64,000 nt of DNA, from the NCBI GenBank assembly GCA_902581145.1, contig CACHNE010000009.1, positions 1 to 64,000 on the forward strand. Reading direction: 5' to 3'. The notes under the pieces were generated by a model. That model saw only the letters and a program-made list of their open reading frames with translations. It had not been told where the DNA came from and made no database searches. This document shows, piece by piece, positions 1-64,000 of this stretch (the first letter of the stretch is position 1; each line of letters begins with the position of its first letter). Both the position numbers and the translations under genes were made by a program. The stretch comes from an uncultured Bacteroidota bacterium. GTDB lineage: Bacteria > Bacteroidota > Bacteroidia > Flavobacteriales > Flavobacteriaceae.

Positions 1-2704
1 TAGCTGTGTGAAGATTAATTCTAAATTCTTGACCAGCAGCTTGATTTATCACTAATGGAATCACAGCATTTTCCATGGCTGACAGTGGCAAGTTTTGATG
101 CTCAAGGCTCACCCCGTCGTCTCCTTCAATCAGTCTTGAAGCTATTTCAGCACCCTGGTAATAGTTCCCAACGTCATAAGTTTGGTCTAAACCTAAAGTC
201 ATATTTTCTTTGAACCTAATATGAGTTTGCTCAATAAACGCATCGTTATTGTAGAGCACTAGATAAATCTCAGTGTTTTCCATCACATCACCAACAACAA
301 AGTCATCTGTTCCCGTTGTTGTTTGCATTGATGTTTTAAAAGAGATATCTGCAGCACTTGAACTCTCAGCTGCAACCATAAACCCTTGACCAGGAGCGAT
401 ATATACCGCTTCATTTCCATCATATGAGTCATAACCTGCACCACCGGACTTGTTAGGGTTCCACCCATAAACAGCTCCATACGAACCCTGATCCAATATA
501 GAATTGTCAGTAACATTTTCAGTTAAGAAACTGACAAGGTTTAGGAATGATGGATATGGGTTAGATACTAAGTTCCATCTTCTCCCAGAAGCACTATTAT
601 TAATAACTGATTCACTAACAGTTGCTGTGGGTATTGTTCCTGTAAAATCTAATACACCACCTGATGAGCCTATTGCTACGTGCGCCATTTGATAACCCTT
701 TCCAGGGTCAAAAGCAGTTGAATTATTAACAACTGAAGTTGAATTATAATTAGTCCAACTATCAGCAGAATTATCATAAGATCCGATTGCATATGTTGTC
801 GGAGAGCTTCCGTTGGTTGCTAATCTGCCGGAATTTGCAGTTATGAATGCACTAATATAATTATTACCTCCAACGGGCGAGCCAATTAAATCCCATTCTA
901 ATCCAGCCGCATCAACTATGTTAACATAACGCTTGTAAGTTATATCTCCTGTTGGAGTGCCAGCAACTTTTATAGCAGCAAAATTTTGAGAATCAGAATT
1001 CAGTTTTACAGTTCCGTTATTTGTAAAATTTGCAGCAACTGTCAGTGAACCACTTTTAGCAATTGTAAGACTAGCTCCGCTATTTATTGTTATGTTGTTA
1101 ATTTCTTCGTCTCCTGTTATAACGATATTATCAGGGCTTGAAATCGTCAAATTATCTCCCGAACCAAGAGAATTGTTCCAGGCGGTTGAAGTTTTGGCTC
1201 CTGGGGAACCATATTCAGAATAAGAGGCCTGCCAACTTGCTGCATAATAATTATTATTTCCGTCGATTAACTCTAACGATTTGAAGGAGTCGTCAGGATC
1301 AGTTGGCCACGGAGAATTCTCATCATAATCGACTTGGTCGACTATATTGCCCGAAGCATCTTTTAAAATTACTGAGTCACCCCCATTATTAAGAGCACCG
1401 TTATAGTTGCCAGAACCTGGGTCATAGTCAGCGCTAAATTGTGCTGTTCCGACTCCGTTAACTACAACCGTAAAATATGAGGTTGCAGAAATTGATGTTG
1501 ATCCCGGAAATGTTGCCATTATATTAGGGCCGTTGTCAACAATTGTATAGCCCGAAACATCAATTGCTGAAGCTGTTGGATTGTATAATTCTACCCACTC
1601 CCAATCAGTAGAAGGAGTATTGTAAACAATCTCGGTTATTTGAATTGCATTAGCAGTAGTTGCATTGCCGGTTTGGACCGTACCATTTGTTTTAAAATCA
1701 ATATCGCTTCCTGAGTTGGTATAAGGAAAAATTTCAAAATACCAGGACGCTGAAACTCCTAAGTTTGAAAAAGAAGTTGTGCCAACACCATGATTTATAT
1801 TGATTGATACTCTATTATCTGAGGCATCGCTATCATCAGCAATTGCGGTTCCATCTACAGGGTCAGCTATTGAGCTATCTTTTTCACCAACTATCAAATA
1901 CTTGGAAGGGGCTTGATCTCCGGCCACAGCATCTGTCCATGTCAAAGTAATTTTCTCATGAGTTACAGAAGCAGATAGTCCTGTGGGATGATTGGTGGGC
2001 TCTGAATCAACCGAAGGTGTTCCGTCTTGTTGAATAATAATATTATCTAAATAAATACCTTCATCATTAGAAGTAAGATTATTAAATTGAAGCTTAATGT
2101 CAAGGGTAGATGCAGAGTTCAAATTAATATTACTCTTAGTGAATGTTGCAAAATCACTACTGGAAACTTGACATCCCTGAGACCCAGTCCCAGTAGTAAT
2201 TGCTGGTAAAGTCGTACCTGCACCACAGTTTCCTCCTCCATCAAAATCAGTGTCTAAGGCAGCAGGTTCGTTTGAGTTACTAGAATCTCCTTGTGGTACC
2301 ATCTGAACCCACATGAGATTTTGATAGGCTCCTCCATCCAAAGAATAAGTTATCAATAATTCATCTGTTGAATCCCAATCGTTATAATGAGTAGTCAACA
2401 TATCAATAGAGAAATTAAAAGTCGAGGAACCATTTACATTAATCTGATCCAATGTAATGCTTGGGTTTCCTGATATGTCTTCAGCAGCCCAATAATAACC
2501 ATCTTCATTGGAAACACCGCCAATATTATAATTGGTTCTGTTAAACACATCAGTCCAATTACTACCTGTTGTAGTAGAGGGAGTATATCCGTCTCCCGCT
2601 GTCTCAAAATTAATGGTGGTAGTTTGGCCTTGAAGATTAAAGCCTAGGTTAAAAAACAAAAACAGCAGGGTCAATAAATTTCTAATTAAGATTGGGTTTT
2701 TCAT
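1..2704 (-). CDS. Secreted multidomain lamin-tail protein (3' end beyond window)
   Basis: The reading frame is open from an ATG at 2704 to the left edge of the window, about 901 codons, so the C-terminus is missing. It starts with a signal peptide (basic start, then a run of Leu/Phe ending near GQT). A beta-rich region follows. Next come a fibronectin type III-like stretch (about 2010-1690) and a lamin-tail domain (about 1640-1300, containing ITEIVYNTP and WVELYNP). Further beta-strand sequence resembles T9SS cargo, including WNLVSNPYPS near 570. The start codon overlaps the stop of the upstream MBL hydrolase gene as ATGA, so the two are probably co-transcribed. In Bacteroidota such proteins are exported and surface attached. 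The precise function is unknown, and a T9SS sorting domain would be expected in the missing part. Confidence 0.8.
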   Translation of the reverse strand, partial: MKNPILIRNLLTLLFLFFNLGFNLQGQTTTINFETAGDGYTPSTTTGSNWTDVFNRTNYNIGGVSNEDGYYWAAEDISGNPSITLDQINVNGSSTFNFSIDMLTTHYNDWDSTDELLITYSLDGGAYQNLMWVQMVPQGDSSNSNEPAALDTDFDGGGNCGAGTTLPAITTGTGSQGCQVSSSDFATFTKSNINLNSASTLDIKLQFNNLTSNDEGIYLDNIIIQQDGTPSVDSEPTNHPTGLSASVTHEKITLTWTDAVAGDQAPSKYLIVGEKDSSIADPVDGTAIADDSDASDNRVSININHGVGTTSFSNLGVSASWYFEIFPYTNSGSDIDFKTNGTVQTGNATTANAIQITEIVYNTPSTDWEWVELYNPTASAIDVSGYTIVDNGPNIMATFPGSTSISATSYFTVVVNGVGTAQFSADYDPGSGNYNGALNNGGDSVILKDASGNIVDQVDYDENSPWPTDPDDSFKSLELIDGNNNYYAASWQASYSEYGSPGAKTSTAWNNSLGSGDNLTISSPDNIVITGDEEINNITINSGASLTIAKSGSLTVAANFTNNGTVKLNSDSQNFAAIKVAGTPTGDITYKRYVNIVDAAGLEWDLIGSPVGGNNYISAFITANSGRLATNGSSPTTYAIGSYDNSADSWTNYNSTSVVNNSTAFDPGKGYQMAHVAIGSSGGVLDFTGTIPTATVSESVINNSASGRRWNLVSNPYPSFLNLVSFLTENVTDNSILDQGSYGAVYGWNPNKSGGAGYDSYDGNEAVYIAPGQGFMVAAESSSAADISFKTSMQTTTGTDDFVVGDVMENTEIYLVLYNNDAFIEQTHIRFKENMTLGLDQTYDVGNYYQGAEIASRLIEGDDGVSLEHQNLPLSAMENAVIPLVINQAAGQEFRINLHTA

Positions 2705-3552
2705 AATTCAAGCAATTTAATTTTTTTATTTAAACGAATTCCTCCATCCGTTTTTTGTAGCGAACCAAGCTCTACAAAAGAGTCGTGTTCAAAAAATAAA
2801 AATACATTATTTTCATGGCAAAAATTTAAGAATAAATCTTTTTCTTTCAAAGAGATTAAAGGCCTTATGTCATAACCGGGAATATAAGGCAAAGGAACAT
2901 GACCATGCGTGGGCACAAGGTCAGCAGCAAAGGCAATTTTTTGACCCTTGTAGTTAATAACCGGAATCATTTGTTTTTCAGTATGGCCGTCCACAAATAA
3001 TACGTCAAAACCCAACTTGGTTTTGGTCAAATAATTATCTAGATCTTTTTCTAAATAATTTAATTGACCAGACTCGATTATAGGATTAATGTTTTCTTTT
3101 AAAAAAGAAGCGCTTTCTCTTTTATTTGGATCTGTTGCCCAATCCCAATGCCCCTTGTTGCTCCAATATTTTGCGTTTTTAAAAGTTATTTCAAGGTAGT
3201 TTTTACCAGACCAAACCACTCCGCCCCCACAATGATCAAAATGAAGATGAGTGAGAAAAACATCAGTAACATCATCAGGGTGAAACCCGTGTTTTTTTAA
3301 AGAGGACTCAAGGGTGTCTTTCCCCCATCGATAATAATAACCAAAGAATTTTTTACTTTGCTTATCACCCATGCCTGTATCAATTAAGATAAGCCGATTA
3401 CCTTCTTCAATAAGTAAACATCGCGCAGCAATTTTTACCATATTATTATTGTCGGCTGGGTTGGTTTTTTGCCAGATCGATTTTGGAACAACACCAAACA
3501 TGGCGCCTCCATCTAGCATAAAATTACCGGCAATAATGGGATATAAATTCAA
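2701..3552 (-). CDS. MBL-fold metallo-hydrolase
   Basis: This 283-residue protein has the metallo-beta-lactamase fold signature THLHFDHCGG, with His102, His104, Asp106 and His107 as likely zinc ligands. Later ligand candidates are the His of VDGHTEK, the Asp of FAADLVPTHGH and the His of FFEHDSF. The family hydrolyses varied substrates, including lactones, thioesters and phosphodiesters, and the sequence does not reveal which. There is no signal peptide, so it is probably cytoplasmic. The start is TTG at 3552, and no closer ATG would keep the N-terminal strand. It is divergent from the permease gene, with only 44 bases between. It overlaps the following secreted-protein gene by 4 bases. Confidence 0.9.
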   Translation of the reverse strand: MNLYPIIAGNFMLDGGAMFGVVPKSIWQKTNPADNNNMVKIAARCLLIEEGNRLILIDTGMGDKQSKKFFGYYYRWGKDTLESSLKKHGFHPDDVTDVFLTHLHFDHCGGGVVWSGKNYLEITFKNAKYWSNKGHWDWATDPNKRESASFLKENINPIIESGQLNYLEKDLDNYLTKTKLGFDVLFVDGHTEKQMIPVINYKGQKIAFAADLVPTHGHVPLPYIPGYDIRPLISLKEKDLFLNFCHENNVFLFFEHDSFVELGSLQKTDGGIRLNKKIKLLEL

Positions 3553-3596
3553 GTGAAAATATTATTAACTATATTTAATAAATATAAAACAATATT

Positions 3597-5765
3597 TTGA
3601 AGAAACTAGAAAGAACCTTATCGTTGCCAGGAGCTATTGCGGTAAGTATTGGCGGAATGTTAAGCGGGATATTTGTTCTTCCTGGATTAGCCGTTGGAAT
3701 CACCGGCTCATCTGTTTGGCTGGCATTTTTAGTAGCTGCACTATGCATTCTTCCAGCCGTTCTTTCAAAGTCTGAGCTAGGTACAGCAATGCCAAAATCA
3801 GGGGGAACCTATGTTTATATCGAAAGAGCTTTTGGTCCACTTTTCGGAACCATTGCAGGAATAGGCCTTTGGTTGTCGCTGCTTCTAAAAAGTGCTTTTT
3901 CATTAGTTGGACTAAGCGCATATTTGTACGTGGTTGTAAATATTGATGAAGCTTATACTAAAGCAATTGCCTTATTAGCTCTGCTGCTGATATTTTTGCT
4001 AAACGTTTTTGGTTTAAAGAAAGTAGAAAAAACACAATTGTTTATAGTTTCCACGAGTATTGTTTCACTGATTGTAATAATTGCTCTTGGCCTAACTTCT
4101 TTTGACACAAAGCTAACTGAGCCCGTTTTTTCTGATGGCACAAATGGATTTATTGCTGGAGTGGCGTTTTTATACATTTCATATGCAGGGGTAACAAAAA
4201 TTGCTGCCATTGCTGGGGAAATAACCAACCCATCAAAAAACCTTCCTTTAACAATGATAATTTCATTGTTTCTTATAACCACGATATATTGCTTAGTGGC
4301 ACTTGCTTTGGTAGGAAATGTAGAGGCTTCAATTTTGGCAACGGATATCAAACCAATACACACACTGTTTCAAAAAATCGGTGGAGACACTTTCGGTTTA
4401 ATAGCAGGGGTGGTCGGGGCGCTAACGCTTTTATCAATGGCAAACTCTGGCGTTTTAGCCTCTTCAAGGTTTCCTTTTGCTATGTCTAAAGACGGCCTGC
4501 TTCCAGGCTATTTGGCAGGAATTAACTCAAGGTTTATGACGCCTGTTTCAGCAATCCTTACAACATCAACCCTTATTGCGCTAGCAATTATTTTCTTAGA
4601 TGTGGTTAAGATTGCAAAATTAGCAAGTGCATTTAAAGTCTTAATGTTTATTTTCAACGAACTTACAGTCATTGTTTTAAGAGAAACAAATGCACAATGG
4701 TACAAACCAACCTTTAAATCTCCAATGTATCCTTATGTACAGATTTTTGGAATTTTAAGTGGCATCGTATTGTTGGTTTTTCTAGGGGTAATGCCTGTAG
4801 TCTCTGTAATAGGAGTTGTAATTTTAGGGTTCTTAATATTTTTAGTTTACGGGAGTAAATCCGACAGAAGCGGGGTTGCTTCAAGCTATGGTATTCTTTC
4901 TTTTTTCAGAAAAGACGCTTCAAAAATTAGAGAATATTCAGAAGAAACAATAAACACAGAAGACGCAATAACTACTAAAGCTGAAGTTGTTGTTCCTTTA
5001 CTTGGCGAGGAAACTTCACCAGAAACATTGGTTGAAATGGCAGCAGCTCTAAAAAGCACAAACGAGGTTCAAGCTTTTGACATAACGGAAGTACCAAACC
5101 AAACAGACTCATCGGTCTTCATGGAAGATTCACCCGAGTCAACTTCTCTAAAAAGAAGAATAAAACGGCTTGCAGACTCAAAAGATCTTAATGTTGGTTT
5201 TGAGGCTGTAGTTACATATGAACTATCCCAAACCATAAACAAGCTCAGTTCACAGGAAAGCTGTGAGTGGTTGGTCATGGGTTGGGGAGCAAGACCAAAT
5301 TCGGGAATATTCATCAGCAATCCGATTGGTTGGTTGCTTGCAAACATTAATTCAAACCTAGCCCTATTTAAAGATAATGGCGCTAGGTACATAGGCAAGG
5401 TTGTGCTTGCACTAAGACCAGGAAGAAAGGATAAAAACTTTATAGGCATAGCAAACAATATCTGTAAGCACTATGGAGCTACACTAACGCTATTGCATGT
5501 TGTGCCAGAAAACAGCAGAACCACAGAGACAATTAAACACAGATCAGAGGAAAAACTAAAACAATCAAGGGTAAAAGCCAGAGTTGAGGTAGTAAAAAGT
5601 GACAAGCCTGTTGAAACAATTTCAGAAATTTCAGCAAGCTATGACTTATTGATTCTTGGAACCCCGGAAAAGGATAACTGGATTAAGGTTTTATTTGGAG
5701 GCGGAAAAGACAAGTTCACAGAAAGAGCAGCTTGTTCGGTTTTAAGAATCACCCTTAAGGACTAG
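3597..5765 (+). CDS. APC-family amino acid permease fused to universal stress protein domains
   Basis: This 722-residue inner-membrane protein begins with about twelve hydrophobic segments over residues 1-430. The opening [18 protein letters not shown] pattern is typical of APC-superfamily amino acid/polyamine transporters. A soluble tail (about residues 460-722) carries two USP-like units, the second with [14 protein letters not shown] and a terminal LLILGTPEK nucleotide-fold motif. APC-USP fusions are known. The tail is thought to bind nucleotide and regulate transport, but this is inferred here. The start is TTG at 3597. The 3' end overlaps the convergent lepA by 4 bases. The substrate cannot be told from sequence. 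Confidence 0.9.
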
Positions 5766-7558
5766 TCGTTTAGTTTTAGTACAGCCATAAAAGCTTCTTG
5801 AGGAATTTCAACACTACCAACTTGACGCATTCTTTTCTTTCCTTTTTTCTGGTTTTCTAAAAGCTTTCTTTTTCTAGTTATGTCCCCACCATAACATTTT
5901 GCAGTTACATCTTTTCGGACCGCCTTTATTGTTTCCCTGGCGATTATCTTAGTGCCAATCGCCGCTTGTATTGGAACGTCAAATTGCTGTCTAGGAATTA
6001 ACTCCTTAAGCTTCTCACAGATTTTTTTACCCATCCTATATGCGTTGTCTGTGTGAATAAGAGCAGACAAAGCATCAATAGGTTTTCCGTTTAAAAGTAT
6101 ATCAACCCTTACCAGCTTAGACTGTTGAAGTCCGATAGGGGAGTAGTCAAAAGAGGCATAACCTTTTGAGACAGTTTTTAATCTATCATAGAAATCAAAA
6201 ACAATTTCTGCCAAAGGCATGTCAAAAATTAGTTCAACTCTGGTTGTTGTTAAATAAGTTTGGCTTTTAATCACCCCTCTTTTTTCTATACACAAAGACA
6301 TAACATTTCCAATAAAATCAGACTTTGTAATAACAGCAGCTTTAATAAAAGGTTCTTCAACCCTATCAAGAGACGAAGGGTCTGGTAAATCTGAAGGATT
6401 GTTTACAAGTATAATATTATTAGGTTGTTTTTTGGAATAAGCGTGATAAGAAACGTTTGGAACAGTGGTAATTACGGTCATTCCAAATTCTCTTTCAAGC
6501 CTTTCTTGTACAATTTCCATATGAAGCATTCCAAGAAACCCACACCTGAAACCAAACCCAAGTGCAGCAGAACTTTCTGGTATAAAGACAAGTGAGGCAT
6601 CGTTTAGTTGTAGTTTTTCCATAGCCCCTCTTAGCTCCTCATAATCCTCCGTATCAACAGGGTAAATACCGGCGAAAACCATTGGTTTTACATCTTCAAA
6701 ACCAGAAATTGCGTCCACGGTTGGCTTTTCAAAATCCGTTATTGTATCACCCACTTTAACTTCTTTAGCCTCCTTAATTCCGGTGATTAAATATCCAACA
6801 TCTCCAGCAAATATTTCTTGTTTTGGGCTTTGCTTTAGATTAAGCGTTCCCACTTCATCAGCACCATAAGCCTTGTTGGTAGCTAAAAATTTTATTTTTT
6901 GATTCTTTTTAATTGAACCATCAATAACCCTAAAGTAAGTCTCAATTCCTCTAAAAGGATTATATACAGAATCAAAAATTAAAGCCTGTAATGGTTTTGA
7001 GGCGTCCCCACTTGGACAAGGTACACGATCGATTATAGCCTCAAGAATATTTTCAATTCCAAGGCCCGTTTTTGCACTTGCTGGAATAACTTCTTCAGCA
7101 TTGCAGCCAAGCAGATCAACGATATCGTCTGTTACCTCCTGTGGGTTGGCACTTGGTAAATCTACTTTATTCAATACAGGAATTATTTCAAGGTCATTTT
7201 CTAGAGCAAGGTATAGGTTAGAAATAGTTTGAGCTTGTATGCTCTGCGCAGCATCTACAACAAGTAAAGCTCCTTCACAGGCCGCAATTGACCTTGAAAC
7301 TTCATATGAAAAATCAACATGTCCTGGTGTATCAATAAGATTTAACACAAAATCCTCTCCATTGTGGGTGTAATACATCTGTATTGCATGGGACTTTATT
7401 GTAATACCTCTTTCTCTCTCAAGATCCATATCGTCTAAAAGTTGATCTTGTTTTTCACGATCTGTAATAGCACCCGTAAACTCTAAAAGCCTATCAGCAA
7501 GCGTGCTTTTGCCGTGATCAATATGCGCGATAATGCAAAAATTCCTAATATTTTTCAT
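5762..7558 (-). CDS. lepA: Elongation factor 4 (LepA), ribosome back-translocase GTPase
   Basis: This 598-residue translational GTPase has the usual length for LepA. G1 is AHIDHGKST near residue 11, G3 is [12 protein letters not shown] and G4 is NKVDLP. The C-terminal unit unique to EF4, with [17 protein letters not shown], is present, which separates it from EF-G and TypA. It acts on the ribosome in the cytoplasm and is thought to rescue stalled or mistranslocated complexes. The ATG at 7558 lies 17 bases downstream of a candidate TAnnTTTG box on the minus strand. The gene is convergent with the permease gene and divergent from dus. Confidence 0.98.
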
Positions 7559-7575
7559 CAGTTAACTCGAGAGAA

Positions 7576-7583
7576 CAAAAGTA
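7576..7583 (-). promoter_or_regulatory. Candidate -7 box for lepA
   Basis: Read on the minus strand the bases are TACTTTTG, a match to the Bacteroidota -7 consensus TAnnTTTG. The box ends 17 bases before the lepA ATG. No clear TTG -33 element was seen at the usual distance. Confidence 0.5.
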
Positions 7584-7623
7584 AGTAAAAATTATCGTTA
7601 AAGGACTATATAAAAGACTTGGT

Positions 7624-7631
7624 TATCTTTG
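7624..7631 (+). promoter_or_regulatory. Candidate -7 box for dus
   Basis: TATCTTTG followed by C matches the Bacteroidota -7 consensus TAnnTTTG. It lies 19 bases before the proposed TTG start of dus. The -33 element is weak or absent. Confidence 0.55.
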
Positions 7632-7650
7632 CACAAACAAACAGTTCGAC

Positions 7651-8640
7651 TTGGTAAAAATAGGAGACATTGAATTAGGAGACTTCCCTTTGTTGCTTGC
7701 ACCTATGGAAGATGTGAGCGACCCACCATTTAGGGCTCTCTGCAAAGAGCACGGGGCGGATGTAGTTTATACTGAGTTTATTTCTTCTGAAGGACTGATA
7801 AGGGACGCAGCAAAAAGCGTTGTAAAACTTGATATATACGAGAAAGAGCGACCAGTTGGGATACAAATTTTTGGAGCAAATTTAGATTCAATGCTTCAGG
7901 CGGTTGACATAGTTGAAAAGTCCAACCCTGATATCATCGATATTAACTATGGTTGTCCTGTAAAAAAAGTAGTTTCTAAAGGAGCTGGAGCTGGAATACT
8001 AAAAGACATATGTTTGATGGAAAGTCTTACAAAGGCAATTGTTGAGAGGACAAATCTTCCTGTTACAGTAAAGACAAGGCTTGGGTGGGACCATGATTCA
8101 ATCAAAATAGTTGAAGTAGCAGAAAGACTTCAAGATATTGGCTGCAAAGCAATTGCCATTCACGGAAGAACTCGCTCTCAAATGTATAAAGGAGATGCAG
8201 ACTGGAGCTATATAGAAAAAGTAAAAAACAACCCCAGGATGCATATTCCGGTCTTTGCAAATGGTGATATAAACACACCTGAAAGAGCAATGCATATCAG
8301 AGACAGCCTTGGTTTGGACGGAGCAATGATAGGGAGGGCTTCAATAGGAAACCCATGGTTTTTTAATGAGGTTAAACATTACTTTGAAACAGGTTTGCAC
8401 AAAGAACCCGCCTCTATAAAAGAAAGAGCTGCTGTTGCAAAACGCCATTTAGAAATGTCTGTTGCATGGAAGGGTGAAAAGTTGGGTGTTTATGAAACAA
8501 GAAGACACTATTCAAATTATTTTAAGGGAATCGAGAATTTTAAACCCTACAGACAAAGACTTGTTACAACCGAGACTTCATACGAAGTATATGAGATTCT
8601 TGATTCTATTTCCGAGAAATTTGCTCAATATTCTTTTTAA
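7651..8640 (+). CDS. dusB: tRNA-dihydrouridine synthase (DusB-like)
   Basis: This 329-residue protein is a flavin-dependent Dus enzyme that reduces uridines in the tRNA D-loop. It shows LLAPMEDVSDPPFRALC at the N-terminus (FMN barrel strand 1) and YTEFISSEGL. The signature DINYGCPVKKVVSKGAGAG holds the catalytic Cys. Further motifs are VKTRLGW, AIHGRTRSQMYKG and the FANGDINTP/GAMIGRASIGNPW phosphate-binding motifs. Length and motifs fit DusB. The start is TTG at 7651, because this codon directly follows the candidate promoter and opens the first beta strand. Its 3' end overlaps the convergent permease gene by 35 bases. Confidence 0.95.
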   Translation: MVKIGDIELGDFPLLLAPMEDVSDPPFRALCKEHGADVVYTEFISSEGLIRDAAKSVVKLDIYEKERPVGIQIFGANLDSMLQAVDIVEKSNPDIIDINYGCPVKKVVSKGAGAGILKDICLMESLTKAIVERTNLPVTVKTRLGWDHDSIKIVEVAERLQDIGCKAIAIHGRTRSQMYKGDADWSYIEKVKNNPRMHIPVFANGDINTPERAMHIRDSLGLDGAMIGRASIGNPWFFNEVKHYFETGLHKEPASIKERAAVAKRHLEMSVAWKGEKLGVYETRRHYSNYFKGIENFKPYRQRLVTTETSYEVYEILDSISEKFAQYSF

Positions 8641-9793
8641 CATAAAAAGAAACGACAGTAGAGGTAAAGCCTCCTAATACACATACCGTAAATAGGACCG
8701 TTAAAAAGTTTTCAAACTCGAACTCAACCGGATATGCCAAAGAAGGGGTAATCATAAACAGGGAAAAGGTTTGCTGTAAAAAAATCAGTAAAACCCCAAC
8801 TACAAGGCCAATAATACATCCAACGAATGAGATTAAACCACCTTGATAAAAGAAAATTTTACTCACCTGCTTTTTTGTTAAACCCAAAACTAGAAGTGTG
8901 TGAAGATTACCTTTTTTTTCTATAACCATCATCATCAAAGCTCCAAACATATTAAACAAAGCCACAACCACGATTAATGAAAAGATTAAATAAATTGCGA
9001 ATTGTTCAGTGTTAAGCATCTTATATATCGTTCTGTTTTGTTGCACCCTGTTCTCAGCCAAAAACTGAGGCCCAAAAAAAGAAGTAACTCTTTCAGCAGA
9101 AATATTATTTTGATATATATCAATTGAACCAACATTTTTTGGATCTACATCAAAAAGATTTTTAACGAGATCAATATCTGCAAAAACAAGACGATTATTT
9201 AATTCCTCGTTAAGAGTAAAAATTCCAGAAGCCATAACATTTGTCGACTTTAAAATATCTCTTTCCGAAAATATCTGACCCTTGCCGGCCCTTGGAGCAT
9301 AAAGCTTAATTGGGTTTACTGCATCAAAAGTGCTAACACCAAGATCATACGCAGCTCCCAAACCAACAACAACCTCATTGCTTTCTAAATTAAACCAACG
9401 CCCCTGATAAAGCATCGAGTCAACACTTCTTTTAGGAAATCCTTGGTCAACACCACGAAGAGTTACAATCCGGGTATTTTCATTCATTGAAAAGAGAGTT
9501 TTGTCTTCATATGAAAGACTATATGAAATATTTTCATCTTCTAAAAAAGATTTTATCTTTTCAGTAAATTCAAAAGACTTTCCTTTTGCAGAGGTGATTT
9601 TTAGTTCCGGTGAAACAAAGGAAACAAATTCAAGGCTGTAATTTTTTAAGCCGCTAAAACCAGACAACACTACAAACATTGCAGCAGAACTCACAATTAC
9701 ACCAACAATTGCGAGAATTGACATATAATTAATAGCAGTGTTCTTACTTTTTGTGAAAAAATACCTTAGCGATATGTGTTTGGAAATACTCAA
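8606..9793 (-). CDS. LolC/LolE-like FtsX-type ABC transporter permease
   Basis: This 395-residue inner-membrane protein has the FtsX/LolCE layout. One N-terminal membrane segment (about residues 25-45) is followed by a large periplasmic MacB-like domain (about 50-260). Three C-terminal membrane segments then appear, the region starting FAIYLIFSLIVVVALFN. By family it would help extract lipoproteins from the inner membrane, but no LolD-type ATPase is adjacent, so this role is inferred. The start is TTG at 9793, 3 bases after the rbfA stop, so it is probably co-transcribed with rbfA. Its 3' end overlaps dus on the other strand. Confidence 0.85.
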   Translation of the reverse strand: MSISKHISLRYFFTKSKNTAINYMSILAIVGVIVSSAAMFVVLSGFSGLKNYSLEFVSFVSPELKITSAKGKSFEFTEKIKSFLEDENISYSLSYEDKTLFSMNENTRIVTLRGVDQGFPKRSVDSMLYQGRWFNLESNEVVVGLGAAYDLGVSTFDAVNPIKLYAPRAGKGQIFSERDILKSTNVMASGIFTLNEELNNRLVFADIDLVKNLFDVDPKNVGSIDIYQNNISAERVTSFFGPQFLAENRVQQNRTIYKMLNTEQFAIYLIFSLIVVVALFNMFGALMMMVIEKKGNLHTLLVLGLTKKQVSKIFFYQGGLISFVGCIIGLVVGVLLIFLQQTFSLFMITPSLAYPVEFEFENFLTVLFTVCVLGGFTSTVVSFYVKKNIEQISRK

Positions 9794-9796
9794 AAA

Positions 9797-10159
9797 CTAT
9801 TTTCTTAGGGGGTTGTCAAAGCCTTTTAAAGAATCTTCAATCTTTTCAATATAGTCTAGCGAATCATCAAGAAAAAATAATAGCTCAGGTACTTTTCTAA
9901 GTTGTTTTTTTGCTTTTTGAGCAACCTCGTGCCTTATTCTAGATGACATTTTCACCACTTCATCCAAGATTTGTTTGGACATTTCAGAGGGAAAGACACT
10001 TAAGAAAACTTTTGCTACAGAAAAATCTACTGTAACTGAAACCTTCGTTACAGACAAGAGAATTCCGTAATTCCCTTCTTTTTTAACCTTGGTTTGTAAA
10101 ATTTCAGCAACATCTTTTTGCAGCAGTTTCGAAACCTTTTTTTGTCTAGTTGTTTCCAT
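9797..10159 (-). CDS. rbfA: Ribosome-binding factor A
   Basis: This 120-residue protein matches RbfA in length and pattern. It has an N-terminal helix METTRQKKVSKLLQKDVAEI, a KH-fold core with VTVDFSVAKVFLSVFP, and a later RIRHEVAQKAKKQLRKVPEL segment followed by LDDSLDYIEKIE. RbfA binds the 30S subunit during 16S rRNA maturation. The ATG at 10159 is supported by a candidate TAATTTTG box 42 bases upstream. The gene leads a two-gene transcript with the LolC/E-like permease and is divergent from the epimerase gene. Confidence 0.96.
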   Translation of the reverse strand: METTRQKKVSKLLQKDVAEILQTKVKKEGNYGILLSVTKVSVTVDFSVAKVFLSVFPSEMSKQILDEVVKMSSRIRHEVAQKAKKQLRKVPELLFFLDDSLDYIEKIEDSLKGFDNPLRK

Positions 10160-10190
10160 TTGATAAAATTAGAACATTTAGGGCGTTTAA

Positions 10191-10220
10191 TTAAACAAAT
10201 ACAAAATTAAACTAAATTTG
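10191..10220 (+). promoter_or_regulatory. Promoter of methylmalonyl-CoA epimerase gene
   Basis: A TTA at 10191 is followed after 19 bases by TAAATTTG (10213-10220), a full match to the -7 consensus with one mismatch in the -33 TTG. Only 4 bases separate the box from the GTG start, so the transcript is probably leaderless or nearly so. Confidence 0.6.
10202..10209 (-). promoter_or_regulatory. Candidate -7 box for rbfA
   Basis: Read on the minus strand this is TAATTTTG, matching TAnnTTTG. It lies just beside the epimerase promoter on the opposite strand, so the two promoters are back to back. Confidence 0.5.
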
Positions 10221-10224
10221 TATT

Positions 10225-10626
10225 GTGATTAAGAAAATTGAGCACATTGGAATTGCGGTTAAAGACCTGAAAAAATCTGAAGAACTATTTGAAAAACTCT
10301 TAGGTGAGAAACCATACAAAACTGAGGACGTTAAGTCAGAAGGGGTTACCACCTCTTTTTTTAAAGTAGCAGATCAAAAAGTAGAATTACTTCATGCTAC
10401 ATCCGAGGAGTCACCTATTTCAAAGTTCATTGAAAAACGCAAAGAAGGCATACATCATTTAGCGCTTTATGTAGATAGTATAAAAAATGAAGTTGAAAGG
10501 CTTAAAGGTTTGGGCTTTGAGTTTATTTCAACAACCCCGAAAAAAGGAGCAGATAATAAGATGATTGTCTTCTTACACCCAAAAACAACTAATGGTGTTC
10601 TTGTTGAACTCTGCGAAGAAATTTAA
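10225..10626 (+). CDS. mce: Methylmalonyl-CoA epimerase
   Basis: This 133-residue vicinal-oxygen-chelate protein starts KKIEHIGIAVKDLKKSEELF. It keeps the metal-site and catalytic pattern of the family: His near the start, then EGVTTSFFKV, EGIHHLALYVD and the terminal GVLVELCEE. The enzyme interconverts the R and S forms of methylmalonyl-CoA on the propionyl-CoA to succinyl-CoA route. The mutase genes are not in this window. The GTG start at 10225 is preferred because it opens the first beta strand and sits directly after a strong -7 box. Confidence 0.95.
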   Translation: MIKKIEHIGIAVKDLKKSEELFEKLLGEKPYKTEDVKSEGVTTSFFKVADQKVELLHATSEESPISKFIEKRKEGIHHLALYVDSIKNEVERLKGLGFEFISTTPKKGADNKMIVFLHPKTTNGVLVELCEEI

Positions 10627-10630
10627 GATG

Positions 10631-10662
10631 TTTTGTCATTAACAAAACATTCATTAATATTG
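10631..10662 (+). promoter_or_regulatory. Promoter of tRNA-Met
   Basis: TTTTG (10631-10635) is followed after 19 bases by TAATATTG and C (10655-10663). This matches the Bacteroidota consensus with one mismatch in the -7 box. The tRNA begins 10 bases after the box. Confidence 0.65.
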
Positions 10663-10672
10663 CACACTATTT

Positions 10673-10746
10673 GGTCCTATAGCTCAGTTGGTTAGAGTAG
10701 ATGACTCATAATCATTTGGTCCCTGGTTCGAGCCCAGGTGGGACCA
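10673..10746 (+). tRNA. tRNA-Met (anticodon CAT)
   Basis: The 74-base sequence folds as a full cloverleaf. Acceptor GGTCCTA pairs with TGGGACC (two wobble pairs tolerated). The D-arm is GCTC/GAGT and the anticodon stem GATGA/TCATT encloses loop CTCATAA with anticodon CAT. The T-arm CCTGG/CCAGG has loop TTCGAGC, and the discriminator base is A. CCA is not encoded. The body resembles elongator tRNA-Met. A CAT anticodon could also be an Ile2 tRNA whose C is lysidine-modified, which sequence alone does not fully exclude. Confidence 0.95.
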
Positions 10747-10751
10747 CCCTT

Positions 10752-10790
10752 AAACCCTCTAAGTCCTTGACTATGAGGGTTTTTGTTTTT
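10752..10790 (+). terminator. Intrinsic terminator after tRNA-Met
   Basis: AAACCCTC (10752-10759) pairs with GAGGGTTT (10775-10782) and is followed by a T-rich run. It begins 5 bases after the tRNA. Confidence 0.85.
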
Positions 10791-10802
10791 TTGATTTTTT
10801 TG

Positions 10803-10834
10803 TCCGAACCTTTTTCCAAACCTAAATCCAAACC
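10803..10834 (+). repeat. Three TCCRAACC repeats spaced exactly 12 bases
   Basis: TCCGAACC starts at 10803, and TCCAAACC starts at 10815 and again at 10827. The three 8-base units have identical 12-base spacing, about one helical turn. They lie between the tRNA terminator and the islet ORF. They could be binding sites for an integrase or regulator, or a relic. The function is unknown. Confidence 0.6.
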
Positions 10835-10857
10835 AAATTAATTATTTTTGAAAGTTG

Positions 10858-11256
10858 ATGAACAGAAAATATTTTTATTATATAGTTTTTGGGGTTACAT
10901 TTTTAACATTCGGATTGGTTCAAGATTACATCAGACCAAATTATGAAGGAGGAAATGACCTTATAATTTATTTTCTTGGAGTAATTCCCAACTTCCTTCC
11001 AGGTATTGGTCTTCCAAGTATGTTTTATGTAACCATTCCAGAGATTTTTAAACCTAATACATCTATTTACAGAAATAGATTAAAGTGGTCAATAATCATT
11101 TCTATGATTGGTCTAATTGGAAATGAGTTCATAACAATTTATACTCCGGGAAGAGGAGTTTTTGATTGGAATGATATTGTATGGACAATTATTGGGGGAA
11201 TAGTTTTTTATTTTCTACATATAACAATTCAAAACAATGGTTCTAAAAGAACTTGA
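10858..11256 (+). CDS. Small integral membrane protein of unknown function
   Basis: This protein of about 132 residues has four likely membrane segments: YFYYIVFGVTFLTFG, a central hydrophobic stretch around GVIPNFLPGIG, WSIIISMIGLIG, and a C-terminal segment. The last segment, FDWNDIVWTIIGGIVFYFL, loosely recalls the final helix of VanZ-like proteins, but this is a weak resemblance. A TTG precedes the ATG directly. The ATG at 10858 is preferred. It lies within the possible tRNA islet, with the 12-base spaced repeats just upstream. No family is assigned. Confidence 0.6.
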   Translation: MNRKYFYYIVFGVTFLTFGLVQDYIRPNYEGGNDLIIYFLGVIPNFLPGIGLPSMFYVTIPEIFKPNTSIYRNRLKWSIIISMIGLIGNEFITIYTPGRGVFDWNDIVWTIIGGIVFYFLHITIQNNGSKRT

Positions 11257-11292
11257 ACCGGGGTTAGAGTCAAAAAATCTTGATTTTTGAGA

Positions 11293-11311
11293 AGGTTCGT
11301 AATACGAACCT
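11293..11311. repeat. Perfect inverted repeat AGGTTCGT-AAT-ACGAACCT
   Basis: Two perfectly complementary 8-base arms surround a 3-base centre. It lies 36 bases after the islet ORF and 55 bases before the second tRNA-end repeat. It is not followed by a T run, so it is unlikely to be a terminator. The arm shares the core CGAACC with the first of the spaced repeats at 10803, which suggests a recognition site. Confidence 0.6.
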
Positions 11312-11383
11312 CTTAAATCCAAAAAAGTCAGTATTTATGAAGGAAGAGTAACCCTCCTGTGAGGACAGGTGGGACCACTACTT

Positions 11384-11413
11384 AAAGCCCTTCGAAATGA
11401 GGGGCTTTTTGTT
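11384..11413 (+). terminator. Intrinsic terminator at the right end of the islet
   Basis: AAAGCCC (11384-11390) pairs with GGGCTTT (11402-11408) and is followed by TTGTTT. Its context resembles the terminator after tRNA-Met, so it may be the displaced original terminator of the tRNA gene. Confidence 0.75.
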
Positions 11414-11434
11414 TAAAATGACTAAGTTTAACCA

Positions 11435-11887
11435 ATGAATTTTACAGAAAGATACAAGCTTTTAACCATTTACGCAATGAGCTTTATGTATGTTTTTATA
11501 GGAATTAGACACTTTACAAACCCACAATATTTTTTAGATATTGTGCCGCCTCAATTACCCTTTAAATTATTTCTAGTATATCTCACAGGCTTGATTGAAA
11601 TTGTAGGTGGAGTAGCGATTCTTTTACCAAAAACAAGAAGGTCGGGGGCATACTTACTGATCTTTCTACTAGTTTCTGTATTTCCCGCAAACATATATCT
11701 TTATGTTTCAGAGACCCCACAAGGCTTATTAGGAATTTCAAAAATGGACGCTTTAATTAGAATGCCATTTCAAACCCCATTAATCCTACTAGCCTATTGG
11801 CATTCAAAAGAAAACCACCCTAACTGGGTGGCTTTTGTGTCTTCGCTGGTTTTTATACCAACTATAATTTATTTTTTATCAATATAG
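11435..11887 (+). CDS. DoxX-family membrane protein
   Basis: This 150-residue protein has four predicted membrane segments and the DoxX-like opening IYAMSFMYVFIGIRHFTNPQ. YLTGLIEIVGGVAILLP and a final segment beginning TPLILLAYW follow. DoxX-like proteins are small inner-membrane proteins linked in some bacteria to redox or sulfur metabolism, but no specific role can be given here. The ATG at 11435 follows the islet terminator by about 20 bases. It is convergent with the M1 peptidase gene, whose stop codon directly abuts. Confidence 0.85.
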   Translation: MNFTERYKLLTIYAMSFMYVFIGIRHFTNPQYFLDIVPPQLPFKLFLVYLTGLIEIVGGVAILLPKTRRSGAYLLIFLLVSVFPANIYLYVSETPQGLLGISKMDALIRMPFQTPLILLAYWHSKENHPNWVAFVSSLVFIPTIIYFLSI

Positions 11888-13867
11888 CTATTCAGAAGCA
11901 TACCATTTGTTGTTTTTAGCATCAACATCGGGATATTCAAAATCTGGGTCAACTACAACTTTTTCAAAAGCCTCTGTAGTATCCACCAAAAATTTCCAAT
12001 CAGTATTGTTTTTCCAAATTTCCACAGGAAGTGTTTTTCTGATTTTTTCTCCACTTACGGTTGTTATCTCTAGCGTCAGCGGCATTGGGATTTCCCTCAT
12101 GTTTTTAACAGTTATATACGCCCCTTTAGCAGGGTTTCCAAGTACATACTGTACATTGGTGATCGCCTGATCAAGACTCCAATTATTTAAAATCCAGCTT
12201 CTCCAAAACCAACCTAAATCTTCTCCTGAAACATCTTCAATCGTTCTAAAAAAGTCATTTGGAGCAGGATGTTTATAGGCCCAACGATGCACATATTCTT
12301 TGAAGGCATCATCGAATCTTTTTGCGCCAAGCACATTATCTCTTAACAACCACAAGACCATTGCTGTTTTTCTATATTGTAAACCCATATTGTCTTCAAT
12401 AAGGTTGTCTGGAGCCGTAATGGTTGGTTCAACTTTGTCAGAAAGGAAACCATAATTAAAAACCATCATATGTTGGTTTGGCTTGCCAGGATAATATTCA
12501 CCATTATTAAACTCCATTGTACTTATATCGTTAACAAAAGAGTTGAACCCTTCGTCCATCCATCCGTATAACCTTTCGTTTGACCCAACAATCATTGGGA
12601 ACCAGTTATGCCCAAATTCATGGTCAGTTACACCCCATAAACTCTCACCTTTAGATGCGTAGTAGCAAAAAGACACCCCCGGATACTCCATCCCTTTAAC
12701 ATTACCCGCTACATTAATAGCAGTTGTATATGGGTATTCAAACCATTTTTCTGAGTAATGCTCAACAGAAAATTTGGTGTATTCTGTTGATCTCTCCCAT
12801 GCATTATTTCCATAGCTCTCAATTGGATAAGCTGAAATGGCCATTGAATTTTTCCCGCTTGGCAGATTAATTCTAGCTGCGTCCAAAATAAATGCTGAAG
12901 ATGATGCCCAGGCAACATCTCTTGCATTATTGATTCTAAACCGCCAAGTAATCATTTCTCTACCAATAGGCCTTGAGCTAGGATCATTTATTTCTTCAGG
13001 GGTTCTAATCATTATAGTTTCATCACTCGCTTCTGCTTTAGCCCATCTGTCAAGTTGATCTAAGGTGTATGTCTCAAGAGGATTTAATAGTTCTCCAGAA
13101 CAGACAACAATATGATCTGCCGGAGCGGTTATGTTTACATTAAAGTCTCCGTATTCTAAATAGAATTCACCTTGACCTGTATATGGTAGAGTGTTCCAAC
13201 CATTTAAATCATCATAAACACACATTCTGGGATACCATTGGGCGACAGTATATACTTTTCCATTATCGGTTCTAAGGATACCCATTCTGTCTGAACCATA
13301 ATCTGGAGACAAAAATGAAAAATCAATTTTTAGAGATAGTTGCCCGCCATTAGACTTTAAAGGTTCTAGAAGGTTTACTTTCATACGAGTATCATAAACC
13401 TCGTAATCTGCGTCAATAATTGACCTGTCTCTACCCTTCCCAGAAATAATTTGAACAGCTGAAATCTTAAACCCACCATCAAGTTCTTGCCCTTTTGAAC
13501 CATTTCTACTGCCTCTAAGAGGAATAATGGCATTTCCTCTTGAGTCATCCATAAAAAGGTTTTGATCCATTTGCAGCCATAAAAAATCCATTTCATCAGG
13601 GCTATTGTTTGTATATTTTATTATTTCTTTCCCCATAACAATGTCTGAAAGAGTATCTAGCTCTACGTCAATAATGTAATCAGCTCTATTTTGCCAATAT
13701 TTATGACCAGGCTTTCCACTTGCAGACCTTATTTCTGTCGAAGGAGTCGAATAAAAAGCAGTCTTAAACGCTTCAATATAGCTATACGTAGATTTTGTTG
13801 ATGTTTGTGAATTAACTTCAAGAGAGTATGTAAAAAAAAGAAGTGTAATCAAAATTAATTTTTTCAT
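11888..13867 (-). CDS. Secreted M1-family metallopeptidase
   Basis: This 659-residue gluzincin peptidase has a signal peptide (residues 1-20, ending VNSQ). The zinc motif is HEFGHNW (first His about residue 416), and the third ligand Glu is probably in GWMDEGFNSF about 19 residues on. The N-terminal half is the beta-rich M1 saddle domain. Processed protein would act in the periplasm or outside the cell on peptides. No T9SS sorting domain is visible at the C-terminus, which ends KNNKWYASE. It is a single gene, convergent with the DoxX gene and divergent from the NTF2-like gene. Confidence 0.92.
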   Translation of the reverse strand: MKKLILITLLFFTYSLEVNSQTSTKSTYSYIEAFKTAFYSTPSTEIRSASGKPGHKYWQNRADYIIDVELDTLSDIVMGKEIIKYTNNSPDEMDFLWLQMDQNLFMDDSRGNAIIPLRGSRNGSKGQELDGGFKISAVQIISGKGRDRSIIDADYEVYDTRMKVNLLEPLKSNGGQLSLKIDFSFLSPDYGSDRMGILRTDNGKVYTVAQWYPRMCVYDDLNGWNTLPYTGQGEFYLEYGDFNVNITAPADHIVVCSGELLNPLETYTLDQLDRWAKAEASDETIMIRTPEEINDPSSRPIGREMITWRFRINNARDVAWASSSAFILDAARINLPSGKNSMAISAYPIESYGNNAWERSTEYTKFSVEHYSEKWFEYPYTTAINVAGNVKGMEYPGVSFCYYASKGESLWGVTDHEFGHNWFPMIVGSNERLYGWMDEGFNSFVNDISTMEFNNGEYYPGKPNQHMMVFNYGFLSDKVEPTITAPDNLIEDNMGLQYRKTAMVLWLLRDNVLGAKRFDDAFKEYVHRWAYKHPAPNDFFRTIEDVSGEDLGWFWRSWILNNWSLDQAITNVQYVLGNPAKGAYITVKNMREIPMPLTLEITTVSGEKIRKTLPVEIWKNNTDWKFLVDTTEAFEKVVVDPDFEYPDVDAKNNKWYASE

Positions 13868-13969
13868 AGTTTAAATCTCATAAGGTTTAATGTGCGCCAA
13901 ATTTACAAAACTATTCTGGATATTAATTATAATTTATAAATTGCGCTAACTAACCAAAATAATTTAATT

Positions 13970-14899
13970 ATGAAAAGAATAATTACTGTGGCTTTTGCCA
14001 CAATGCTTTTTTTTAATCTAAGCGCACAAAAAAAAGCAAACGGAAAGATGTTTATTGAGCATCCAGCAATAGACCTAGTTGAGGATGTTATGCAGAAGTT
14101 TATTAGCGGAGATGAAAAGTTAGCTGATCTTCTAGATGATGATTTTAGATCAAGAAGCGGAGTTCAAACAAACAAAAGCAATGAGGGAAGCACTAAAGAA
14201 GAATTCCTAGGACAATCTAGATGGTGGAGCAATAATTTTGATAACCTGTCCATAACCAGAGATTCCCCGGCATACCCAGACGCTATTGAGTACAAGGATT
14301 CAGGCACATGGGTACAAACTTGGGAAAGACTTTACGGAGTTAATAAGACAACAGGGTTTGTAATTGATATGCCTATTCACAGGCTCTTTTGGCTTAATAA
14401 AGATGAGTCCAAAGTAAGAGGAATGTTTGTTTACGCAAATACATCCGTTTTTTCTGATATGTGGGAGTCTTACAATCCGAGAACAAATGGCACAATATAT
14501 AAAAGTCATGAAAACATTAATAAAGTAAGAAAGTTGGTTGCTGCTCTTTTAGACGAAGATCTTGAAAAAGCTCAATCATTTTACAGCTCCAATGCTACAT
14601 TTTATGACATAAACATGCCAAAAGGAGAATCTATGAATCTTGATCAAGCAAAAGAGTCGCAGAAGTTCTTTTATGAAAACTTTGAAATTCTTTCAATTGA
14701 CGAATATGGCTATCCCGACTTCCTTGACTATGAACATAGAGCATCAAAAGTTGTTTTAGCGTGGTGGGACGTAAGAGTAAAAAGAAAATCTGACGGAAAA
14801 ACTATTAATTTTATTAACCATGAAACATATACTTTCAATAAGGAAGGTAAAATTATTAGGCAATCTTCATATTATAATGGATCAGCTTTAAACAATTAA
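13970..14899 (+). CDS. Exported protein with two tandem NTF2/SnoaL-like domains
   Basis: This 309-residue protein begins with a signal peptide (residues 1-19, ending LSAQ). Two similar halves follow: residues about 25-170 and 175-305. Each has an N-terminal helix pair, a NLSI or EILSI strand, a YPD motif and a long strand with W residues. This looks like an internal duplication of an NTF2-like cone fold. Such folds bind small ligands or act as simple enzymes. No catalytic residues can be named. The gene stands alone and is followed by a bidirectional terminator. Confidence 0.75.
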   Translation: MKRIITVAFATMLFFNLSAQKKANGKMFIEHPAIDLVEDVMQKFISGDEKLADLLDDDFRSRSGVQTNKSNEGSTKEEFLGQSRWWSNNFDNLSITRDSPAYPDAIEYKDSGTWVQTWERLYGVNKTTGFVIDMPIHRLFWLNKDESKVRGMFVYANTSVFSDMWESYNPRTNGTIYKSHENINKVRKLVAALLDEDLEKAQSFYSSNATFYDINMPKGESMNLDQAKESQKFFYENFEILSIDEYGYPDFLDYEHRASKVVLAWWDVRVKRKSDGKTINFINHETYTFNKEGKIIRQSSYYNGSALNN

Positions 14900-14930
14900 C
14901 GAAACAAATACTTTTAAAGTTATAAAAACA

Positions 14931-14963
14931 AAAACCCCCAGCCTGATTAAAGCTAGGGGTTTT
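14931..14963. terminator. Bidirectional intrinsic terminator
   Basis: AAAACCCC and AGC pair with GCT and GGGGTTTT across one mismatch. The hairpin is flanked by an A-rich left side and a TTTTCTATT right side. It can serve both the NTF2-like gene and the convergent VPS10-like gene. Confidence 0.85.
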
Positions 14964-14983
14964 CTATTAACTAAAAACTTGAT

Positions 14984-17900
14984 TTAGTCCAGCACAATTG
15001 GAGCACCGGCCTCCTCCAAGATCTTTCCTACATTTTCAACATTTTCAAAGTAGGCGTCCATTTCAGGTTTTAACCTGTCGAACATTTCTTTTGCAATATC
15101 AAAACTTTTCATATGTAGCCTAGTGGGCCCATAAGAGCTGGAATACCAGCCGCCCCTTGCATTAGAAAGTCTATCAAAAATACTCTGAGGCTCTTTTTCA
15201 CCAACCTCTTTTTTTGACTTATTTCCGTATAGTTTTGAATATAAATTATTTTGTGTTTCCGCTAAAGCAGCTATATTTTTTTCTAACTCGCTTCTGTTAC
15301 TCGAAATGTATTTTACCATAGATTTATATGACTTAACTCTTCCATTGGATTTTTCAAATACTGACCTGTATTGGTTTACTTTTTTATATAAAGCGGCTAA
15401 CATATCATAATATTCATTGTGTTTATCAGACTCTGGGTTTGATAATGTGCCAGTTTTAATTCTTTCAACAATAAGATTTGAAGGCTCAGAAATCCTGGTA
15501 ATATCTCCTTTAACGCTTTTATAAAGCTCAACAGTATAGTTGCCTGGTTCCACCCACCTGCTAAGACCAGATGAATATGATGAGCCAGAATTTATAGTGG
15601 TCACGAAATCTTTTGTTAAATCCCAATTAACCTCGCTAACACCTCTTCTAAGGGGTCTTGATATTTCTTCAACTTTATTTCCGTTGCTGTCTTTAATAAT
15701 TATTAAAGCTTTTGCATAATTTTCGTTGATCTCAGCGTCCAACTGCTCCCACCCAGGAAAAGCTATGTTAACACCTGTTTTTAAATTATTTTTAATAACA
15801 GAAATAGCCTCTTTGATTTCATTTTTTGAAAGCCCAGAGCTTTCAACAACATCATTAATGTCTTCGCTAAGCAAGCTTCGCGGATTTTCATATCCAGCTA
15901 TTATGAGCGCTTCAACAATATCAATATCTACACTGCGAAAAGATTCTCTTGCAATCCTCTTAGACCTTAAAGTGGCCTCGCTTTCTTTTATATAATATTT
16001 AATGTTTGCGCCGTATCTTGGGTTTTTAGCATAGTATGAAGACATACCGTCACTGGTTGTTCCTCCGCTAACCTGGTTGTATTGAAGAGCTTTTCTTGGC
16101 TCAAAAATAAAACCATCCTTGTTAATGGTTTCTGAGTTTATTTTTCTTAATGCGCTATAATCATCCAGTACATAAAAACTTCTTCCAAAAGTTGCTAACA
16201 CCAGGTCATCTTCTCTTTTTTGAATTGCCAAATCTCTAACTGAGATAGTAGGCAAGCCTCTTGAGAATTCATGCCACTCTTCTCCTTGGTCAAGACTAAC
16301 ATAAACACCATACTCCGTTGCTAAGAAGAGAATATTTTTATTTACATGATCTTGAACTATTCTCCATAGAAGAGTGCCGTCAGGGATTCCGTTTGAAATA
16401 GATTTCCAAGTTTTTCCTCCATTAACCGTTTTAAACAAATAAGGCTTGTAGTCTCCAAATTTGTGATTATCTAACACAACATAAGCAGTGTTGGCATCAT
16501 GCAAATCGGCTTTGATATCATTTACAAAAGCACTAGCTGGTGTGCCTGGAAGCTTGTCAACAGTTATTTTTGTCCAGTTTTGACCACCATCTTTTGTATA
16601 CTGAATAATTCCATCATCTGTACCTGCATAGAGTATGTTTTCGTCAACTGCGGACTCCGCGAGGGACGTAACAGTATTATATGTAGACATTGCATATACG
16701 TCCCAAGCATTATCGAAACTTTGTACTTTACCCATTATTGGCAATGAAAGTCTTTCTTCGTTCTTGGTTAAATCACCAGAAATTACACTCCAGTCATCAC
16801 CCCTGTTTTCTGACCTCCACACCCTTTGTGTCCCAAAGTACAATCTTTTTGGGTCATGATGGCTTACTAAAATTGGAGAATCCCAATTAAATCTTTCATA
16901 TGGCTCGTCTATTCCTTCCTGCGGTCTAATGCTAGTTATTTCGCCATTAGTCATGTCAATTCGGTTAATGTAGCCTTGCTGGGATTGTGCATAAATAATA
17001 TCAGGGTTTCCAGGCTCAGTTGCTGGTTGGTGACCATCCCCACCTAAAACAACTTTCCATTCAGAGTTTGAGATTCCACTTCTTTTAAAAGTTCTAGACG
17101 GACCTCCTTGCGTATTATTGTCTTGAGTACCACCGTAAACATTGTAAAACGGCTCAGCATCGTCAACTGCAAGTTTGTAAAATTGGGTAAGAGGTAAATT
17201 ACCAACAAATTTCCACGTTTCAGAGTCGTCAAAAGACTCATAAATTCCTCCGTCAGTTCCGATTAGCATATAATTGGGATCATTTGCCTTAAACGTAAGG
17301 GAATGGTTGTCAGAATGCTTTCTTCTTTCAGACATAGTGTAAAAATTCTCACCACCGTCTTCTGAAACTAAAACTCTTACATTCATCAAATAAATTTTAT
17401 CAAATACATGTGGAGACGCAACTAATTCTTGGTAGTAGTGAGGTCCAGTACCGCCAGAAACAGTATTTGACATTCTTTGCCAGCTGCCACCACTGTTTTC
17501 ACTTCTAAAAACAGCGCCATTTCTTCTGTCTAATTCAATAGCAGCATATAGAACATTAGGCTTAATAGGAGAAATAGCTAAACCAATTTTACCCATATTG
17601 GATGAAGGTAAGCCATTATCAATTTTTAACCAACTATCACCTCCATCGGTACTTTTATATAGTGAGGTTCCAGGACCACCACCCATTAGAGCAGCAACAT
17701 TTCTGTGTTTTTGCCAACTTGCAGCATACAAAACATCAGGGTTTGTTGGATCAATTACTAAATCTGTTACACCTGTCCATTCATTAATTTCTAAAGTATT
17801 TTTCCAAGACTGACCACCATCAGTTGTCTTGTACAAACCTCTTTCACCACCTGGACTCCATAATGGTCCCTGTGAAGCAACCCAAACAGTATTTGAGTCA

Positions 17901-18382
17901 TCCGGGTGAACTATTATTTTTGAAATGTGTTCAGACTTCTTAAGTCCCATGTCTTTCCAAGACTGGCCGCCATCATTACTGTGATAAACCCCGTGTCCGA
18001 TTCCAACGTGTCTGCCGCCAACATTTTCCCCAGTTCCCAACCATATAGAAGCATTATTGTTAGGGTCAATGGTAATACAACCTGTAGAGTAAAAAGGCAT
18101 ATTATCAGCAATAGGACTCCATGTTGTTCCTGAATTTTCGGTTTTCCATACACCGCCTGAACCAACGGCAACATACCAAACATTTTCATTCATTGGGTCA
18201 ATAGCAATATCTGCAATTCTTCCGGACATAAAAGCAGGTCCGATACTTCTAAATTTGAATGCATTTAGTGCAGATTTTATAGCACTTTTTTCTTTGTTTA
18301 AATCTTTAGAACTCTGACCCATTGTGAAGTTATGAGAGAAGAGGATTACTAAAGAAACCAGTAAAAGTTTCAAGTTTTTCAT
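14984..18382 (-). CDS. Secreted VPS10/sortilin-like BNR-repeat protein
   Basis: This 1132-residue protein starts with a signal peptide (ending FTMGQ). A long beta-propeller follows with many Asp-box repeats, such as SNDGGQSWKDMG, TTDGGQSWKN and STDGGDSWLK, typical of sortilin-like VPS10 or BNR domains (about residues 35-740). A C-terminal beta and helical region includes PFPGW-like and EVNWDLTKDF motifs common to this family in Bacteroidota. Residues around 800-865 contain a helical insert that resembles a helix-hairpin-helix (IAGYENPRSLL, SSGLSKNEIKEAI). These proteins are often labelled glycosyl hydrolases, but no catalytic evidence is visible. It is probably periplasmic or surface bound, with unknown substrate. 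Confidence 0.85.
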   Translation of the reverse strand: MKNLKLLLVSLVILFSHNFTMGQSSKDLNKEKSAIKSALNAFKFRSIGPAFMSGRIADIAIDPMNENVWYVAVGSGGVWKTENSGTTWSPIADNMPFYSTGCITIDPNNNASIWLGTGENVGGRHVGIGHGVYHSNDGGQSWKDMGLKKSEHISKIIVHPDDSNTVWVASQGPLWSPGGERGLYKTTDGGQSWKNTLEINEWTGVTDLVIDPTNPDVLYAASWQKHRNVAALMGGGPGTSLYKSTDGGDSWLKIDNGLPSSNMGKIGLAISPIKPNVLYAAIELDRRNGAVFRSENSGGSWQRMSNTVSGGTGPHYYQELVASPHVFDKIYLMNVRVLVSEDGGENFYTMSERRKHSDNHSLTFKANDPNYMLIGTDGGIYESFDDSETWKFVGNLPLTQFYKLAVDDAEPFYNVYGGTQDNNTQGGPSRTFKRSGISNSEWKVVLGGDGHQPATEPGNPDIIYAQSQQGYINRIDMTNGEITSIRPQEGIDEPYERFNWDSPILVSHHDPKRLYFGTQRVWRSENRGDDWSVISGDLTKNEERLSLPIMGKVQSFDNAWDVYAMSTYNTVTSLAESAVDENILYAGTDDGIIQYTKDGGQNWTKITVDKLPGTPASAFVNDIKADLHDANTAYVVLDNHKFGDYKPYLFKTVNGGKTWKSISNGIPDGTLLWRIVQDHVNKNILFLATEYGVYVSLDQGEEWHEFSRGLPTISVRDLAIQKREDDLVLATFGRSFYVLDDYSALRKINSETINKDGFIFEPRKALQYNQVSGGTTSDGMSSYYAKNPRYGANIKYYIKESEATLRSKRIARESFRSVDIDIVEALIIAGYENPRSLLSEDINDVVESSGLSKNEIKEAISVIKNNLKTGVNIAFPGWEQLDAEINENYAKALIIIKDSNGNKVEEISRPLRRGVSEVNWDLTKDFVTTINSGSSYSSGLSRWVEPGNYTVELYKSVKGDITRISEPSNLIVERIKTGTLSNPESDKHNEYYDMLAALYKKVNQYRSVFEKSNGRVKSYKSMVKYISSNRSELEKNIAALAETQNNLYSKLYGNKSKKEVGEKEPQSIFDRLSNARGGWYSSSYGPTRLHMKSFDIAKEMFDRLKPEMDAYFENVENVGKILEEAGAPIVLD

Positions 18383-18463
18383 AAAATTTTTTTAAATCAG
18401 TGTCCACTATGTCTTGCTGTAGCGCAAAAACGGCTTGCTAAAATACGAAAATTTTATAAAATT

Positions 18464-19486
18464 CTACCTTAATCCTACAGACACCCCCAAATTAATCGAA
18501 TTATACCGTTGGAAGCTGTAATCAACAAAGAGATTATAAAAGGTAAAATTTAATGCTAAGCCAATATTTTTTCTTACAAAATTTAACTTATTATCAATTG
18601 AAACAGGGTCCTGTACTTGAAAAGCTACTGATCCAATTTCGTTAGAGGATGTTTCATAATTAAGTTCATATGACCCTTTTATATTTAGTGAGCTTTTGCT
18701 ATATACCTGCATTATCGAGGCATAAACACTCACAATTTTTAGATCCACAGAGCCCAAAAGACCAAGGCCATAATTTCTAACTCTTAAATCAACAGATTGG
18801 TTTTCACCTGGAATTTGAGAATTAACTCCAAAGCTATAATCTCCTTCTAACCTCGAGCTGTTAGCCAAAATAGAAAGATTAAATGGAGTTGCCTTTGAAG
18901 CTTTGAAATACTGAGATATACTATGTTTTATTCCTAGCCCTATGGATCTAAAATTTGCCCCTTTATTTGTTGCTTCAGGAATATATCTCACAATTAATTC
19001 AGTTTTAAAAGGCACACCAACTGAAAATTGAAGATTAGGCAGCAGAAGCCTCCCACTTGAAAGCAAATCATTGTGCCCGTTTGGAATCTCAAATGATGTT
19101 GACAGTGAGTAGTCAGAATCAGGAGGATAATACTCAACTAAATAAGCTCCATTTGATTCTGATCCAAAAATCGTAGGGCTATGAGTTGAAGTTGAAGATA
19201 AATTATTAAATATTTGATTGCTAAATCTTAAGTTATGGTTAGGAATATTTATAGCAGATACTGAGAAAGTAAAATCAAACCCCAGTTTTTTATGAGTTTT
19301 TGCAGATTTAACCCAACCCTCTCCCATAGAAATTTGCAATGCGTTAAATAGAGGGCTAAAATACTCCTGAACTAATATTTCCTGATCCTGTTGTGAAGCT
19401 AGAAGAAAATTCTCCACACCAGCAATATTTTGGGAACGACTATTTAAATAAAATAAAAGTACAAGACAAAACAACCAGGTCTTCAT
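18464..19486 (-). CDS. DUF6588-family outer-membrane-like protein
   Basis: This 340-residue protein has a signal peptide (ending RSQN). The mature sequence alternates hydrophobic and polar residues as in an outer-membrane beta barrel and ends in a strand with GVSVGLR. The N-terminal phrase EYFSPLFNALQISMGEGWVKSAKTHK matches what I recall of DUF6588. The function is unknown. Its ATG directly abuts the stop of the amidohydrolase gene with no spacer, so it is the last gene of the DUF2911-amidohydrolase-DUF6588 transcript. Confidence 0.75.
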   Translation of the reverse strand: MKTWLFCLVLLFYLNSRSQNIAGVENFLLASQQDQEILVQEYFSPLFNALQISMGEGWVKSAKTHKKLGFDFTFSVSAINIPNHNLRFSNQIFNNLSSTSTHSPTIFGSESNGAYLVEYYPPDSDYSLSTSFEIPNGHNDLLSSGRLLLPNLQFSVGVPFKTELIVRYIPEATNKGANFRSIGLGIKHSISQYFKASKATPFNLSILANSSRLEGDYSFGVNSQIPGENQSVDLRVRNYGLGLLGSVDLKIVSVYASIMQVYSKSSLNIKGSYELNYETSSNEIGSVAFQVQDPVSIDNKLNFVRKNIGLALNFTFYNLFVDYSFQRYNSINLGVSVGLR

Positions 19487-20629
19487 TTATTTGAATAGAT
19501 CTTTAGGAATTGAAGGGAAAAGTCGAAGAGCATTTTCATAATATATTTTCTTCAAAACTTCATCAGGAAGGTTTAAACCATACATTTTCCAGAAAGCATG
19601 CCTTTTTCTAAAATAATTAAAGTATTCATCGTCTGATTCTAATATCCTGAAATAAGTATAAAACTCCTCTTTATTATATGAGTCTTTCCCAAACATAATT
19701 CTGTCTTGATAATCAATAAAAAACTGTCTTGCAGTTTTTGGCTGTCTGCCGAGCTCAGCAATAACAGCGCCAAATTCGGTCATCACATTTGGGTATTTTT
19801 CAAGATGCTCGCCGAGTTTTTTAAGATCATTTCCCATCCATCCTAAATGTGCATTTATGAAAGTGGTATTCTTGTGTTTTTCAAATATTGTATGCTGTTC
19901 TCTAATTATGTCATCAAATGGTGGTATAAATTCGGAATCACCATAGTACCTATTTGGTTTCTCCTTTAACTCAAACCACCTTTCATTTTGATTATCCTTT
20001 GGCAACCAAAACTGAAATGGATCTGCAGAGTGAATTAATACAGGAATGTTTAGCTCACCACAGACATCCCAGATTGGCTCAAGTCTTTCATCATCAACTC
20101 GAACCCTTTCACCTAGCGAGTCTTTGTTAGTCAATCCAAGAGATTTGTAAACCTTTAAGCCAATGGCACCTTTTGAAACAGCATCTCTAATAATATTTAC
20201 CTGCTTTTGGACATGATTTTCAATATCAATTGAGTTAAAATCAACATTTATAAATAATCCAATTCTCCCAGGTTGATTTTCCTCAATATTTTTTATTGAT
20301 TCGTTAAAATACAAGTCTTTAGCTGCTTGAGGCCCAAACCCCGACCCACTTAAATTTATAATAAATTTCATGTTTATCTCATCCATTTCAGAAATTAACT
20401 CGTTAAGGTCCATGGTTGGCATTCTCCACTGATGACTGTGAACATCAATAAATGGGTATTTAGCTTTTTTTATTTCTTTACCCTCGACAACAAGTGACGA
20501 TGGAGGATCATAATCTTCAAAGCTCATTATGTTTTGTTTGTTCTGGATTATGTCAATTGCAAAATAAACCGCAAGGGTTATAATGAAAATGAACGATAAT
20601 ACTTTAAACAGGTTTTTTAAGCTAAACAT
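19487..20629 (-). CDS. Amidohydrolase-family protein, membrane anchored
   Basis: This 380-residue protein has an N-terminal membrane anchor (residues 10-27) followed by an amidohydrolase TIM barrel. Metal-site motifs are FIDVHSHQWRMP (HxH), VLIHSADPF, TFINAHLGWMGND and MFGKDSY. This is the pattern of the amidohydrolase_2 (decarboxylase/hydrolase) group. The substrate is unknown. With the anchor the barrel would face the periplasm. It sits 4 bases after the DUF2911 gene and abuts the DUF6588 gene. Confidence 0.85.
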   Translation of the reverse strand: MFSLKNLFKVLSFIFIITLAVYFAIDIIQNKQNIMSFEDYDPPSSLVVEGKEIKKAKYPFIDVHSHQWRMPTMDLNELISEMDEINMKFIINLSGSGFGPQAAKDLYFNESIKNIEENQPGRIGLFINVDFNSIDIENHVQKQVNIIRDAVSKGAIGLKVYKSLGLTNKDSLGERVRVDDERLEPIWDVCGELNIPVLIHSADPFQFWLPKDNQNERWFELKEKPNRYYGDSEFIPPFDDIIREQHTIFEKHKNTTFINAHLGWMGNDLKKLGEHLEKYPNVMTEFGAVIAELGRQPKTARQFFIDYQDRIMFGKDSYNKEEFYTYFRILESDDEYFNYFRKRHAFWKMYGLNLPDEVLKKIYYENALRLFPSIPKDLFK

Positions 20630-20633
20630 AATG

Positions 20634-21170
20634 TTATTTTAACGGAATTGAAACACTTACTTTGTCCCACATTAAATTCATGTTTACAGCAATAGAATCT
20701 TTTGAAAACTCAATTTTAAATTGCTCAATTAGGTTTTTTGAATATTTAACCGGAACCTCTGTTTTTAATACATCTAATTTTGGATCAGGCTGTGCTATTG
20801 CAAAAAAAACATCACTTTCAGAGCTTAAGGCAACAGTCCAGCTATCTTCATATGGAACTGTAAAAAGAGCGTATTTTCCAGCGCTTAAAGCCTTCCCATT
20901 AAATAATATGTCTGAGGAGGTTTCGAATGTAGTAGCCGCATTAGCACCAGTTCTCCAATATTTTCCAAACGGAACTAATGCACCGTCCTCCTCCGATCCA
21001 AAAATTAACCTATCTTTTTTATATGGACGACTATAAACTACCTCAAGGTCAGACATTTCAGAGCTGTAGTTTATGGTTTCCTTTGGGCTTACAGGGTTTA
21101 ACACCATGTAAGCAACATAGACAATAAAAGCCAAAACTAATACTCCAATTATTTTTAACACATTTTTCAT
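20634..21170 (-). CDS. DUF2911-family protein
   Basis: This 178-residue protein has one N-terminal membrane segment (residues 5-24). The DUF2911 core follows: VYSRPYKKDRLIFG, PFGKYWRTGANAATTF and AGKYALFTVPYEDSW. The family is common in Bacteroidota and of unknown function. It is probably a periplasm-facing anchored protein. It leads a tightly spaced three-gene run with the amidohydrolase and the DUF6588 gene, which suggests one process. Confidence 0.88.
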   Translation of the reverse strand: MKNVLKIIGVLVLAFIVYVAYMVLNPVSPKETINYSSEMSDLEVVYSRPYKKDRLIFGSEEDGALVPFGKYWRTGANAATTFETSSDILFNGKALSAGKYALFTVPYEDSWTVALSSESDVFFAIAQPDPKLDVLKTEVPVKYSKNLIEQFKIEFSKDSIAVNMNLMWDKVSVSIPLK

Positions 21171-21189
21171 TATATAATTATTTTAATTG

Positions 21190-21771
21190 TTATTTATTAA
21201 ATCTTGCAAGATACTTGCCAATCATATCAAACTCAATGTTTACAATATCGCCTTCTTTTAGCGTTTTAAACGAAGTGTTCTCATAAGTGTAGGGGATAAT
21301 CGTAACCTTGAAAGTGTTTTCTGTAATGTCAAAAACCGTTAGGCTAACTCCATTAATACAAATAGAGCCCTTTTCGATTAAAAACATCTCATTGCAAATA
21401 TCAAATTCAAATTCATAAATCCAACTACCGTCATTAACTGAAACACCTATACATTTTGCAACACCATCAACATGTCCCTGAACAAGATGACCATCTAGTC
21501 TTTCTCCTAGCTTCATAGCGCGTTCAAGATTTATAAGGTCGTTAACCAAAAAGTTTTTCAAAGAGGACTTGTCTAATGTTTCTTTAACTGCAGTAACGGT
21601 ATGGGTGTTGTTATTGGTTTCGATTACTGTTAAACAAACCCCATTGTGAGAAACGCTTTGATCAACTTTAAGTTCTTTACCTATATCGCTTTCAATTGTA
21701 AAATCAATATTTCCTCGATCAAGTTTAACGTCGGTAATTTTTCCTAAACTTTCTATTATTCCTGTAAACAT
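21190..21771 (-). CDS. ribE: Riboflavin synthase alpha chain
   Basis: This 193-residue enzyme converts two lumazine molecules into riboflavin and a pyrimidine. It begins with the near-universal MFTGIIESLGKI and has two similar lumazine-binding halves: NGVCLTV with GHLVQGHVDG, and NGVSLTVFDI later. The ATG at 21771 is chosen over a longer frame starting at 21840, because the family start is MFTGI and the extra 23 residues have no counterpart. The gene is divergent from pdxA, as in many flavobacteria. Confidence 0.95.
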   Translation of the reverse strand: MFTGIIESLGKITDVKLDRGNIDFTIESDIGKELKVDQSVSHNGVCLTVIETNNNTHTVTAVKETLDKSSLKNFLVNDLINLERAMKLGERLDGHLVQGHVDGVAKCIGVSVNDGSWIYEFEFDICNEMFLIEKGSICINGVSLTVFDITENTFKVTIIPYTYENTSFKTLKEGDIVNIEFDMIGKYLARFNK

Positions 21772-21828
21772 TATTTCTGTATAATTTGATAAATTTACAG
21801 AAATATTAAGGATATAGCTAAAATCAAA

Positions 21829-22869
21829 TTGAAAGATCAAAAAAACAAGATTAAAGTAGGGTTCACAACAGGTGACATGAATGGAATTGGGCCTGAGATT
21901 CTTTTAAATTCCTTAAAAAATGATGAGCTACTAACTATTTGTACACCAGTCATATACGGGCCTGTAAAAAATTTAAACTATACCCAGAACCATTTTGGCT
22001 TTGATCTTACATTTAACAGAATAAGCTCTGTCGAAAAATTACAGAATGGTAAAATAAACGTAGTTGATAATTTCAAAAATTCTCCAGAAATATTATTTGG
22101 AAGCATAAACAAAGAGATGGGTGCTGCTGCCTTTGAATCCATAAGAAATGGGGTTAAAGACTTGAAAGATGGTAAAATTGATGTTTTGGTAACACCACCT
22201 ATTAATAAAGAAGCCGTTCACTCTAAAGAGTTTAAGTTTATGGGTCACACAGACTACATCGATAACGAAATTAACGGTAGCTCAACCATGATGATGGTCT
22301 CAAATGATTTAAGAGTAGCTTTATTGACTGAGCACATTCCTATTTCTAAAGTTACAGATTCAATTACAGCTGATTATGTGGAAAATAAAGTTAATTCCCT
22401 CAACCAAACATTGATGAGAGATTTTCAAATTGAGCGACCAAAAATAGCAATTCTTTCTATTGATCCTCATGCTGGTGACGGAGGTGTAATAGCAGAAAAT
22501 GACCAAAAAATAATAGTTCCTGCCATTAAAAAGGCGTACGATTCGGGTATTTTAGCCTATGGCCCTTTCTCAGCTGATAGTTTTTTTGGATCAGATGAAT
22601 ATAAGAAATATGACCTTGTTATCGCATCATACCACGACCAAGGTCTTATTCCTTTTAAAACATTATCTTTTGGCATGGGAGTAAATTATACTTCGGGCTT
22701 GGATAAGATAAGGACATCTCCAGACCATGGAACAGCATATCCAATTGCTGGAAAAGGTGTTGCATCAAGAGATTCGTTTCTTTGTTCAATTTATCTTGCA
22801 ATTGATATTTATAGAAGAAGAAAGATTTATGACGAGTTTTCTAAAAACAAACTGGAAACATCAAAATAG
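21829..22869 (+). CDS. pdxA: 4-hydroxythreonine-4-phosphate dehydrogenase
   Basis: This 346-residue PdxA-type dehydrogenase takes part in pyridoxal phosphate synthesis. Motifs include GFTTGDMNGIGPEI at the N-terminus, TPPINKEAVH, FMGHTDYI with a metal-ligand His, and SYHDQGLIPFKTLSFGMGVN. The DHGTAYPIAGKG segment near the C-terminus is also typical. The start appears to be TTG at 21829, giving KDQKNKIKVG before the first strand. The gene is first of a run with yceD and rpmF downstream, an order common in flavobacteria. Confidence 0.95.
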   Translation: MKDQKNKIKVGFTTGDMNGIGPEILLNSLKNDELLTICTPVIYGPVKNLNYTQNHFGFDLTFNRISSVEKLQNGKINVVDNFKNSPEILFGSINKEMGAAAFESIRNGVKDLKDGKIDVLVTPPINKEAVHSKEFKFMGHTDYIDNEINGSSTMMMVSNDLRVALLTEHIPISKVTDSITADYVENKVNSLNQTLMRDFQIERPKIAILSIDPHAGDGGVIAENDQKIIVPAIKKAYDSGILAYGPFSADSFFGSDEYKKYDLVIASYHDQGLIPFKTLSFGMGVNYTSGLDKIRTSPDHGTAYPIAGKGVASRDSFLCSIYLAIDIYRRRKIYDEFSKNKLETSK

Positions 22870-22890
22870 CTTAAATCGAACTCTTTTCTG

Positions 22891-22919
22891 TTAGTTTCTT
22901 AGGAAAATTTATATATTTG
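22891..22919 (+). promoter_or_regulatory. Candidate promoter for yceD-rpmF
   Basis: TTA at 22891 and, 18 bases on, TATATTTG (22912-22919) followed by C. This is a full -7 match with one mismatch in the -33 TTG. It ends 20 bases before the ATG of yceD. Confidence 0.5.
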
Positions 22920-22939
22920 CTCGCCTTAAAATTTTAGAG

Positions 22940-23458
22940 ATGAAGTCTGATAGCAAATATAAAATTGAGTTTGCAGGTTTAAAAATCGGGAGTCACCAAT
23001 TTAATTTTAATGCCGATAAAAAGTTCTTTGATAGATTTAATTTTTCTGATTTTAATGATGTTTCTGTAAATATTGATATTAATTTGACAAAGAAATCAAC
23101 ATTGCTTGAGTTAGACTTTGTTTTAACTGGTGATGTTAACATCAATTGTGACTTAACAAATGAGCCCTTTGATTATCAAATAAAACATAAAGCCTCTCTT
23201 ATTGTAAAGTTTGGACAAGATTACAATGATGAGGATGACGAAATACTTGTTTTACCTCACGGAGAGCATAAGCTTTATGTTGATCAATACATATTTGAAT
23301 TGATTGTATTATCTTTGCCGCCTAAGAGAATTCATCCTGGTGTTGAAGATGGAACTTTAAAGTCAGAAATATTAGATATATTGGAAGATCTTAAACCAAA
23401 AGAAAATAGTAATTTTGCTGATCCAAGATGGGAACAGCTAAAAAGTTTAAAAAAATAA
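22940..23458 (+). CDS. YceD/DUF177-family protein
   Basis: This 172-residue DUF177 protein has a conserved C-terminal region, DPRWEQLKSLKK, next to the ribosomal L32 gene, which is the usual partner. The central NINCDLTNEPFDY corresponds to the cysteine-containing strand of the family. In plants and some bacteria YceD affects 23S rRNA maturation; the bacterial function is only partly known. The rpmF gene follows 11 bases on, so they are probably co-transcribed. Confidence 0.9.
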   Translation: MKSDSKYKIEFAGLKIGSHQFNFNADKKFFDRFNFSDFNDVSVNIDINLTKKSTLLELDFVLTGDVNINCDLTNEPFDYQIKHKASLIVKFGQDYNDEDDEILVLPHGEHKLYVDQYIFELIVLSLPPKRIHPGVEDGTLKSEILDILEDLKPKENSNFADPRWEQLKSLKK

Positions 23459-23469
23459 AATAGTTTATA

Positions 23470-23667
23470 ATGGCACATCCAAAAAGAAAAACGTCAAAAA
23501 CTAGAAGAGACAAAAGAAGAACGCATTACAAGGCTGAAATGCCACAGATTTCGGTATGTTCAAAAACCGGTGAAAGCCATCTTTACCACAGAGCTTATTG
23601 GCATGAAGGGAAACTATATTACAAAGGCAAGGTTTTGCTTGACAACACTGCAGAGCCTGAAGCTTAA
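23470..23667 (+). CDS. rpmF: 50S ribosomal protein L32
   Basis: This 65-residue protein opens [20 protein letters not shown], the standard L32 start. The second half keeps [25 protein letters not shown]. It is a component of the large ribosomal subunit. It follows yceD by 11 bases. In many flavobacteria the next genes are fabH, accB and accC. Here, the ABC/M1 genes on the opposite strand lie between rpmF and accB. Confidence 0.98.
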
Positions 23668-23701
23668 TAGTTAATCAACTACTTAGAAAGTCAAACTTAA
23701 T

Positions 23702-26700
23702 TTATATTTTTATCCTGTTATCATCAGAGTTTGTATCAATTAACTTGTTGTATGGATCAATACCAACCTCAACGGGTTTTTTATCAAGGATAATTGATAG
23801 CTTATTGTTAATTGAGGTTATTTTATGTTTTTTCAAATAAAGCTCTTCGTCCTCATTTTCTCCAAAAACTCCAACATCAATATAGTCTTCTAAGAAAACT
23901 GAATACTGAGGTTTTTTCATTTCTTCGGACTGGTAGTAAATTGAGTCTACTTCTCTGTCTCCATAAAACATTTTCCCTTTTTCATCATTTCTATATTTAC
24001 TAACATTAAACTCTAAATCAAGCTGAAACCTTCCGTTTTCAAGCTCTTTAGATTTAGCAGAGAGAACCCTGTTTTCATATAAAGTTATTGTTTCAAACAT
24101 GTCCCTGATGATATAACTAAGTGAGTCGGGGGTAACCTTTTTTAACTCATCAACAAGTTCGATAGATGTTGTATACGGGGGCTCTTGAAAAGCTGTTTTT
24201 TTAACATATGCAGAAAGAGCTTGGTTTAAGGTCTTTTCTCCAATATAATCGCTTAATGCATAAAATATAAGAGAACCTTTTTGATAATGAATATAACCTT
24301 GCCCGTCATTATACATTAATGCATTCTCTCGTTTTCTTTCAAATGTCCTGTCAGTAAGATACGTGTCTAGTGAGCGCTTTAAAAACTTTCTCATTTTGTT
24401 TTTTCCATTTACACTCTCAATTATTTTAAGTGATACATACTCAGATAAACTCTCAGACAACATTGTTGACCCTAGCACATCTGCCCCAATTACTTGGTGG
24501 GCCCACCACTGATGAGCAATTTCATGCGCGGTTACATAAAAAGGGTAATCATTGCCACCTTCCTCGGAATCATCAACATCTGCAATAAATCCTATAGTTT
24601 CCGAAAAAGGAATTGTATTTGGAAATGACTGTGCAAATGTTCCTGCAGTTCTTGGAAATTCAATAATTCTTGCCTGTTTGTGTTGATATGGGCTGAAGTT
24701 TTCTGAGCAATACTCTAGTGCAGCTTTCATACCTTTCATCATTCTATCGAGATTATATTCGTGTCCTTTATGATAATAAATTTCAAGATTAACATCTCTC
24801 CACTTGTCTTTTAGTACTTCATACCTTGCAGAATTAAATGCGTAAAAATTTAAAATTTTACTATCCATCTTATAATGAAAATATCTTCTATCATTTTCTA
24901 GCCACTCTTTTTGAAGGTAGCCAGGAGCAATTGCAATTTGATCTTTGGAGGTGCTTACAACAGCCTCAAAGTCAATCCAGTCAGAATCTCGAGAAATGTA
25001 TGTGTTGCCAAGTGCTGAAGGATCTGATGGATGAGGTTTTAGTTCATTGGGTGGAAGGCCGTATTTTTCCCTTGTCTTATCATCTCTCAACTCTCCTCCA
25101 CTATATCCAAGAGAAGGAAATAATGTAAAATTGTTTATGAAAGTACCATTATAAACAACAGAAGAGTTGTTTCTTAGTATCGTGTTGGGCTTGTTTTTCA
25201 CAGTAAAAGCTAACCCTAGTGAATCACCAGGTTTTAGAGCTTTATCTAGCTTATAAATGTCAAAATTATACACAGTGTCTTCTAAAACCAGAGTGTTGGC
25301 ATTATCAAATTTAAATGTATTAATTGCGCTGTTATGATTTAAGAATATGCTGTCAATTGATTTCGAGCTTTTGTTTACCATAGTGTATTTTCCAGAGGCA
25401 CTAATGTCCCTTGTGCTAGGAAAAATATCAACATTAACATTTACAGAGACAATTCTTGGTTGGGCATAATTTTCAAATTTCTTATACTTTTTCTCCCATT
25501 CAACAGTCTCAATTTCCCTTTCTTTAGATGACTTTCGAATATTTAAAATATTATTTACATAATAAATGTACCCGCCAATTGAAATAAAAAGAATTGTAAA
25601 AACAGAGATAAAAAAAGGAATAACACCCTTAAACCTTTTTTTAGCAATTTTGAACTTTTCAACAACGCTTGAAACATACCCACGCTTATAAAATAAAAGA
25701 GTAAGAATGTAGAATATAATACCTAAGCATAACCAGTAAAATTTATATATATAGTACCTATTTAAGTCGGAACCATATCCATTCATATCAGAATATGAAA
25801 AACCAGGGCCTTGGCTATATTTAAAAATTGCCTGTTCAATTCCTGCTAAGTTTGTTAGCGGAATCCCAATAAAAAGAACAATCATTACAAACAGCCCTAG
25901 GTATGGATTTGGTATTAAAACTTGTATCAGGAAAGATAAAAGTGCCCAAATTATATAATATATAAGGTTAAGTGCAATTAGCTCATACAGATATAAGCCT
26001 ATTTGAAAGTCATAGTAGCCCTGATAGGTCTGAAAAATAATTCCTGAAACCAATACCAGCGATAATAACACTATTTGCATTTTGACTATTGCTAAAAACT
26101 TTGATCCATACAAAACCCAAATAGGGGTAGGAGTGGTATCAATAAGTTGGCTGATATTTGATATTCTTGATCTGTGAATTAAAAGGCCTGCGTATAAAAA
26201 TGTGCAAATGTTTATTGCTAAAGTAAATGAGTTTCCCGTCTGTAATATTCTCCAGGTTCTTGGAAGTGTTGCAGTTCCAAAAATATTACCAAGTTCAAAA
26301 AGACCTACCAGCTGAATTAATAATCCAACTAAAACAATTGAAATAAATGGCCAGCTTTTAATTATATACACGAAGTCAATGTTTGAGAGCTTCCATAATA
26401 AGCTTAGTTTTGAGCTCTTGGAAAAATTCAGATTGACAGTGGGAAGTGATATTTTGGTTATTCCACCAAAATTTGACTTGATAAATCTAGTCGAATTTTT
26501 TTTACCAAATGAAAAAGAAAATGCGTTTTGACTAAATGAAAACAATTTATATATGCCAGCAAAAATAAAGGATGCAATACTCATCCAGATGAGCCTATTG
26601 TAGACTACAATTTCTTTAATTGGGATATATAACTCGTTTTGCTCAGCTACTGTCCAATACCTTGTGTAGTAATCTAAGGCCATATCTCCAAAAGGATCTA

Positions 26701-27334
26701 GTAATGCAGAGATAAGCCTGTTCTCCTGCTCCTGACCAAAGCTGACCAGGAACCCTTGAAGAACTAAGAGTATAATTACAAATATAAATCCCGCAGATAT
26801 ATTTCTTGTGAATGTAACAATTCCAAAGACAATTGCTCCGGTGAAAATCATGTTTGGAATTATATATATAACATATATGTCAAAGTATGGCTTTAGCTCG
26901 AAATCTGTTAACAGGTCAGGGTTAACCCCCGGTAAATTAAAGCCACAAGCAATTCCCAAACCGACAGTAAAAACAATAACATTAACTATCAACAATCCGC
27001 TTAAAAACTTAGCCAATAAGTATTCAAGTTTCGTAAATGGGTATGAATATAATATACTATGCATATTGCTCTTAAAGTCTCTATATACGGAAACCCCTAT
27101 AATGGAAGGATATAAGAAAATTATTAGAGAACTAACAGCACCAAATAAACCACCTAATGCATATGGTGAGTTTACAATTAGTGAAGAGCCAACGGTTACA
27201 GTAACAGCATCAAATATGCCAGCTGCTGAACCCGAAATCATAAGGGAGATAAAAAAGAAAATGAGGCAGTAAATATAAAATGCAGGCCTGTAAATCCAAT
27301 ACCTTATCTCATTTATAAAAATATTTTTAAACAT
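23702..27334 (-). CDS. ABC-2 permease fused to M1-family aminopeptidase
   Basis: This 1210-residue protein joins two parts. Residues 1 to about 590 hold two ABC-2 type membrane bundles, each with six or so hydrophobic segments. The rest is an M1 peptidase on the outer face, with the zinc motif HEIAHQWWAH (first His about residue 937), an upstream TAGTFAQSFPN stretch and a downstream glutamate in LSESLSEYV. Such permease-peptidase fusions occur in Bacteroidota and other phyla, always with an ATPase; the physiological substrate is not established. The partner ATPase gene lies 7 bases upstream in the same operon. Confidence 0.92.
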   Translation of the reverse strand: MFKNIFINEIRYWIYRPAFYIYCLIFFFISLMISGSAAGIFDAVTVTVGSSLIVNSPYALGGLFGAVSSLIIFLYPSIIGVSVYRDFKSNMHSILYSYPFTKLEYLLAKFLSGLLIVNVIVFTVGLGIACGFNLPGVNPDLLTDFELKPYFDIYVIYIIPNMIFTGAIVFGIVTFTRNISAGFIFVIILLVLQGFLVSFGQEQENRLISALLDPFGDMALDYYTRYWTVAEQNELYIPIKEIVVYNRLIWMSIASFIFAGIYKLFSFSQNAFSFSFGKKNSTRFIKSNFGGITKISLPTVNLNFSKSSKLSLLWKLSNIDFVYIIKSWPFISIVLVGLLIQLVGLFELGNIFGTATLPRTWRILQTGNSFTLAINICTFLYAGLLIHRSRISNISQLIDTTPTPIWVLYGSKFLAIVKMQIVLLSLVLVSGIIFQTYQGYYDFQIGLYLYELIALNLIYYIIWALLSFLIQVLIPNPYLGLFVMIVLFIGIPLTNLAGIEQAIFKYSQGPGFSYSDMNGYGSDLNRYYIYKFYWLCLGIIFYILTLLFYKRGYVSSVVEKFKIAKKRFKGVIPFFISVFTILFISIGGYIYYVNNILNIRKSSKEREIETVEWEKKYKKFENYAQPRIVSVNVNVDIFPSTRDISASGKYTMVNKSSKSIDSIFLNHNSAINTFKFDNANTLVLEDTVYNFDIYKLDKALKPGDSLGLAFTVKNKPNTILRNNSSVVYNGTFINNFTLFPSLGYSGGELRDDKTREKYGLPPNELKPHPSDPSALGNTYISRDSDWIDFEAVVSTSKDQIAIAPGYLQKEWLENDRRYFHYKMDSKILNFYAFNSARYEVLKDKWRDVNLEIYYHKGHEYNLDRMMKGMKAALEYCSENFSPYQHKQARIIEFPRTAGTFAQSFPNTIPFSETIGFIADVDDSEEGGNDYPFYVTAHEIAHQWWAHQVIGADVLGSTMLSESLSEYVSLKIIESVNGKNKMRKFLKRSLDTYLTDRTFERKRENALMYNDGQGYIHYQKGSLIFYALSDYIGEKTLNQALSAYVKKTAFQEPPYTTSIELVDELKKVTPDSLSYIIRDMFETITLYENRVLSAKSKELENGRFQLDLEFNVSKYRNDEKGKMFYGDREVDSIYYQSEEMKKPQYSVFLEDYIDVGVFGENEDEELYLKKHKITSINNKLSIILDKKPVEVGIDPYNKLIDTNSDDNRIKI

Positions 27335-27341
27335 GAGTATA

Positions 27342-28223
27342 TTAATTAGTTTTGTCCTCCTTTAGAGCGATAAAATAAACATCATCCAATTGAGGATCTG
27401 CTTTTTTGAATCCAACAGCAGGTTTTTTTTCAGAAAAAACCCTAATGTTAATTGTATTATCAACATTATAATTGGATGAAAGAATATTATATTTTTTCTC
27501 AAACTTTTCTAAATCACTTCTTTTAACAGATTTAGTCCATATTTTACCAAGAATCTCTTTAGTTGACTTTGCAGGTTTAACATGCCTTAAAATTTTCCCC
27601 CCATTCATTATCGCCATATCATTACAAAGCTCTTTAACATCTTCTACAATATGCGTAGAAAAAATAACCGTACAATTTGTTCCAACCTCTCTAAGGACAT
27701 TTAAAAACCTTTGCCTTTCAGCAGGGTCTAATCCAGCCGTTGGCTCATCCACGATTATAAGTTTAGGGTTGTTTAGTAATAGTTGAGCAATTCCAAACCT
27801 TTGCTTCATCCCACCGGAATATCCATCTACATTTTTATTCCTTACTTCATAAAGATTTGTAATTTCTAGTAGTTCTTGAACTAATTCACTTCTTTCTTTC
27901 TTATTCTGAATTCCCTTTAATGAAGCTAAGTAATTCAAAAGCTGTTCAGCAGACATCTTAGGATAAACACCAAAAGATTGCGGAAGATATCCTAACACCT
28001 TTCTTAGTGACAGCTTATCATTTAGAACATCAATCTCATTAAAATGGATTTTACCTTCATCAGGAGATTGTATCGTGGCAATTGTTCGCATTAAGGTGGA
28101 TTTTCCTGCACCATTTGGTCCAAGTAAGCCAAACATACCGACACCAATCCTTAAGTTAACATTGTCGAGAGCTTTTACTTTGTTAGAATAAGTTTTTGTT
28201 AAGTTTTCTACAATTAATTCCAT
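27342..28223 (-). CDS. ABC transporter ATP-binding protein
   Basis: This 293-residue ATPase has Walker A GPNGAGKST (residues 35-43), a Q-loop near PQSFGVYPK, signature YSGGMKQRFGIAQ, Walker B LIIVDEPTAGLD and H-loop STHIVED. It is the nucleotide-binding partner of the permease-M1 fusion encoded 7 bases downstream. This ABC-2 drug or lipid export subclass usually works as a dimer with the membrane protein. The ATG at 28223 heads the operon and is divergent from accB across the A/T-tract region. Confidence 0.95.
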   Translation of the reverse strand: MELIVENLTKTYSNKVKALDNVNLRIGVGMFGLLGPNGAGKSTLMRTIATIQSPDEGKIHFNEIDVLNDKLSLRKVLGYLPQSFGVYPKMSAEQLLNYLASLKGIQNKKERSELVQELLEITNLYEVRNKNVDGYSGGMKQRFGIAQLLLNNPKLIIVDEPTAGLDPAERQRFLNVLREVGTNCTVIFSTHIVEDVKELCNDMAIMNGGKILRHVKPAKSTKEILGKIWTKSVKRSDLEKFEKKYNILSSNYNVDNTINIRVFSEKKPAVGFKKADPQLDDVYFIALKEDKTN

Positions 28224-28560
28224 ATTTGATATATATATAGTTAAATTTTTAAGAATATATTATAAATCTATAATTATGCAAGCAAGTGTTTTTTTTTAAA
28301 AAAAGGCTATTTTTGTAAATTTTTTTATCAAAATTTATCAAAAAATGCCAGTTTTGCCATAAAAATTATCGTTTTTAGTAAAAAATTAGTAATTATTGAA
28401 TTCATAAATTTTATATAAATTATTTTATCTAAATTTTAAGATTTTTGATCGTTTTTTAACCATTTTTAATCATTTATAGCCATTTTTTATTCAATTTTAG
28501 CTGTTTTTTGTTGTTTTTTGGCTAAAAAGTCATCAATTTTGACATTATTAAATATCTAAT
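28224..28560. promoter_or_regulatory. Gene-free region with helically phased A/T tracts upstream of accB
   Basis: No gene was found in this 337-base region between two divergent operons. From 28441 T tracts start at 28442, 28452, 28463, 28473, 28483, 28495, 28504 and 28514, then an A tract starts at 28524. The mean spacing is about 10.3 bases. A similar series with mixed A and T tracts starts at 28310, 28320, 28330, 28340, 28352, 28361, 28372 and 28380. In-phase tracts of this kind bend DNA. The region probably holds the promoters of accBC and of the ABC operon, but no clean TTG-N19-TAnnTTTG was seen. Confidence 0.6.
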
Positions 28561-29034
28561 ATGAAGTTAAAAGAAATTCAGAATTTAATTAAATTCGTTG
28601 CAAAATCTGGTGCTAATGAAGTCAGCCTAGAGATGGAGGATGTAAAAATTACCATCAAAACATCTCCTGTAACACCACCAATTGTTGTGCAAGAGCCAAT
28701 TGTTGTTCCACAACAACCTAACTTGCCAGTTTCTATTCCAACACCCGATACTATTGAAACAATCCCTGAATCCGCCTCGGATGATGAGTCGAACCTTGTC
28801 ACAGTAAAATCTCCTATCATCGGTACATTCTACCGAAAACCATCACCTGACAAACCTACCTTCGTTGAAGTAGGTGATACAATCTCCGAAGGCACCGTAT
28901 TATGTGTTATAGAAGCCATGAAATTATTTAATGATATTGAGTCTGAGGTCTCAGGTAAAATTGTAAAAATTTTAGTTGATGACTCAAGCCCTGTTGAATT
29001 TGATCAACCTCTTTTTTTAGTTGACCCCTCTTAA
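28561..29034 (+). CDS. accB: Biotin carboxyl carrier protein of acetyl-CoA carboxylase
   Basis: This 157-residue protein has an N-terminal helix (MKLKEIQNLIKFVAKS) and a proline and valine rich linker. The C-terminal biotinyl domain ends with VKSPIIGTFYRKPSP and CVIEAMKLFNDIE. Lys121 in the AMK motif is the biotinylation site. It carries carboxyl groups between biotin carboxylase and the carboxyltransferase in fatty acid synthesis. accC follows 14 bases on, forming the classic pair. The gene starts immediately after the phased A/T-tract region. Confidence 0.96.
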   Translation: MKLKEIQNLIKFVAKSGANEVSLEMEDVKITIKTSPVTPPIVVQEPIVVPQQPNLPVSIPTPDTIETIPESASDDESNLVTVKSPIIGTFYRKPSPDKPTFVEVGDTISEGTVLCVIEAMKLFNDIESEVSGKIVKILVDDSSPVEFDQPLFLVDPS

Positions 29035-29048
29035 ATAAATAGCTCAAT

Positions 29049-30389
29049 ATGTTTAAAAAGATATTAATTGCCAACAGAGGTGAAATTGCTTTACGTGTCA
29101 TAAGAACCTGTAAAGAGATGGGTATTCAAACGGTTGCTGTTTATTCAAAGGCAGACGCTGAAAGTATTCATGTTAAGTTTGCTGATGAAGCCGTTTGTAT
29201 TGGGCCTGCTCCAAGTTCTGAATCTTATCTTCGGATTTCAAATATAATTGCAGCCGCAGAAATCACAAATGCTGACGCTATTCATCCAGGTTATGGGTTT
29301 CTTTCAGAAAATGCTAAGTTTTCTAAGATTTGCGAAGAACATAATATCAAGTTTATTGGTGCTTCCCCTGAAATGATAAACAAAATGGGTGATAAAGCCA
29401 CTGCTAAAGCAACTATGATAGAGGCTGGGGTTCCTTGTGTTCCTGGAAGTGAAGGAATTATTGAATCATTCGATCATTGTAAGAAGCTTGCTAAGAAAGT
29501 TGGATACCCGGTTATGTTGAAAGCTAGTGCAGGAGGAGGAGGAAAAGGAATGCGTGCTGTTTGGAAAGAAGATCAGCTTGAAGATGCTTGGAATTCAGCA
29601 AGAGTTGAGTCCAAAGCAGCATTTGCAAATGATGATATGTACATGGAAAAACTAATTGAAGAGCCCCGTCATATTGAAATCCAGATTGTTGGTGACTCTA
29701 AGGGAAAAGCCTGTCATTTATCTGAAAGAGATTGCTCAATTCAAAGAAGACATCAAAAATTAACTGAGGAAGTTCCATCTCCATTTATGACAGAAAAATT
29801 AAGGGAAAAAATGGGTGAAGCTGCTGTTAAGGCTGCAGAATATATAAAATATGAAGGAGTAGGCACAGTAGAGTTTTTGGTTGATAAAAACAAGAGGTTC
29901 TATTTTATGGAAATGAATACTAGAATTCAAGTAGAACACCCAATTACTGAACAGGTTATTGACTACGATTTAATAAGAGAACAGATTATGGTAGCCGCTG
30001 GTGTAAAAATATCGGGTAAAAATTATATGCCTCAACTTCACTCCATTGAGTGTAGAATAAACGCAGAAGACCCATATCACGATTTTAGGCCTTCTCCAGG
30101 AAAAATTACAAACCTTCATTTACCTGGCGGCCACGGGATAAGAATTGACACCCACGTATATTCAGGATATACAATACCACCAAATTATGACTCAATGATT
30201 GCAAAATTAATTACAACAGCTCAAACAAGGGAAGAAGCAATTGATAAAATGAAAAGAGCTCTTGATGAGTTTGTAATTGAAGGTATAAAAACCACAATTC
30301 CATTTCACAGAAAACTAATGGATAGTAAGCCTTACATTGAAGGAAATTACACCACTAAGTTTATGGAAGATTTTTCAATGGAAGATTAG
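29049..30389 (+). CDS. accC: Biotin carboxylase subunit of acetyl-CoA carboxylase
   Basis: This 446-residue ATP-grasp enzyme carboxylates biotin on AccB using bicarbonate and ATP. It has the expected length and the motifs [15 protein letters not shown] at the start, [12 protein letters not shown], the glycine-rich ATP loop [11 protein letters not shown], and [16 protein letters not shown]. It follows accB in a tight operon. The FAD oxidoreductase gene starts 1 base after its stop codon. Confidence 0.97.
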
Positions 30390-30390
30390 T

Positions 30391-31926
30391 ATGAAAAAAA
30401 TAGTTGTTATTGGCGCAGGAATTAATGGTTTAGTGGCAGCCAATTACTTGGCTAAAAATAATTTTCATGTTACAATAATTGAAAAGAAGGACACAGTCGG
30501 TGGAGCTTGTGTTAAAGATACAGCTGTAATTAACAGAAAAGACATCAATTACGCTCATGGTGCTACCGTACTTGGAATGATGCAAAAATTTGTTTTCGAG
30601 GAAACAGGTTTAAATAAACACGTAAAAACGTATTTTCCAAAAGAACCAAAAATTGTGTATTTCAATGATTCAGAAAACGCTACAAGAATTTTTCAAGACA
30701 CGAATGATTTATGCTCTGAATTAGAAGAAAAGTGGAATGAAAAAGGGAACGTCAGAGCATTTAGAGCTGATGAAAATAAAGTAATAGATTATTTACAAAC
30801 CCTTTACAGAAACGCCTTAACACCCAGTTTTGAATCAGCAAGAGAATACTTAGGAGATTATTTAACCAAGCTTTGGATAGAGGGGTCAGCCCATGATCTG
30901 TTGAATCACTATTTTACCTCTGAAAAAACAAAATTATACATGGGAATGACAGTGATTGAAAGTGGGCCAACTTCATTATATGAACAAGGTTCGGCCATTA
31001 ACATACCATTAATGGATTCGGGATCAATTTTCAATGGCTATTGGGGTTTTGTCAAAGAAGGAATTTGGAAAATAACTGAGAAACTCTCAGAAATAAATTT
31101 AGATATTGGAGTCGATTTAATGCTATCAACTGAAATCAAACAAATTGACACCTCAAACAATATAATCTTTTATGTAAAAGGTAAAAATGAAAAAAAAATA
31201 CATTACGACCACATCTTCTTTGCTACTGATCCTATCACTCCTTCTAAGATTTTAGAAGACAAGTCGCTTACAACCGGGCTTGAAAAAAAAGATTGGATAG
31301 GAACAAGTGGAAAAATCACGTTATTTTTCAAAAAACCTGTAAAATGGAAGTATACTGACAAAAAAAACAATTATGACACATCATTCAGATTTATATTTTC
31401 TAATCAAAGCTTAAAAGAGTTTGAAAAAAACAGTCAAGATTCTAAAATTGGGCTCAAAGATTATATTCCAGGCTATATTCAAATTTATCCTGAAGGAGCA
31501 GCACAAAGAAAAATGGGTAATGTTGAAGAATTTGACAAAGTAATTTTATTTACAAAGAATTTTTCATTTGAAAATAAAGGTGAGGATCTCAATGAAATAA
31601 AAAATAATATTATTTCAAGTTTTTTAAAATTTATTGAAAATCCGGAAGATTTAATTGACTCAAAATTTATAACTCCAAAAGATTTAAATGAAATCTTTTT
31701 ATTTCCAAAGGGAAACATTGACCATCTCTCACTTTCAACCAATCAAAACTTTGATAAGCGTAGCTTATCCAGCGAACCTAATGACAAGTTTTATAGATAT
31801 TCGGATTATAATAATATATATTATTGCGGAGCTGGGTCTTTCCCTTGCGGAAGTGTAGCGGGTACACCAGGCTATATGTCCACTAAGCAGTTTTTAAATG
31901 AAGAACCAAAAACGATTAATGCATAA
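30391..31926 (+). CDS. Phytoene desaturase-like FAD-dependent oxidoreductase
   Basis: This 511-residue flavoprotein starts KKIVVIGAGINGLVAANYLAK, an FAD-binding Rossmann motif followed by EKKDTVGGACV. The C-terminal region ends NNIYYCGAGSFPCGSVAGTPGY, the second FAD contact typical of the carotenoid desaturase and amine oxidase group. The ATG at 30391 is 1 base after accC, so it is chosen over a longer frame that starts within accC at 30337. The substrate is unknown. No carotenoid genes are adjacent, and the accBC linkage suggests, without proof, a lipid role. Confidence 0.85.
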   Translation: MKKIVVIGAGINGLVAANYLAKNNFHVTIIEKKDTVGGACVKDTAVINRKDINYAHGATVLGMMQKFVFEETGLNKHVKTYFPKEPKIVYFNDSENATRIFQDTNDLCSELEEKWNEKGNVRAFRADENKVIDYLQTLYRNALTPSFESAREYLGDYLTKLWIEGSAHDLLNHYFTSEKTKLYMGMTVIESGPTSLYEQGSAINIPLMDSGSIFNGYWGFVKEGIWKITEKLSEINLDIGVDLMLSTEIKQIDTSNNIIFYVKGKNEKKIHYDHIFFATDPITPSKILEDKSLTTGLEKKDWIGTSGKITLFFKKPVKWKYTDKKNNYDTSFRFIFSNQSLKEFEKNSQDSKIGLKDYIPGYIQIYPEGAAQRKMGNVEEFDKVILFTKNFSFENKGEDLNEIKNNIISSFLKFIENPEDLIDSKFITPKDLNEIFLFPKGNIDHLSLSTNQNFDKRSLSSEPNDKFYRYSDYNNIYYCGAGSFPCGSVAGTPGYMSTKQFLNEEPKTINA

Positions 31927-31945
31927 AAGTTATTATATTGATAGC

Positions 31946-32472
31946 ATGAAAAAAAAAAATTAATTCCAGCTCTTCTGTTTTTTTTACTATTTTTTTCTAA
32001 AGAATTTTTAATTGCCCAGACAGAGGGAGCATCTTTTACCATTTATTTAATTAGACACTCAGAAAAAGACCTTTTGTCTGAAAATCAATTGGACCCACCT
32101 CTAACAACATGTGGAATAGAAAGATCTGAGTATATAGGTTCATATTTTGAAGACATCAATATTAAAAACGTTTACAGTACAAATTATTTAAGAACAATAA
32201 AAACAGCCACGCCAACAGCTTCTTCTAAAAAAATAATCATACAATATTATGACTCAAACAACTTGAAGCTTTTTTCTGAACAACTTTTAAATTCAAAACA
32301 AAACAGCTTAGTTGTGGGTCATAGTAATACAACGCCAATATTAGCTGGATTATTAACCGGAAAGGATATGAAACCTTTCAATGAAGATATATACAACAGG
32401 ATATATAAAGTTATTATCAGTCAAAATAATATGAAACTATTTGTATTTGAGACATCTTTTGATTGTAATTAA
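31946..32472 (+). pseudogene. Secreted histidine phosphatase with a frameshift in a poly-A run
   Basis: An ATG at 31946 is followed by 11 A bases (31949-31959). In that register the reading stops at once at TAA. One extra A, or two fewer, joins the ATG to a 175-residue frame. That frame has a signal peptide (LIPALLFFLLFFSKEFLIAQ) and a histidine phosphatase: LIRHSEK, later TNYLRTIKTATPTA and the second catalytic His in VVGHSNTTP. No usable in-frame start lies upstream of the signal peptide. Either the gene is broken, the A count is a sequencing error, or it is expressed by slippage. The family includes SixA-type phosphohistidine phosphatases. It lies 21 bases before the secreted dikinase-like gene. 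Confidence 0.75.
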
Positions 32473-32493
32473 TAATATATTGCAGCCACCTTT

Positions 32494-35400
32494 ATGAGAA
32501 TGAGAAATTTTATATTAATATCAATTTTTTTGTTTCTTTTTCAAAACCTCAGTTTTGCTCAATTTATTACTATTGACAATTATTCGGTTAATAATCTTGG
32601 TCAAGCTCAATTATCTATTCAGGGCCAGCAAGGCAAATACTATATTCTTCACGCACAACACAACTCGGAATTTAATTGGGCAACTTCTCTTACCATTGGC
32701 TTAAATGGCACCATGATTATTTCGGAATCATCACAGGCGTATCCGCTAGAAAACTATTCTATAACAGAGCATGATATTGATAACCCAGACGATTATGATG
32801 GGGACGGAATTGATGACATTACAGAGTTTAATAACATGCCAACTAACTCACCTTTCAATTATGCGCCGGCAATTGATTTTATTGATGGATCAACTTCAAT
32901 TCCGGATGCTGAAACTTTTATGGAATTGGCAACAATAAATAATGTTGGTTGGGCCCCATTTTTAGACGATCAACTATATGTCAAGTTTGGAATTTTAGAC
33001 CGAGACACAGATCAACCTAAAGTCTATTTTATAAACAGCAACACATATACTATTCATGCTAGCTTTTGGAATGGAATAGGCGCTTCTGTTAATGGTGATG
33101 ATGCTTCTGGTGAGATTGTTTTTAACCCTAATGCTATATTGCCCTCTGGGGTTATTGGTACATACTCATTCAACTTTTCATTTGGGGATGCTTACAATTT
33201 TGAGGACACTCAAAGAACTTATGAGCTGTTAGTTGCAAGCATGCCCTTTTTACAAAACAACATGAATCATTTTATAGGCCAAGCTGATGAAAATAATCAT
33301 CTAAATAATTATGCGGATGAATTTGTGGACTCTAGATTTGATGTAGTTTTAGAAACTGATGTATTTGCTGATGTGAATTACATACCTTTCCATTTAGCAG
33401 AAGGATTTGGCTATTTTAAACACATGCAAGACTTGAATGAAATTCCTGGAAGTAGAGATATTGTATTATATGATGCTCTTCCTAATTCATTACCCAGGGT
33501 TGGTGGAATAATCACTTCAGTAATTCAAACACCGTTATCACACGTAAACCTTAGAGCTATTCAAGACAATATTCCAAATGCCTATATAGCTGATCCTTTA
33601 TCAATTAACGAAATAGCTAGCCTCTTAAATGGATATATTTACTATAAAGTTGAGAATGATAGTTATGAAATCAGGGAAGCAACACTTGACGAAGTTAATG
33701 CTTGGTATGAAGATATTAGACCAACACAGCCTCAGGTCCCAATTCGTGATCTGAGCTTTACTGACATACTACCTTTAGACGAAATTACATTTGAAATGTC
33801 AACAGGATTTGGCGCAAAATGTGCCAACGTTGCAACAATGAGGACATTTGAATTTACGGAAGGCACTATACCTAATGGATTTGGAATTCCTTTTTATTAT
33901 TATGATATATTCATGCTGTACAATAATTTTTACGAGGAAGTTCAAATAATGATTGAAAATCCAAGTTTTCAAAATGACATAAACTTTAGGGTAGATCGTT
34001 TAAAAGATTTGAGGGATGCTATCAAAACTGCTCAAATGCCTCAATGGATGCTCGATGATCTTCAAGCAATGCACGACGCCTTTCCAGAAGGAACAGCTGT
34101 AAGAGTTAGATCAAGTACGAATAATGAAGACTTGCCAGGCTTTAGCGGTGCTGGACTATATACTTCAAAAACACAACATCTTGATGAGGGTCATATCTCA
34201 AAGTCTGTAAAACAAGTTTATGCTAGTATGTGGAACTTTAGAGCATTTGAGGAAAGAGATTTTTACAGAATTGACCATTTTGCAGCAGCCATGGGATTAC
34301 TCTGCCACCCAAATTACCAGCAAGAGCAATCAAATGGTGTAGGAATTAGCATTGACCCAATTTATGACACTGAAGGAACATTTTATCTAAACACCCAGGT
34401 TGGAGAATCATTAATTACCAATCCAGACCCAAACTCTGTCCCAGAAGAAATTTTACTTTACAGAGATCCTACGCAAGGGGGCGGATATCTTGTTCTTAGG
34501 CTTTCAAACTTAGTCAATGCTGGCGAGCTTATAATGGATGATGAATACCTTGATCAAATGAGAGATTTTTTAAGCGTAATTCATGATGAATTTGCAATTC
34601 TTTATGATGTTGTTGGCCAGCAGGATTTTGCTATGGACATTGAATATAAAGTTACAGCTCAAAATCAACTAGCTATCAAACAAGCTAGACCATGGGTTTC
34701 TTTTTGGGCTGATATAAATGGTGAGTACGATTTGGCTGTCGATGCAATAATAAATCCAGAAACATCATCAGAATTGTCAGAAAACGAATTTGTAACAGTT
34801 ACTATTGCAAATTACGGATTAAACGATATGAGTGATTTTAATATTGAGCTTGTATTTGCTGATGAAATTGTTGAAACGATAACTATTACTGAGGTTATTG
34901 AGCCCTTTGAAGAATCAAATTTTCAATTTACACTCCCAGTAGATTTATCAAACAGTGGTGATTACGACATAACAGTAAACATTAGTCACCCTGATGATGT
35001 ATATGAGAATAACGATTCATTAACTATCACTGTAAGCAACATATTACAGTATGATGCTTCATTAGAAATTGAGGCCCTCAGAGTTTTATGCGGTGATGTA
35101 GTTGAAGTAGATTTGACGATTTCTAATTTAGGAGATACTACAATTAACGAAATTGAAATTGAGACAACGGTAAACGGAGTCTCGACATTAGTTAATTACG
35201 AGTCTTTCGAAATTGCATATTCAGAAGAAGAAACTATTACCGTAGTTCTTGATCAAAATATTCAAGAATCAAATGATATTTTATTAGATTTAATTTCCAT
35301 TAATGATCAAAATGATGAAAGTCCTGCCAATGATATAGTCACAACTACAACAACGCTCGATTCGCCATATGATACAATTACATTAATTATTAACCCCGAC

Positions 35401-37191
35401 AATTACCCAGAGGAAACATCTTGGAAGTTATATGACAGCACCAACAATGAAATTGTCCACACAGGGTCATTAAATTCAAATACAGAATATTATATCGAAG
35501 ACATCTGTGTAAATTTTGAATCATGTTTTACACTCGATGTATTTGACTCCTATGGAGATGGGATTTGTTGTGGATATGGAGAAGGAAATTTTATGATGAT
35601 TGATTCAGGTGGAAATGTGATTTTTGAAAATGATGGTGTTTTTGACAATTTTACACAAGAAACATTTTGTCTAGGTGAAAATGGGTGTGAAATTATAGCC
35701 GAAATTAATACTTTAAACACAAGTTCAGAGGAAGTCGATGACGGCTCCATTTCAATTTTTGTTTCATCAGGTATCGCTCCGTTTCAATATAGCATTGACG
35801 GAGGGCTAACGTATTTTGAAACAAATAGTTTTTCAGAATTATCATTTGGAAACTATGACATTTCAGTAATTGGCTCAGCTGGAGATTGTGTATTTGAACA
35901 AACTGTTCAAATTGAATTTTGTGACTTTACCAGTGTAGATGTACAAGTTACCGGGGTTCCATCAAGTACATCAACAGATGGAAGCATAGCAATAATACCA
36001 AATTCTGGCAATGGTCCTTATCAATATAGTATTGATGGTGGTCAAAACTTCTTTGAAGAGAACTTCTTTTCAGATTTGCCCTCTGGACTTTACAATATTG
36101 TGGTAAACGATTCACAAAATATATGCTCATTTGAAGATTCAGTTCGTATTGAAATTGAGTCAGTAATTATTAATGAAATTAACTATAGCTCTAGTGAAGA
36201 ATTTAATCCAGGCGATTGGTTAGAACTATATAACCCAAAATCATATCCAATAGATTTATCAGGATGGCAAATCAGAGACGAAAATAATAATCATATTTAT
36301 TATATCCCTCAATCAACCATAATTGAATCTGAAGATTTTATAGTAATTGTAAGAGACGGCACTGATTTTAGTAACTCTTTTCCGGGAATACCTTTCATAG
36401 GTGAGTTAGGGTTTGGTTTGGGAAGTTCTGACGCAGTAAGGCTATTTAATTCAGAAAGTAAACTAATTGACGAAGTTACTTATGATATCGATAATTCTAG
36501 TAATAGTTGTAATCATACTCTTAACATGATAGACTCTTACGGAGATGGCTGGAATGGAAACGCTCTAACCGTTTTAGTTAATGGTGAAACTGTATTAGAA
36601 ATGGCAACGTTTGAGAATGGATTTTCTGAGAGCATTTTCTTTGAAGCTACTCATGGCGACCCAATTCATCTAATTTGGCATGATGGTGGTTGGCCAGAAG
36701 AAGTTTCGTTCGAAATTCTTGATGGGGTTGGGAATATAATTTCATCTGGTGCACATGGAGAAACACTTGAGGGTGAAAACATTTTGGCTTATTGTTTGGA
36801 AAATGCTTCTGATTGGCCAACGTGTGCACATGCCACAGGCTTTACTTTAGAATTAATTAATCCAGAACTGGATAACTCTAATGCATTAAATTGGGATTGT
36901 ATAAATGAGTTTGGAAGCCCTAATGAACACAACATTTCAAACTTATCAGTATATACAAATTCAGATTTAAATTCTATAAAGATTTACCCTAATCCTGTTA
37001 ATAGTATACTGCATGTCAGTGGGCAAAATGAAAAATATGATATCGAAATTTATACTTTAACTGGACAGAGGCTTTATCAAGCTTTTGATACTTCGAATAT
37101 TGATATGACTTCATTTTCAAGCGGTATATATCTAATAAAAATCTCTGATCAAAACTCAATAACAACTAAAAGAGTAATTAAAGTTCAATGA
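32494..37191 (+). CDS. Giant secreted protein with glucan water dikinase-like core and T9SS signal
   Basis: This 1565-residue protein has a signal peptide (residues 1-23) and a Ca-binding DGDGIDDITEF repeat near 110. A dikinase-like core follows: VGGIITSVIQTPLSHVN with His350 as candidate phosphohistidine, then GFGAKCANVATM (about 438-450) and RSSTNNEDLPGFSGAG (about 537-553), and a terminal IKQARPW near 735. In this order the His domain precedes the ATP-grasp domain, as in glucan water dikinases. PEP synthase has the reverse order plus a C-terminal barrel, absent here. CARDB-like domains (about 750-960), two DSYGDG modules, two SprB-like repeats (about 1070-1220), a lamin-tail domain (about 1223-1336) and a T9SS sorting domain (about 1490-1565) follow. 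The substrate and ATP source are unknown. Confidence 0.85.
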   Translation: MRMRNFILISIFLFLFQNLSFAQFITIDNYSVNNLGQAQLSIQGQQGKYYILHAQHNSEFNWATSLTIGLNGTMIISESSQAYPLENYSITEHDIDNPDDYDGDGIDDITEFNNMPTNSPFNYAPAIDFIDGSTSIPDAETFMELATINNVGWAPFLDDQLYVKFGILDRDTDQPKVYFINSNTYTIHASFWNGIGASVNGDDASGEIVFNPNAILPSGVIGTYSFNFSFGDAYNFEDTQRTYELLVASMPFLQNNMNHFIGQADENNHLNNYADEFVDSRFDVVLETDVFADVNYIPFHLAEGFGYFKHMQDLNEIPGSRDIVLYDALPNSLPRVGGIITSVIQTPLSHVNLRAIQDNIPNAYIADPLSINEIASLLNGYIYYKVENDSYEIREATLDEVNAWYEDIRPTQPQVPIRDLSFTDILPLDEITFEMSTGFGAKCANVATMRTFEFTEGTIPNGFGIPFYYYDIFMLYNNFYEEVQIMIENPSFQNDINFRVDRLKDLRDAIKTAQMPQWMLDDLQAMHDAFPEGTAVRVRSSTNNEDLPGFSGAGLYTSKTQHLDEGHISKSVKQVYASMWNFRAFEERDFYRIDHFAAAMGLLCHPNYQQEQSNGVGISIDPIYDTEGTFYLNTQVGESLITNPDPNSVPEEILLYRDPTQGGGYLVLRLSNLVNAGELIMDDEYLDQMRDFLSVIHDEFAILYDVVGQQDFAMDIEYKVTAQNQLAIKQARPWVSFWADINGEYDLAVDAIINPETSSELSENEFVTVTIANYGLNDMSDFNIELVFADEIVETITITEVIEPFEESNFQFTLPVDLSNSGDYDITVNISHPDDVYENNDSLTITVSNILQYDASLEIEALRVLCGDVVEVDLTISNLGDTTINEIEIETTVNGVSTLVNYESFEIAYSEEETITVVLDQNIQESNDILLDLISINDQNDESPANDIVTTTTTLDSPYDTITLIINPDNYPEETSWKLYDSTNNEIVHTGSLNSNTEYYIEDICVNFESCFTLDVFDSYGDGICCGYGEGNFMMIDSGGNVIFENDGVFDNFTQETFCLGENGCEIIAEINTLNTSSEEVDDGSISIFVSSGIAPFQYSIDGGLTYFETNSFSELSFGNYDISVIGSAGDCVFEQTVQIEFCDFTSVDVQVTGVPSSTSTDGSIAIIPNSGNGPYQYSIDGGQNFFEENFFSDLPSGLYNIVVNDSQNICSFEDSVRIEIESVIINEINYSSSEEFNPGDWLELYNPKSYPIDLSGWQIRDENNNHIYYIPQSTIIESEDFIVIVRDGTDFSNSFPGIPFIGELGFGLGSSDAVRLFNSESKLIDEVTYDIDNSSNSCNHTLNMIDSYGDGWNGNALTVLVNGETVLEMATFENGFSESIFFEATHGDPIHLIWHDGGWPEEVSFEILDGVGNIISSGAHGETLEGENILAYCLENASDWPTCAHATGFTLELINPELDNSNALNWDCINEFGSPNEHNISNLSVYTNSDLNSIKIYPNPVNSILHVSGQNEKYDIEIYTLTGQRLYQAFDTSNIDMTSFSSGIYLIKISDQNSITTKRVIKVQ

Positions 37192-38269
37192 TTTTTCTTT
37201 CAATTCTTTTAGATAAATTAGTTAAAATTTCATAAGAAATTGAACCAACAGATTTAGCAAAATCTTCTGCGTTAAATTTGGAATCAAAGAAAGTGACTTT
37301 ATCACCTTCATCACAGTTTATACCCGTAATATTCACCATTAATACATCCATACAAATATCTCCTACAACTTCAGCTTTCTTATCTCCTATCATAATATGT
37401 ATATTTTTAGAAAATGACCTACTAATTCCATCTGCATGTCCAATTGGAATAACAGCAATTTTAGTATCTTCTTTGCAGAAAAAAGACCTATTATATCCGA
37501 CTGAGTCTCCCTTATTACAATGTATAATTTGAGCAATAACTGATTTTAAAGAATGTACTGGCAAAAGCTCTTTATTTAAATAATTATTATATCCGTATAA
37601 TCCTATTCCAGCTCGAACCATATCAAATTCACAATCGGGGTAATTAAAAATACCTGAGGTGTTTGACATATGTAAAATGGGCTTGTAAGAAATTTGAGAT
37701 TTTATTTCAGATGAAATTTTTTTAAATAAATTAATTTGAGAATTGGTAAATTTTGTTTCATTCAAATCATCTGTAGCAGCTAGATGAGAATAGATGCCTG
37801 CAAGTTTAATTGGTTTGCATTTTTTTATTTTTTCAATAGCATCATTAATTTGATACTCGCTAAACCCAACTCTGTTTAAACCTGTATTTATTTTAAAATG
37901 ACAGAAGCATTTCTTTATCTCCTTTTTATTAACGTAATCAACGAAATTTTCAAGAAAGTAAATAGAGTAAAGACTTGCTTCGAGATTGTAATTAATAATG
38001 TTTTTTATTGATTCAACTTGTGGTAGGAGCACTAATATTGGGGTTTTAATTCCCGCCTTTCTAAGATCTATTCCTTCACTTGTAAAAGCAACAGCAAAAT
38101 AGTCAACTCCAATCGATTCTAATTTTTTTGCTATTTCAACGCTATCAGATCCGTAACCACCAGCCTTTACAACAGCCATAAACTTTGTAGATGGTTTTAA
38201 TTTGGAAGAAATTACATTGAAGTTGTGCTCAAGCGCATTAAGATCAATCTCTAAAACAGTTTTTTTCAA
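37178..38269 (-). CDS. alr: Alanine racemase
   Basis: This 363-residue PLP enzyme makes D-alanine for peptidoglycan. The PLP lysine is Lys35 in MAVVKAGGYG, where most family members have KANAYGHG, a variant substitution of the loop. The second catalytic Tyr is Tyr259 in SVGYNRSF. GIYSHLAATDD, MVRAGIGLYGYN and VVGDICMDVLMV are also family motifs. The start is a TTG at 38269 overlapping the tdk stop as TTGA. Its 3' end overlaps the dikinase-like gene by 14 bases on the opposite strand. Unlike some flavobacteria it is not fused to MurF. Confidence 0.95.
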   Translation of the reverse strand: MKKTVLEIDLNALEHNFNVISSKLKPSTKFMAVVKAGGYGSDSVEIAKKLESIGVDYFAVAFTSEGIDLRKAGIKTPILVLLPQVESIKNIINYNLEASLYSIYFLENFVDYVNKKEIKKCFCHFKINTGLNRVGFSEYQINDAIEKIKKCKPIKLAGIYSHLAATDDLNETKFTNSQINLFKKISSEIKSQISYKPILHMSNTSGIFNYPDCEFDMVRAGIGLYGYNNYLNKELLPVHSLKSVIAQIIHCNKGDSVGYNRSFFCKEDTKIAVIPIGHADGISRSFSKNIHIMIGDKKAEVVGDICMDVLMVNITGINCDEGDKVTFFDSKFNAEDFAKSVGSISYEILTNLSKRIERKIIEL

Positions 38270-38856
38270 CCCTTACTTTTTTTATTCTTTTTTTTAAAAT
38301 AAGCAGCTCTACTCAAAGGCATGTACTCATCGCCCTTTCCAAGCAGGATTCTTTTTTTACTTTTTGTTTTTCTATAACTATACTGAGCAAGACCACCCGT
38401 CTTAGGACATATTGCATGTACCTTGGTTACGTATTCTGCGGTTGCCATTAAGTTTGCCATATTTTTAAACGGAACGCCCTTATAATCCATATCAAGTCCA
38501 GCAACAATCACCCTGACCCCATGATTTGCTAGGCTATTACATACCTCTACAATTTCATCGTCGAAGAACTGCGCTTCATCAATTCCAACAACTTTAAAGT
38601 CTTTCAAAATTTTGTAGATTTCAGATGCACGCTTTATTGTTTTACAATCAATAGTTGTGTCGTCGTGAGAAACTACGGTGTCTTTTTTGTCTCTTTTATC
38701 AACTGTGGGTTTAAAAATAATTACATCTAAATTTGCATATTTTGCTCTACGAATCCTTCTTATTAATTCCTCAGTTTTTCCAGAAAACATTGAACCACAA
38801 ACAACCTCAATCCATCCTGTTTGTTTGTCAAAGTTTAAAGTATTTTCAAGAAACAT
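38266..38856 (-). CDS. tdk: Thymidine kinase
   Basis: This 196-residue type II thymidine kinase phosphorylates thymidine in nucleotide salvage. It has the P-loop CGSMFSGKTEELIRR, the VVGIDEAQFFDD Walker B/lid motif, and VIVAGLDMDYKG. The usual zinc ribbon is reduced: VHAICPKTGGLAQYSYR keeps only one of the expected Cys positions. The ATG at 38856 opens the gene, and its stop overlaps the alr start. The two genes are probably co-transcribed. Confidence 0.95.
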   Translation of the reverse strand: MFLENTLNFDKQTGWIEVVCGSMFSGKTEELIRRIRRAKYANLDVIIFKPTVDKRDKKDTVVSHDDTTIDCKTIKRASEIYKILKDFKVVGIDEAQFFDDEIVEVCNSLANHGVRVIVAGLDMDYKGVPFKNMANLMATAEYVTKVHAICPKTGGLAQYSYRKTKSKKRILLGKGDEYMPLSRAAYFKKKNKKSKG

Positions 38857-38969
38857 TTTGTAAATTTAAAAAGTTGATAGCTTTATTGGTTCTCAAAATT
38901 GAATCGAATAAATTTAGTAAAAAACAAGCTGATATTAACTCAACTTAAATTTAATTTAAAGATTTTTTT

Positions 38970-39638
38970 ATGAGCAAGCTGTTCGTTGTACCAACCCCAA
39001 TAGGAAATCTGGGAGATATCACTTTAAGATCTATCGAAGTATTAAAATCTGCAGATCTTATTTTAGCTGAAGACACAAGAACTTCATCCAAACTATTAAA
39101 ACATTATGATATTGACACGCCTGTAGAATCTTTTCATATGCATAACGAGCATAAAAAACTAGAATCTATAATTAATAAACTAAGAAGTGATTCTGAAATT
39201 GCTTTAATCTCTGATGCAGGAACACCAGGAATATCCGACCCTGGTTTTTTACTTGTTCGTGAATGCATAAATAATGAAGTTGAGGTCGAGTGTTTACCCG
39301 GGCCAACAGCCTTTGTGCCAGCCTTATTATCTTCGGGATTGCCTTGTGATAGATTTTCTTTTGAAGGGTTTTTGCCAGTTAAAAAAGGAAGAACAAAACG
39401 ATTGAAAGAGCTATCTACTGAAACAAAGACCATGGTTTTTTATGAGTCTCCTCATAGAATTTTAAAAACGCTAAATGATTTATCAAATTACTTTGATATT
39501 GAAAGTCAAATCAGCGTTTCTCGTGAGCTGACAAAATTATATGAGGAAACATTTAGAGGTACAATTAAAGGATCAGTTGAGCATTTTGAAAAAAATAAAA
39601 CGAAGGGAGAATTTGTAATTGTCCTTTCACCAAAATAA
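38970..39638 (+). CDS. rsmI: 16S rRNA (cytidine-1402-2'-O)-methyltransferase
   Basis: This 222-residue SAM methyltransferase of the tetrapyrrole methylase fold starts LFVVPTPIGNLGDITLRSIEVLK. Family motifs are ILAEDTRTSSKLLKHY, ISDAGTPGISDPG, CLPGPTAFVPAL and FYESPHRILKTL. RsmI methylates C1402 in the decoding centre of the ribosome. It lies upstream of an OsmC gene with a 4-base gap, so both may share a transcript. Confidence 0.96.
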   Translation: MSKLFVVPTPIGNLGDITLRSIEVLKSADLILAEDTRTSSKLLKHYDIDTPVESFHMHNEHKKLESIINKLRSDSEIALISDAGTPGISDPGFLLVRECINNEVEVECLPGPTAFVPALLSSGLPCDRFSFEGFLPVKKGRTKRLKELSTETKTMVFYESPHRILKTLNDLSNYFDIESQISVSRELTKLYEETFRGTIKGSVEHFEKNKTKGEFVIVLSPK

Positions 39639-39642
39639 AAAT

Positions 39643-40059
39643 ATGGATACAAATACAGTTATTACAAATTGGAAAAAGGGAACTACAGAATTCGAATGCA
39701 TTAATCCAAACGGAGTTTCTACTATTCTTGGAACGAGTGCTGATGTAGAGGAAAAGATAGCTTCACCAAAGGCAATCATGCTTGGTTCGCTTGCTGTTTG
39801 CTCAGGTCTTGACGTGGTGGCAATACTTAAAAAAATGAGAGTTGAGCTTGATGATTTTAAGATTAACACTACAGCTTCATTAACGGATGATCACCCCAGG
39901 TTTTATAATGAGGTCACTGTAGAATATCATTTTTTTGGGCAAGACTTAGATAAAGAGAAAATAGAAAAAGCGGTTGATCTATCTGTGACAAGATACTGCG
40001 GTGTAATGGAAATGTTCAGAGGCTTTTCAAAAGTAAAAACGGAAATAAAATACAACTAG
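39643..40059 (+). CDS. OsmC-family protein
   Basis: This 138-residue protein has the OsmC fold with two Cys, in LAVCSGLDVVAILKK and TRYCGVMEMF, where Ohr/OsmC peroxidases carry the reactive pair. These enzymes reduce organic hydroperoxides, although some members lack activity. The ATG at 39643 is preferred, because a longer frame at 39619 would overlap the end of rsmI and has no family match. It follows rsmI closely. Confidence 0.88.
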   Translation: MDTNTVITNWKKGTTEFECINPNGVSTILGTSADVEEKIASPKAIMLGSLAVCSGLDVVAILKKMRVELDDFKINTTASLTDDHPRFYNEVTVEYHFFGQDLDKEKIEKAVDLSVTRYCGVMEMFRGFSKVKTEIKYN

Positions 40060-40061
40060 AA

Positions 40062-40841
40062 TTGTTAGCTGAAATTCATAAACATATTAATGATAGCAGA
40101 ATTAGTTTTGACGAAGTGGAGCACAATTATTTTATTGACGGACAGAAAGCAAAATTTTCCGTTACTGAAATTATAAATAAGTTTTTTCCTGAATTTGATT
40201 CTGCATATTGGGCAGAGCGCAAAGCAATCGAAAAACTAAATCAAGACCATGTTGAATATGATTCCGAGGTGCTAGAAGCAACAATCAAACAAATACTTGA
40301 AGGATGGGAGAAAAAGAGAATTGACGCAGCATCAAAAGGCACCATATTACACGAGAAGATTGAAGATTTTTATAATGAAAAATATCACGAGGATTACCCC
40401 CCGGAATTTGACTTTTTCAAAAACTTTCATAATAAATATAAAAAACTTAAACCTTATAGAACGGAGTGGAGAATTTTTGACGACAGCCTTTCATTAGCAG
40501 GCACTGTAGACATGGTTTATCAAAAAGAAAACGGCGAACTGTTTATTTTTGATTGGAAAAGAACCTCAAAATTAATTGATCAAAACAATCAGCCGATTCT
40601 TAAAGACTTCAATTATGGTCGTGATGGTTTGTCTCATATTTCTGACAATAGTTTTAACAGATATGCACTTCAGCAAAATGTATATAAGTTCATTCTTGAA
40701 AAATATTATGACAAGAAAATAAGTTCAATGAACTTACTGGTGTTACACCCAAACTATACTAACTACGTCCATTTAAAATTACCAGAAATGAAAAAAGAGG
40801 CAGCATTTTTGATTGAACAAGCTAAAGAATTAAATAAGTAA
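40062..40841 (+). CDS. PD-(D/E)XK superfamily nuclease-like protein
   Basis: This 259-residue protein has the PD-(D/E)XK pattern of RecB-type nucleases: a GTILHEKIEDFY His helix, GTVDMVY with Asp150, FIFDWKRT with Asp164 and Lys166, and a helix LQQNVYKFILEKYY. These residues would bind the metal. The start is TTG at 40062, 2 bases after the OsmC stop. No helicase is adjacent, so it is a stand-alone nuclease domain of unknown role, possibly in DNA repair. The downstream MFS gene starts 1 base after it. Confidence 0.75.
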   Translation: MLAEIHKHINDSRISFDEVEHNYFIDGQKAKFSVTEIINKFFPEFDSAYWAERKAIEKLNQDHVEYDSEVLEATIKQILEGWEKKRIDAASKGTILHEKIEDFYNEKYHEDYPPEFDFFKNFHNKYKKLKPYRTEWRIFDDSLSLAGTVDMVYQKENGELFIFDWKRTSKLIDQNNQPILKDFNYGRDGLSHISDNSFNRYALQQNVYKFILEKYYDKKISSMNLLVLHPNYTNYVHLKLPEMKKEAAFLIEQAKELNK

Positions 40842-40842
40842 T

Positions 40843-42105
40843 TTGGAAGAAAAGCTTGACCCGTATGCAGCATTAAGATTTAAGGAATTTAACTTTTTCC
40901 TTGTGATAAGGTTTATTCTAGTCTTTGGTTGGTCCATGCAGTTTATTATTGTTGAGTGGGAGGTTTATAGTCTTACAAAAGACCCTTTGTCATTGGGCTT
41001 AATTGGTTTGGTAGAGGTTATCCCTGCAATTTCCACAGCTCTATTTGCGGGACATATTGTTGATCAACGAGAAAAGAAAATGCTATTTGTTCAATGCATC
41101 ACCGCCTTTTTACTGGTTGCTGTGGGATATTATTTTATAACTAGCCCCTATGCTTATGAAAATTATGAAAACTCTAAAATCTTAATTGGGATCTATATAT
41201 TAGTATTTATTGGTGGATTTGTAAGAGCTTTTATTGGACCAACAATTTTTTCTTTAGTTGCTCTTATTGTTCCAAAACGTGTTTATCCAAATGCCGCCAC
41301 ATGGAGTAGCTCAACCTGGCAATTAGCAGTAGTTTTAGGGCCTGCCTTTGCAGGATTTTCTATTGCGTGGATTGGAGTTCACAACTCAATGGGAATAGTA
41401 TTAGGAGCAATAATTATTGGATTATTTTTGATCGGTTTTATAAAGAAAAAGCCAATTCTTAATCCTAAAATTGGAGAGCCAATTTTTCAAAGCCTTAAGG
41501 CTGGATTAAATTTTGTATATAAAACCAAATCTATACTAGTTGCATTAACCCTTGACATGGTTGCCGTTTTATTTGGAGGCGCTATTGCGCTACTACCAAT
41601 CTACGCACAAGATATTTTAAATGTAGGTTCTGAAGGTTTCGGAATTCTTAGAGCAGCCCCGGCTGTTGGCTCGGTTTTAATGATGGTAGCCTCGGCTCAT
41701 ATTCCCCTTACTAGAAATGCTGGTAAGAAGTTGCTCTTTGCTATATTCTGTTTTGGAATATCAATAATAGTATTTGGGGTTTCTGACATATTTTGGCTAT
41801 CGGTATTTGCTCTGTTTATGTATGGACTGACCGATGGAGTTTCAATGATTATTAGACAAACTATTTTACAGTTAAAAACACCGGACGAATTTAGAGGAAG
41901 AGTTGCTTCTGTGAACTCAATTTTTGTTGGTTCATCGAACGAACTTGGCGCCTTTGAAAGTGGAGCAACGGCAAAATTAATGGGAACCGTTCCTGCTGTT
42001 GTATTTGGAGGTGTGATGACAATATTGACAGTTGGATTTACAGCAATTAAATTTCCAACATTTAGAAAATTAGATTTAACTAAAGACATGAATGAAAACA
42101 CATAA
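40843..42105 (+). CDS. MFS transporter
   Basis: This 420-residue protein has about twelve membrane segments and the MFS loop motif GHIVDQREKKM between helices 2 and 3. The second half has a similar arrangement, with PDEFRGRVASVNSIFVGSSNELG near helix 10, as in the major facilitator 3/enterobactin exporter-like group. The substrate is unknown. The start is TTG at 40843, 1 base after the nuclease gene. It overlaps the following TonB receptor gene by 14 bases, so both are probably translated from one mRNA. Confidence 0.9.
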   Translation: MEEKLDPYAALRFKEFNFFLVIRFILVFGWSMQFIIVEWEVYSLTKDPLSLGLIGLVEVIPAISTALFAGHIVDQREKKMLFVQCITAFLLVAVGYYFITSPYAYENYENSKILIGIYILVFIGGFVRAFIGPTIFSLVALIVPKRVYPNAATWSSSTWQLAVVLGPAFAGFSIAWIGVHNSMGIVLGAIIIGLFLIGFIKKKPILNPKIGEPIFQSLKAGLNFVYKTKSILVALTLDMVAVLFGGAIALLPIYAQDILNVGSEGFGILRAAPAVGSVLMMVASAHIPLTRNAGKKLLFAIFCFGISIIVFGVSDIFWLSVFALFMYGLTDGVSMIIRQTILQLKTPDEFRGRVASVNSIFVGSSNELGAFESGATAKLMGTVPAVVFGGVMTILTVGFTAIKFPTFRKLDLTKDMNENT

Positions 42106-44077
42106 GCTACTATCATTAAGTGCGTTATTATTTTTGCAAACCAATCTATTTGCTATACAATTAGACACCTTAAATTTAGATGAGGTCATGCTAAAGAGCG
42201 CGTTAATTAATCAGGCTAATCCAGCACTTACTGTTTCAGAAATTTCATATGATGAATATGGAATTAGAGCTGTGAATTTTCAAGATGCAATAGATTTTTC
42301 TGCTGGACTTTGGATTACAAACAGTGAAAATCAAGCACAAGATAATCGAATGGTAATAAGGGGGTTTGGCGCCCGCTCAGCTTTTGGAATTAGAGGCCTA
42401 AAAATTATTCTAGACGGGGTGCCACTAACGACTCCGGATGGTCAATCACAGGTAGATAACATCCCTTTTCAGCTAATTGAGAATGTTGAGATTATGAAAA
42501 GTCTATCATCCACAAGATATGGAAATGCATCGGGGGGAGTAGTTATTATTAACACTTTTTCTAATCTTGCTGACAAGTATATTGTGGAGGCTGGTTATGG
42601 AAGTTATGGTTATAAAAATATCAAAGGAACATACTCAACAAATAGTGAAAAGTCATCCACTATTTTAAATATTTCTAAGGTCGAGAGTAATGGATACAGA
42701 GACCATAGCAGTTACCTAAACAAGTCCTTATTTTTTAAGCACTCAAGGAAGCTACAAAACATGAATTTGAAATTCAATTTGCTTTATTTTGATAGCCCGT
42801 ACGCTTTTGACCCAGGAGGGTTAAATATTGAATCAGTTGAAGAAAACAGATCACAAGCAAGAGATAGAAATATACTTTACAATTCGCAAGAATCAATCAA
42901 ACAAATTCAAACAGGAGTAGTTTTAGATTGGGATACAAAACTAGGTGAGGTTAAATCAAATGTATATTACAGTAATAGAGATTTTGTTGGACTACTACCA
43001 TTTACAAACGGGGGCTATGTTGAATTAAACAGAGATTTTTCTGGAGCAGAAATAAGTATTAAAGACAAATTTCAGAATTTTGAATGGATAGTCGGAACGT
43101 CAATTCAAGATCAGAAAGATTACAGAAGAAGATTTGAAAACAATGAAGGAGAAAAGGGTGCTATAACACTTGATCAGATTGAGTCTTTTAGTTCTTATGG
43201 AGCTTTTGCTCTTGCGTCATATAACAAAGAAAATTATAGTATTCAATCAGGTGTAAGATTTGATCTACACGAAATTTCATTAGATGATAATGTTGGAATC
43301 GATCAACAATATGTTGAGTATTCTAAATCACTCAAAGCATTTTCGCCTAATGTTGGATTTATTTACAACTTAAATAAAAAGGATGAAGTTTATATAAATT
43401 ATGGTAAATCTTATGAAACACCATCATTAAGTGAGCTCTCAGCAAATCCAAACGGCGTAGGATTCAATGGAGATTTAAATCCAATGAATTCAAGCGGCTT
43501 TGATTTAGGTTTTAGAAATAAGTCACAAAATTTATCGTACAGTATTACAGCATTTTATATTAATACAAAAGATGAGATAGTTCGTTACGAATTAGAAGGC
43601 TTTGAGGGTATGAATTTCTACAGAAACCTAGGCACGTCAAAAAGGATTGGTACAGAGATAGAGGTAAGCTATAATTTAGGAAATTCAGGGGTGTTAAATG
43701 CATCATATACCCAAGCTAAATATGAATTTAAAAATCAAGAAGTTAGCGGAGATCTTCCTGGAATTCCAAAATCTAATTTTGCTCTTGAGTGGCTTTATGG
43801 ATACAAGGATTTTGATTTAAAACTGGACTTAAAATATGTAAATTCATTATATGCAGATAATAATAATGAAGTAAAGGTTCCTTCGCATTTACTCTCAAAT
43901 ATTGCCCTAAAAAACAAATTTAATTTAAAAGGGTTTTTCCTAGAAGTTGGTTTACACGTAAGAAACCTACTCGATGAAAAATACTATGATAATATTAGAA
44001 CCAATGCATTTGGTAACAGGTTTTATGAACCCGCTTCACTTAGAAGTTTCATCCTTTCAATTAAAACTACATTTTAA
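42092..44077 (+). CDS. TonB-dependent outer-membrane receptor
   Basis: This 661-residue receptor has a signal peptide (residues 1-22) and a plug domain: LNLDEVMLKSALINQ, MVIRGFGARSAFGIRGLKIILDGVPLTTPDGQSQ is split by the typical turns, and VEIMKSLSSTRYGNASGG follows. A 22-strand beta barrel ends with LRSFILSIKTTF, whose terminal Phe is the usual barrel signature. There is no carboxypeptidase-like N-terminal extension, so it is not SusC-like. The layout is that of siderophore or small-ligand receptors. The MFS exporter upstream overlaps it by 14 bases and the small protein downstream by 1 base, so transport of a metal chelate is possible. Confidence 0.9.
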   Translation: MKTHKLLSLSALLFLQTNLFAIQLDTLNLDEVMLKSALINQANPALTVSEISYDEYGIRAVNFQDAIDFSAGLWITNSENQAQDNRMVIRGFGARSAFGIRGLKIILDGVPLTTPDGQSQVDNIPFQLIENVEIMKSLSSTRYGNASGGVVIINTFSNLADKYIVEAGYGSYGYKNIKGTYSTNSEKSSTILNISKVESNGYRDHSSYLNKSLFFKHSRKLQNMNLKFNLLYFDSPYAFDPGGLNIESVEENRSQARDRNILYNSQESIKQIQTGVVLDWDTKLGEVKSNVYYSNRDFVGLLPFTNGGYVELNRDFSGAEISIKDKFQNFEWIVGTSIQDQKDYRRRFENNEGEKGAITLDQIESFSSYGAFALASYNKENYSIQSGVRFDLHEISLDDNVGIDQQYVEYSKSLKAFSPNVGFIYNLNKKDEVYINYGKSYETPSLSELSANPNGVGFNGDLNPMNSSGFDLGFRNKSQNLSYSITAFYINTKDEIVRYELEGFEGMNFYRNLGTSKRIGTEIEVSYNLGNSGVLNASYTQAKYEFKNQEVSGDLPGIPKSNFALEWLYGYKDFDLKLDLKYVNSLYADNNNEVKVPSHLLSNIALKNKFNLKGFFLEVGLHVRNLLDEKYYDNIRTNAFGNRFYEPASLRSFILSIKTTF

Positions 44078-44460
44078 TGAGACTAATTATTTTTTTTATT
44101 TGGCTTTTTACAGCGCTTTCTATTGCACAAGAAAAACCAGAAATGGAAGTCTATATTAAAAATAATAATATGCAGAAAGGGTATAGAACTTTGACAACAA
44201 TCTTTACTGACTCTTTGGTTTTCAAAAAAAAATTTAAGGATAGTAATTATAGTTTAGATTATGTTCTTAGATACTATTATGCTACTGCGATAGATCTAGG
44301 GTGTGATAAAAATGAACTAATAAGTATGAGCGGTCTCGTGTTTCCCATTAAGTCTGTAAAACCAGATGAAATTGTGGAAGAGGTTATGTCTTTAATTGGC
44401 AACATGTATTATGGAAGAAAAGAGGATAAAGATTTTAAAAGAAAGATTCAGAAAAATTAA
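44077..44460 (+). CDS. Small exported protein of unknown function
   Basis: This 127-residue protein has an N-terminal signal peptide (MRLIIFFIWLFTALSIAQ) and a mature part without recognised domains. The mature part has one Cys (LGCDKNE), is Lys and Asp rich at the C-terminus, and lacks a lipobox. Its ATG overlaps the TAA of the TonB receptor gene (TAATG), so it is translationally coupled to it. It may be a periplasmic accessory to that receptor. It overlaps the convergent lpxH-like gene by 4 bases. Confidence 0.65.
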   Translation: MRLIIFFIWLFTALSIAQEKPEMEVYIKNNNMQKGYRTLTTIFTDSLVFKKKFKDSNYSLDYVLRYYYATAIDLGCDKNELISMSGLVFPIKSVKPDEIVEEVMSLIGNMYYGRKEDKDFKRKIQKN

Positions 44461-45212
44461 TCTTTATACCTTTTCAGGCTTAGCTTATTGCCGTCAAACT
44501 CGGCATAGGTAAAATTTGTAATCCAGTCCCCAAGATTAATGTATTTAGATTCTGAGTTTAAATTTAATTCAACTGGAATGTGAGAGTGACCAAAAATGAA
44601 ATAGTCGTAATGCTTTGTTTCAAGTTTTTTTCTACAGTACTGGGTTAGCCACTGATTTTCAACATCACCAATATCTTTTTTCGCTGACATTAACTTTTTT
44701 TCTTTTGAAAGAAATTGACCAAGTTTGACCCCAATGTCAGGATGAACCAATCTAAAGCACCACTTAAAAAATCTATTTCCCGTAATGAATTTTTTCATCA
44801 ATTTGTAAGAAGTATCACCAGGCCCTAAACCGTCTCCATGACCAATGAAAAAACTCTTTTCGTTAATCTTAAATTGTTGAGGTTCAGTAATCACTTTTAC
44901 TCCAAGCTCTAATTGAAAATAGTCCCTAACCCACATGTCGTGATTTCCAGTAAAGAAATATATCGGAATTCCAGAATCTGAAATCTCTGCTATTTTTCCT
45001 AAAACTCTTGTGAATCCTTTCGGTACAACCGTTTTGTATTCAAACCAAAAGTCAAACAAATCACCAAGAAGGTAAATTGAATGTGCATCAACTTTAATGG
45101 TGTCAAGCCATTTTACAAACTTTTTTTCACGGATTAGACTTGACCTAGAATCAGGAATTCCTAAATGGTTGTCAGATGCAAAATATATTTTCTTTCCTTC
45201 GGTTACTTTCAT
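44457..45212 (-). CDS. lpxH: UDP-2,3-diacylglucosamine diphosphatase-like metallophosphoesterase
   Basis: This 251-residue calcineurin-like phosphoesterase has the metal motifs FASDNHLG, LLGDLFDFWFE, FTGNHDMW, GHGDGLGPGD and FGHSHIP. This is the LpxH pattern, in which the enzyme cleaves UDP-diacylglucosamine to lipid X in lipid A synthesis. The first motif is DNH rather than DLH, an expected type of variation in Bacteroidota. The ATG is at 45212. It overlaps the small exported gene by 4 bases at its 3' end. Confidence 0.85.
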   Translation of the reverse strand: MKVTEGKKIYFASDNHLGIPDSRSSLIREKKFVKWLDTIKVDAHSIYLLGDLFDFWFEYKTVVPKGFTRVLGKIAEISDSGIPIYFFTGNHDMWVRDYFQLELGVKVITEPQQFKINEKSFFIGHGDGLGPGDTSYKLMKKFITGNRFFKWCFRLVHPDIGVKLGQFLSKEKKLMSAKKDIGDVENQWLTQYCRKKLETKHYDYFIFGHSHIPVELNLNSESKYINLGDWITNFTYAEFDGNKLSLKRYKD

Positions 45213-45241
45213 GACTTATTAAGCCAAAGATATATAAAAGA

Positions 45242-45691
45242 TTAATTGTCAGCAGCAAACCATTCTGAATATGAGGTTTCTGTTTCTTCTAGTTTAAGTG
45301 AGTGAAGTTTAATTTCAGCAGGTAGTTTTGAAGATATTCGTTTTGCAAAATCAATAATCATTTCTTCAATAGTAGGCTGATAGTCAGCTAAAATTACTTT
45401 ATGACCGTTCTTTATTAATTCATCAGCTAACTCTCTATGTGGTGAGTTTTTATTAAATATTACAGAATGGTCAAATTCATTTATTATTTCAGATTTTACA
45501 ATTTTTTTCAGATCGTCAAAATCCATTACCATTCCAAATTTTACATTAGATTTGTTAGTTATTGGTTCTCCAATAATAGTCACAAACAACTTATAATTAT
45601 GGCCATGTATATTTTTACATTTTCCGTCATAGCCATACAAAGCATGAGCAGCTTCAAATCTAAATTTTTTTGTAATTCTAATTTTTGACAT
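45242..45691 (-). CDS. queD: 6-carboxytetrahydropterin synthase (QueD/PTPS family)
   Basis: This 149-residue enzyme of the queuosine precursor pathway has three zinc-binding His residues: His16 in FEAAHALYG and His29 and His31 in NIHGHNYK. The catalytic Cys25 lies in GKCKNIHG. The C-terminal part includes FDHSVIFN and a terminal LEETETSYSEW, in which Glu binds the pterin. It is 29 bases upstream of the lpxH-like gene on the same strand. Confidence 0.93.
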   Translation of the reverse strand: MSKIRITKKFRFEAAHALYGYDGKCKNIHGHNYKLFVTIIGEPITNKSNVKFGMVMDFDDLKKIVKSEIINEFDHSVIFNKNSPHRELADELIKNGHKVILADYQPTIEEMIIDFAKRISSKLPAEIKLHSLKLEETETSYSEWFAADN

Positions 45692-45733
45692 TTAGCTATT
45701 TATTGAGCCCCAAATGTACATTTTTTATGAAAG

Positions 45734-47050
45734 CTAATTAAATGTTTTTTTGAATTTAATAATCAGAGGAATTGACCTTGCTAAAATCCATAATGTGAAG
45801 GCATAAAATATTCCGTGTAGACCTAAATCATAGTTGTCAAATAAAATAATAAAAGGAACAAAAACGATAAATGTTGAAAATAATAATACGTTTCTTAAAT
45901 CTTTCATCCATCCTAACCCTTTATAGATGCCATCAAAAATAAATGCAATTGAGCACAGAGGAAGCATTGCTAGTACGATCCAAAAAATGTTATAAAACTC
46001 TTGTAAAACAACAGGATCATTATTAAATATTCTTCCGAGAGGATAATAAAAGATAAATCCAATAATACACATAACAACTCCTATTTTAACCCCTATTTTA
46101 GTCAGATCACTTCCAAACTTTTTCAGTACATCGTATGACTTTTCACCAAATAATTTTCCAGATAAAATAGTCCCAGCACTTGAGTATCCATCTATAATAA
46201 AAGCAACAAGAAACCATAGGTTAATGGCTATGGTATATGCAGCAATAAACTCATCACCGTATTTTGTTGCAAATGCATTACAGAAATATAGTGTTACGTT
46301 TAACGACGCAGTCCTTATAACCAAATTGCCAAACATCTGCAAAAACGATTTTATTTTGGGGTTAAAGGGGAATCTTATCCTTAGTGTAATGTTGGTTTTT
46401 TTGTATAATAATATTACAGCAATAACAGCCATTGTTATTTGGGCAATTAAACTAGCATATGCAGCTCCTTTAATATACATTGGACTAATAAACCCATCTA
46501 TCCCATACACGAATATTATATCCAATACAATATTTAATGATGTTCCAATGATAGCAATTACCATTGGGTAAAAAGTGTTTTGTAACCCCCTGAATATTCC
46601 AAATATTCCAATAGTTAGTAAAGTGAAGGGAAGCCCCCATACTCTAATGTTAAAATAGTCAACACTGAATTGAAGAAGATCACCACTTGCATTATAAAAT
46701 TTGAATAGACTCTCAGAATTGAAGAATGTTAGCAATATAATTAGAAAGCTGCTGGATATGATAATTAAAATTCCTTGTGCAGGAAGCGTTTCAACATCCT
46801 TTAAATTTTTTTGACCAAGAGCCTGTGCAATAATTGAAGCTATTACGCTTCTAGTTTGTCCAAAAACCCAAATTAACATTGAAATAAAACTACCCACAAT
46901 TCCAACCGCACCTAATGATATGGTTGCATTTTCTGGAATGTTTCCCACAATTATTGTATCAGTTATTGACAAAATAGGTTCTGCAATACCAGAAATTAAA
47001 GCAGGTATTGCTAGCTTTTGAATGTCAGAAATTTTAACTGATTTTGTCAA
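45734..47050 (-). CDS. MATE-family efflux transporter
   Basis: This 438-residue protein has about twelve membrane segments and the MATE opening IQKLAIPALISGIAEPILSITDTIIVG, followed by a duplicated second half (YTIAINLWFLVAF and DGYSSAGTILSGKLFG). MATE proteins export drugs or cationic compounds using an ion gradient. The start is TTG at 47050, overlapping the GNAT gene stop as TTGA, so translation is coupled. Confidence 0.93.
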   Translation of the reverse strand: MTKSVKISDIQKLAIPALISGIAEPILSITDTIIVGNIPENATISLGAVGIVGSFISMLIWVFGQTRSVIASIIAQALGQKNLKDVETLPAQGILIIISSSFLIILLTFFNSESLFKFYNASGDLLQFSVDYFNIRVWGLPFTLLTIGIFGIFRGLQNTFYPMVIAIIGTSLNIVLDIIFVYGIDGFISPMYIKGAAYASLIAQITMAVIAVILLYKKTNITLRIRFPFNPKIKSFLQMFGNLVIRTASLNVTLYFCNAFATKYGDEFIAAYTIAINLWFLVAFIIDGYSSAGTILSGKLFGEKSYDVLKKFGSDLTKIGVKIGVVMCIIGFIFYYPLGRIFNNDPVVLQEFYNIFWIVLAMLPLCSIAFIFDGIYKGLGWMKDLRNVLLFSTFIVFVPFIILFDNYDLGLHGIFYAFTLWILARSIPLIIKFKKTFN

Positions 47051-47547
47051 AGTATTAATTCATAACAATAAAAAGGAAATTCACTCTGCTTTGGAAAATA
47101 GATCGCTTCCAATTGCTCATAACCTCTTGATTCGTAAAATTTTAAGTTTCTTTTATTCACAGAAAATGTATCTAACCTGACAGATGCAAACTTTTTTTCT
47201 CTAGCATATTTTTCAGCGAAATCCATCAAGGTTTTTCCAATACCCTTTTTTTGAAAATCAGGATGAACTGCCAATCTGTGAATGTATAAATTATTATCAT
47301 TTTTAGTTTTCCATTTTACAGGCAAATAAACTTCATCCATATGCACACAAATAGAAATACATGCAACCACTTTACCATTAATGACATAAACGTATAATTC
47401 CTGATTTTCTGCGTCATTAATAAAAGAGCTTCTGTCAGGATAATGCTGATTCCATTGATAAATATCATTTTGAATCATGTTTAAGGCGCATGATTTTGTA
47501 ATATTTAAAATAGCATCTATTTCAGAAATTTCTCCCGCCCTTATCAT
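47047..47547 (-). CDS. GNAT-family N-acetyltransferase
   Basis: This 166-residue GNAT protein has the acetyl-CoA binding motif QKKGIGKTLMDFAEKYA after IHRLAVHPDF, and ends with a RNLKFYESRGYEQL helix-strand. The substrate is unknown. The ATG at 47547 is followed by a frame that overlaps the MATE start by 4 bases, which suggests a two-gene unit. A detoxification role with the exporter is possible but unproven. Confidence 0.9.
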   Translation of the reverse strand: MIRAGEISEIDAILNITKSCALNMIQNDIYQWNQHYPDRSSFINDAENQELYVYVINGKVVACISICVHMDEVYLPVKWKTKNDNNLYIHRLAVHPDFQKKGIGKTLMDFAEKYAREKKFASVRLDTFSVNKRNLKFYESRGYEQLEAIYFPKQSEFPFYCYELIL

Positions 47548-47637
47548 AACTAAGTGAATAAAAAAACAAATTTAAAATTAAAAGCTTTATAAAATCATCT
47601 AATTTTAGATAATACTAATATTTATTATCACATAATT

Positions 47638-48135
47638 ATGAGTCTATTTTTATCTGCGCTTTTAATTTTTGTTTTGAGGCTTATTGATCAATCACTAACA
47701 ACGGTCAGGGCTTTGGTGGTTACTAAAAAGCCAGTCCTTGGAGCATTTATTGGATTGGTTGAATCTGCAATTTGGATTCTAGCGGTATCACAAGTAATCA
47801 AAGATATAAACGACCCTTTTTTGATAGCGGCATATGCTTTTGGTTTTGCAGCTGGAACATTACTTGGAATTCAATTAGAAAAATTTATTGGTCTTGGTAG
47901 TGCTGTTGTTAGAGTTTTTACACCTTCAAAATCTGCAAATATTAGTAAGCCACTTAGAGATAAGGGTTTTATGGTTACTGATATTAAAGCAAAAGGTAGG
48001 GATGGTGCTGTAACAATTTCGTGGTGTATTGTGCCAAGAAGAAAACTTAGGAAGGTGCTCTCAATAATAAGATCCGTAAACCCTGATGCTTATGTTACCA
48101 CAGATTTTGCCAATCCAACATCATTAAGAAAGTAA
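47638..48135 (+). CDS. UPF0316 membrane protein (DUF2179/DUF5698)
   Basis: This 165-residue protein has three N-terminal membrane segments with FVLRLIDQSLTTVRALVVTKKP, a DUF5698 signature. A C-terminal DUF2179 domain follows, with GFMVTDIKAKGRDGAVTISWCIVPRR. UPF0316 proteins are widespread with unknown function. The DUF2179 fold is also found at the end of YitT proteins. The gene has its own ATG at 47638 and is convergent with the small membrane ORF. Confidence 0.88.
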   Translation: MSLFLSALLIFVLRLIDQSLTTVRALVVTKKPVLGAFIGLVESAIWILAVSQVIKDINDPFLIAAYAFGFAAGTLLGIQLEKFIGLGSAVVRVFTPSKSANISKPLRDKGFMVTDIKAKGRDGAVTISWCIVPRRKLRKVLSIIRSVNPDAYVTTDFANPTSLRK

Positions 48136-48140
48136 GTTGG

Positions 48141-48320
48141 TTAATAAAATTTAGATTTAAAAATTTTCAAAATAATTAGTAAAACAATTCCCGAGAGGAA
48201 TATTGAACTGCTATTTTCTGTGAGCAACTCAATAATAGATAATACCCCACCAAGAATGATTAAAAAAACGGAAAGATTAAAAAGTTTTCTATAATTATTT
48301 TGATTCCAGAAACCGTTCAT
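48141..48320 (-). CDS. Small membrane protein, 59 residues
   Basis: On the minus strand an ATG at 48320 opens a 59-codon frame ending TAA at 48141. The product starts MNGFWNQNNYRKLFNL, then has two hydrophobic stretches (VFLIILGGVLSIIELL and IFLSGIVLLIILKIF) and a basic tail. The ATG is only 4 bases after the stop of the T9SS protein gene, so it would be read from the same transcript. It is too short for the usual length threshold. The function is unknown. Confidence 0.6.
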   Translation of the reverse strand: MNGFWNQNNYRKLFNLSVFLIILGGVLSIIELLTENSSSIFLSGIVLLIILKIFKSKFY

Positions 48321-48324
48321 TTGA

Positions 48325-49629
48325 TTATTTTTTTATGACCTTGAATGTACTGCTTTGACTACCTTTTGTAAGAGTCAAAAAGTACGTTCCTTTTTCAAAA
48401 CTCGAAAGGTTAATTTCTTCCACTCCAATCTCTTTAAAAATTTCTTTACCAAGAATATCGTTAATAATAATAGTCTCATCTCCTTCAATACCAATAAGAT
48501 TTATCACATCAATAAAAGGATTTGGATAAACCTTATAAGACGTGAACAAATTATCATCAACATTTAATGGAGATCCAAATGAAACATTATCAAAGTAGTA
48601 AACTATATTTTCATTTCCTGATGATCCAAAATTGAAAAATATGGAAGCCATATCAAACACAAAATCTGTGTTGAGGGCTGCTGTTCCCTCTGACTCGTTT
48701 GAAAAATCAAACTCCATAGTTTCCCATTCCCCAGCAACTGTCGTGTAGGTGTCTGTCTCAACTGATTGAGTTGGGTCCAGTGAATTTTCGATTTTTAATT
48801 TTATAGGAATTCCAGTTTGTGTTGTACCTGAAACATAAACATGTACAAACATTTTTGTGTCAGTATTGGTGATCGGAATATCGTTTAAAAACCCAGCACC
48901 AGAACCGATTGTAACTCCAGCCCATATTTCAGCACCACTATTCTTTTCTACCCTTGCGTAATTGCCGTCAACCGTTTCTAAAATTGTTGAAGGACCATTT
49001 CCTCCGAAGTCTGTCAGCACATAATATACACTTGGATCTTCAAAGGTAACTGGTAAATCCATTTGGCTAAGATCCCCGCTTGGATCAGTTTGATAAATAT
49101 CATCATAATAAAATGTAGAGTCAGCAGTACCGTCACCAACATTTCCAAAATCAAACATTAACACAAGCTTTCTATATGTGTTTGAGGGTTCTCCTGAAAA
49201 ATCCCAGGATAGTATTTCCCATTCGTTAGTCTTTGTAGTATAGGCATCTCTTTCTGTTGCAGGTTCAGATGGAAATTCACCTACATCACCCTCGATTTTA
49301 AACTTAACCATTAGGCCTGGATAAGGAGATAGAACATTCATGTTCAGTGTTGTGTTACTAGAAAAATCCAAATAACTATCAAGTTCAATATAGGTCCCAG
49401 CCCAAATGTCTCCTTCGTCTCTTATGATAACTCCAACATATTCACTTGGATTATCATCGTCAATTTGAGGATTATATACAACATAACCTGAGCCACCGTT
49501 GAAGTGAATAATGTCACTGTTTGCGATTTGTTCATCCTCAAAATTTATAGGAAGCTCAATTTGTCCAAAAATCGAGCTTGAAATAAAAATAAGTGTCAAT
49601 GAAATTGTGTATATAAAGTTACTTTTCAT
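48325..49629 (-). CDS. T9SS surface protein with two tandem beta-sandwich domains
   Basis: This 434-residue protein has a signal peptide (ending SSSIFGQ), two similar beta-sandwich units (about residues 25-170 and 190-350) and a T9SS sorting domain with VYPNPFIDVINL and a terminal TFKVIKK. The units begin LPINFEDEQIANSD and LPVTFEDPSVYYVL. Each has a TDTYTT or KTNEW segment and a YYDDIYQ or YFDNVSFG strand, the form of carbohydrate-binding modules. It is divergent from SusC across 228 bases and is therefore probably the PUL's surface glycan-binding protein. Direct glycan binding is inferred, not shown. Confidence 0.8.
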   Translation of the reverse strand: MKSNFIYTISLTLIFISSSIFGQIELPINFEDEQIANSDIIHFNGGSGYVVYNPQIDDDNPSEYVGVIIRDEGDIWAGTYIELDSYLDFSSNTTLNMNVLSPYPGLMVKFKIEGDVGEFPSEPATERDAYTTKTNEWEILSWDFSGEPSNTYRKLVLMFDFGNVGDGTADSTFYYDDIYQTDPSGDLSQMDLPVTFEDPSVYYVLTDFGGNGPSTILETVDGNYARVEKNSGAEIWAGVTIGSGAGFLNDIPITNTDTKMFVHVYVSGTTQTGIPIKLKIENSLDPTQSVETDTYTTVAGEWETMEFDFSNESEGTAALNTDFVFDMASIFFNFGSSGNENIVYYFDNVSFGSPLNVDDNLFTSYKVYPNPFIDVINLIGIEGDETIIINDILGKEIFKEIGVEEINLSSFEKGTYFLTLTKGSQSSTFKVIKK

Positions 49630-49776
49630 GATCAGATTTCGGATTAGTTTAACAGCGTTTAAATTACTATGCTTGCGACGTAAATATAAAATCTAAAATC
49701 GTAAAATTTAGTTAAAAAACTTATAAATTAATCAAAGTCTAACGGGGTTATTTATTAAATATGTAAAAATTCAAGG

Positions 49777-49791
49777 TATTATTTAATAATA
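49777..49791. promoter_or_regulatory. 15-base AT palindrome upstream of SusC
   Basis: TATTATTTAATAATA is a perfect palindrome around one central base, with 7-base arms. It lies 66 bases before the SusC ATG in the 228-base region shared with the divergent T9SS protein gene. It could be an operator, but AT-rich DNA gives such palindromes by chance. No clear TTG-N19-TAnnTTTG promoter was found in this region. Confidence 0.25.
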
Positions 49792-49857
49792 TCTTTTCTA
49801 AACCAACCTATAATGTTATATTTATTATTATAAATTTTAATCAGAAATAAGCTAATC

Positions 49858-52800
49858 ATGAAAAAACTACTTGCATTATTTATTTTATTTCCAATATTTG
49901 TTTTCTCTCAAACGAAAACGATTTCGGGAACTATTAATGATGAAAATAGCCTTCCGCTTGTGGGAGTTAACATCACAGTTCAGAATTCAAATCTTGGAGC
50001 CTTAACAGATTTTGATGGGAATTTTTCTATTACAATTCCTTCAGACAAACCTAAGGTTTTAATATTTTCTTATTTAGGCTATACAACTCAGGAAGTTGAT
50101 GTTTCATCATCAGACAATATTTCCATTATGATGATACCAGATCTTGAGCAACTTGAAGAAGTTGTTGTTGTTGGGTATGGTTCATTATTAAAAAAGGATT
50201 TAACAGGTTCGCTATCACAAGTTGAAGTTGATGAAGAAGTTGCCAATCAATCAAACTCTATTGATCAGCTATTACAGGGTAGAGCTGCAGGAGTACAGGT
50301 AATTCAAAATGGGGGAACTCCAGGAGCTGGAATCAGTGTAAAAATTAGAGGAACCAATAGTTTAAGAGGAAATAACGAGCCTCTTTACGTTGTTGATGGT
50401 GTAATTATTTCTTCGGCAGGTGAAGATGTTTTACCAGCTGGGGTTGGTAATTCTGGTCAAGAAAGTCAAAATGGCTTAAATGGAATCAACCCAAGAGACA
50501 TTGAAAGTATACAGGTTCTGAAAGATGCATCGGCTACTGCTATTTATGGATCTAGAGGCGCTAATGGAGTGGTTGTTATAACAACGAAAAAAGGTAAGAG
50601 TGGCAAGGTTAATATTGAAGCGTTTAGTAATACTTCTGTTAGAGTTATTTCAAAAACATATGATGTTTTAGATCCTTATGGTTATGCTGCTTATGCTAAT
50701 GAAGTAAATGCTAACAATGGCATCATACCAAGATACATTATAGACGATTACGCTATCTATGGAGTTGATATAACTACTGGAGAAATAACCGGGGTTCCGG
50801 CAAGATCTTACAATTGGCAAGATGAAATTTACAGTAGTGGTATCAGCAGAAAAGTTGGAGGGTCTGTTTCAGGTGGAACCGATAATGGGAATTATTATAT
50901 ATCTGCTGGATTTGATGATCAAGCAGGTGTAGTTCCAACCTCAACATTTAAAAGTGGTGATTTAAGAATTAATCTTAATCAGGACCTTAATGATAAGCTT
51001 ATACTTGAGGCAAGAATGAGTGGATATCTAAGCTCAACAAACTTTGCCGAAAGTGGTGACTTAATCGGAGGCTCAAATCAAAGTTTTATCAAAAACCTTA
51101 TTTCTTTTAGACCTATTATTACTGAAGAATTTGAGGATTTTGGTGAAGATTTAGACCTTTCAAATCCATATTCCTGGATAAACGATTTTGAGGACATTTC
51201 AAAAGAAAGTAGATACATCGGTAACATTGGACTTACATATAAGTTACCTGTTCAAGGCCTTAGATATCAAGTTAAGGTTGGCGGAAATATTAGAACCAAA
51301 GAAAGAAGAAGATTTTTTGGAACAACAACCTGGCTAGGTAATAATGCAAATGGAGCATTGCAAATCACAGGTTTAAACAACTCTTCTTTTCAAGTAAATA
51401 ATTTTTTAAGATTTAACAGAACATTAAAGCGTAAGCATAGAATTAATAGTGTTCTTGGTGTTACATATGATGTAAGAAAAGTCTCAAATAATATCTATGC
51501 AGTTGAAGATTTTGTAACAACGCAGTTTACTACACAAAACCCAGCGTTTGGACAAGTTATTACTAGACCGCTTACTTATATTAAAGGTGATCAGCAAATC
51601 TTTTCATTATTAGGTAGGTTCAATTATACTTATGATAATACATATATTTTGACTGCGACTTTTAGACGAGATGGGGTTTCAAAGTTTGCTCAAAATAATC
51701 GTTATGGATTTTTCCCCTCTTTTGCTTTAGCATGGAATGTTCATCAGAATAATGATTTAAAAATATTTGAAGAGCTTAAGTTAAGAGCTGGTTGGGGTCA
51801 AATTGGTAATCACGGAATTGGATCTTATGGTACACTATCTAATTATGGGGTTTCACCAAATTTGTATGGAAATCCAGATGGAGGTACAAACGTCCCTATT
51901 GCCTTGCAAAATGTTGCAAATCCTGACTTGACTTGGGAAACAACAGAGCAGTTAAATGTTGGAGCTGACTTTACAACAACTAACGGAAAAGTAAGTGGTA
52001 CAATTGACATTTACGAGAAAACAACAAAAGACTTATTACAAAATGTAAATATTCCAACATCCTCTGGTTTTTCAAATATTCTTGTAAATCGAGGTGAAAT
52101 TTCAAATAAAGGTCTGGAGATTTCCTTAGATACTGAGCTTGTATCTAGCAATGATTTCAATTTAACTTTTGGAGGTAATATTGGTTTTAATAAAACAAAA
52201 ATTACAAATTTATCAGCTCAGCCATTAGAAGAATTTTATATAGACGGTATTGCGGAGGAAAGAAGGTTTTATTTTGGCGCACAGGTGTCAAGAGGAAATA
52301 TATTTAAATACCCAGCAAATGTTTTTGTTGAAGGTGAAGAAACAAGTTTGTTTTATGGCTTAGAGACGGATGGAATATATCAAACAGGTGATGTGCTTCC
52401 TGATGTTTTTGGTTCTGCTGCTGTCCCAGGTGATGTCAAAATTGTTGATCAAAATGGAGATGGTATTATTGATTTAAATGACAGAACCTTTATTGGAAAT
52501 CCAAATCCTGATTTTATATATGGATTTAATTTCAATTTAAACTATAAAAGACTATCGGCCAGCATTTTATTTAATGGAGTTTACGGAAATGATATAGCAA
52601 ATGGTAATTTATTACAATTAGATAATGCAGAAGGACTTACATATTTAAATATTGCTCCAGATGCTTATTATAATGCATGGAGACCAGATGCTCAAACAAA
52701 CACTTATCCAAGAATTGGATATACGACTAATGGTCAACCAGCAATGACTGATAGAATTATAGAAGATGGAAGTTACTTAAGATTAAGTAACCTTACCGTA

Positions 52801-53007
52801 AGCTATGACTTTGATGTAAATAATAACGACTCAATAAGTAATTTAAAATTATTTATAGCAGGACAAAATCTACTTACATGGACTGATTATTCGGGATACG
52901 ACCCTGAAATATCAAGCTTTTTATATAATGGTTTAATCAATGGGGTTGACTGGAACGGAAGAGCAAATGCAAGAACATTTATATTGGGATTAAATGTTGG
53001 ATTTTAA
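49858..53007 (+). CDS. SusC/RagA-family TonB-linked outer-membrane transporter
   Basis: This 1049-residue protein has a signal peptide (residues 1-18, ending FSQ) and a carboxypeptidase-D-like domain (about 20-105). The TonB motif and plug follow, with EEVVVVGYGSLLKKDLTGS, LLQGRAAGVQVIQNGG and RGTNSLRGNNEPLYVVDG. The SusC signature AIYGSRGANGVVVITTKKGK is present, followed by a barrel ending TFILGLNVGF. SusC proteins import oligosaccharides across the outer membrane together with SusD lids. The susD gene starts 28 bases after this gene. The downstream sulfatases suggest a sulfated glycan. Confidence 0.96.
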   Translation: MKKLLALFILFPIFVFSQTKTISGTINDENSLPLVGVNITVQNSNLGALTDFDGNFSITIPSDKPKVLIFSYLGYTTQEVDVSSSDNISIMMIPDLEQLEEVVVVGYGSLLKKDLTGSLSQVEVDEEVANQSNSIDQLLQGRAAGVQVIQNGGTPGAGISVKIRGTNSLRGNNEPLYVVDGVIISSAGEDVLPAGVGNSGQESQNGLNGINPRDIESIQVLKDASATAIYGSRGANGVVVITTKKGKSGKVNIEAFSNTSVRVISKTYDVLDPYGYAAYANEVNANNGIIPRYIIDDYAIYGVDITTGEITGVPARSYNWQDEIYSSGISRKVGGSVSGGTDNGNYYISAGFDDQAGVVPTSTFKSGDLRINLNQDLNDKLILEARMSGYLSSTNFAESGDLIGGSNQSFIKNLISFRPIITEEFEDFGEDLDLSNPYSWINDFEDISKESRYIGNIGLTYKLPVQGLRYQVKVGGNIRTKERRRFFGTTTWLGNNANGALQITGLNNSSFQVNNFLRFNRTLKRKHRINSVLGVTYDVRKVSNNIYAVEDFVTTQFTTQNPAFGQVITRPLTYIKGDQQIFSLLGRFNYTYDNTYILTATFRRDGVSKFAQNNRYGFFPSFALAWNVHQNNDLKIFEELKLRAGWGQIGNHGIGSYGTLSNYGVSPNLYGNPDGGTNVPIALQNVANPDLTWETTEQLNVGADFTTTNGKVSGTIDIYEKTTKDLLQNVNIPTSSGFSNILVNRGEISNKGLEISLDTELVSSNDFNLTFGGNIGFNKTKITNLSAQPLEEFYIDGIAEERRFYFGAQVSRGNIFKYPANVFVEGEETSLFYGLETDGIYQTGDVLPDVFGSAAVPGDVKIVDQNGDGIIDLNDRTFIGNPNPDFIYGFNFNLNYKRLSASILFNGVYGNDIANGNLLQLDNAEGLTYLNIAPDAYYNAWRPDAQTNTYPRIGYTTNGQPAMTDRIIEDGSYLRLSNLTVSYDFDVNNNDSISNLKLFIAGQNLLTWTDYSGYDPEISSFLYNGLINGVDWNGRANARTFILGLNVGF

Positions 53008-53035
53008 ACAATTAAAAAAACTAAATTCTTTAATT

Positions 53036-54559
53036 ATGAAAAATTTTAAAATAATATTATTAGCTATAATTGGGATATTTTCAATGTCATGTGACCTTGA
53101 TGAAGATCCAATATTTTTGGATTCTCAAGCAGTTTACACTGATATAAATGTTGCGAAAGGCGCATTAGATGGAATTTATCAGGGATTAACTAGCTATGGA
53201 GCTCAGGAACAAAGACTTTTTGCACTTGCAGGTTATTCTGGATTATTTACCGCAGGTAAAAACGGGGGTAACAACGTCAATAATGTAAACAATGCAAACT
53301 TATTTTCTTTAAAACCAACTTATGATATTGATTCTGAGAATATGTGGGGTGGATTATACAGGGTTATTGCCAGGTGTAATGGAGCTATAGAAAATGTTTT
53401 AACAGTCTTAGAGCCATCATCATCTGATGAATCAGGGTTTAATGACATCGCTGGCCAAGCATACTTTGTTAGAGCATGGTCATATTTTTCTTTAACTAGA
53501 TTATGGGGGGATATACCTCTTTGGCTATCATTACCGAACAATGAAAACTTGCATTTAGCAACGTCACCTTCAAAGGATATTTATGCACAAATAATTGCTG
53601 ATGCTGAAATGGCAATCTCTCTGATGAATGGCAATTTTGGAACTGGATATCCTAGGCAGTATGCTGCTAATATGTTACTTGCAAAAGTTTATATGACCCT
53701 AGCTACTAATCCAGATTTAAGAGCTGACGGATTAAGTGAAATGGATTACTGGCAATTAGCTTACGAACAAGCTATGCAGGTTTATGGTCAATACAGTTTA
53801 GTTGCTGATTACAGCAGTTTATTTACTGATACTAATGAAAACTCATCTGAATCTATTTGGGAATTACAAATAAGTCAAGACGCTGCAAACTCACAAATGG
53901 GAAGAAATTTTACCCCATGGAAATATAAACTTGGCCAACATTTTGGATGGTTAAGGGTTAGTGCAGATGTTTATAATCATCACACATCAACCTATCCAAA
54001 TGACCCGAGGCTTGAGGGAACCTACTTACATAGTTATAATAGAGCGGATAACGGAAATTTAGTTACTGTTTACCCTTCTAATCCTAACAGGCCAAACTTT
54101 TCCAAAGCACACCCATATTTCTTCAAATTCACGGAGAAAGATACTCAGCATAGTAATCAATACGGAGACCAGAACGTAATTATTTACAGATATGGCGAAT
54201 TATTAATAATGCTTGCTGAAATATCAAATGAATTAGACAATGGTCAACAATTAGGATTTATAACTGAACTATTAAGTAGAGTTGGGATGAGTCCTCAAGC
54301 AGATTATTTTGGAACTCAAGCTGAATTTAGAGATGCAATTATGTATGAGTATAGATTTGAAATGTTAGGTGAAGGAGAGGATGCGCATAACAACAGAAGG
54401 AGAGGATTTGATTACTTTTTAAATAAGACAATTTTATTTCACAATAATAACCCTATTCATAATCCTGCAGTAGATCTTACTTTGAGCACGGATGAGTCTC
54501 AAGTAATGTCATTGCCAATTCCGTTAATTGAAATCAATACTAATGATTTAATTGACTAA
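53036..54559 (+). CDS. SusD/RagB-family glycan-binding lipoprotein
   Basis: This 507-residue protein has a lipoprotein signal (GIFSMSCDLDEDP, lipobox Cys at about residue 19) and the SusD fold. The helical TPR part includes LTSYGAQEQRLF, GQAYFVRAWSYFSLTRLWGDIPL and a C-terminal RYGELLIMLAE with YEYRFEMLGEG. It sits on SusC as a lid that captures glycans. The ATG at 53036 gives the signal peptide; a longer frame from 52994 overlaps SusC and lacks one. A strong hairpin follows the stop, before the hydrolase gene. Confidence 0.95.
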   Translation: MKNFKIILLAIIGIFSMSCDLDEDPIFLDSQAVYTDINVAKGALDGIYQGLTSYGAQEQRLFALAGYSGLFTAGKNGGNNVNNVNNANLFSLKPTYDIDSENMWGGLYRVIARCNGAIENVLTVLEPSSSDESGFNDIAGQAYFVRAWSYFSLTRLWGDIPLWLSLPNNENLHLATSPSKDIYAQIIADAEMAISLMNGNFGTGYPRQYAANMLLAKVYMTLATNPDLRADGLSEMDYWQLAYEQAMQVYGQYSLVADYSSLFTDTNENSSESIWELQISQDAANSQMGRNFTPWKYKLGQHFGWLRVSADVYNHHTSTYPNDPRLEGTYLHSYNRADNGNLVTVYPSNPNRPNFSKAHPYFFKFTEKDTQHSNQYGDQNVIIYRYGELLIMLAEISNELDNGQQLGFITELLSRVGMSPQADYFGTQAEFRDAIMYEYRFEMLGEGEDAHNNRRRGFDYFLNKTILFHNNNPIHNPAVDLTLSTDESQVMSLPIPLIEINTNDLID

Positions 54560-54576
54560 AAATTTAAACTTATATA

Positions 54577-54617
54577 TGCTGCCATTAATTGTGATATTAG
54601 TGGTAGCATTTTATTTT
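54577..54617 (+). terminator. Hairpin with T-rich tail between susD and the hydrolase gene
   Basis: TGCTGCCATTAAT (54577-54589) pairs with ATTAGTGGTAGCA (54596-54608) through 13 pairs with two G-T wobbles and a 6-base loop. It is followed by TTTTATTTT. It is an intrinsic terminator by structure, but the enzyme genes continue on the same strand 15 bases later. It is therefore probably a partial terminator or RNA-stabilizing hairpin that sets more SusCD than enzyme. Confidence 0.7.
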
Positions 54618-54622
54618 AAAAA

Positions 54623-56779
54623 TTGAGAAGGTTAATAATAACAGCTTTAATGACTTTGGTTTTGTGTACATTGATTTCACAAAATCAATTACCTGTTGCC
54701 AATGGCTTTCTTGAAGATATTGAAAATAATGAGTTTCAATATTGGAGCCATCAAGCCAATGAAGGTGGAGAGGCAACATACTCAATTGAAACAAATGATT
54801 TGGTTGGTGGAAGCACAAAAGCTCTTAAGTGTGAAGTACATTCATTAGGTGCAAATGGGTGGCATGTAAGTTCAAAAAGTGAATATCCTTTTCAAGTATT
54901 TGCTGGTCAAAAATATACAGTTACTTTTTTTGCCAAAGTTGAAGGAGCAGACTCGAGACAAGTGAAACTTGTTTTTCAATCTGATGTTTCTGGCAGTTAT
55001 CAGGGACAAAATATTTGGATAACAAATGAATGGCAAAGATATTCTCATACTTTTACCGTCGAACATTCAAGTGATAATAATAGGGTAAGGTTTTGGTATA
55101 TGCAATCTGACGTAACTTACTTTTTGGATGAGGTAAGTATTTCCCCAGGCGATAGAATAACCTTTCAACCTCAAGAAAAACTACAAGCAGTTGATGGTTT
55201 TGGAGCTGGTATTAAAAGAAGAACAGAGCAGCTCTATGTGTTAAATGACCCATTTAGAGAGCAGATTGAACAATATTGTTTTAATGACCTTGAGGTTAAT
55301 ATGATTAGGTTTTTTGTTTATCATGATCTAGAGCCAGAAAATGATAATGATGATCCGTATAGCCTAGATGAAACACAACTTGATTGGACAAGATATGATA
55401 GCGATCCAAATAGTTGGAGAACTAGATACGTTGGTGAGGCCTTACAAAATGCTTTTAGCCAAAGTATTAATGGATTTGATCACGTAATCGGCAATTGCAA
55501 TAGTGCCCCAGCCTGGCTTAAAACAAACGGTCAACATAATGGAGGAGGCACTCTGATTAGCGGAGGAGAATCAGAATTTAGCGAGTTTCTTGTTGCTTTT
55601 TTAAACGGAATGGAATTACGATATGGGATTGAAGTAACGGCAATTTCACCTACAAATGAACCCGACTATGAAGTTTCATATGAATCTATGAATACCACTC
55701 CATTAGAATTATCAAGTATATTAATAAATCTTAATGCTAGGTTATCAAATTCTGGTTTGGATTATATTGATATAGTTTCACCAGAATGCTTTAGAGTTGA
55801 ATCTCAAAACTCTGGAACTTCTGCCACCAATTATATTAATACAATGTTTGAAAATTCAGCTGTTGAGGAAGCCATTGATATTGTAGGCACTCATACTTAT
55901 GCAGACCCCAATCATAATGCTAATTGGAATGCATTAAAAGTAGCGGCTAATGGTAAACCAGTATGGGTAACTGAATCGGCTAATCTTAATAGTACTGATC
56001 AATCAATGACAGATGCAGCAAATTATATTAAGTGGATAATAAGAGGGTTTAACGAAGGTGGAGTTACTGCTTATATGCTACATTTATTTTATGAGGAAGC
56101 CGACAACAATGGTTATTCAAGCTTAGTTGCATGGACTCCAACGGGTGAAATAATTTTACCAAAAAGATATCATTCATTTAAGCATTTTGCAAACTTAGTC
56201 AAGAAAGATTATAGCCTAATTAGTTCTGCCTCAAGCGATGAAGATGGAGTTTTTGTAGCAGGATTTATTTCAGATGATGAATCTGAAGTAATAGTTCAAA
56301 TATTCAATGAGGGAAATGAAAAAGATTTTTCAGTAGATGTTCCGCTTGGTGCAACTTCAGTTGAAACCTTCTTAACTACCAATGATGATTCTGAGGAGTT
56401 TTCATCCTTGGGCATAAATGAAATAGATTATTATAACAGATATTTTACAACAACTCTGCCCGAATTGTCTTTAACTTCACTAGTCTTTGATATTGATGAA
56501 TCTCTTTCTAACAGCGAATTTAATTTTGTAAACAATAATGATTTTCAGGTTGAGTTATTCCCTAACCCAGCAGAAGACCAACTCAATTTGATTCTACCTG
56601 ATTATTCGAATTATAATATTAAGATTTTCAATTTACAGGGTCAAAAATTAATCGACTGGTTTAGTAATAATAAAGAAGTTTTAATTGATATATCTAAATT
56701 CCAAAAAGGTACCTACATGTTAAAGATAAACTCTACGACCGATAAAAAAATAGTAACTAAAAAGATAATCAAACAATGA
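54623..56779 (+). CDS. Secreted GH30-like glycoside hydrolase with T9SS signal
   Basis: This 718-residue protein has a signal peptide (residues 1-19), a beta-sandwich CBM-like domain (about 25-170) and a TIM barrel of the GH30 type (about 180-560). It ends in a T9SS sorting domain (about 640-718) with ELFPNPAEDQLNL and VTKKIIKQ. Acid/base candidate Glu346 is in SPTNEPDY and nucleophile candidate Glu451 in VWVTESAN. The family cleaves beta-linked glycans such as xylan, glucans, galactans or fucosides. The start TTG is at 54623, right after the hairpin. The stop overlaps the first sulfatase start by 4 bases. The exact substrate is unresolved. Confidence 0.85.
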   Translation: MRRLIITALMTLVLCTLISQNQLPVANGFLEDIENNEFQYWSHQANEGGEATYSIETNDLVGGSTKALKCEVHSLGANGWHVSSKSEYPFQVFAGQKYTVTFFAKVEGADSRQVKLVFQSDVSGSYQGQNIWITNEWQRYSHTFTVEHSSDNNRVRFWYMQSDVTYFLDEVSISPGDRITFQPQEKLQAVDGFGAGIKRRTEQLYVLNDPFREQIEQYCFNDLEVNMIRFFVYHDLEPENDNDDPYSLDETQLDWTRYDSDPNSWRTRYVGEALQNAFSQSINGFDHVIGNCNSAPAWLKTNGQHNGGGTLISGGESEFSEFLVAFLNGMELRYGIEVTAISPTNEPDYEVSYESMNTTPLELSSILINLNARLSNSGLDYIDIVSPECFRVESQNSGTSATNYINTMFENSAVEEAIDIVGTHTYADPNHNANWNALKVAANGKPVWVTESANLNSTDQSMTDAANYIKWIIRGFNEGGVTAYMLHLFYEEADNNGYSSLVAWTPTGEIILPKRYHSFKHFANLVKKDYSLISSASSDEDGVFVAGFISDDESEVIVQIFNEGNEKDFSVDVPLGATSVETFLTTNDDSEEFSSLGINEIDYYNRYFTTTLPELSLTSLVFDIDESLSNSEFNFVNNNDFQVELFPNPAEDQLNLILPDYSNYNIKIFNLQGQKLIDWFSNNKEVLIDISKFQKGTYMLKINSTTDKKIVTKKIIKQ

Positions 56780-58176
56780 AAATAAACGCATCCACTTATT
56801 ATTTTGCACTAATATTTTTATTGTTTTTTAACAATTTTTATGCTCAACAAGAATCAAAGCCTACCAATATAATCTTTTATCTTTCAGATGATCAGGATCT
56901 TTTAGATTACGGAGTTTATGGGAATCCAAAAGTTGAAACTAGTAATGTTGATCTTCTAGCAACCCAAGGAATTAAATTTACAAACTTTTATACCGGTCAG
57001 GCTATCTGTGCTCCTAGTAGATCACAAATTTTTACGGGAATGTATCCAGTAAAAAACGGTTGTATGGCAAATCATATTGGTGTAAAGCCAAATATAAAAA
57101 GCATTACTTCGTTATTAAAGGAATCTGGATATGAAGTGGTATTGGCCGGTAAGAGCCATGTAAAACCAAACAAAGTATTTGACTGGACAAACTATTTTCC
57201 AAAAGTTAACAATAGATACTTACCCTTAGGACAAATTGACAATTATTTAAAAAACGTGAATCAACCATTTTGTTTAATTATTGCTTCAGATTATCCTCAT
57301 GGTCCATTTCCTAAAACTGACAATTATAGTAAAGCTGATATTTTTAAATTACCATATGACCCAAATTATGTTGGTAATCACAAGCCAGGTTATTATCAAA
57401 ATATTCAGGACGATAATGATCAGCTTGGAAAAGTTTTAGAAATGGTTGATAAGTATGGTCATGAAGAAAGCTCTATGTTTATTTATGCTTCAGACCACGG
57501 CCTCAGTGGTAAGTGGAGTTTACAAGAACAAGGACTTCGTCTACCTTTTATTGTTAGATGGCCTGGAAAAATTAAGCCTAACACAACTTCTGAAACTTTG
57601 TTGACCCTTGTAGATGTTTTACCTACTATTTTAGAGGTATCAAAAACCAAAATTCCAAGAGAACTTGACGGGAAAAGTTTTGTTAAGTCATTAAAAGGTG
57701 ATGACAAACAAATCAATGAGTATATATATGGTGTAGCTACTAGACAAAATATTAGGGAGTGTAAGATTTTCCCTTCTAGAATGGTAAGAGGCTCAAGGTT
57801 TAAGCTCATAAGAAATTTTAATTCTATTGAGGTTGTCAATTCAAATTTAGGTGACAATCCAATTATAAATGAATTTGCCAAAATTGGAGCAGAATCTTTT
57901 CCAAATGTTCCCTACGAAGAATTGTACGACTTAGAAAAAGACCCTTATCAAAAAGTAAATTTGATAAAGGATAATAAATACAAAAAAATAAGAAACAGAT
58001 TATCAATTGCTTTAGAAAATTGGATGAAAACTCAAGAAGATTTTCTTTTGGAAGATCCAATCTCAATATTAAAACCGACCCTTCATCCTTTGGATAAAAA
58101 CTCAAAATGGAACAGTGTGCCTCAAAATTTGACTGGTAAACTAAAAAATGAAGACTATATTAAACTCCATTATTAA
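56776..58176 (+). CDS. Sulfatase of family S1 (first of three)
   Basis: This 466-residue sulfatase has a signal peptide (ending FYAQ) and the active-site motif AICAPSRSQIFTG. Cys78 is the residue to be converted to formylglycine. Metal binding is shown by FYLSDDQD early and YASDHGLSGKW later. The motif neighbourhood and VVLAGKSHVKP resemble the sulfamidase-like S1_8 group, but the subfamily is not certain. It removes sulfate esters so that hydrolases can act. It is export-directed, probably periplasmic. The next sulfatase starts 1 base after its stop. Confidence 0.92.
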   Translation: MKINASTYYFALIFLLFFNNFYAQQESKPTNIIFYLSDDQDLLDYGVYGNPKVETSNVDLLATQGIKFTNFYTGQAICAPSRSQIFTGMYPVKNGCMANHIGVKPNIKSITSLLKESGYEVVLAGKSHVKPNKVFDWTNYFPKVNNRYLPLGQIDNYLKNVNQPFCLIIASDYPHGPFPKTDNYSKADIFKLPYDPNYVGNHKPGYYQNIQDDNDQLGKVLEMVDKYGHEESSMFIYASDHGLSGKWSLQEQGLRLPFIVRWPGKIKPNTTSETLLTLVDVLPTILEVSKTKIPRELDGKSFVKSLKGDDKQINEYIYGVATRQNIRECKIFPSRMVRGSRFKLIRNFNSIEVVNSNLGDNPIINEFAKIGAESFPNVPYEELYDLEKDPYQKVNLIKDNKYKKIRNRLSIALENWMKTQEDFLLEDPISILKPTLHPLDKNSKWNSVPQNLTGKLKNEDYIKLHY

Positions 58177-58177
58177 T

Positions 58178-59833
58178 ATGCTTAAGTCAAAACTTATATT
58201 GCTAATTATTCCTCTATTTTTTTCATGTTCTGAAAGTATAAAAACAACTCAAAAACCACTTAATGTAGTATGGATAAGTTGTGAGGACATGGGACCTATA
58301 TTAGGTTCATATGGCAACGATGTGGTAAAAACACCAAACCTTGATAAGCTTGCATCAGAAGGAGTTAGATATACTAATGCATATTCAACTGTTGGAGTCT
58401 GTGCTCCAAGTAGGTTTTCAATTATAACAGGAATGTATTCTGCTAGACTTGGAGCACACAATATGAGAACGGGAGATTATCATAATTATAAAACTCCTGA
58501 GCAGGTTACTCACAGAAATGATATCGGCGTAATTGATAAGGCTGGGAAAAATATTCCAGAGTATGAGGTAGTTCCGCCCCCCTACGTTAAACCATTTACC
58601 GAGATTTTAAGAGCTAATGGATATTATTGTGCAAATAATTTTAAATGTGATTATCAATTTAATGCCCCGTTTACAGCGTGGGATGAAGTATCATCAACCG
58701 TAAGTTTTCGAGATGCGCCAAAAGACAAACCATTCTTTTATGTTTGGAACACATTATTAACCCATGAATCAAGAATTTGGGAAAGGAGCAATAAACCTCT
58801 AACTGTCAACCCTAAAGATGTGGAAATTCCATCATACTTTCCGGATATTCCAGAAGTTAGAAATGATATCGCTAGAAAGTATTCTAATATTGAAGCTATG
58901 GATGAAAAAGTAGGTGAGATAATTAGTCAACTAGAGGAAGACGGATTATTAGAGAATACAATTATTATGTTTTGGAGCGATCATGGGGGAAACCTACTTA
59001 GACAAAAAAGAGCTGTTGGAAATAGTGGATTAAATGTTCCCTTAATAATTAGATATCCAAATAAAATAGATGCTGGAAAAGTTGATGATAGAATTGTATC
59101 TCTAATGGATTTAGGCCCTACGGTTTTATCTCTTTTAAATATCGAACCTCCAAAACATTATGACGGTAAGGCAATAGCTGGTCGATATGAAGAAAGCCCA
59201 AGGGAATATGCATTTGGTACTGCCGATAGATTTGACGAAAGTACAGATATGCAAAGATCGGTTTTGGATGGAAGGTATGTTTACATCAAAAACTTTATGC
59301 CTGAACTACCTCTTATCTACCCAAATAAATACAGAGAAAGAATTACTATGAATTCTAAACTTATTCAAATGGATAGTTTAGGTATGTTAGAAGGTGATGC
59401 AAAATATATATTTATGAAAACAAAACCTTTTGAGGAGTTTTATGATCTTGAAACTGATCCGTATGAGGTTAACAACATTATTGATGATCCAAAATATGCT
59501 GATAGGATTAATAATTTTAGAGATGCTTTACAAAATTGGCAAAATGAAATCAATGATCAGGGATTTATTCCCGAGAATAAAATAGTAGAATCATTTTGGC
59601 CAAATCTAATTCAGCCAAAGACAGAAAATGTTGAGTTTAAAATGAGGGATGATGGTTTATATGAACTGACATCAATTACAAATGGAGCTTCAATAGGCTA
59701 CCAAATTGAAGACCAAATAGGAACAAATAGCTGGAGTTTATATTACAAGCCTATATTACTTGGGGACAAACAAAAAATTGTTGCAAGGGCAATTAGACTA
59801 GGGTATAAAGCATCAGAAATAACATCAAACTAA
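58178..59833 (+). CDS. Sulfatase of family S1 with C-terminal extra domain (second of three)
   Basis: This 551-residue sulfatase lipoprotein (lipobox IPLFFSC) has the motif GVCAPSRFSIITG with Cys75 as formylglycine precursor. It has WISCEDMGPI and FWSDHGGNLLRQKR metal sites. The last 60 or so residues (NGASIGYQIEDQ to RLGYKASEITS) look like the chitobiase/hexosaminidase C-terminal beta domain that some sulfatases carry. The ATG at 58178 is chosen because it yields the lipoprotein signal and lies 1 base after the previous stop. A longer frame from 58148 overlaps the previous gene. It follows in the same transcript. Confidence 0.92.
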   Translation: MLKSKLILLIIPLFFSCSESIKTTQKPLNVVWISCEDMGPILGSYGNDVVKTPNLDKLASEGVRYTNAYSTVGVCAPSRFSIITGMYSARLGAHNMRTGDYHNYKTPEQVTHRNDIGVIDKAGKNIPEYEVVPPPYVKPFTEILRANGYYCANNFKCDYQFNAPFTAWDEVSSTVSFRDAPKDKPFFYVWNTLLTHESRIWERSNKPLTVNPKDVEIPSYFPDIPEVRNDIARKYSNIEAMDEKVGEIISQLEEDGLLENTIIMFWSDHGGNLLRQKRAVGNSGLNVPLIIRYPNKIDAGKVDDRIVSLMDLGPTVLSLLNIEPPKHYDGKAIAGRYEESPREYAFGTADRFDESTDMQRSVLDGRYVYIKNFMPELPLIYPNKYRERITMNSKLIQMDSLGMLEGDAKYIFMKTKPFEEFYDLETDPYEVNNIIDDPKYADRINNFRDALQNWQNEINDQGFIPENKIVESFWPNLIQPKTENVEFKMRDDGLYELTSITNGASIGYQIEDQIGTNSWSLYYKPILLGDKQKIVARAIRLGYKASEITSN

Positions 59834-59840
59834 ATTTATA

Positions 59841-61271
59841 ATGAAAAAAATTTTTGTAATCATCTTAGGGCTTTTTCTAATATCATGCAATGATCATGTT
59901 GAAAAAAAACATAATATACTTTTTATTTCAATTGATGATCTAAGGCCAACTATGAATTCTTATAATTATGAAAATGAGAAAATGATTACCCCTTATATGG
60001 ATAAGTTAGCTTCTGAGGGTGTACAATTTAATAATGCTTTTACAAATATTGCAGTATGTGGTGCAAGTAGAGCAAGTATTATGACTGGCATAAGACCAAG
60101 TGAAAAGAGATTTAATGATTTTTCTACTCGAGCCTCAGTTGACGCCCCAAATGCAATTCCGCTTAATCAGATTTTTAAGGAAAATGGATATGAAACTATT
60201 TCATATGGGAAGATTTACCATCACAATGACGATTTTGCAGAACATTGGACAGAAAAAGATAACGGTGCTGCCCAGGCTGATTTTCAGGACCCAGAATCTA
60301 TAAGATTACGAGATAACGCTGAAACAGGTGAGTATGGTAAGAAAAATCCAATTGTTGAATATCCTGACGTTGACGACTTTGCATATAATGATGGAAAAAT
60401 TACACTAAAGGCAATTGAAAAGTTTAAGCAATTTAGTAGCAATGGAAAACCTTTTTTCATGGCAATTGGGTATGTTTCGCCACACCTCCCTTTCATACAG
60501 CCCAAAAAGTATTGGGATATGTATGATCACGATAAAATCAAATTAGCAGAGAATACATATCAGCCTTTAAATTCCCCTGACATAGCAATTGAAGCACAAC
60601 ATAATTCAGCTGAACTTAGAAAAAATTACCTTGGGATTCCCGCAGAAGGTCTACTTGACGATGAATTATCAAAGGATTTGATTCATGGTTATTATGCGAG
60701 TGTTTCATACATGGATGCAATGATTGGAAAATTAATTGAGGGATTAGAAGAAGCCGGCTTAAGAGAAAATACCACAATAATTTTGTGGAGCGATCATGGA
60801 TATTTTTTGGGTGAACATGGTTTTTGGTGTAAGCATAGTACATTTTATGAAGCAGTTCAAATTCCATTGATAATATCATCTCCTAAGTTTGATTCCAAAG
60901 AAGAAACAAACTCTTTTACTGAGCTGGTTGATATTTATCCAACTCTTTGTGAGCTTACAGGAATAACTCTTCCGAATTATTTACAAGGAAAAAGTTTAAC
61001 ACCTGTTCTTAAAAACCCGGAAACTATTTTGAAAGATGAAATTTACACAAGGTATAAGCAAGGGGAAGCGGTTATTGATAAAAATTACGCCTACACAGAA
61101 TTTGTACAAGGCAATAAATTTCTTGGAAATATGCTTTATGACATGACAAATGACAAAAAGCAAAATATTGACATTTCTAATTTGCCTGAAAGTAAAGATC
61201 TTATTAAAAAATATAGTCTTAAATTAGAAGAGATGAGAAATTATGTAAATCAGGATCCGTTTCAAAATTAA
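59841..61271 (+). CDS. Sulfatase of family S1, iduronate-2-sulfatase-like (third of three)
   Basis: This 476-residue sulfatase lipoprotein (LFLISCNDH) has ILFISIDDLRPTMNSY and the active site AVCGASRASIMTG, with Cys73 as formylglycine precursor. The second residue after Cys is Ala instead of the usual Pro, as in the iduronate-2-sulfatase-like group. FNDFSTRASV and WSDHGYFLGEHGFW are further matches to that group. It starts 7 bases after the second sulfatase. The three neighbours differ clearly from each other, which suggests separate sulfate positions on one polymer. Confidence 0.92.
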   Translation: MKKIFVIILGLFLISCNDHVEKKHNILFISIDDLRPTMNSYNYENEKMITPYMDKLASEGVQFNNAFTNIAVCGASRASIMTGIRPSEKRFNDFSTRASVDAPNAIPLNQIFKENGYETISYGKIYHHNDDFAEHWTEKDNGAAQADFQDPESIRLRDNAETGEYGKKNPIVEYPDVDDFAYNDGKITLKAIEKFKQFSSNGKPFFMAIGYVSPHLPFIQPKKYWDMYDHDKIKLAENTYQPLNSPDIAIEAQHNSAELRKNYLGIPAEGLLDDELSKDLIHGYYASVSYMDAMIGKLIEGLEEAGLRENTTIILWSDHGYFLGEHGFWCKHSTFYEAVQIPLIISSPKFDSKEETNSFTELVDIYPTLCELTGITLPNYLQGKSLTPVLKNPETILKDEIYTRYKQGEAVIDKNYAYTEFVQGNKFLGNMLYDMTNDKKQNIDISNLPESKDLIKKYSLKLEEMRNYVNQDPFQN

Positions 61272-61282
61272 TAAAATTAACT

Positions 61283-63790
61283 ATGATGATTTCAAAATCT
61301 TATAAATTATTGTGGGTGTGTTTTGTATTAATGTTTACAAGCACTCAGTTTATAATTGCACAGGATTTTTATATTTCTGATTCAAACGGATCTGATAATA
61401 ATCCAGGAACAATTGAGTCTCCTTTTAAGACAATAAATAAAGGAATTTCAATGGTAAGTTCTGGAGGAACAGTTTATGTTATGGACGGTATTTACCAAAA
61501 TGAAAATTATGGTACCGTTGATCCTTCAACCAATATGAACATGAATAATCCACACGTGGTTACTATAAATAAATCAGGAGAGGAAGGCGCATACATTACA
61601 TTAAGAAATTACCCAGGACATACACCCAAAATTCAATTTGATGGAAGAGGTGGTATAGTTATTTCTAATAATATGAATTATATAATTGTTGAAGGCTTTG
61701 AAGTTGAGGGTCCTGCACAAGATATTAATTATGAAATGGCTGAGGCAGACAGAGATTATAAAATTGAAGTGGCTGAAGACGAAGATGATTCTACAAACTA
61801 TAACCACTCATATTTTTCAGGAAAAGGAATTTGGGGAGGCTATGGAGCCCACCACAATATCATAATAAGAAATAATATTGTTCACGACACGTGTGGTTCT
61901 GCGATTAGATTCAATGACAGTGATCACATATTAATAGAAAACAACATAGTATATAATTCAAATTGGTGGACTTCATCTGCATCAAGTGCAATTGTATTAG
62001 CTGAATCTATTGCTGTTTCTGGGGATAACACTGACGATATTAAAATGATAATTAGAGGAAATATTGTTTATAATAATTGGAATAGAATTCGATTTTATGT
62101 GACACAACTTCCGGATAACTCAGGAAATAACAATCCAAATTATGGAACAGCAAATTTTCAATCTATATGGGATGGACAAGGTATTTATGTTACAAGAAGT
62201 GATCCAGAATACGCCGGCACATTTTTATTCGAAAACAACTTGTGTTTAAACAATGGTAAAAACGGAATTAATTTTGATCATTCACACTCTGCCTCAGCAA
62301 TTTATCAAAATAATACACTTTACTATAATGGTGTTCATGAAATTATACAAGATATTTCTGAAGCTGAAGGCAATCCTGCACACAGAGGACAAAAAGTAGG
62401 TGGTATAAAAGCTAATCATGTATTAAATGCGACTGTTGTAAATAATATTATTATGACTCGAGACAATGAGTTTTCAGCCCTTCAGTTAAATAATGTTTAC
62501 GGTTCAAGAGTGGCCACTGACAATATAATTGTTAATGGGACCTATGCATGGCCGGCTACTGAAAGTAATAACCTTATCAATGTTGACCCTATGTTTAGTT
62601 CAGCACCTGAAACTGTGAATGGCCCGTTGACAATTGAAGGGACAGATTTTTCTTTAATGGAAGGCTCTCCAGCCATAAATGCTGGTAACCCAAGCTATAG
62701 CCCCAGTCATGATATTAATGGCAATCCAAGACCGGTTTCAGCAAGTGCTATTGCGTCAACAAGTTTTGAAAATGCAACCGGAGGTTGGACAGCATTTGGA
62801 TCAACAATTGAAACAACATCTGAACAATCATTATCGGGTGAAAGAAGCTTATTTACAACAGACAGGACAGCAAATTGGCATAGCCCAAGAATCGTATTAA
62901 ATAATCTTCTTGATCAAGGTGAAACATATACATTTTATGTTTGGGTCAAATTAGCTGATGGTGAGACTGGTACATCTCAGTTAACAATAAAGGATACTGA
63001 TCAAGATGAGTATTATAATTTAACCGAAGCTATTGAGGTCTCTGATCAAGAATGGACTTTATTAACTGCAGATTTTACACATAATATTTCAAATAATTTC
63101 TTTTTGTATGTGAAAGGACCACCAGTCCAAGGAGGTGTCGGGGCTAGCTATTACATAGACGATTTTTCACTTGTTGCCGAAGGCTCTCCAGCGGTTGATT
63201 TTGAAAATTCTGGAGATATAGTTGATATTGGAGCATACGAGTTTAGCACTAATGAATGTTCAAACGACACAACACCACCGGAAATTGAATTATCAGATTG
63301 TGGTGGGTCAGGATGTAGTTATGAATATGAAATAAATTCAACTTTTGATGTAGATGATATTGATCCTCCAACAGTAAATGACAATTGTGATAGCGACATT
63401 AGTTATGATGTTTCTCATAATGTTGATACATCAATGGTTGGAGTATACTTTGTCACTTTTACAGCCTCTGATACTTCAGGAAATTCTGTGAGTATTGAAG
63501 TTGAGGTTACTGTTTTTGATCCGCTTTCTATTTCAGACAATAATTTTGAAAATATCTTTGTATATCCGAATCCTGTCGAAGACATACTTAACATTCAAAA
63601 TATTTATTCGAATTTTAAAATATTTGTTTTTGACATATTGGGTAAAAATTATCACATAAATGCTATAAATAATCTTGAAAGAAATTCGATTTCTTTTGAC
63701 ACATCAGGTCTTGAAAAAGGCTTATATTTTTTAAAGCTCGAGGATATAAACACGGGACAATCAAAAATCTTTAGATTAATAAAACAATAA
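61283..63790 (+). CDS. Secreted right-handed beta-helix protein with T9SS signal
   Basis: This 835-residue protein has a signal peptide (ending IIAQ). A DUF1565-type start (DFYISDSNGSDNNPGT, PFKTINKGISM) is followed by a right-handed beta helix with many NNIV and NN repeats (about residues 30-450). A choice-of-anchor Q-like segment ending DINGNPRPV comes next. Then follow a CBM-like beta sandwich (about 490-640), an Ig/HYR-like domain (about 655-745) and a T9SS sorting domain (about 750-835) ending IFRLIKQ. Helices of this type occur in polysaccharide lyases and in hydrolases of sulfated galactans. The catalytic residues cannot be assigned. It lies in the sulfatase operon and probably acts on the same glycan at the cell surface. 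Confidence 0.82.
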   Translation: MMISKSYKLLWVCFVLMFTSTQFIIAQDFYISDSNGSDNNPGTIESPFKTINKGISMVSSGGTVYVMDGIYQNENYGTVDPSTNMNMNNPHVVTINKSGEEGAYITLRNYPGHTPKIQFDGRGGIVISNNMNYIIVEGFEVEGPAQDINYEMAEADRDYKIEVAEDEDDSTNYNHSYFSGKGIWGGYGAHHNIIIRNNIVHDTCGSAIRFNDSDHILIENNIVYNSNWWTSSASSAIVLAESIAVSGDNTDDIKMIIRGNIVYNNWNRIRFYVTQLPDNSGNNNPNYGTANFQSIWDGQGIYVTRSDPEYAGTFLFENNLCLNNGKNGINFDHSHSASAIYQNNTLYYNGVHEIIQDISEAEGNPAHRGQKVGGIKANHVLNATVVNNIIMTRDNEFSALQLNNVYGSRVATDNIIVNGTYAWPATESNNLINVDPMFSSAPETVNGPLTIEGTDFSLMEGSPAINAGNPSYSPSHDINGNPRPVSASAIASTSFENATGGWTAFGSTIETTSEQSLSGERSLFTTDRTANWHSPRIVLNNLLDQGETYTFYVWVKLADGETGTSQLTIKDTDQDEYYNLTEAIEVSDQEWTLLTADFTHNISNNFFLYVKGPPVQGGVGASYYIDDFSLVAEGSPAVDFENSGDIVDIGAYEFSTNECSNDTTPPEIELSDCGGSGCSYEYEINSTFDVDDIDPPTVNDNCDSDISYDVSHNVDTSMVGVYFVTFTASDTSGNSVSIEVEVTVFDPLSISDNNFENIFVYPNPVEDILNIQNIYSNFKIFVFDILGKNYHINAINNLERNSISFDTSGLEKGLYFLKLEDINTGQSKIFRLIKQ

Positions 63791-63815
63791 TATTATATAA
63801 ACTAAATTATCAATC

Positions 63816-64000
63816 ATGAAACTTACAACTAAACTTATTTTAGCTCTATTTACAATATTTTTTTATAACGACTCTTTTTCTCAAAAAACATTAGAATTAA
63901 AAAATTCAAATTTGGAAGGGGTAAGCCCCGAGGGTAAGTTTTGGTGGTGGAATGACGTTACACGGAAAGGAGCCGATGCTACATTTTCTGTGGAGGATTT
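63816..64000 (+). CDS. Exported protein, 5' end only (continues beyond window)
   Basis: An ATG at 63816 opens a frame that runs to the window edge, so only about 61 residues are visible. It begins with a signal peptide (MKLTTKLILALFTIFFYNDSF) and then has SQKTLELKN and GKFWWWNDVTRKGADATF. The aromatic-rich WWW motif suggests carbohydrate contact, for example in a CBM or glycoside hydrolase, but nothing more can be said. It lies 25 bases after the beta-helix gene and is in the same PUL transcript. Confidence 0.6.
   Translation, partial: MKLTTKLILALFTIFFYNDSFSQKTLELKNSNLEGVSPEGKFWWWNDVTRKGADATFSVED

Follow-up and report, generated by a model that had tools for sequence, protein, structure and literature searches.

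A predicted exported dikinase-like T9SS protein and its clade-bound pairing with a histidine-phosphatase-superfamily gene in Flavobacteriales

Glucan, water dikinase (GWD) is a plastidial enzyme in which a phosphohistidine-type domain precedes the PPDK_N ATP domain, and the plant protein bears starch-binding domains of the CBM45 type. In the known dikinases, the phosphate transferred is the beta-phosphate of ATP. Rifampin phosphotransferase modifies its small-molecule substrate inside the cell. To our knowledge, dikinases are known only as intracellular enzymes, and ATP-dependent phosphotransfer outside bacterial cells is little explored. No description of an exported dikinase was found in the open-access PMC literature among the matches listed (titles and abstract openings). 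Plants pair GWD with glucan phosphatases that act in sequence, and high-resolution GWD structures are reported to be missing (PMC12892837).

The window, that is, the whole stretch of 64,000 nucleotides analysed here, comes from an uncultured member of the Flavobacteriaceae. It carries a gene for a protein of 1565 residues with dikinase-like features, and the gene directly upstream, whose stop codon lies 21 bases before the dikinase ATG, encodes a putative phosphatase. The features are the following.

31946..31959, + strand: ATG followed by 11 A, one base out of the phosphatase reading frame (sequence)
31960..32472, + strand: histidine-phosphatase-superfamily (branch 1) gene with a hydrophobic leader, start codon unsure (Pfam His_Phos_1)
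32494..37191, + strand: open reading frame of the predicted exported dikinase-like T9SS protein, 1565 aa, ATG start
32494..32562, + strand: signal-peptide-like leader, residues 1-23 (...LSFAQ) (sequence inspection, hydropathy)
32563..32829, + strand: N-terminal beta-rich region, residues 24-112 (AF2 strands, model residues 6-71)
32830..33381, + strand: conserved N-domain, residues 113-296 (AF2 of the domain alone, pLDDT 88.9, pTM 0.87)
33370..33681, + strand: phosphohistidine-type swivel domain, residues 293-396 (fold match 5fbu, weak GWD1_pHisD match)
33541..33543, + strand: codon of His350, predicted phospho-carrier, motif TPLSHVN (sequence, alignment conservation)
33811..34692, + strand: PPDK_N ATP-grasp domain, residues 440-733, with K442, R539, E717, Q730 and R732 (Pfam, fold, conservation)
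34729..35016, + strand: CARDB domain, residues 746-841 (Pfam)
35737..35811, + strand: SprB repeat, best of 2 stretches, residues 1082-1106 (Pfam)
36160..36483, + strand: lamin tail domain (LTD), residues 1223-1330 (Pfam)
36982..37179, + strand: T9SS type A sorting domain, residues 1497-1562 (Pfam, NCBIfam)

The translation contains the three motifs named by a sequence-only reading of this DNA, namely TPLSHVN with His350, RSSTNNEDLPGFSGAG (residues 539-554) and QARPW (residues 730-734). That reading had assigned the core to a PPDK/PEP synthase-type ATP-grasp, which was borne out by a PPDK_N match at residues 440-733 (E 2.1e-20, 73.7 bits, cut-off 27); PPDK_N was matched at E<=0.01 in 62/62 core rows, the window and 61 loci. 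The predicted fold of the ATP domain resembles rifampin phosphotransferase (5hv1, Z 30.1), PEP synthase (2ols, Z 29.8) and PPDK (1dik, Z 23.2). The order of the His domain before the ATP domain, without a PEP barrel, was read correctly as well, since Pfam and fold agree on it, and no PEP/pyruvate barrel family was found at E<=1 in the Pfam scan of the window protein. The PEP synthase models of NCBIfam cover the N-terminal part only, the best match ending at model position 228 of 798. A canonical PEP synthase or PPDK was rejected, as no barrel was found and the domain order is reversed. The window protein did not reach the NCBIfam equivalog cut-off of RIF_Ptrans_rph (37.8 bits vs 999). In a tree with 17 of the 80 loci of the family (family A), the window and L003, family A was set apart from 13 PpsA rows; because of a long-branch warning, the tree was used for the separateness of the groups only. 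On profiles and predicted folds, the core is placed in the PPDK_N-containing superfamily, with a conserved-His carrier domain. A search of a viral fold library gave no functional lead; its two matches at E<=0.001 were phage G Gp139 and a Hyperionvirus protein resembling PPDK.

The His domain (293-396) is the weakest part of the core by sequence profile. Its predicted fold aligns to residues 754-867 of rifampin phosphotransferase 5fbu (Z 10.4, rmsd 2.7, 98 residues), and its profile found nothing at E<=10 among the sequences of solved structures. Of the profiles proposed for comparison by the earlier reading, PPDK_N is thus over its cut-off, GWD1_pHisD stays below it (residues 293-404, E 0.19, 11.8 bits, cut-off 27) and Pfam PEP-utilizers gives no match to the window protein. 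The alignment of the His domain held the window and 16 loci; 18 of 24 wanted loci were extracted and 16 used, so only one row of about 970 aa (type C) is included. Among these 17 rows, GWD1_pHisD was the commonest Pfam match (11/17 at E<=10, best 6.4e-4), and PEP-utilizers matched 3/17, its best E (6.3e-5) being the lower of the two. At E<=0.01, GWD1_pHisD was found in 1/62 whole-core rows. Matches under the cut-off, and none above it, occurred in 5/14 control genomes at E<=10, and nothing was found at E<=10 in the window's own genome. The GWD likeness is partly generic, because control genomes match the profile and only a single core row does so at the stricter threshold. The earlier proposal of a GWD-like core holds in domain order, where the likeness is real, and in that no barrel was found; it is weak by profile.

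The N-domain (113-296) is proposed as the candidate acceptor-binding part. Foldseek found nothing for it at E<=0.001 among solved structures, and the best fold match, polyphosphate kinase 1, had a Z of only 4.3 (VIA), which is too weak for use. A DYDGDGIDD stretch, which we take to be of the calcium-binding type, lies near the C-terminal edge of the beta-rich region. The AF2 model of the whole core reached a pTM of only 0.64, so the relative placement of its domains is unsure.

The protein was earlier read as an exported one with a signal peptide and a T9SS sorting domain, and this is supported. The sorting domain was matched by Por_Secre_tail (1497-1562, E 7.9e-12, Pfam) and by TIGR04183 (E 2.3e-13, 49.9 bits, cut-off 23, NCBIfam), the leader was recognised by inspection and hydropathy, and the window's genome encodes SprA, a part of the T9SS. 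By its signal-peptide-like leader and type A C-terminal domain, the protein is classed as predicted T9SS type A cargo. The core follows an export leader in 77/80 loci, the remaining three being broken or truncated. The T9SS tail was found in 58/60 rows (the window and 59/80 loci), a set that omits 10 loci with an open 3' end and 11 whose tail is shorter than 80 aa.

Relatives of the dikinase were found at 80 loci with 46-89% identity, 69 in Bacteroidota and 11 in Poribacteria, Planctomycetota, Verrucomicrobiota and Chloroflexota. Ten of the non-Bacteroidota members stop directly after the catalytic core, and the cores of Poribacteria are compact, with about 720 aa. The fold alignment comprised the window plus 61 loci out of 69 non-redundant ones, which were drawn from 76/80 after L057 and L078 (short) and L079 and L097 (X residues) had been dropped; a further alignment kept the window and 55 of these 61. 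In 81 aligned rows (the window and 80 loci), His350 is H in 80 and X in one, K442 and R539 are kept in 81/81, and E717, Q730 and R732 in 80/80 with one gap. For His350 and R539, the conservation seen across the 80 loci is in part built in, since the patterns used for the scan spanned those motifs. In a set obtained by whole-genome tblastn and not by motif, His350 and the ATP-site residues were kept in 16/16 covered rows, window included. Neither a lack of PPDK_N matches nor a loss of His350 or ATP-site residues, which the sequence-only reading had named as evidence against an active dikinase, was observed. That reading did not include the adjacent exported phosphatase gene, the wide family, further lineages of exported dikinases or the N-domain (113-296) as a separate unit.

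The upstream gene was matched by His_Phos_1 (E 2.4e-10, 40.8 bits, cut-off 21.7, Pfam). Its catalytic-motif residues (two Arg and two His) were kept in 32/32 copies, in which hydrophobic leaders were recognised by eye. By the catalytic Arg-His, the second Arg and the second His, together with the Pfam score, it is assigned to the histidine phosphatase superfamily. The out-of-frame ATG before it may be a real slip, another start or a homopolymer error. The NCBIfam model of the LPS heptose(II)-phosphate phosphatase gave E 2.8e-5 and 23.8 bits (cut-off 142), and other models of the superfamily scored slightly above it; since all the NCBIfam cut-offs shown are missed, no substrate can be assigned. 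Ten neighbouring ORFs, including biotin carboxylase, oxidoreductase, alanine racemase and thymidine kinase, gave no functional lead besides the phosphatase and no glucan genes. A defence role was set aside, as PADLOC gave no defence match for the dikinase or the phosphatase.

The phosphatase pair was present in the window and in 31/80 loci. It was found in 30/35 informative loci with at least 73.5% core identity, which form one Flavobacteriales clade, and in 1/39 below this line, which was set after the data were seen; the single exception, L079, falls below because its reading frame is broken. Across 149 genomes of relatives, the window's own included, a close phosphatase occurred in 13/17 that bear the dikinase and in 0/132 others, and the dikinase was immediately downstream in 13/13. 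Fisher tests take no account of common descent, and their values were not read as probabilities. Three genomes have a dikinase without a close phosphatase (G298, G315 and G403), the former two being of the window's genus. The phosphatase profile gave nothing at E<=0.01 in 13 wider regions (types B and C, the family-A genes of L003 and G403, and G298 and G315). In L059 and L079 the phosphatase adjoins the dikinase gene on the opposite strand, so the linkage outlived a rearrangement. The pairing is clade-bound, and the combination of an exported dikinase with an exported phosphatase in one Flavobacteriales clade is new here. It hints at an on/off switch for phosphate on the cell surface.

For the window's genome, no ATP supply outside the cell was found, and a TLC-type ATP/ADP-transporter gave no match. 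Proteins resembling ATP/ADP transporters co-occur with a second lineage of exported dikinases. Seawater contains dissolved ATP, of which marine microbes make use (PMC9298688).

With slightly better than even confidence, the protein is predicted to be an exported, catalytically active phosphotransferase of the PPDK/GWD type, passing phosphate from ATP to a phospho-His and on to an acceptor, with the phosphatase as a clade-specific antagonist. Export would proceed by Sec, plus T9SS in Bacteroidota. The ATP-grasp domain (440-733) would bind ATP and pass a phosphate, presumably the beta-phosphate, to His350 of the swivelling domain (293-396), which would carry it to an acceptor bound by the N-domain. 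In the Flavobacteriales clade, the adjacent exported enzyme may dephosphorylate either the acceptor or the dikinase, and the two together could make surface phosphorylation reversible. Our leading guess for the acceptor class is a surface or envelope glycan. Only tentatively is the fuller proposal put forward, in which the two neighbouring enzymes phosphorylate and dephosphorylate an envelope or extracellular polymer of Flavobacteriales, and ATP comes from outside or from export.

Several other roles were weighed. The protein might modify a small molecule outside the cell (an antibiotic, signal or metabolite) or ligate one via a phosphorylated intermediate, which is rather unlikely. Rifampin phosphotransferase is the best fold match, RIF_Ptrans_rph, PigC and RedH were matched in NCBIfam, all far under their cut-offs, and a distant Streptomyces relative is flanked by genes for an ATP-grasp protein and an MFS transporter; however, the matches are confined to the common ATP domain (by fold, also the His domain), the rest of rifampin phosphotransferase gave no match, and the adhesive-type tails (CARDB, SprB, LTD) better fit a surface-bound role. 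PigC and RedH are prodigiosin ligases, as their NCBIfam names imply. Slightly less probable is the scavenging of extracellular ATP, in which His350 would take phosphate from dissolved ATP and water or the phosphatase would free it, for the harvesting of P or nucleotide and not for polymer modification. The small genome of the host, its marine-looking relatives, the dissolved ATP of seawater usable by marine microbes and the adjoining exported phosphatase gene would suit such a role. Against it, a two-protein ATP-grasp/phospho-His route seems costly for hydrolysing ATP, many family members are without an adjacent phosphatase, and the presence of a distinct, conserved N-domain points to a specific acceptor.

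A dead enzyme reused as a surface binding or scaffold protein, which the sequence-only reading had allowed for, appears improbable: the extracellular site without evident ATP and the many non-catalytic repeat domains of the tail would fit it, but the catalytic residues are invariant in all covered rows, outside the scan motifs too, and ten non-Bacteroidota members end just past the core. Equally improbable is a true extracellular GWD that phosphorylates alpha-glucan (starch or algal glucan) and opens granules for degradation, as in plants. The His-before-ATP order, the loose GWD1_pHisD matches of the His-domain rows and the sequential work of plant GWD and phosphatases (PMC12892837) speak for it; the matches in control genomes, the scarcity of GWD1_pHisD among core rows, the better best E of PEP-utilizers, the lack of a carbohydrate-binding match in the Pfam scan and the absence of glucan genes among the 10 scanned neighbours speak against it.

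With a conserved exported dikinase family, an exported phosphatase partner in one clade and an ATP/ADP-transporter-like companion in a parallel lineage, surface-polymer phosphorylation after export and the origin of its ATP would become directly testable, and the Poribacteria cores offer compact bacterial examples of a GWD-like layout. If the surface-switch proposal is true, one route of ATP supply would be illustrated by the parallel lineage that goes with ATP/ADP-transporter-like proteins.

Compared with known systems, the window protein shares the PPDK_N domain and its fold with PEP synthase and PPDK (2ols, 1dik), and differs from them in that no PEP/pyruvate barrel was found, in placing His before ATP and in its predicted export. 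Rifampin phosphotransferase (5hv1/5fbu) has the same ATP-grasp and His swivel folds; its chain has the ATP domain at the start and the His domain at the end, whereas the predicted exported protein runs N-domain, His, ATP. The neighbouring putative phosphatase has His_Phos_1 in common with SixA and Ais/PmrG of branch 1 of its superfamily. Plant GWD1 and PWD, like the window protein, have a phosphohistidine-type domain ahead of PPDK_N and no PEP barrel; the window protein differs in its export signals, its T9SS tail and its other N-domain, and no carbohydrate-binding family, starch-binding ones included, was found in its Pfam scan, the coverage of CBM45 by the profile library being unconfirmed.

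The dikinase-like protein of the window, with predicted export by T9SS, is encoded directly after a gene of the histidine phosphatase superfamily, with 21 bases from stop codon to ATG. The features were as follows.

31960-32472, + strand: phosphatase gene (Pfam, 40.8 bits, cut-off 21.7)
32494-37191, + strand: dikinase ORF, 1565 aa, ATG start
Dikinase residues 440-733: PPDK_N, the ATP domain (Pfam, E 2.1e-20)
Dikinase residues 746-841: CARDB (Pfam)
Dikinase: SprB repeats (Pfam)
Dikinase residues 1223-1330: lamin tail domain (Pfam)
Dikinase residues 1497-1562: T9SS tail (Pfam, NCBIfam concurring)

The tail and the PPDK_N match bear out the sequence-only reading of an exported T9SS protein with a PPDK-type ATP-grasp. 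The dikinase matched the N-terminal part alone of the NCBIfam PEP synthase models, and it was the sole PPDK_N match (E ≤ 0.001) in the window's genome (1.29 Mb, 68.5% complete), which also encodes SprA. Elsewhere in the window, an ABC ATPase gene adjoins the gene at 23702-28223 (- strand), whose 1210-aa product has an M1 peptidase part and matches an ABC2 membrane family below cut-off.

An AlphaFold2 model of residues 24-742 was obtained with a mean pLDDT of 86.6 and a pTM of 0.64. The modelled ATP domain resembled rifampin phosphotransferase 5hv1 (Z 30.1, rmsd 2.4, 292 residues), PEP synthase 2ols (Z 29.8) and PPDK 1dik (Z 23.2). Residues 293-396 matched residues 754-867 of 5fbu, the His domain of rifampin phosphotransferase (Z 10.4, rmsd 2.7, 98 residues). 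The N-domain (113-296), modelled alone, gave a confident fold (pTM 0.87), and fold comparison found no clear relative for it among solved structures. This domain would be the best candidate for acceptor binding. Its weak fold list (window 32830-33381) was headed by polyphosphate kinase 1 and included IP6-bound HopZ1a and PopP2 structures; at Z of 4.3 or less, these likenesses are probably due to chance.

Conservation was assessed by aligning the window protein with those of 80 related loci (81 rows). K442 and R539 were kept in 81 of 81 rows, E717, Q730 and R732 in 80 of 80 with one gap, and the predicted phospho-carrier His350 was H in 80 rows and X in one. His350 and R539 lie within the two motifs by which the loci were scanned for, so the conservation of those two is partly conditioned; this does not apply to K442, E717, Q730 and R732. 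Whole-genome tblastn gave a second set of 17 rows, the window among them. The 16 rows that cover these positions keep all the residues, and the partial row G314 shows a gap; of the 16 genomes fetched for this set, 5 match loci already in the first. The roles of these residues are presumably those of their PPDK counterparts; the structure list contained the PPDK mutants K22A and R337A. Overall, the evidence favours an active exported phosphotransferase. The earlier suggestion of a core repurposed for binding or scaffolding is unlikely, because the residues are conserved across phyla.

The relatives of the window protein (family A) are widespread. Among the best 80 of 568 confirmed relatives kept from the genome_contigs scan, 69 were by record title from Bacteroidota (Flavobacteriales, Saprospiraceae, Chitinophagales and others) and 11 from outside (7 Poribacteria, 2 Verrucomicrobiota, 1 Planctomycetota, 1 Anaerolineae). 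In 77 of the 80 the mature start was preceded by a hydrophobic leader resembling a signal peptide, the other three being truncated or frame-broken. The T9SS type A domain was matched in 58 of 60 C-terminal tails tested; 10 of the 11 non-Bacteroidota loci stop where the catalytic core ends, and L098 runs on for a further 42 residues. The Poribacteria homologue in L105 has roughly 720 aa. Judged by these predicted features, export is constant in the family and the anchor variable. The core was found at E ≤ 1e-60 in 17 of 149 genomes (the window's and relatives). No exported dikinase of this kind was described among the listed matches of the literature searched (mostly open access, no bioRxiv preprints).

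The phosphatase was the most recurrent neighbour, found at 31 of the 80 loci besides the window; the next widest neighbour clusters, those of the Poribacteria set, covered 7 loci. Of the 31 copies, 29 precede the dikinase in the same orientation, and those of L059 and L079 follow it on the opposite strand. Dyadobacter luteus RS19 (L102) is a family-A host whose dikinase has no phosphatase neighbour. Its leader is hydrophobic, lipoprotein-like in some copies, and its catalytic-motif residues were kept in 32 of 32 copies. Where enough flank was available, it stood beside the dikinase in 30 of 35 loci with at least 73.5% core identity versus 1 of 39 below, a line drawn post hoc on data already seen; the sole paired locus below it, L079, falls there because its frame is broken. 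A close copy (E 1.7e-39 or better; next match 2.8e-26) occurred in 13 of 149 genomes, always directly beside the dikinase (13/13), and in none of 132 genomes without a dikinase. Four dikinase genomes lacked it (G298, G315, G403 and G314, where the gene is partial), and the fetched surroundings of the first three gave no phosphatase at E ≤ 0.01. A further 47 of the 149 held a distant relative only. Among 26 genomes reached through the loci, the 2 with adjacent genes gave strong matches, 12 had distant matches only and 12 none at E ≤ 1e-8. This distribution marks the phosphatase, as far as gene content tells, as a clade-specific and not an obligate partner.

An ATG before the phosphatase (window 31946-31959) is one base out of frame owing to an 11-A run, which may reflect slippage, a non-ATG start or a homopolymer error. 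Relatives L033, L042 and L044 seem to start in frame with TTG or GTG, and in L041 the start codon is clear.

Two other exported dikinase lineages, in which the His motif likewise precedes the ATP motif, were found. Type B (about 630 aa) has a leader without a long tail, and 5 of its 6 genomes belong to a single genus within the window's family. Type C (about 970 aa, with leader) occurs in 10 of 296 Bacteroidota genomes. In the ATP-domain tree, A (19 rows), B (6), C (8) and PpsA (13) each fell on one side of a branch, and A and B joined (97/95), with a long-branch warning. A DUF4956 gene adjoins the type B dikinase in L113 (L113:11435-11989; Pfam run in this locus), and an ORF of the same size does so in L115 and L116. 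In L032 (NZ_CP109451.1, a Streptomyces plasmid; 4199-8879), a relative of 670 aa that seems to have no leader is flanked by genes for an ATP-grasp protein and an MFS transporter, an arrangement like that of a small natural-product cluster.

A search for an ATP supply in the window's genome found none, and the TLC ATP/ADP transporter family PF03219 had no match there. According to PMC9298688, seawater contains dissolved ATP, which marine microbes use. PF03219 matched in 8 of 10 type C genomes versus 19 of 296 overall, and by coordinates the gene adjoins the type C dikinase in 5 of the 10. The one such protein run through Pfam, from L117, gave PF03219 (E 4e-13) and HEAT repeats. This neighbour could possibly provide periplasmic ATP. 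In L117-L120 (G118, G103, G227, G234; e.g. L117:4497-11550), the type C dikinase adjoins a ~420-aa ORF, beta-lactamase2-like in L117 (the sole one tested), and a ~940-aa TLC-like protein.

A glycan as acceptor would be a guess, drawn from the GWD-like layout, the surface anchoring and a weak likeness of the phosphatase to a model for LPS heptose-phosphate phosphatase (E 2.8e-5, well short of the cut-off and not its best match). In plant GWD, as outlined in PMC7569903, the beta-phosphate of ATP passes to His and then to glucan. GWD1_pHisD matched the window His domain weakly (E 0.19). At the loose limit of E ≤ 10 it matched 11 of 17 family His-domain rows (best 6.4e-4), and PEP-utilizers matched 3 of 17 (best 6.3e-5). 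A special tie to GWD is weakened, because GWD1_pHisD also gave sub-cut-off matches in 5 of 14 control genomes and matched just 1 of 62 whole-core rows at E ≤ 0.01. What stands of the proposed GWD-like core is the placing of His before ATP: the order N-domain, His domain, ATP domain is that of plant GWD, and the dikinase has it in common.
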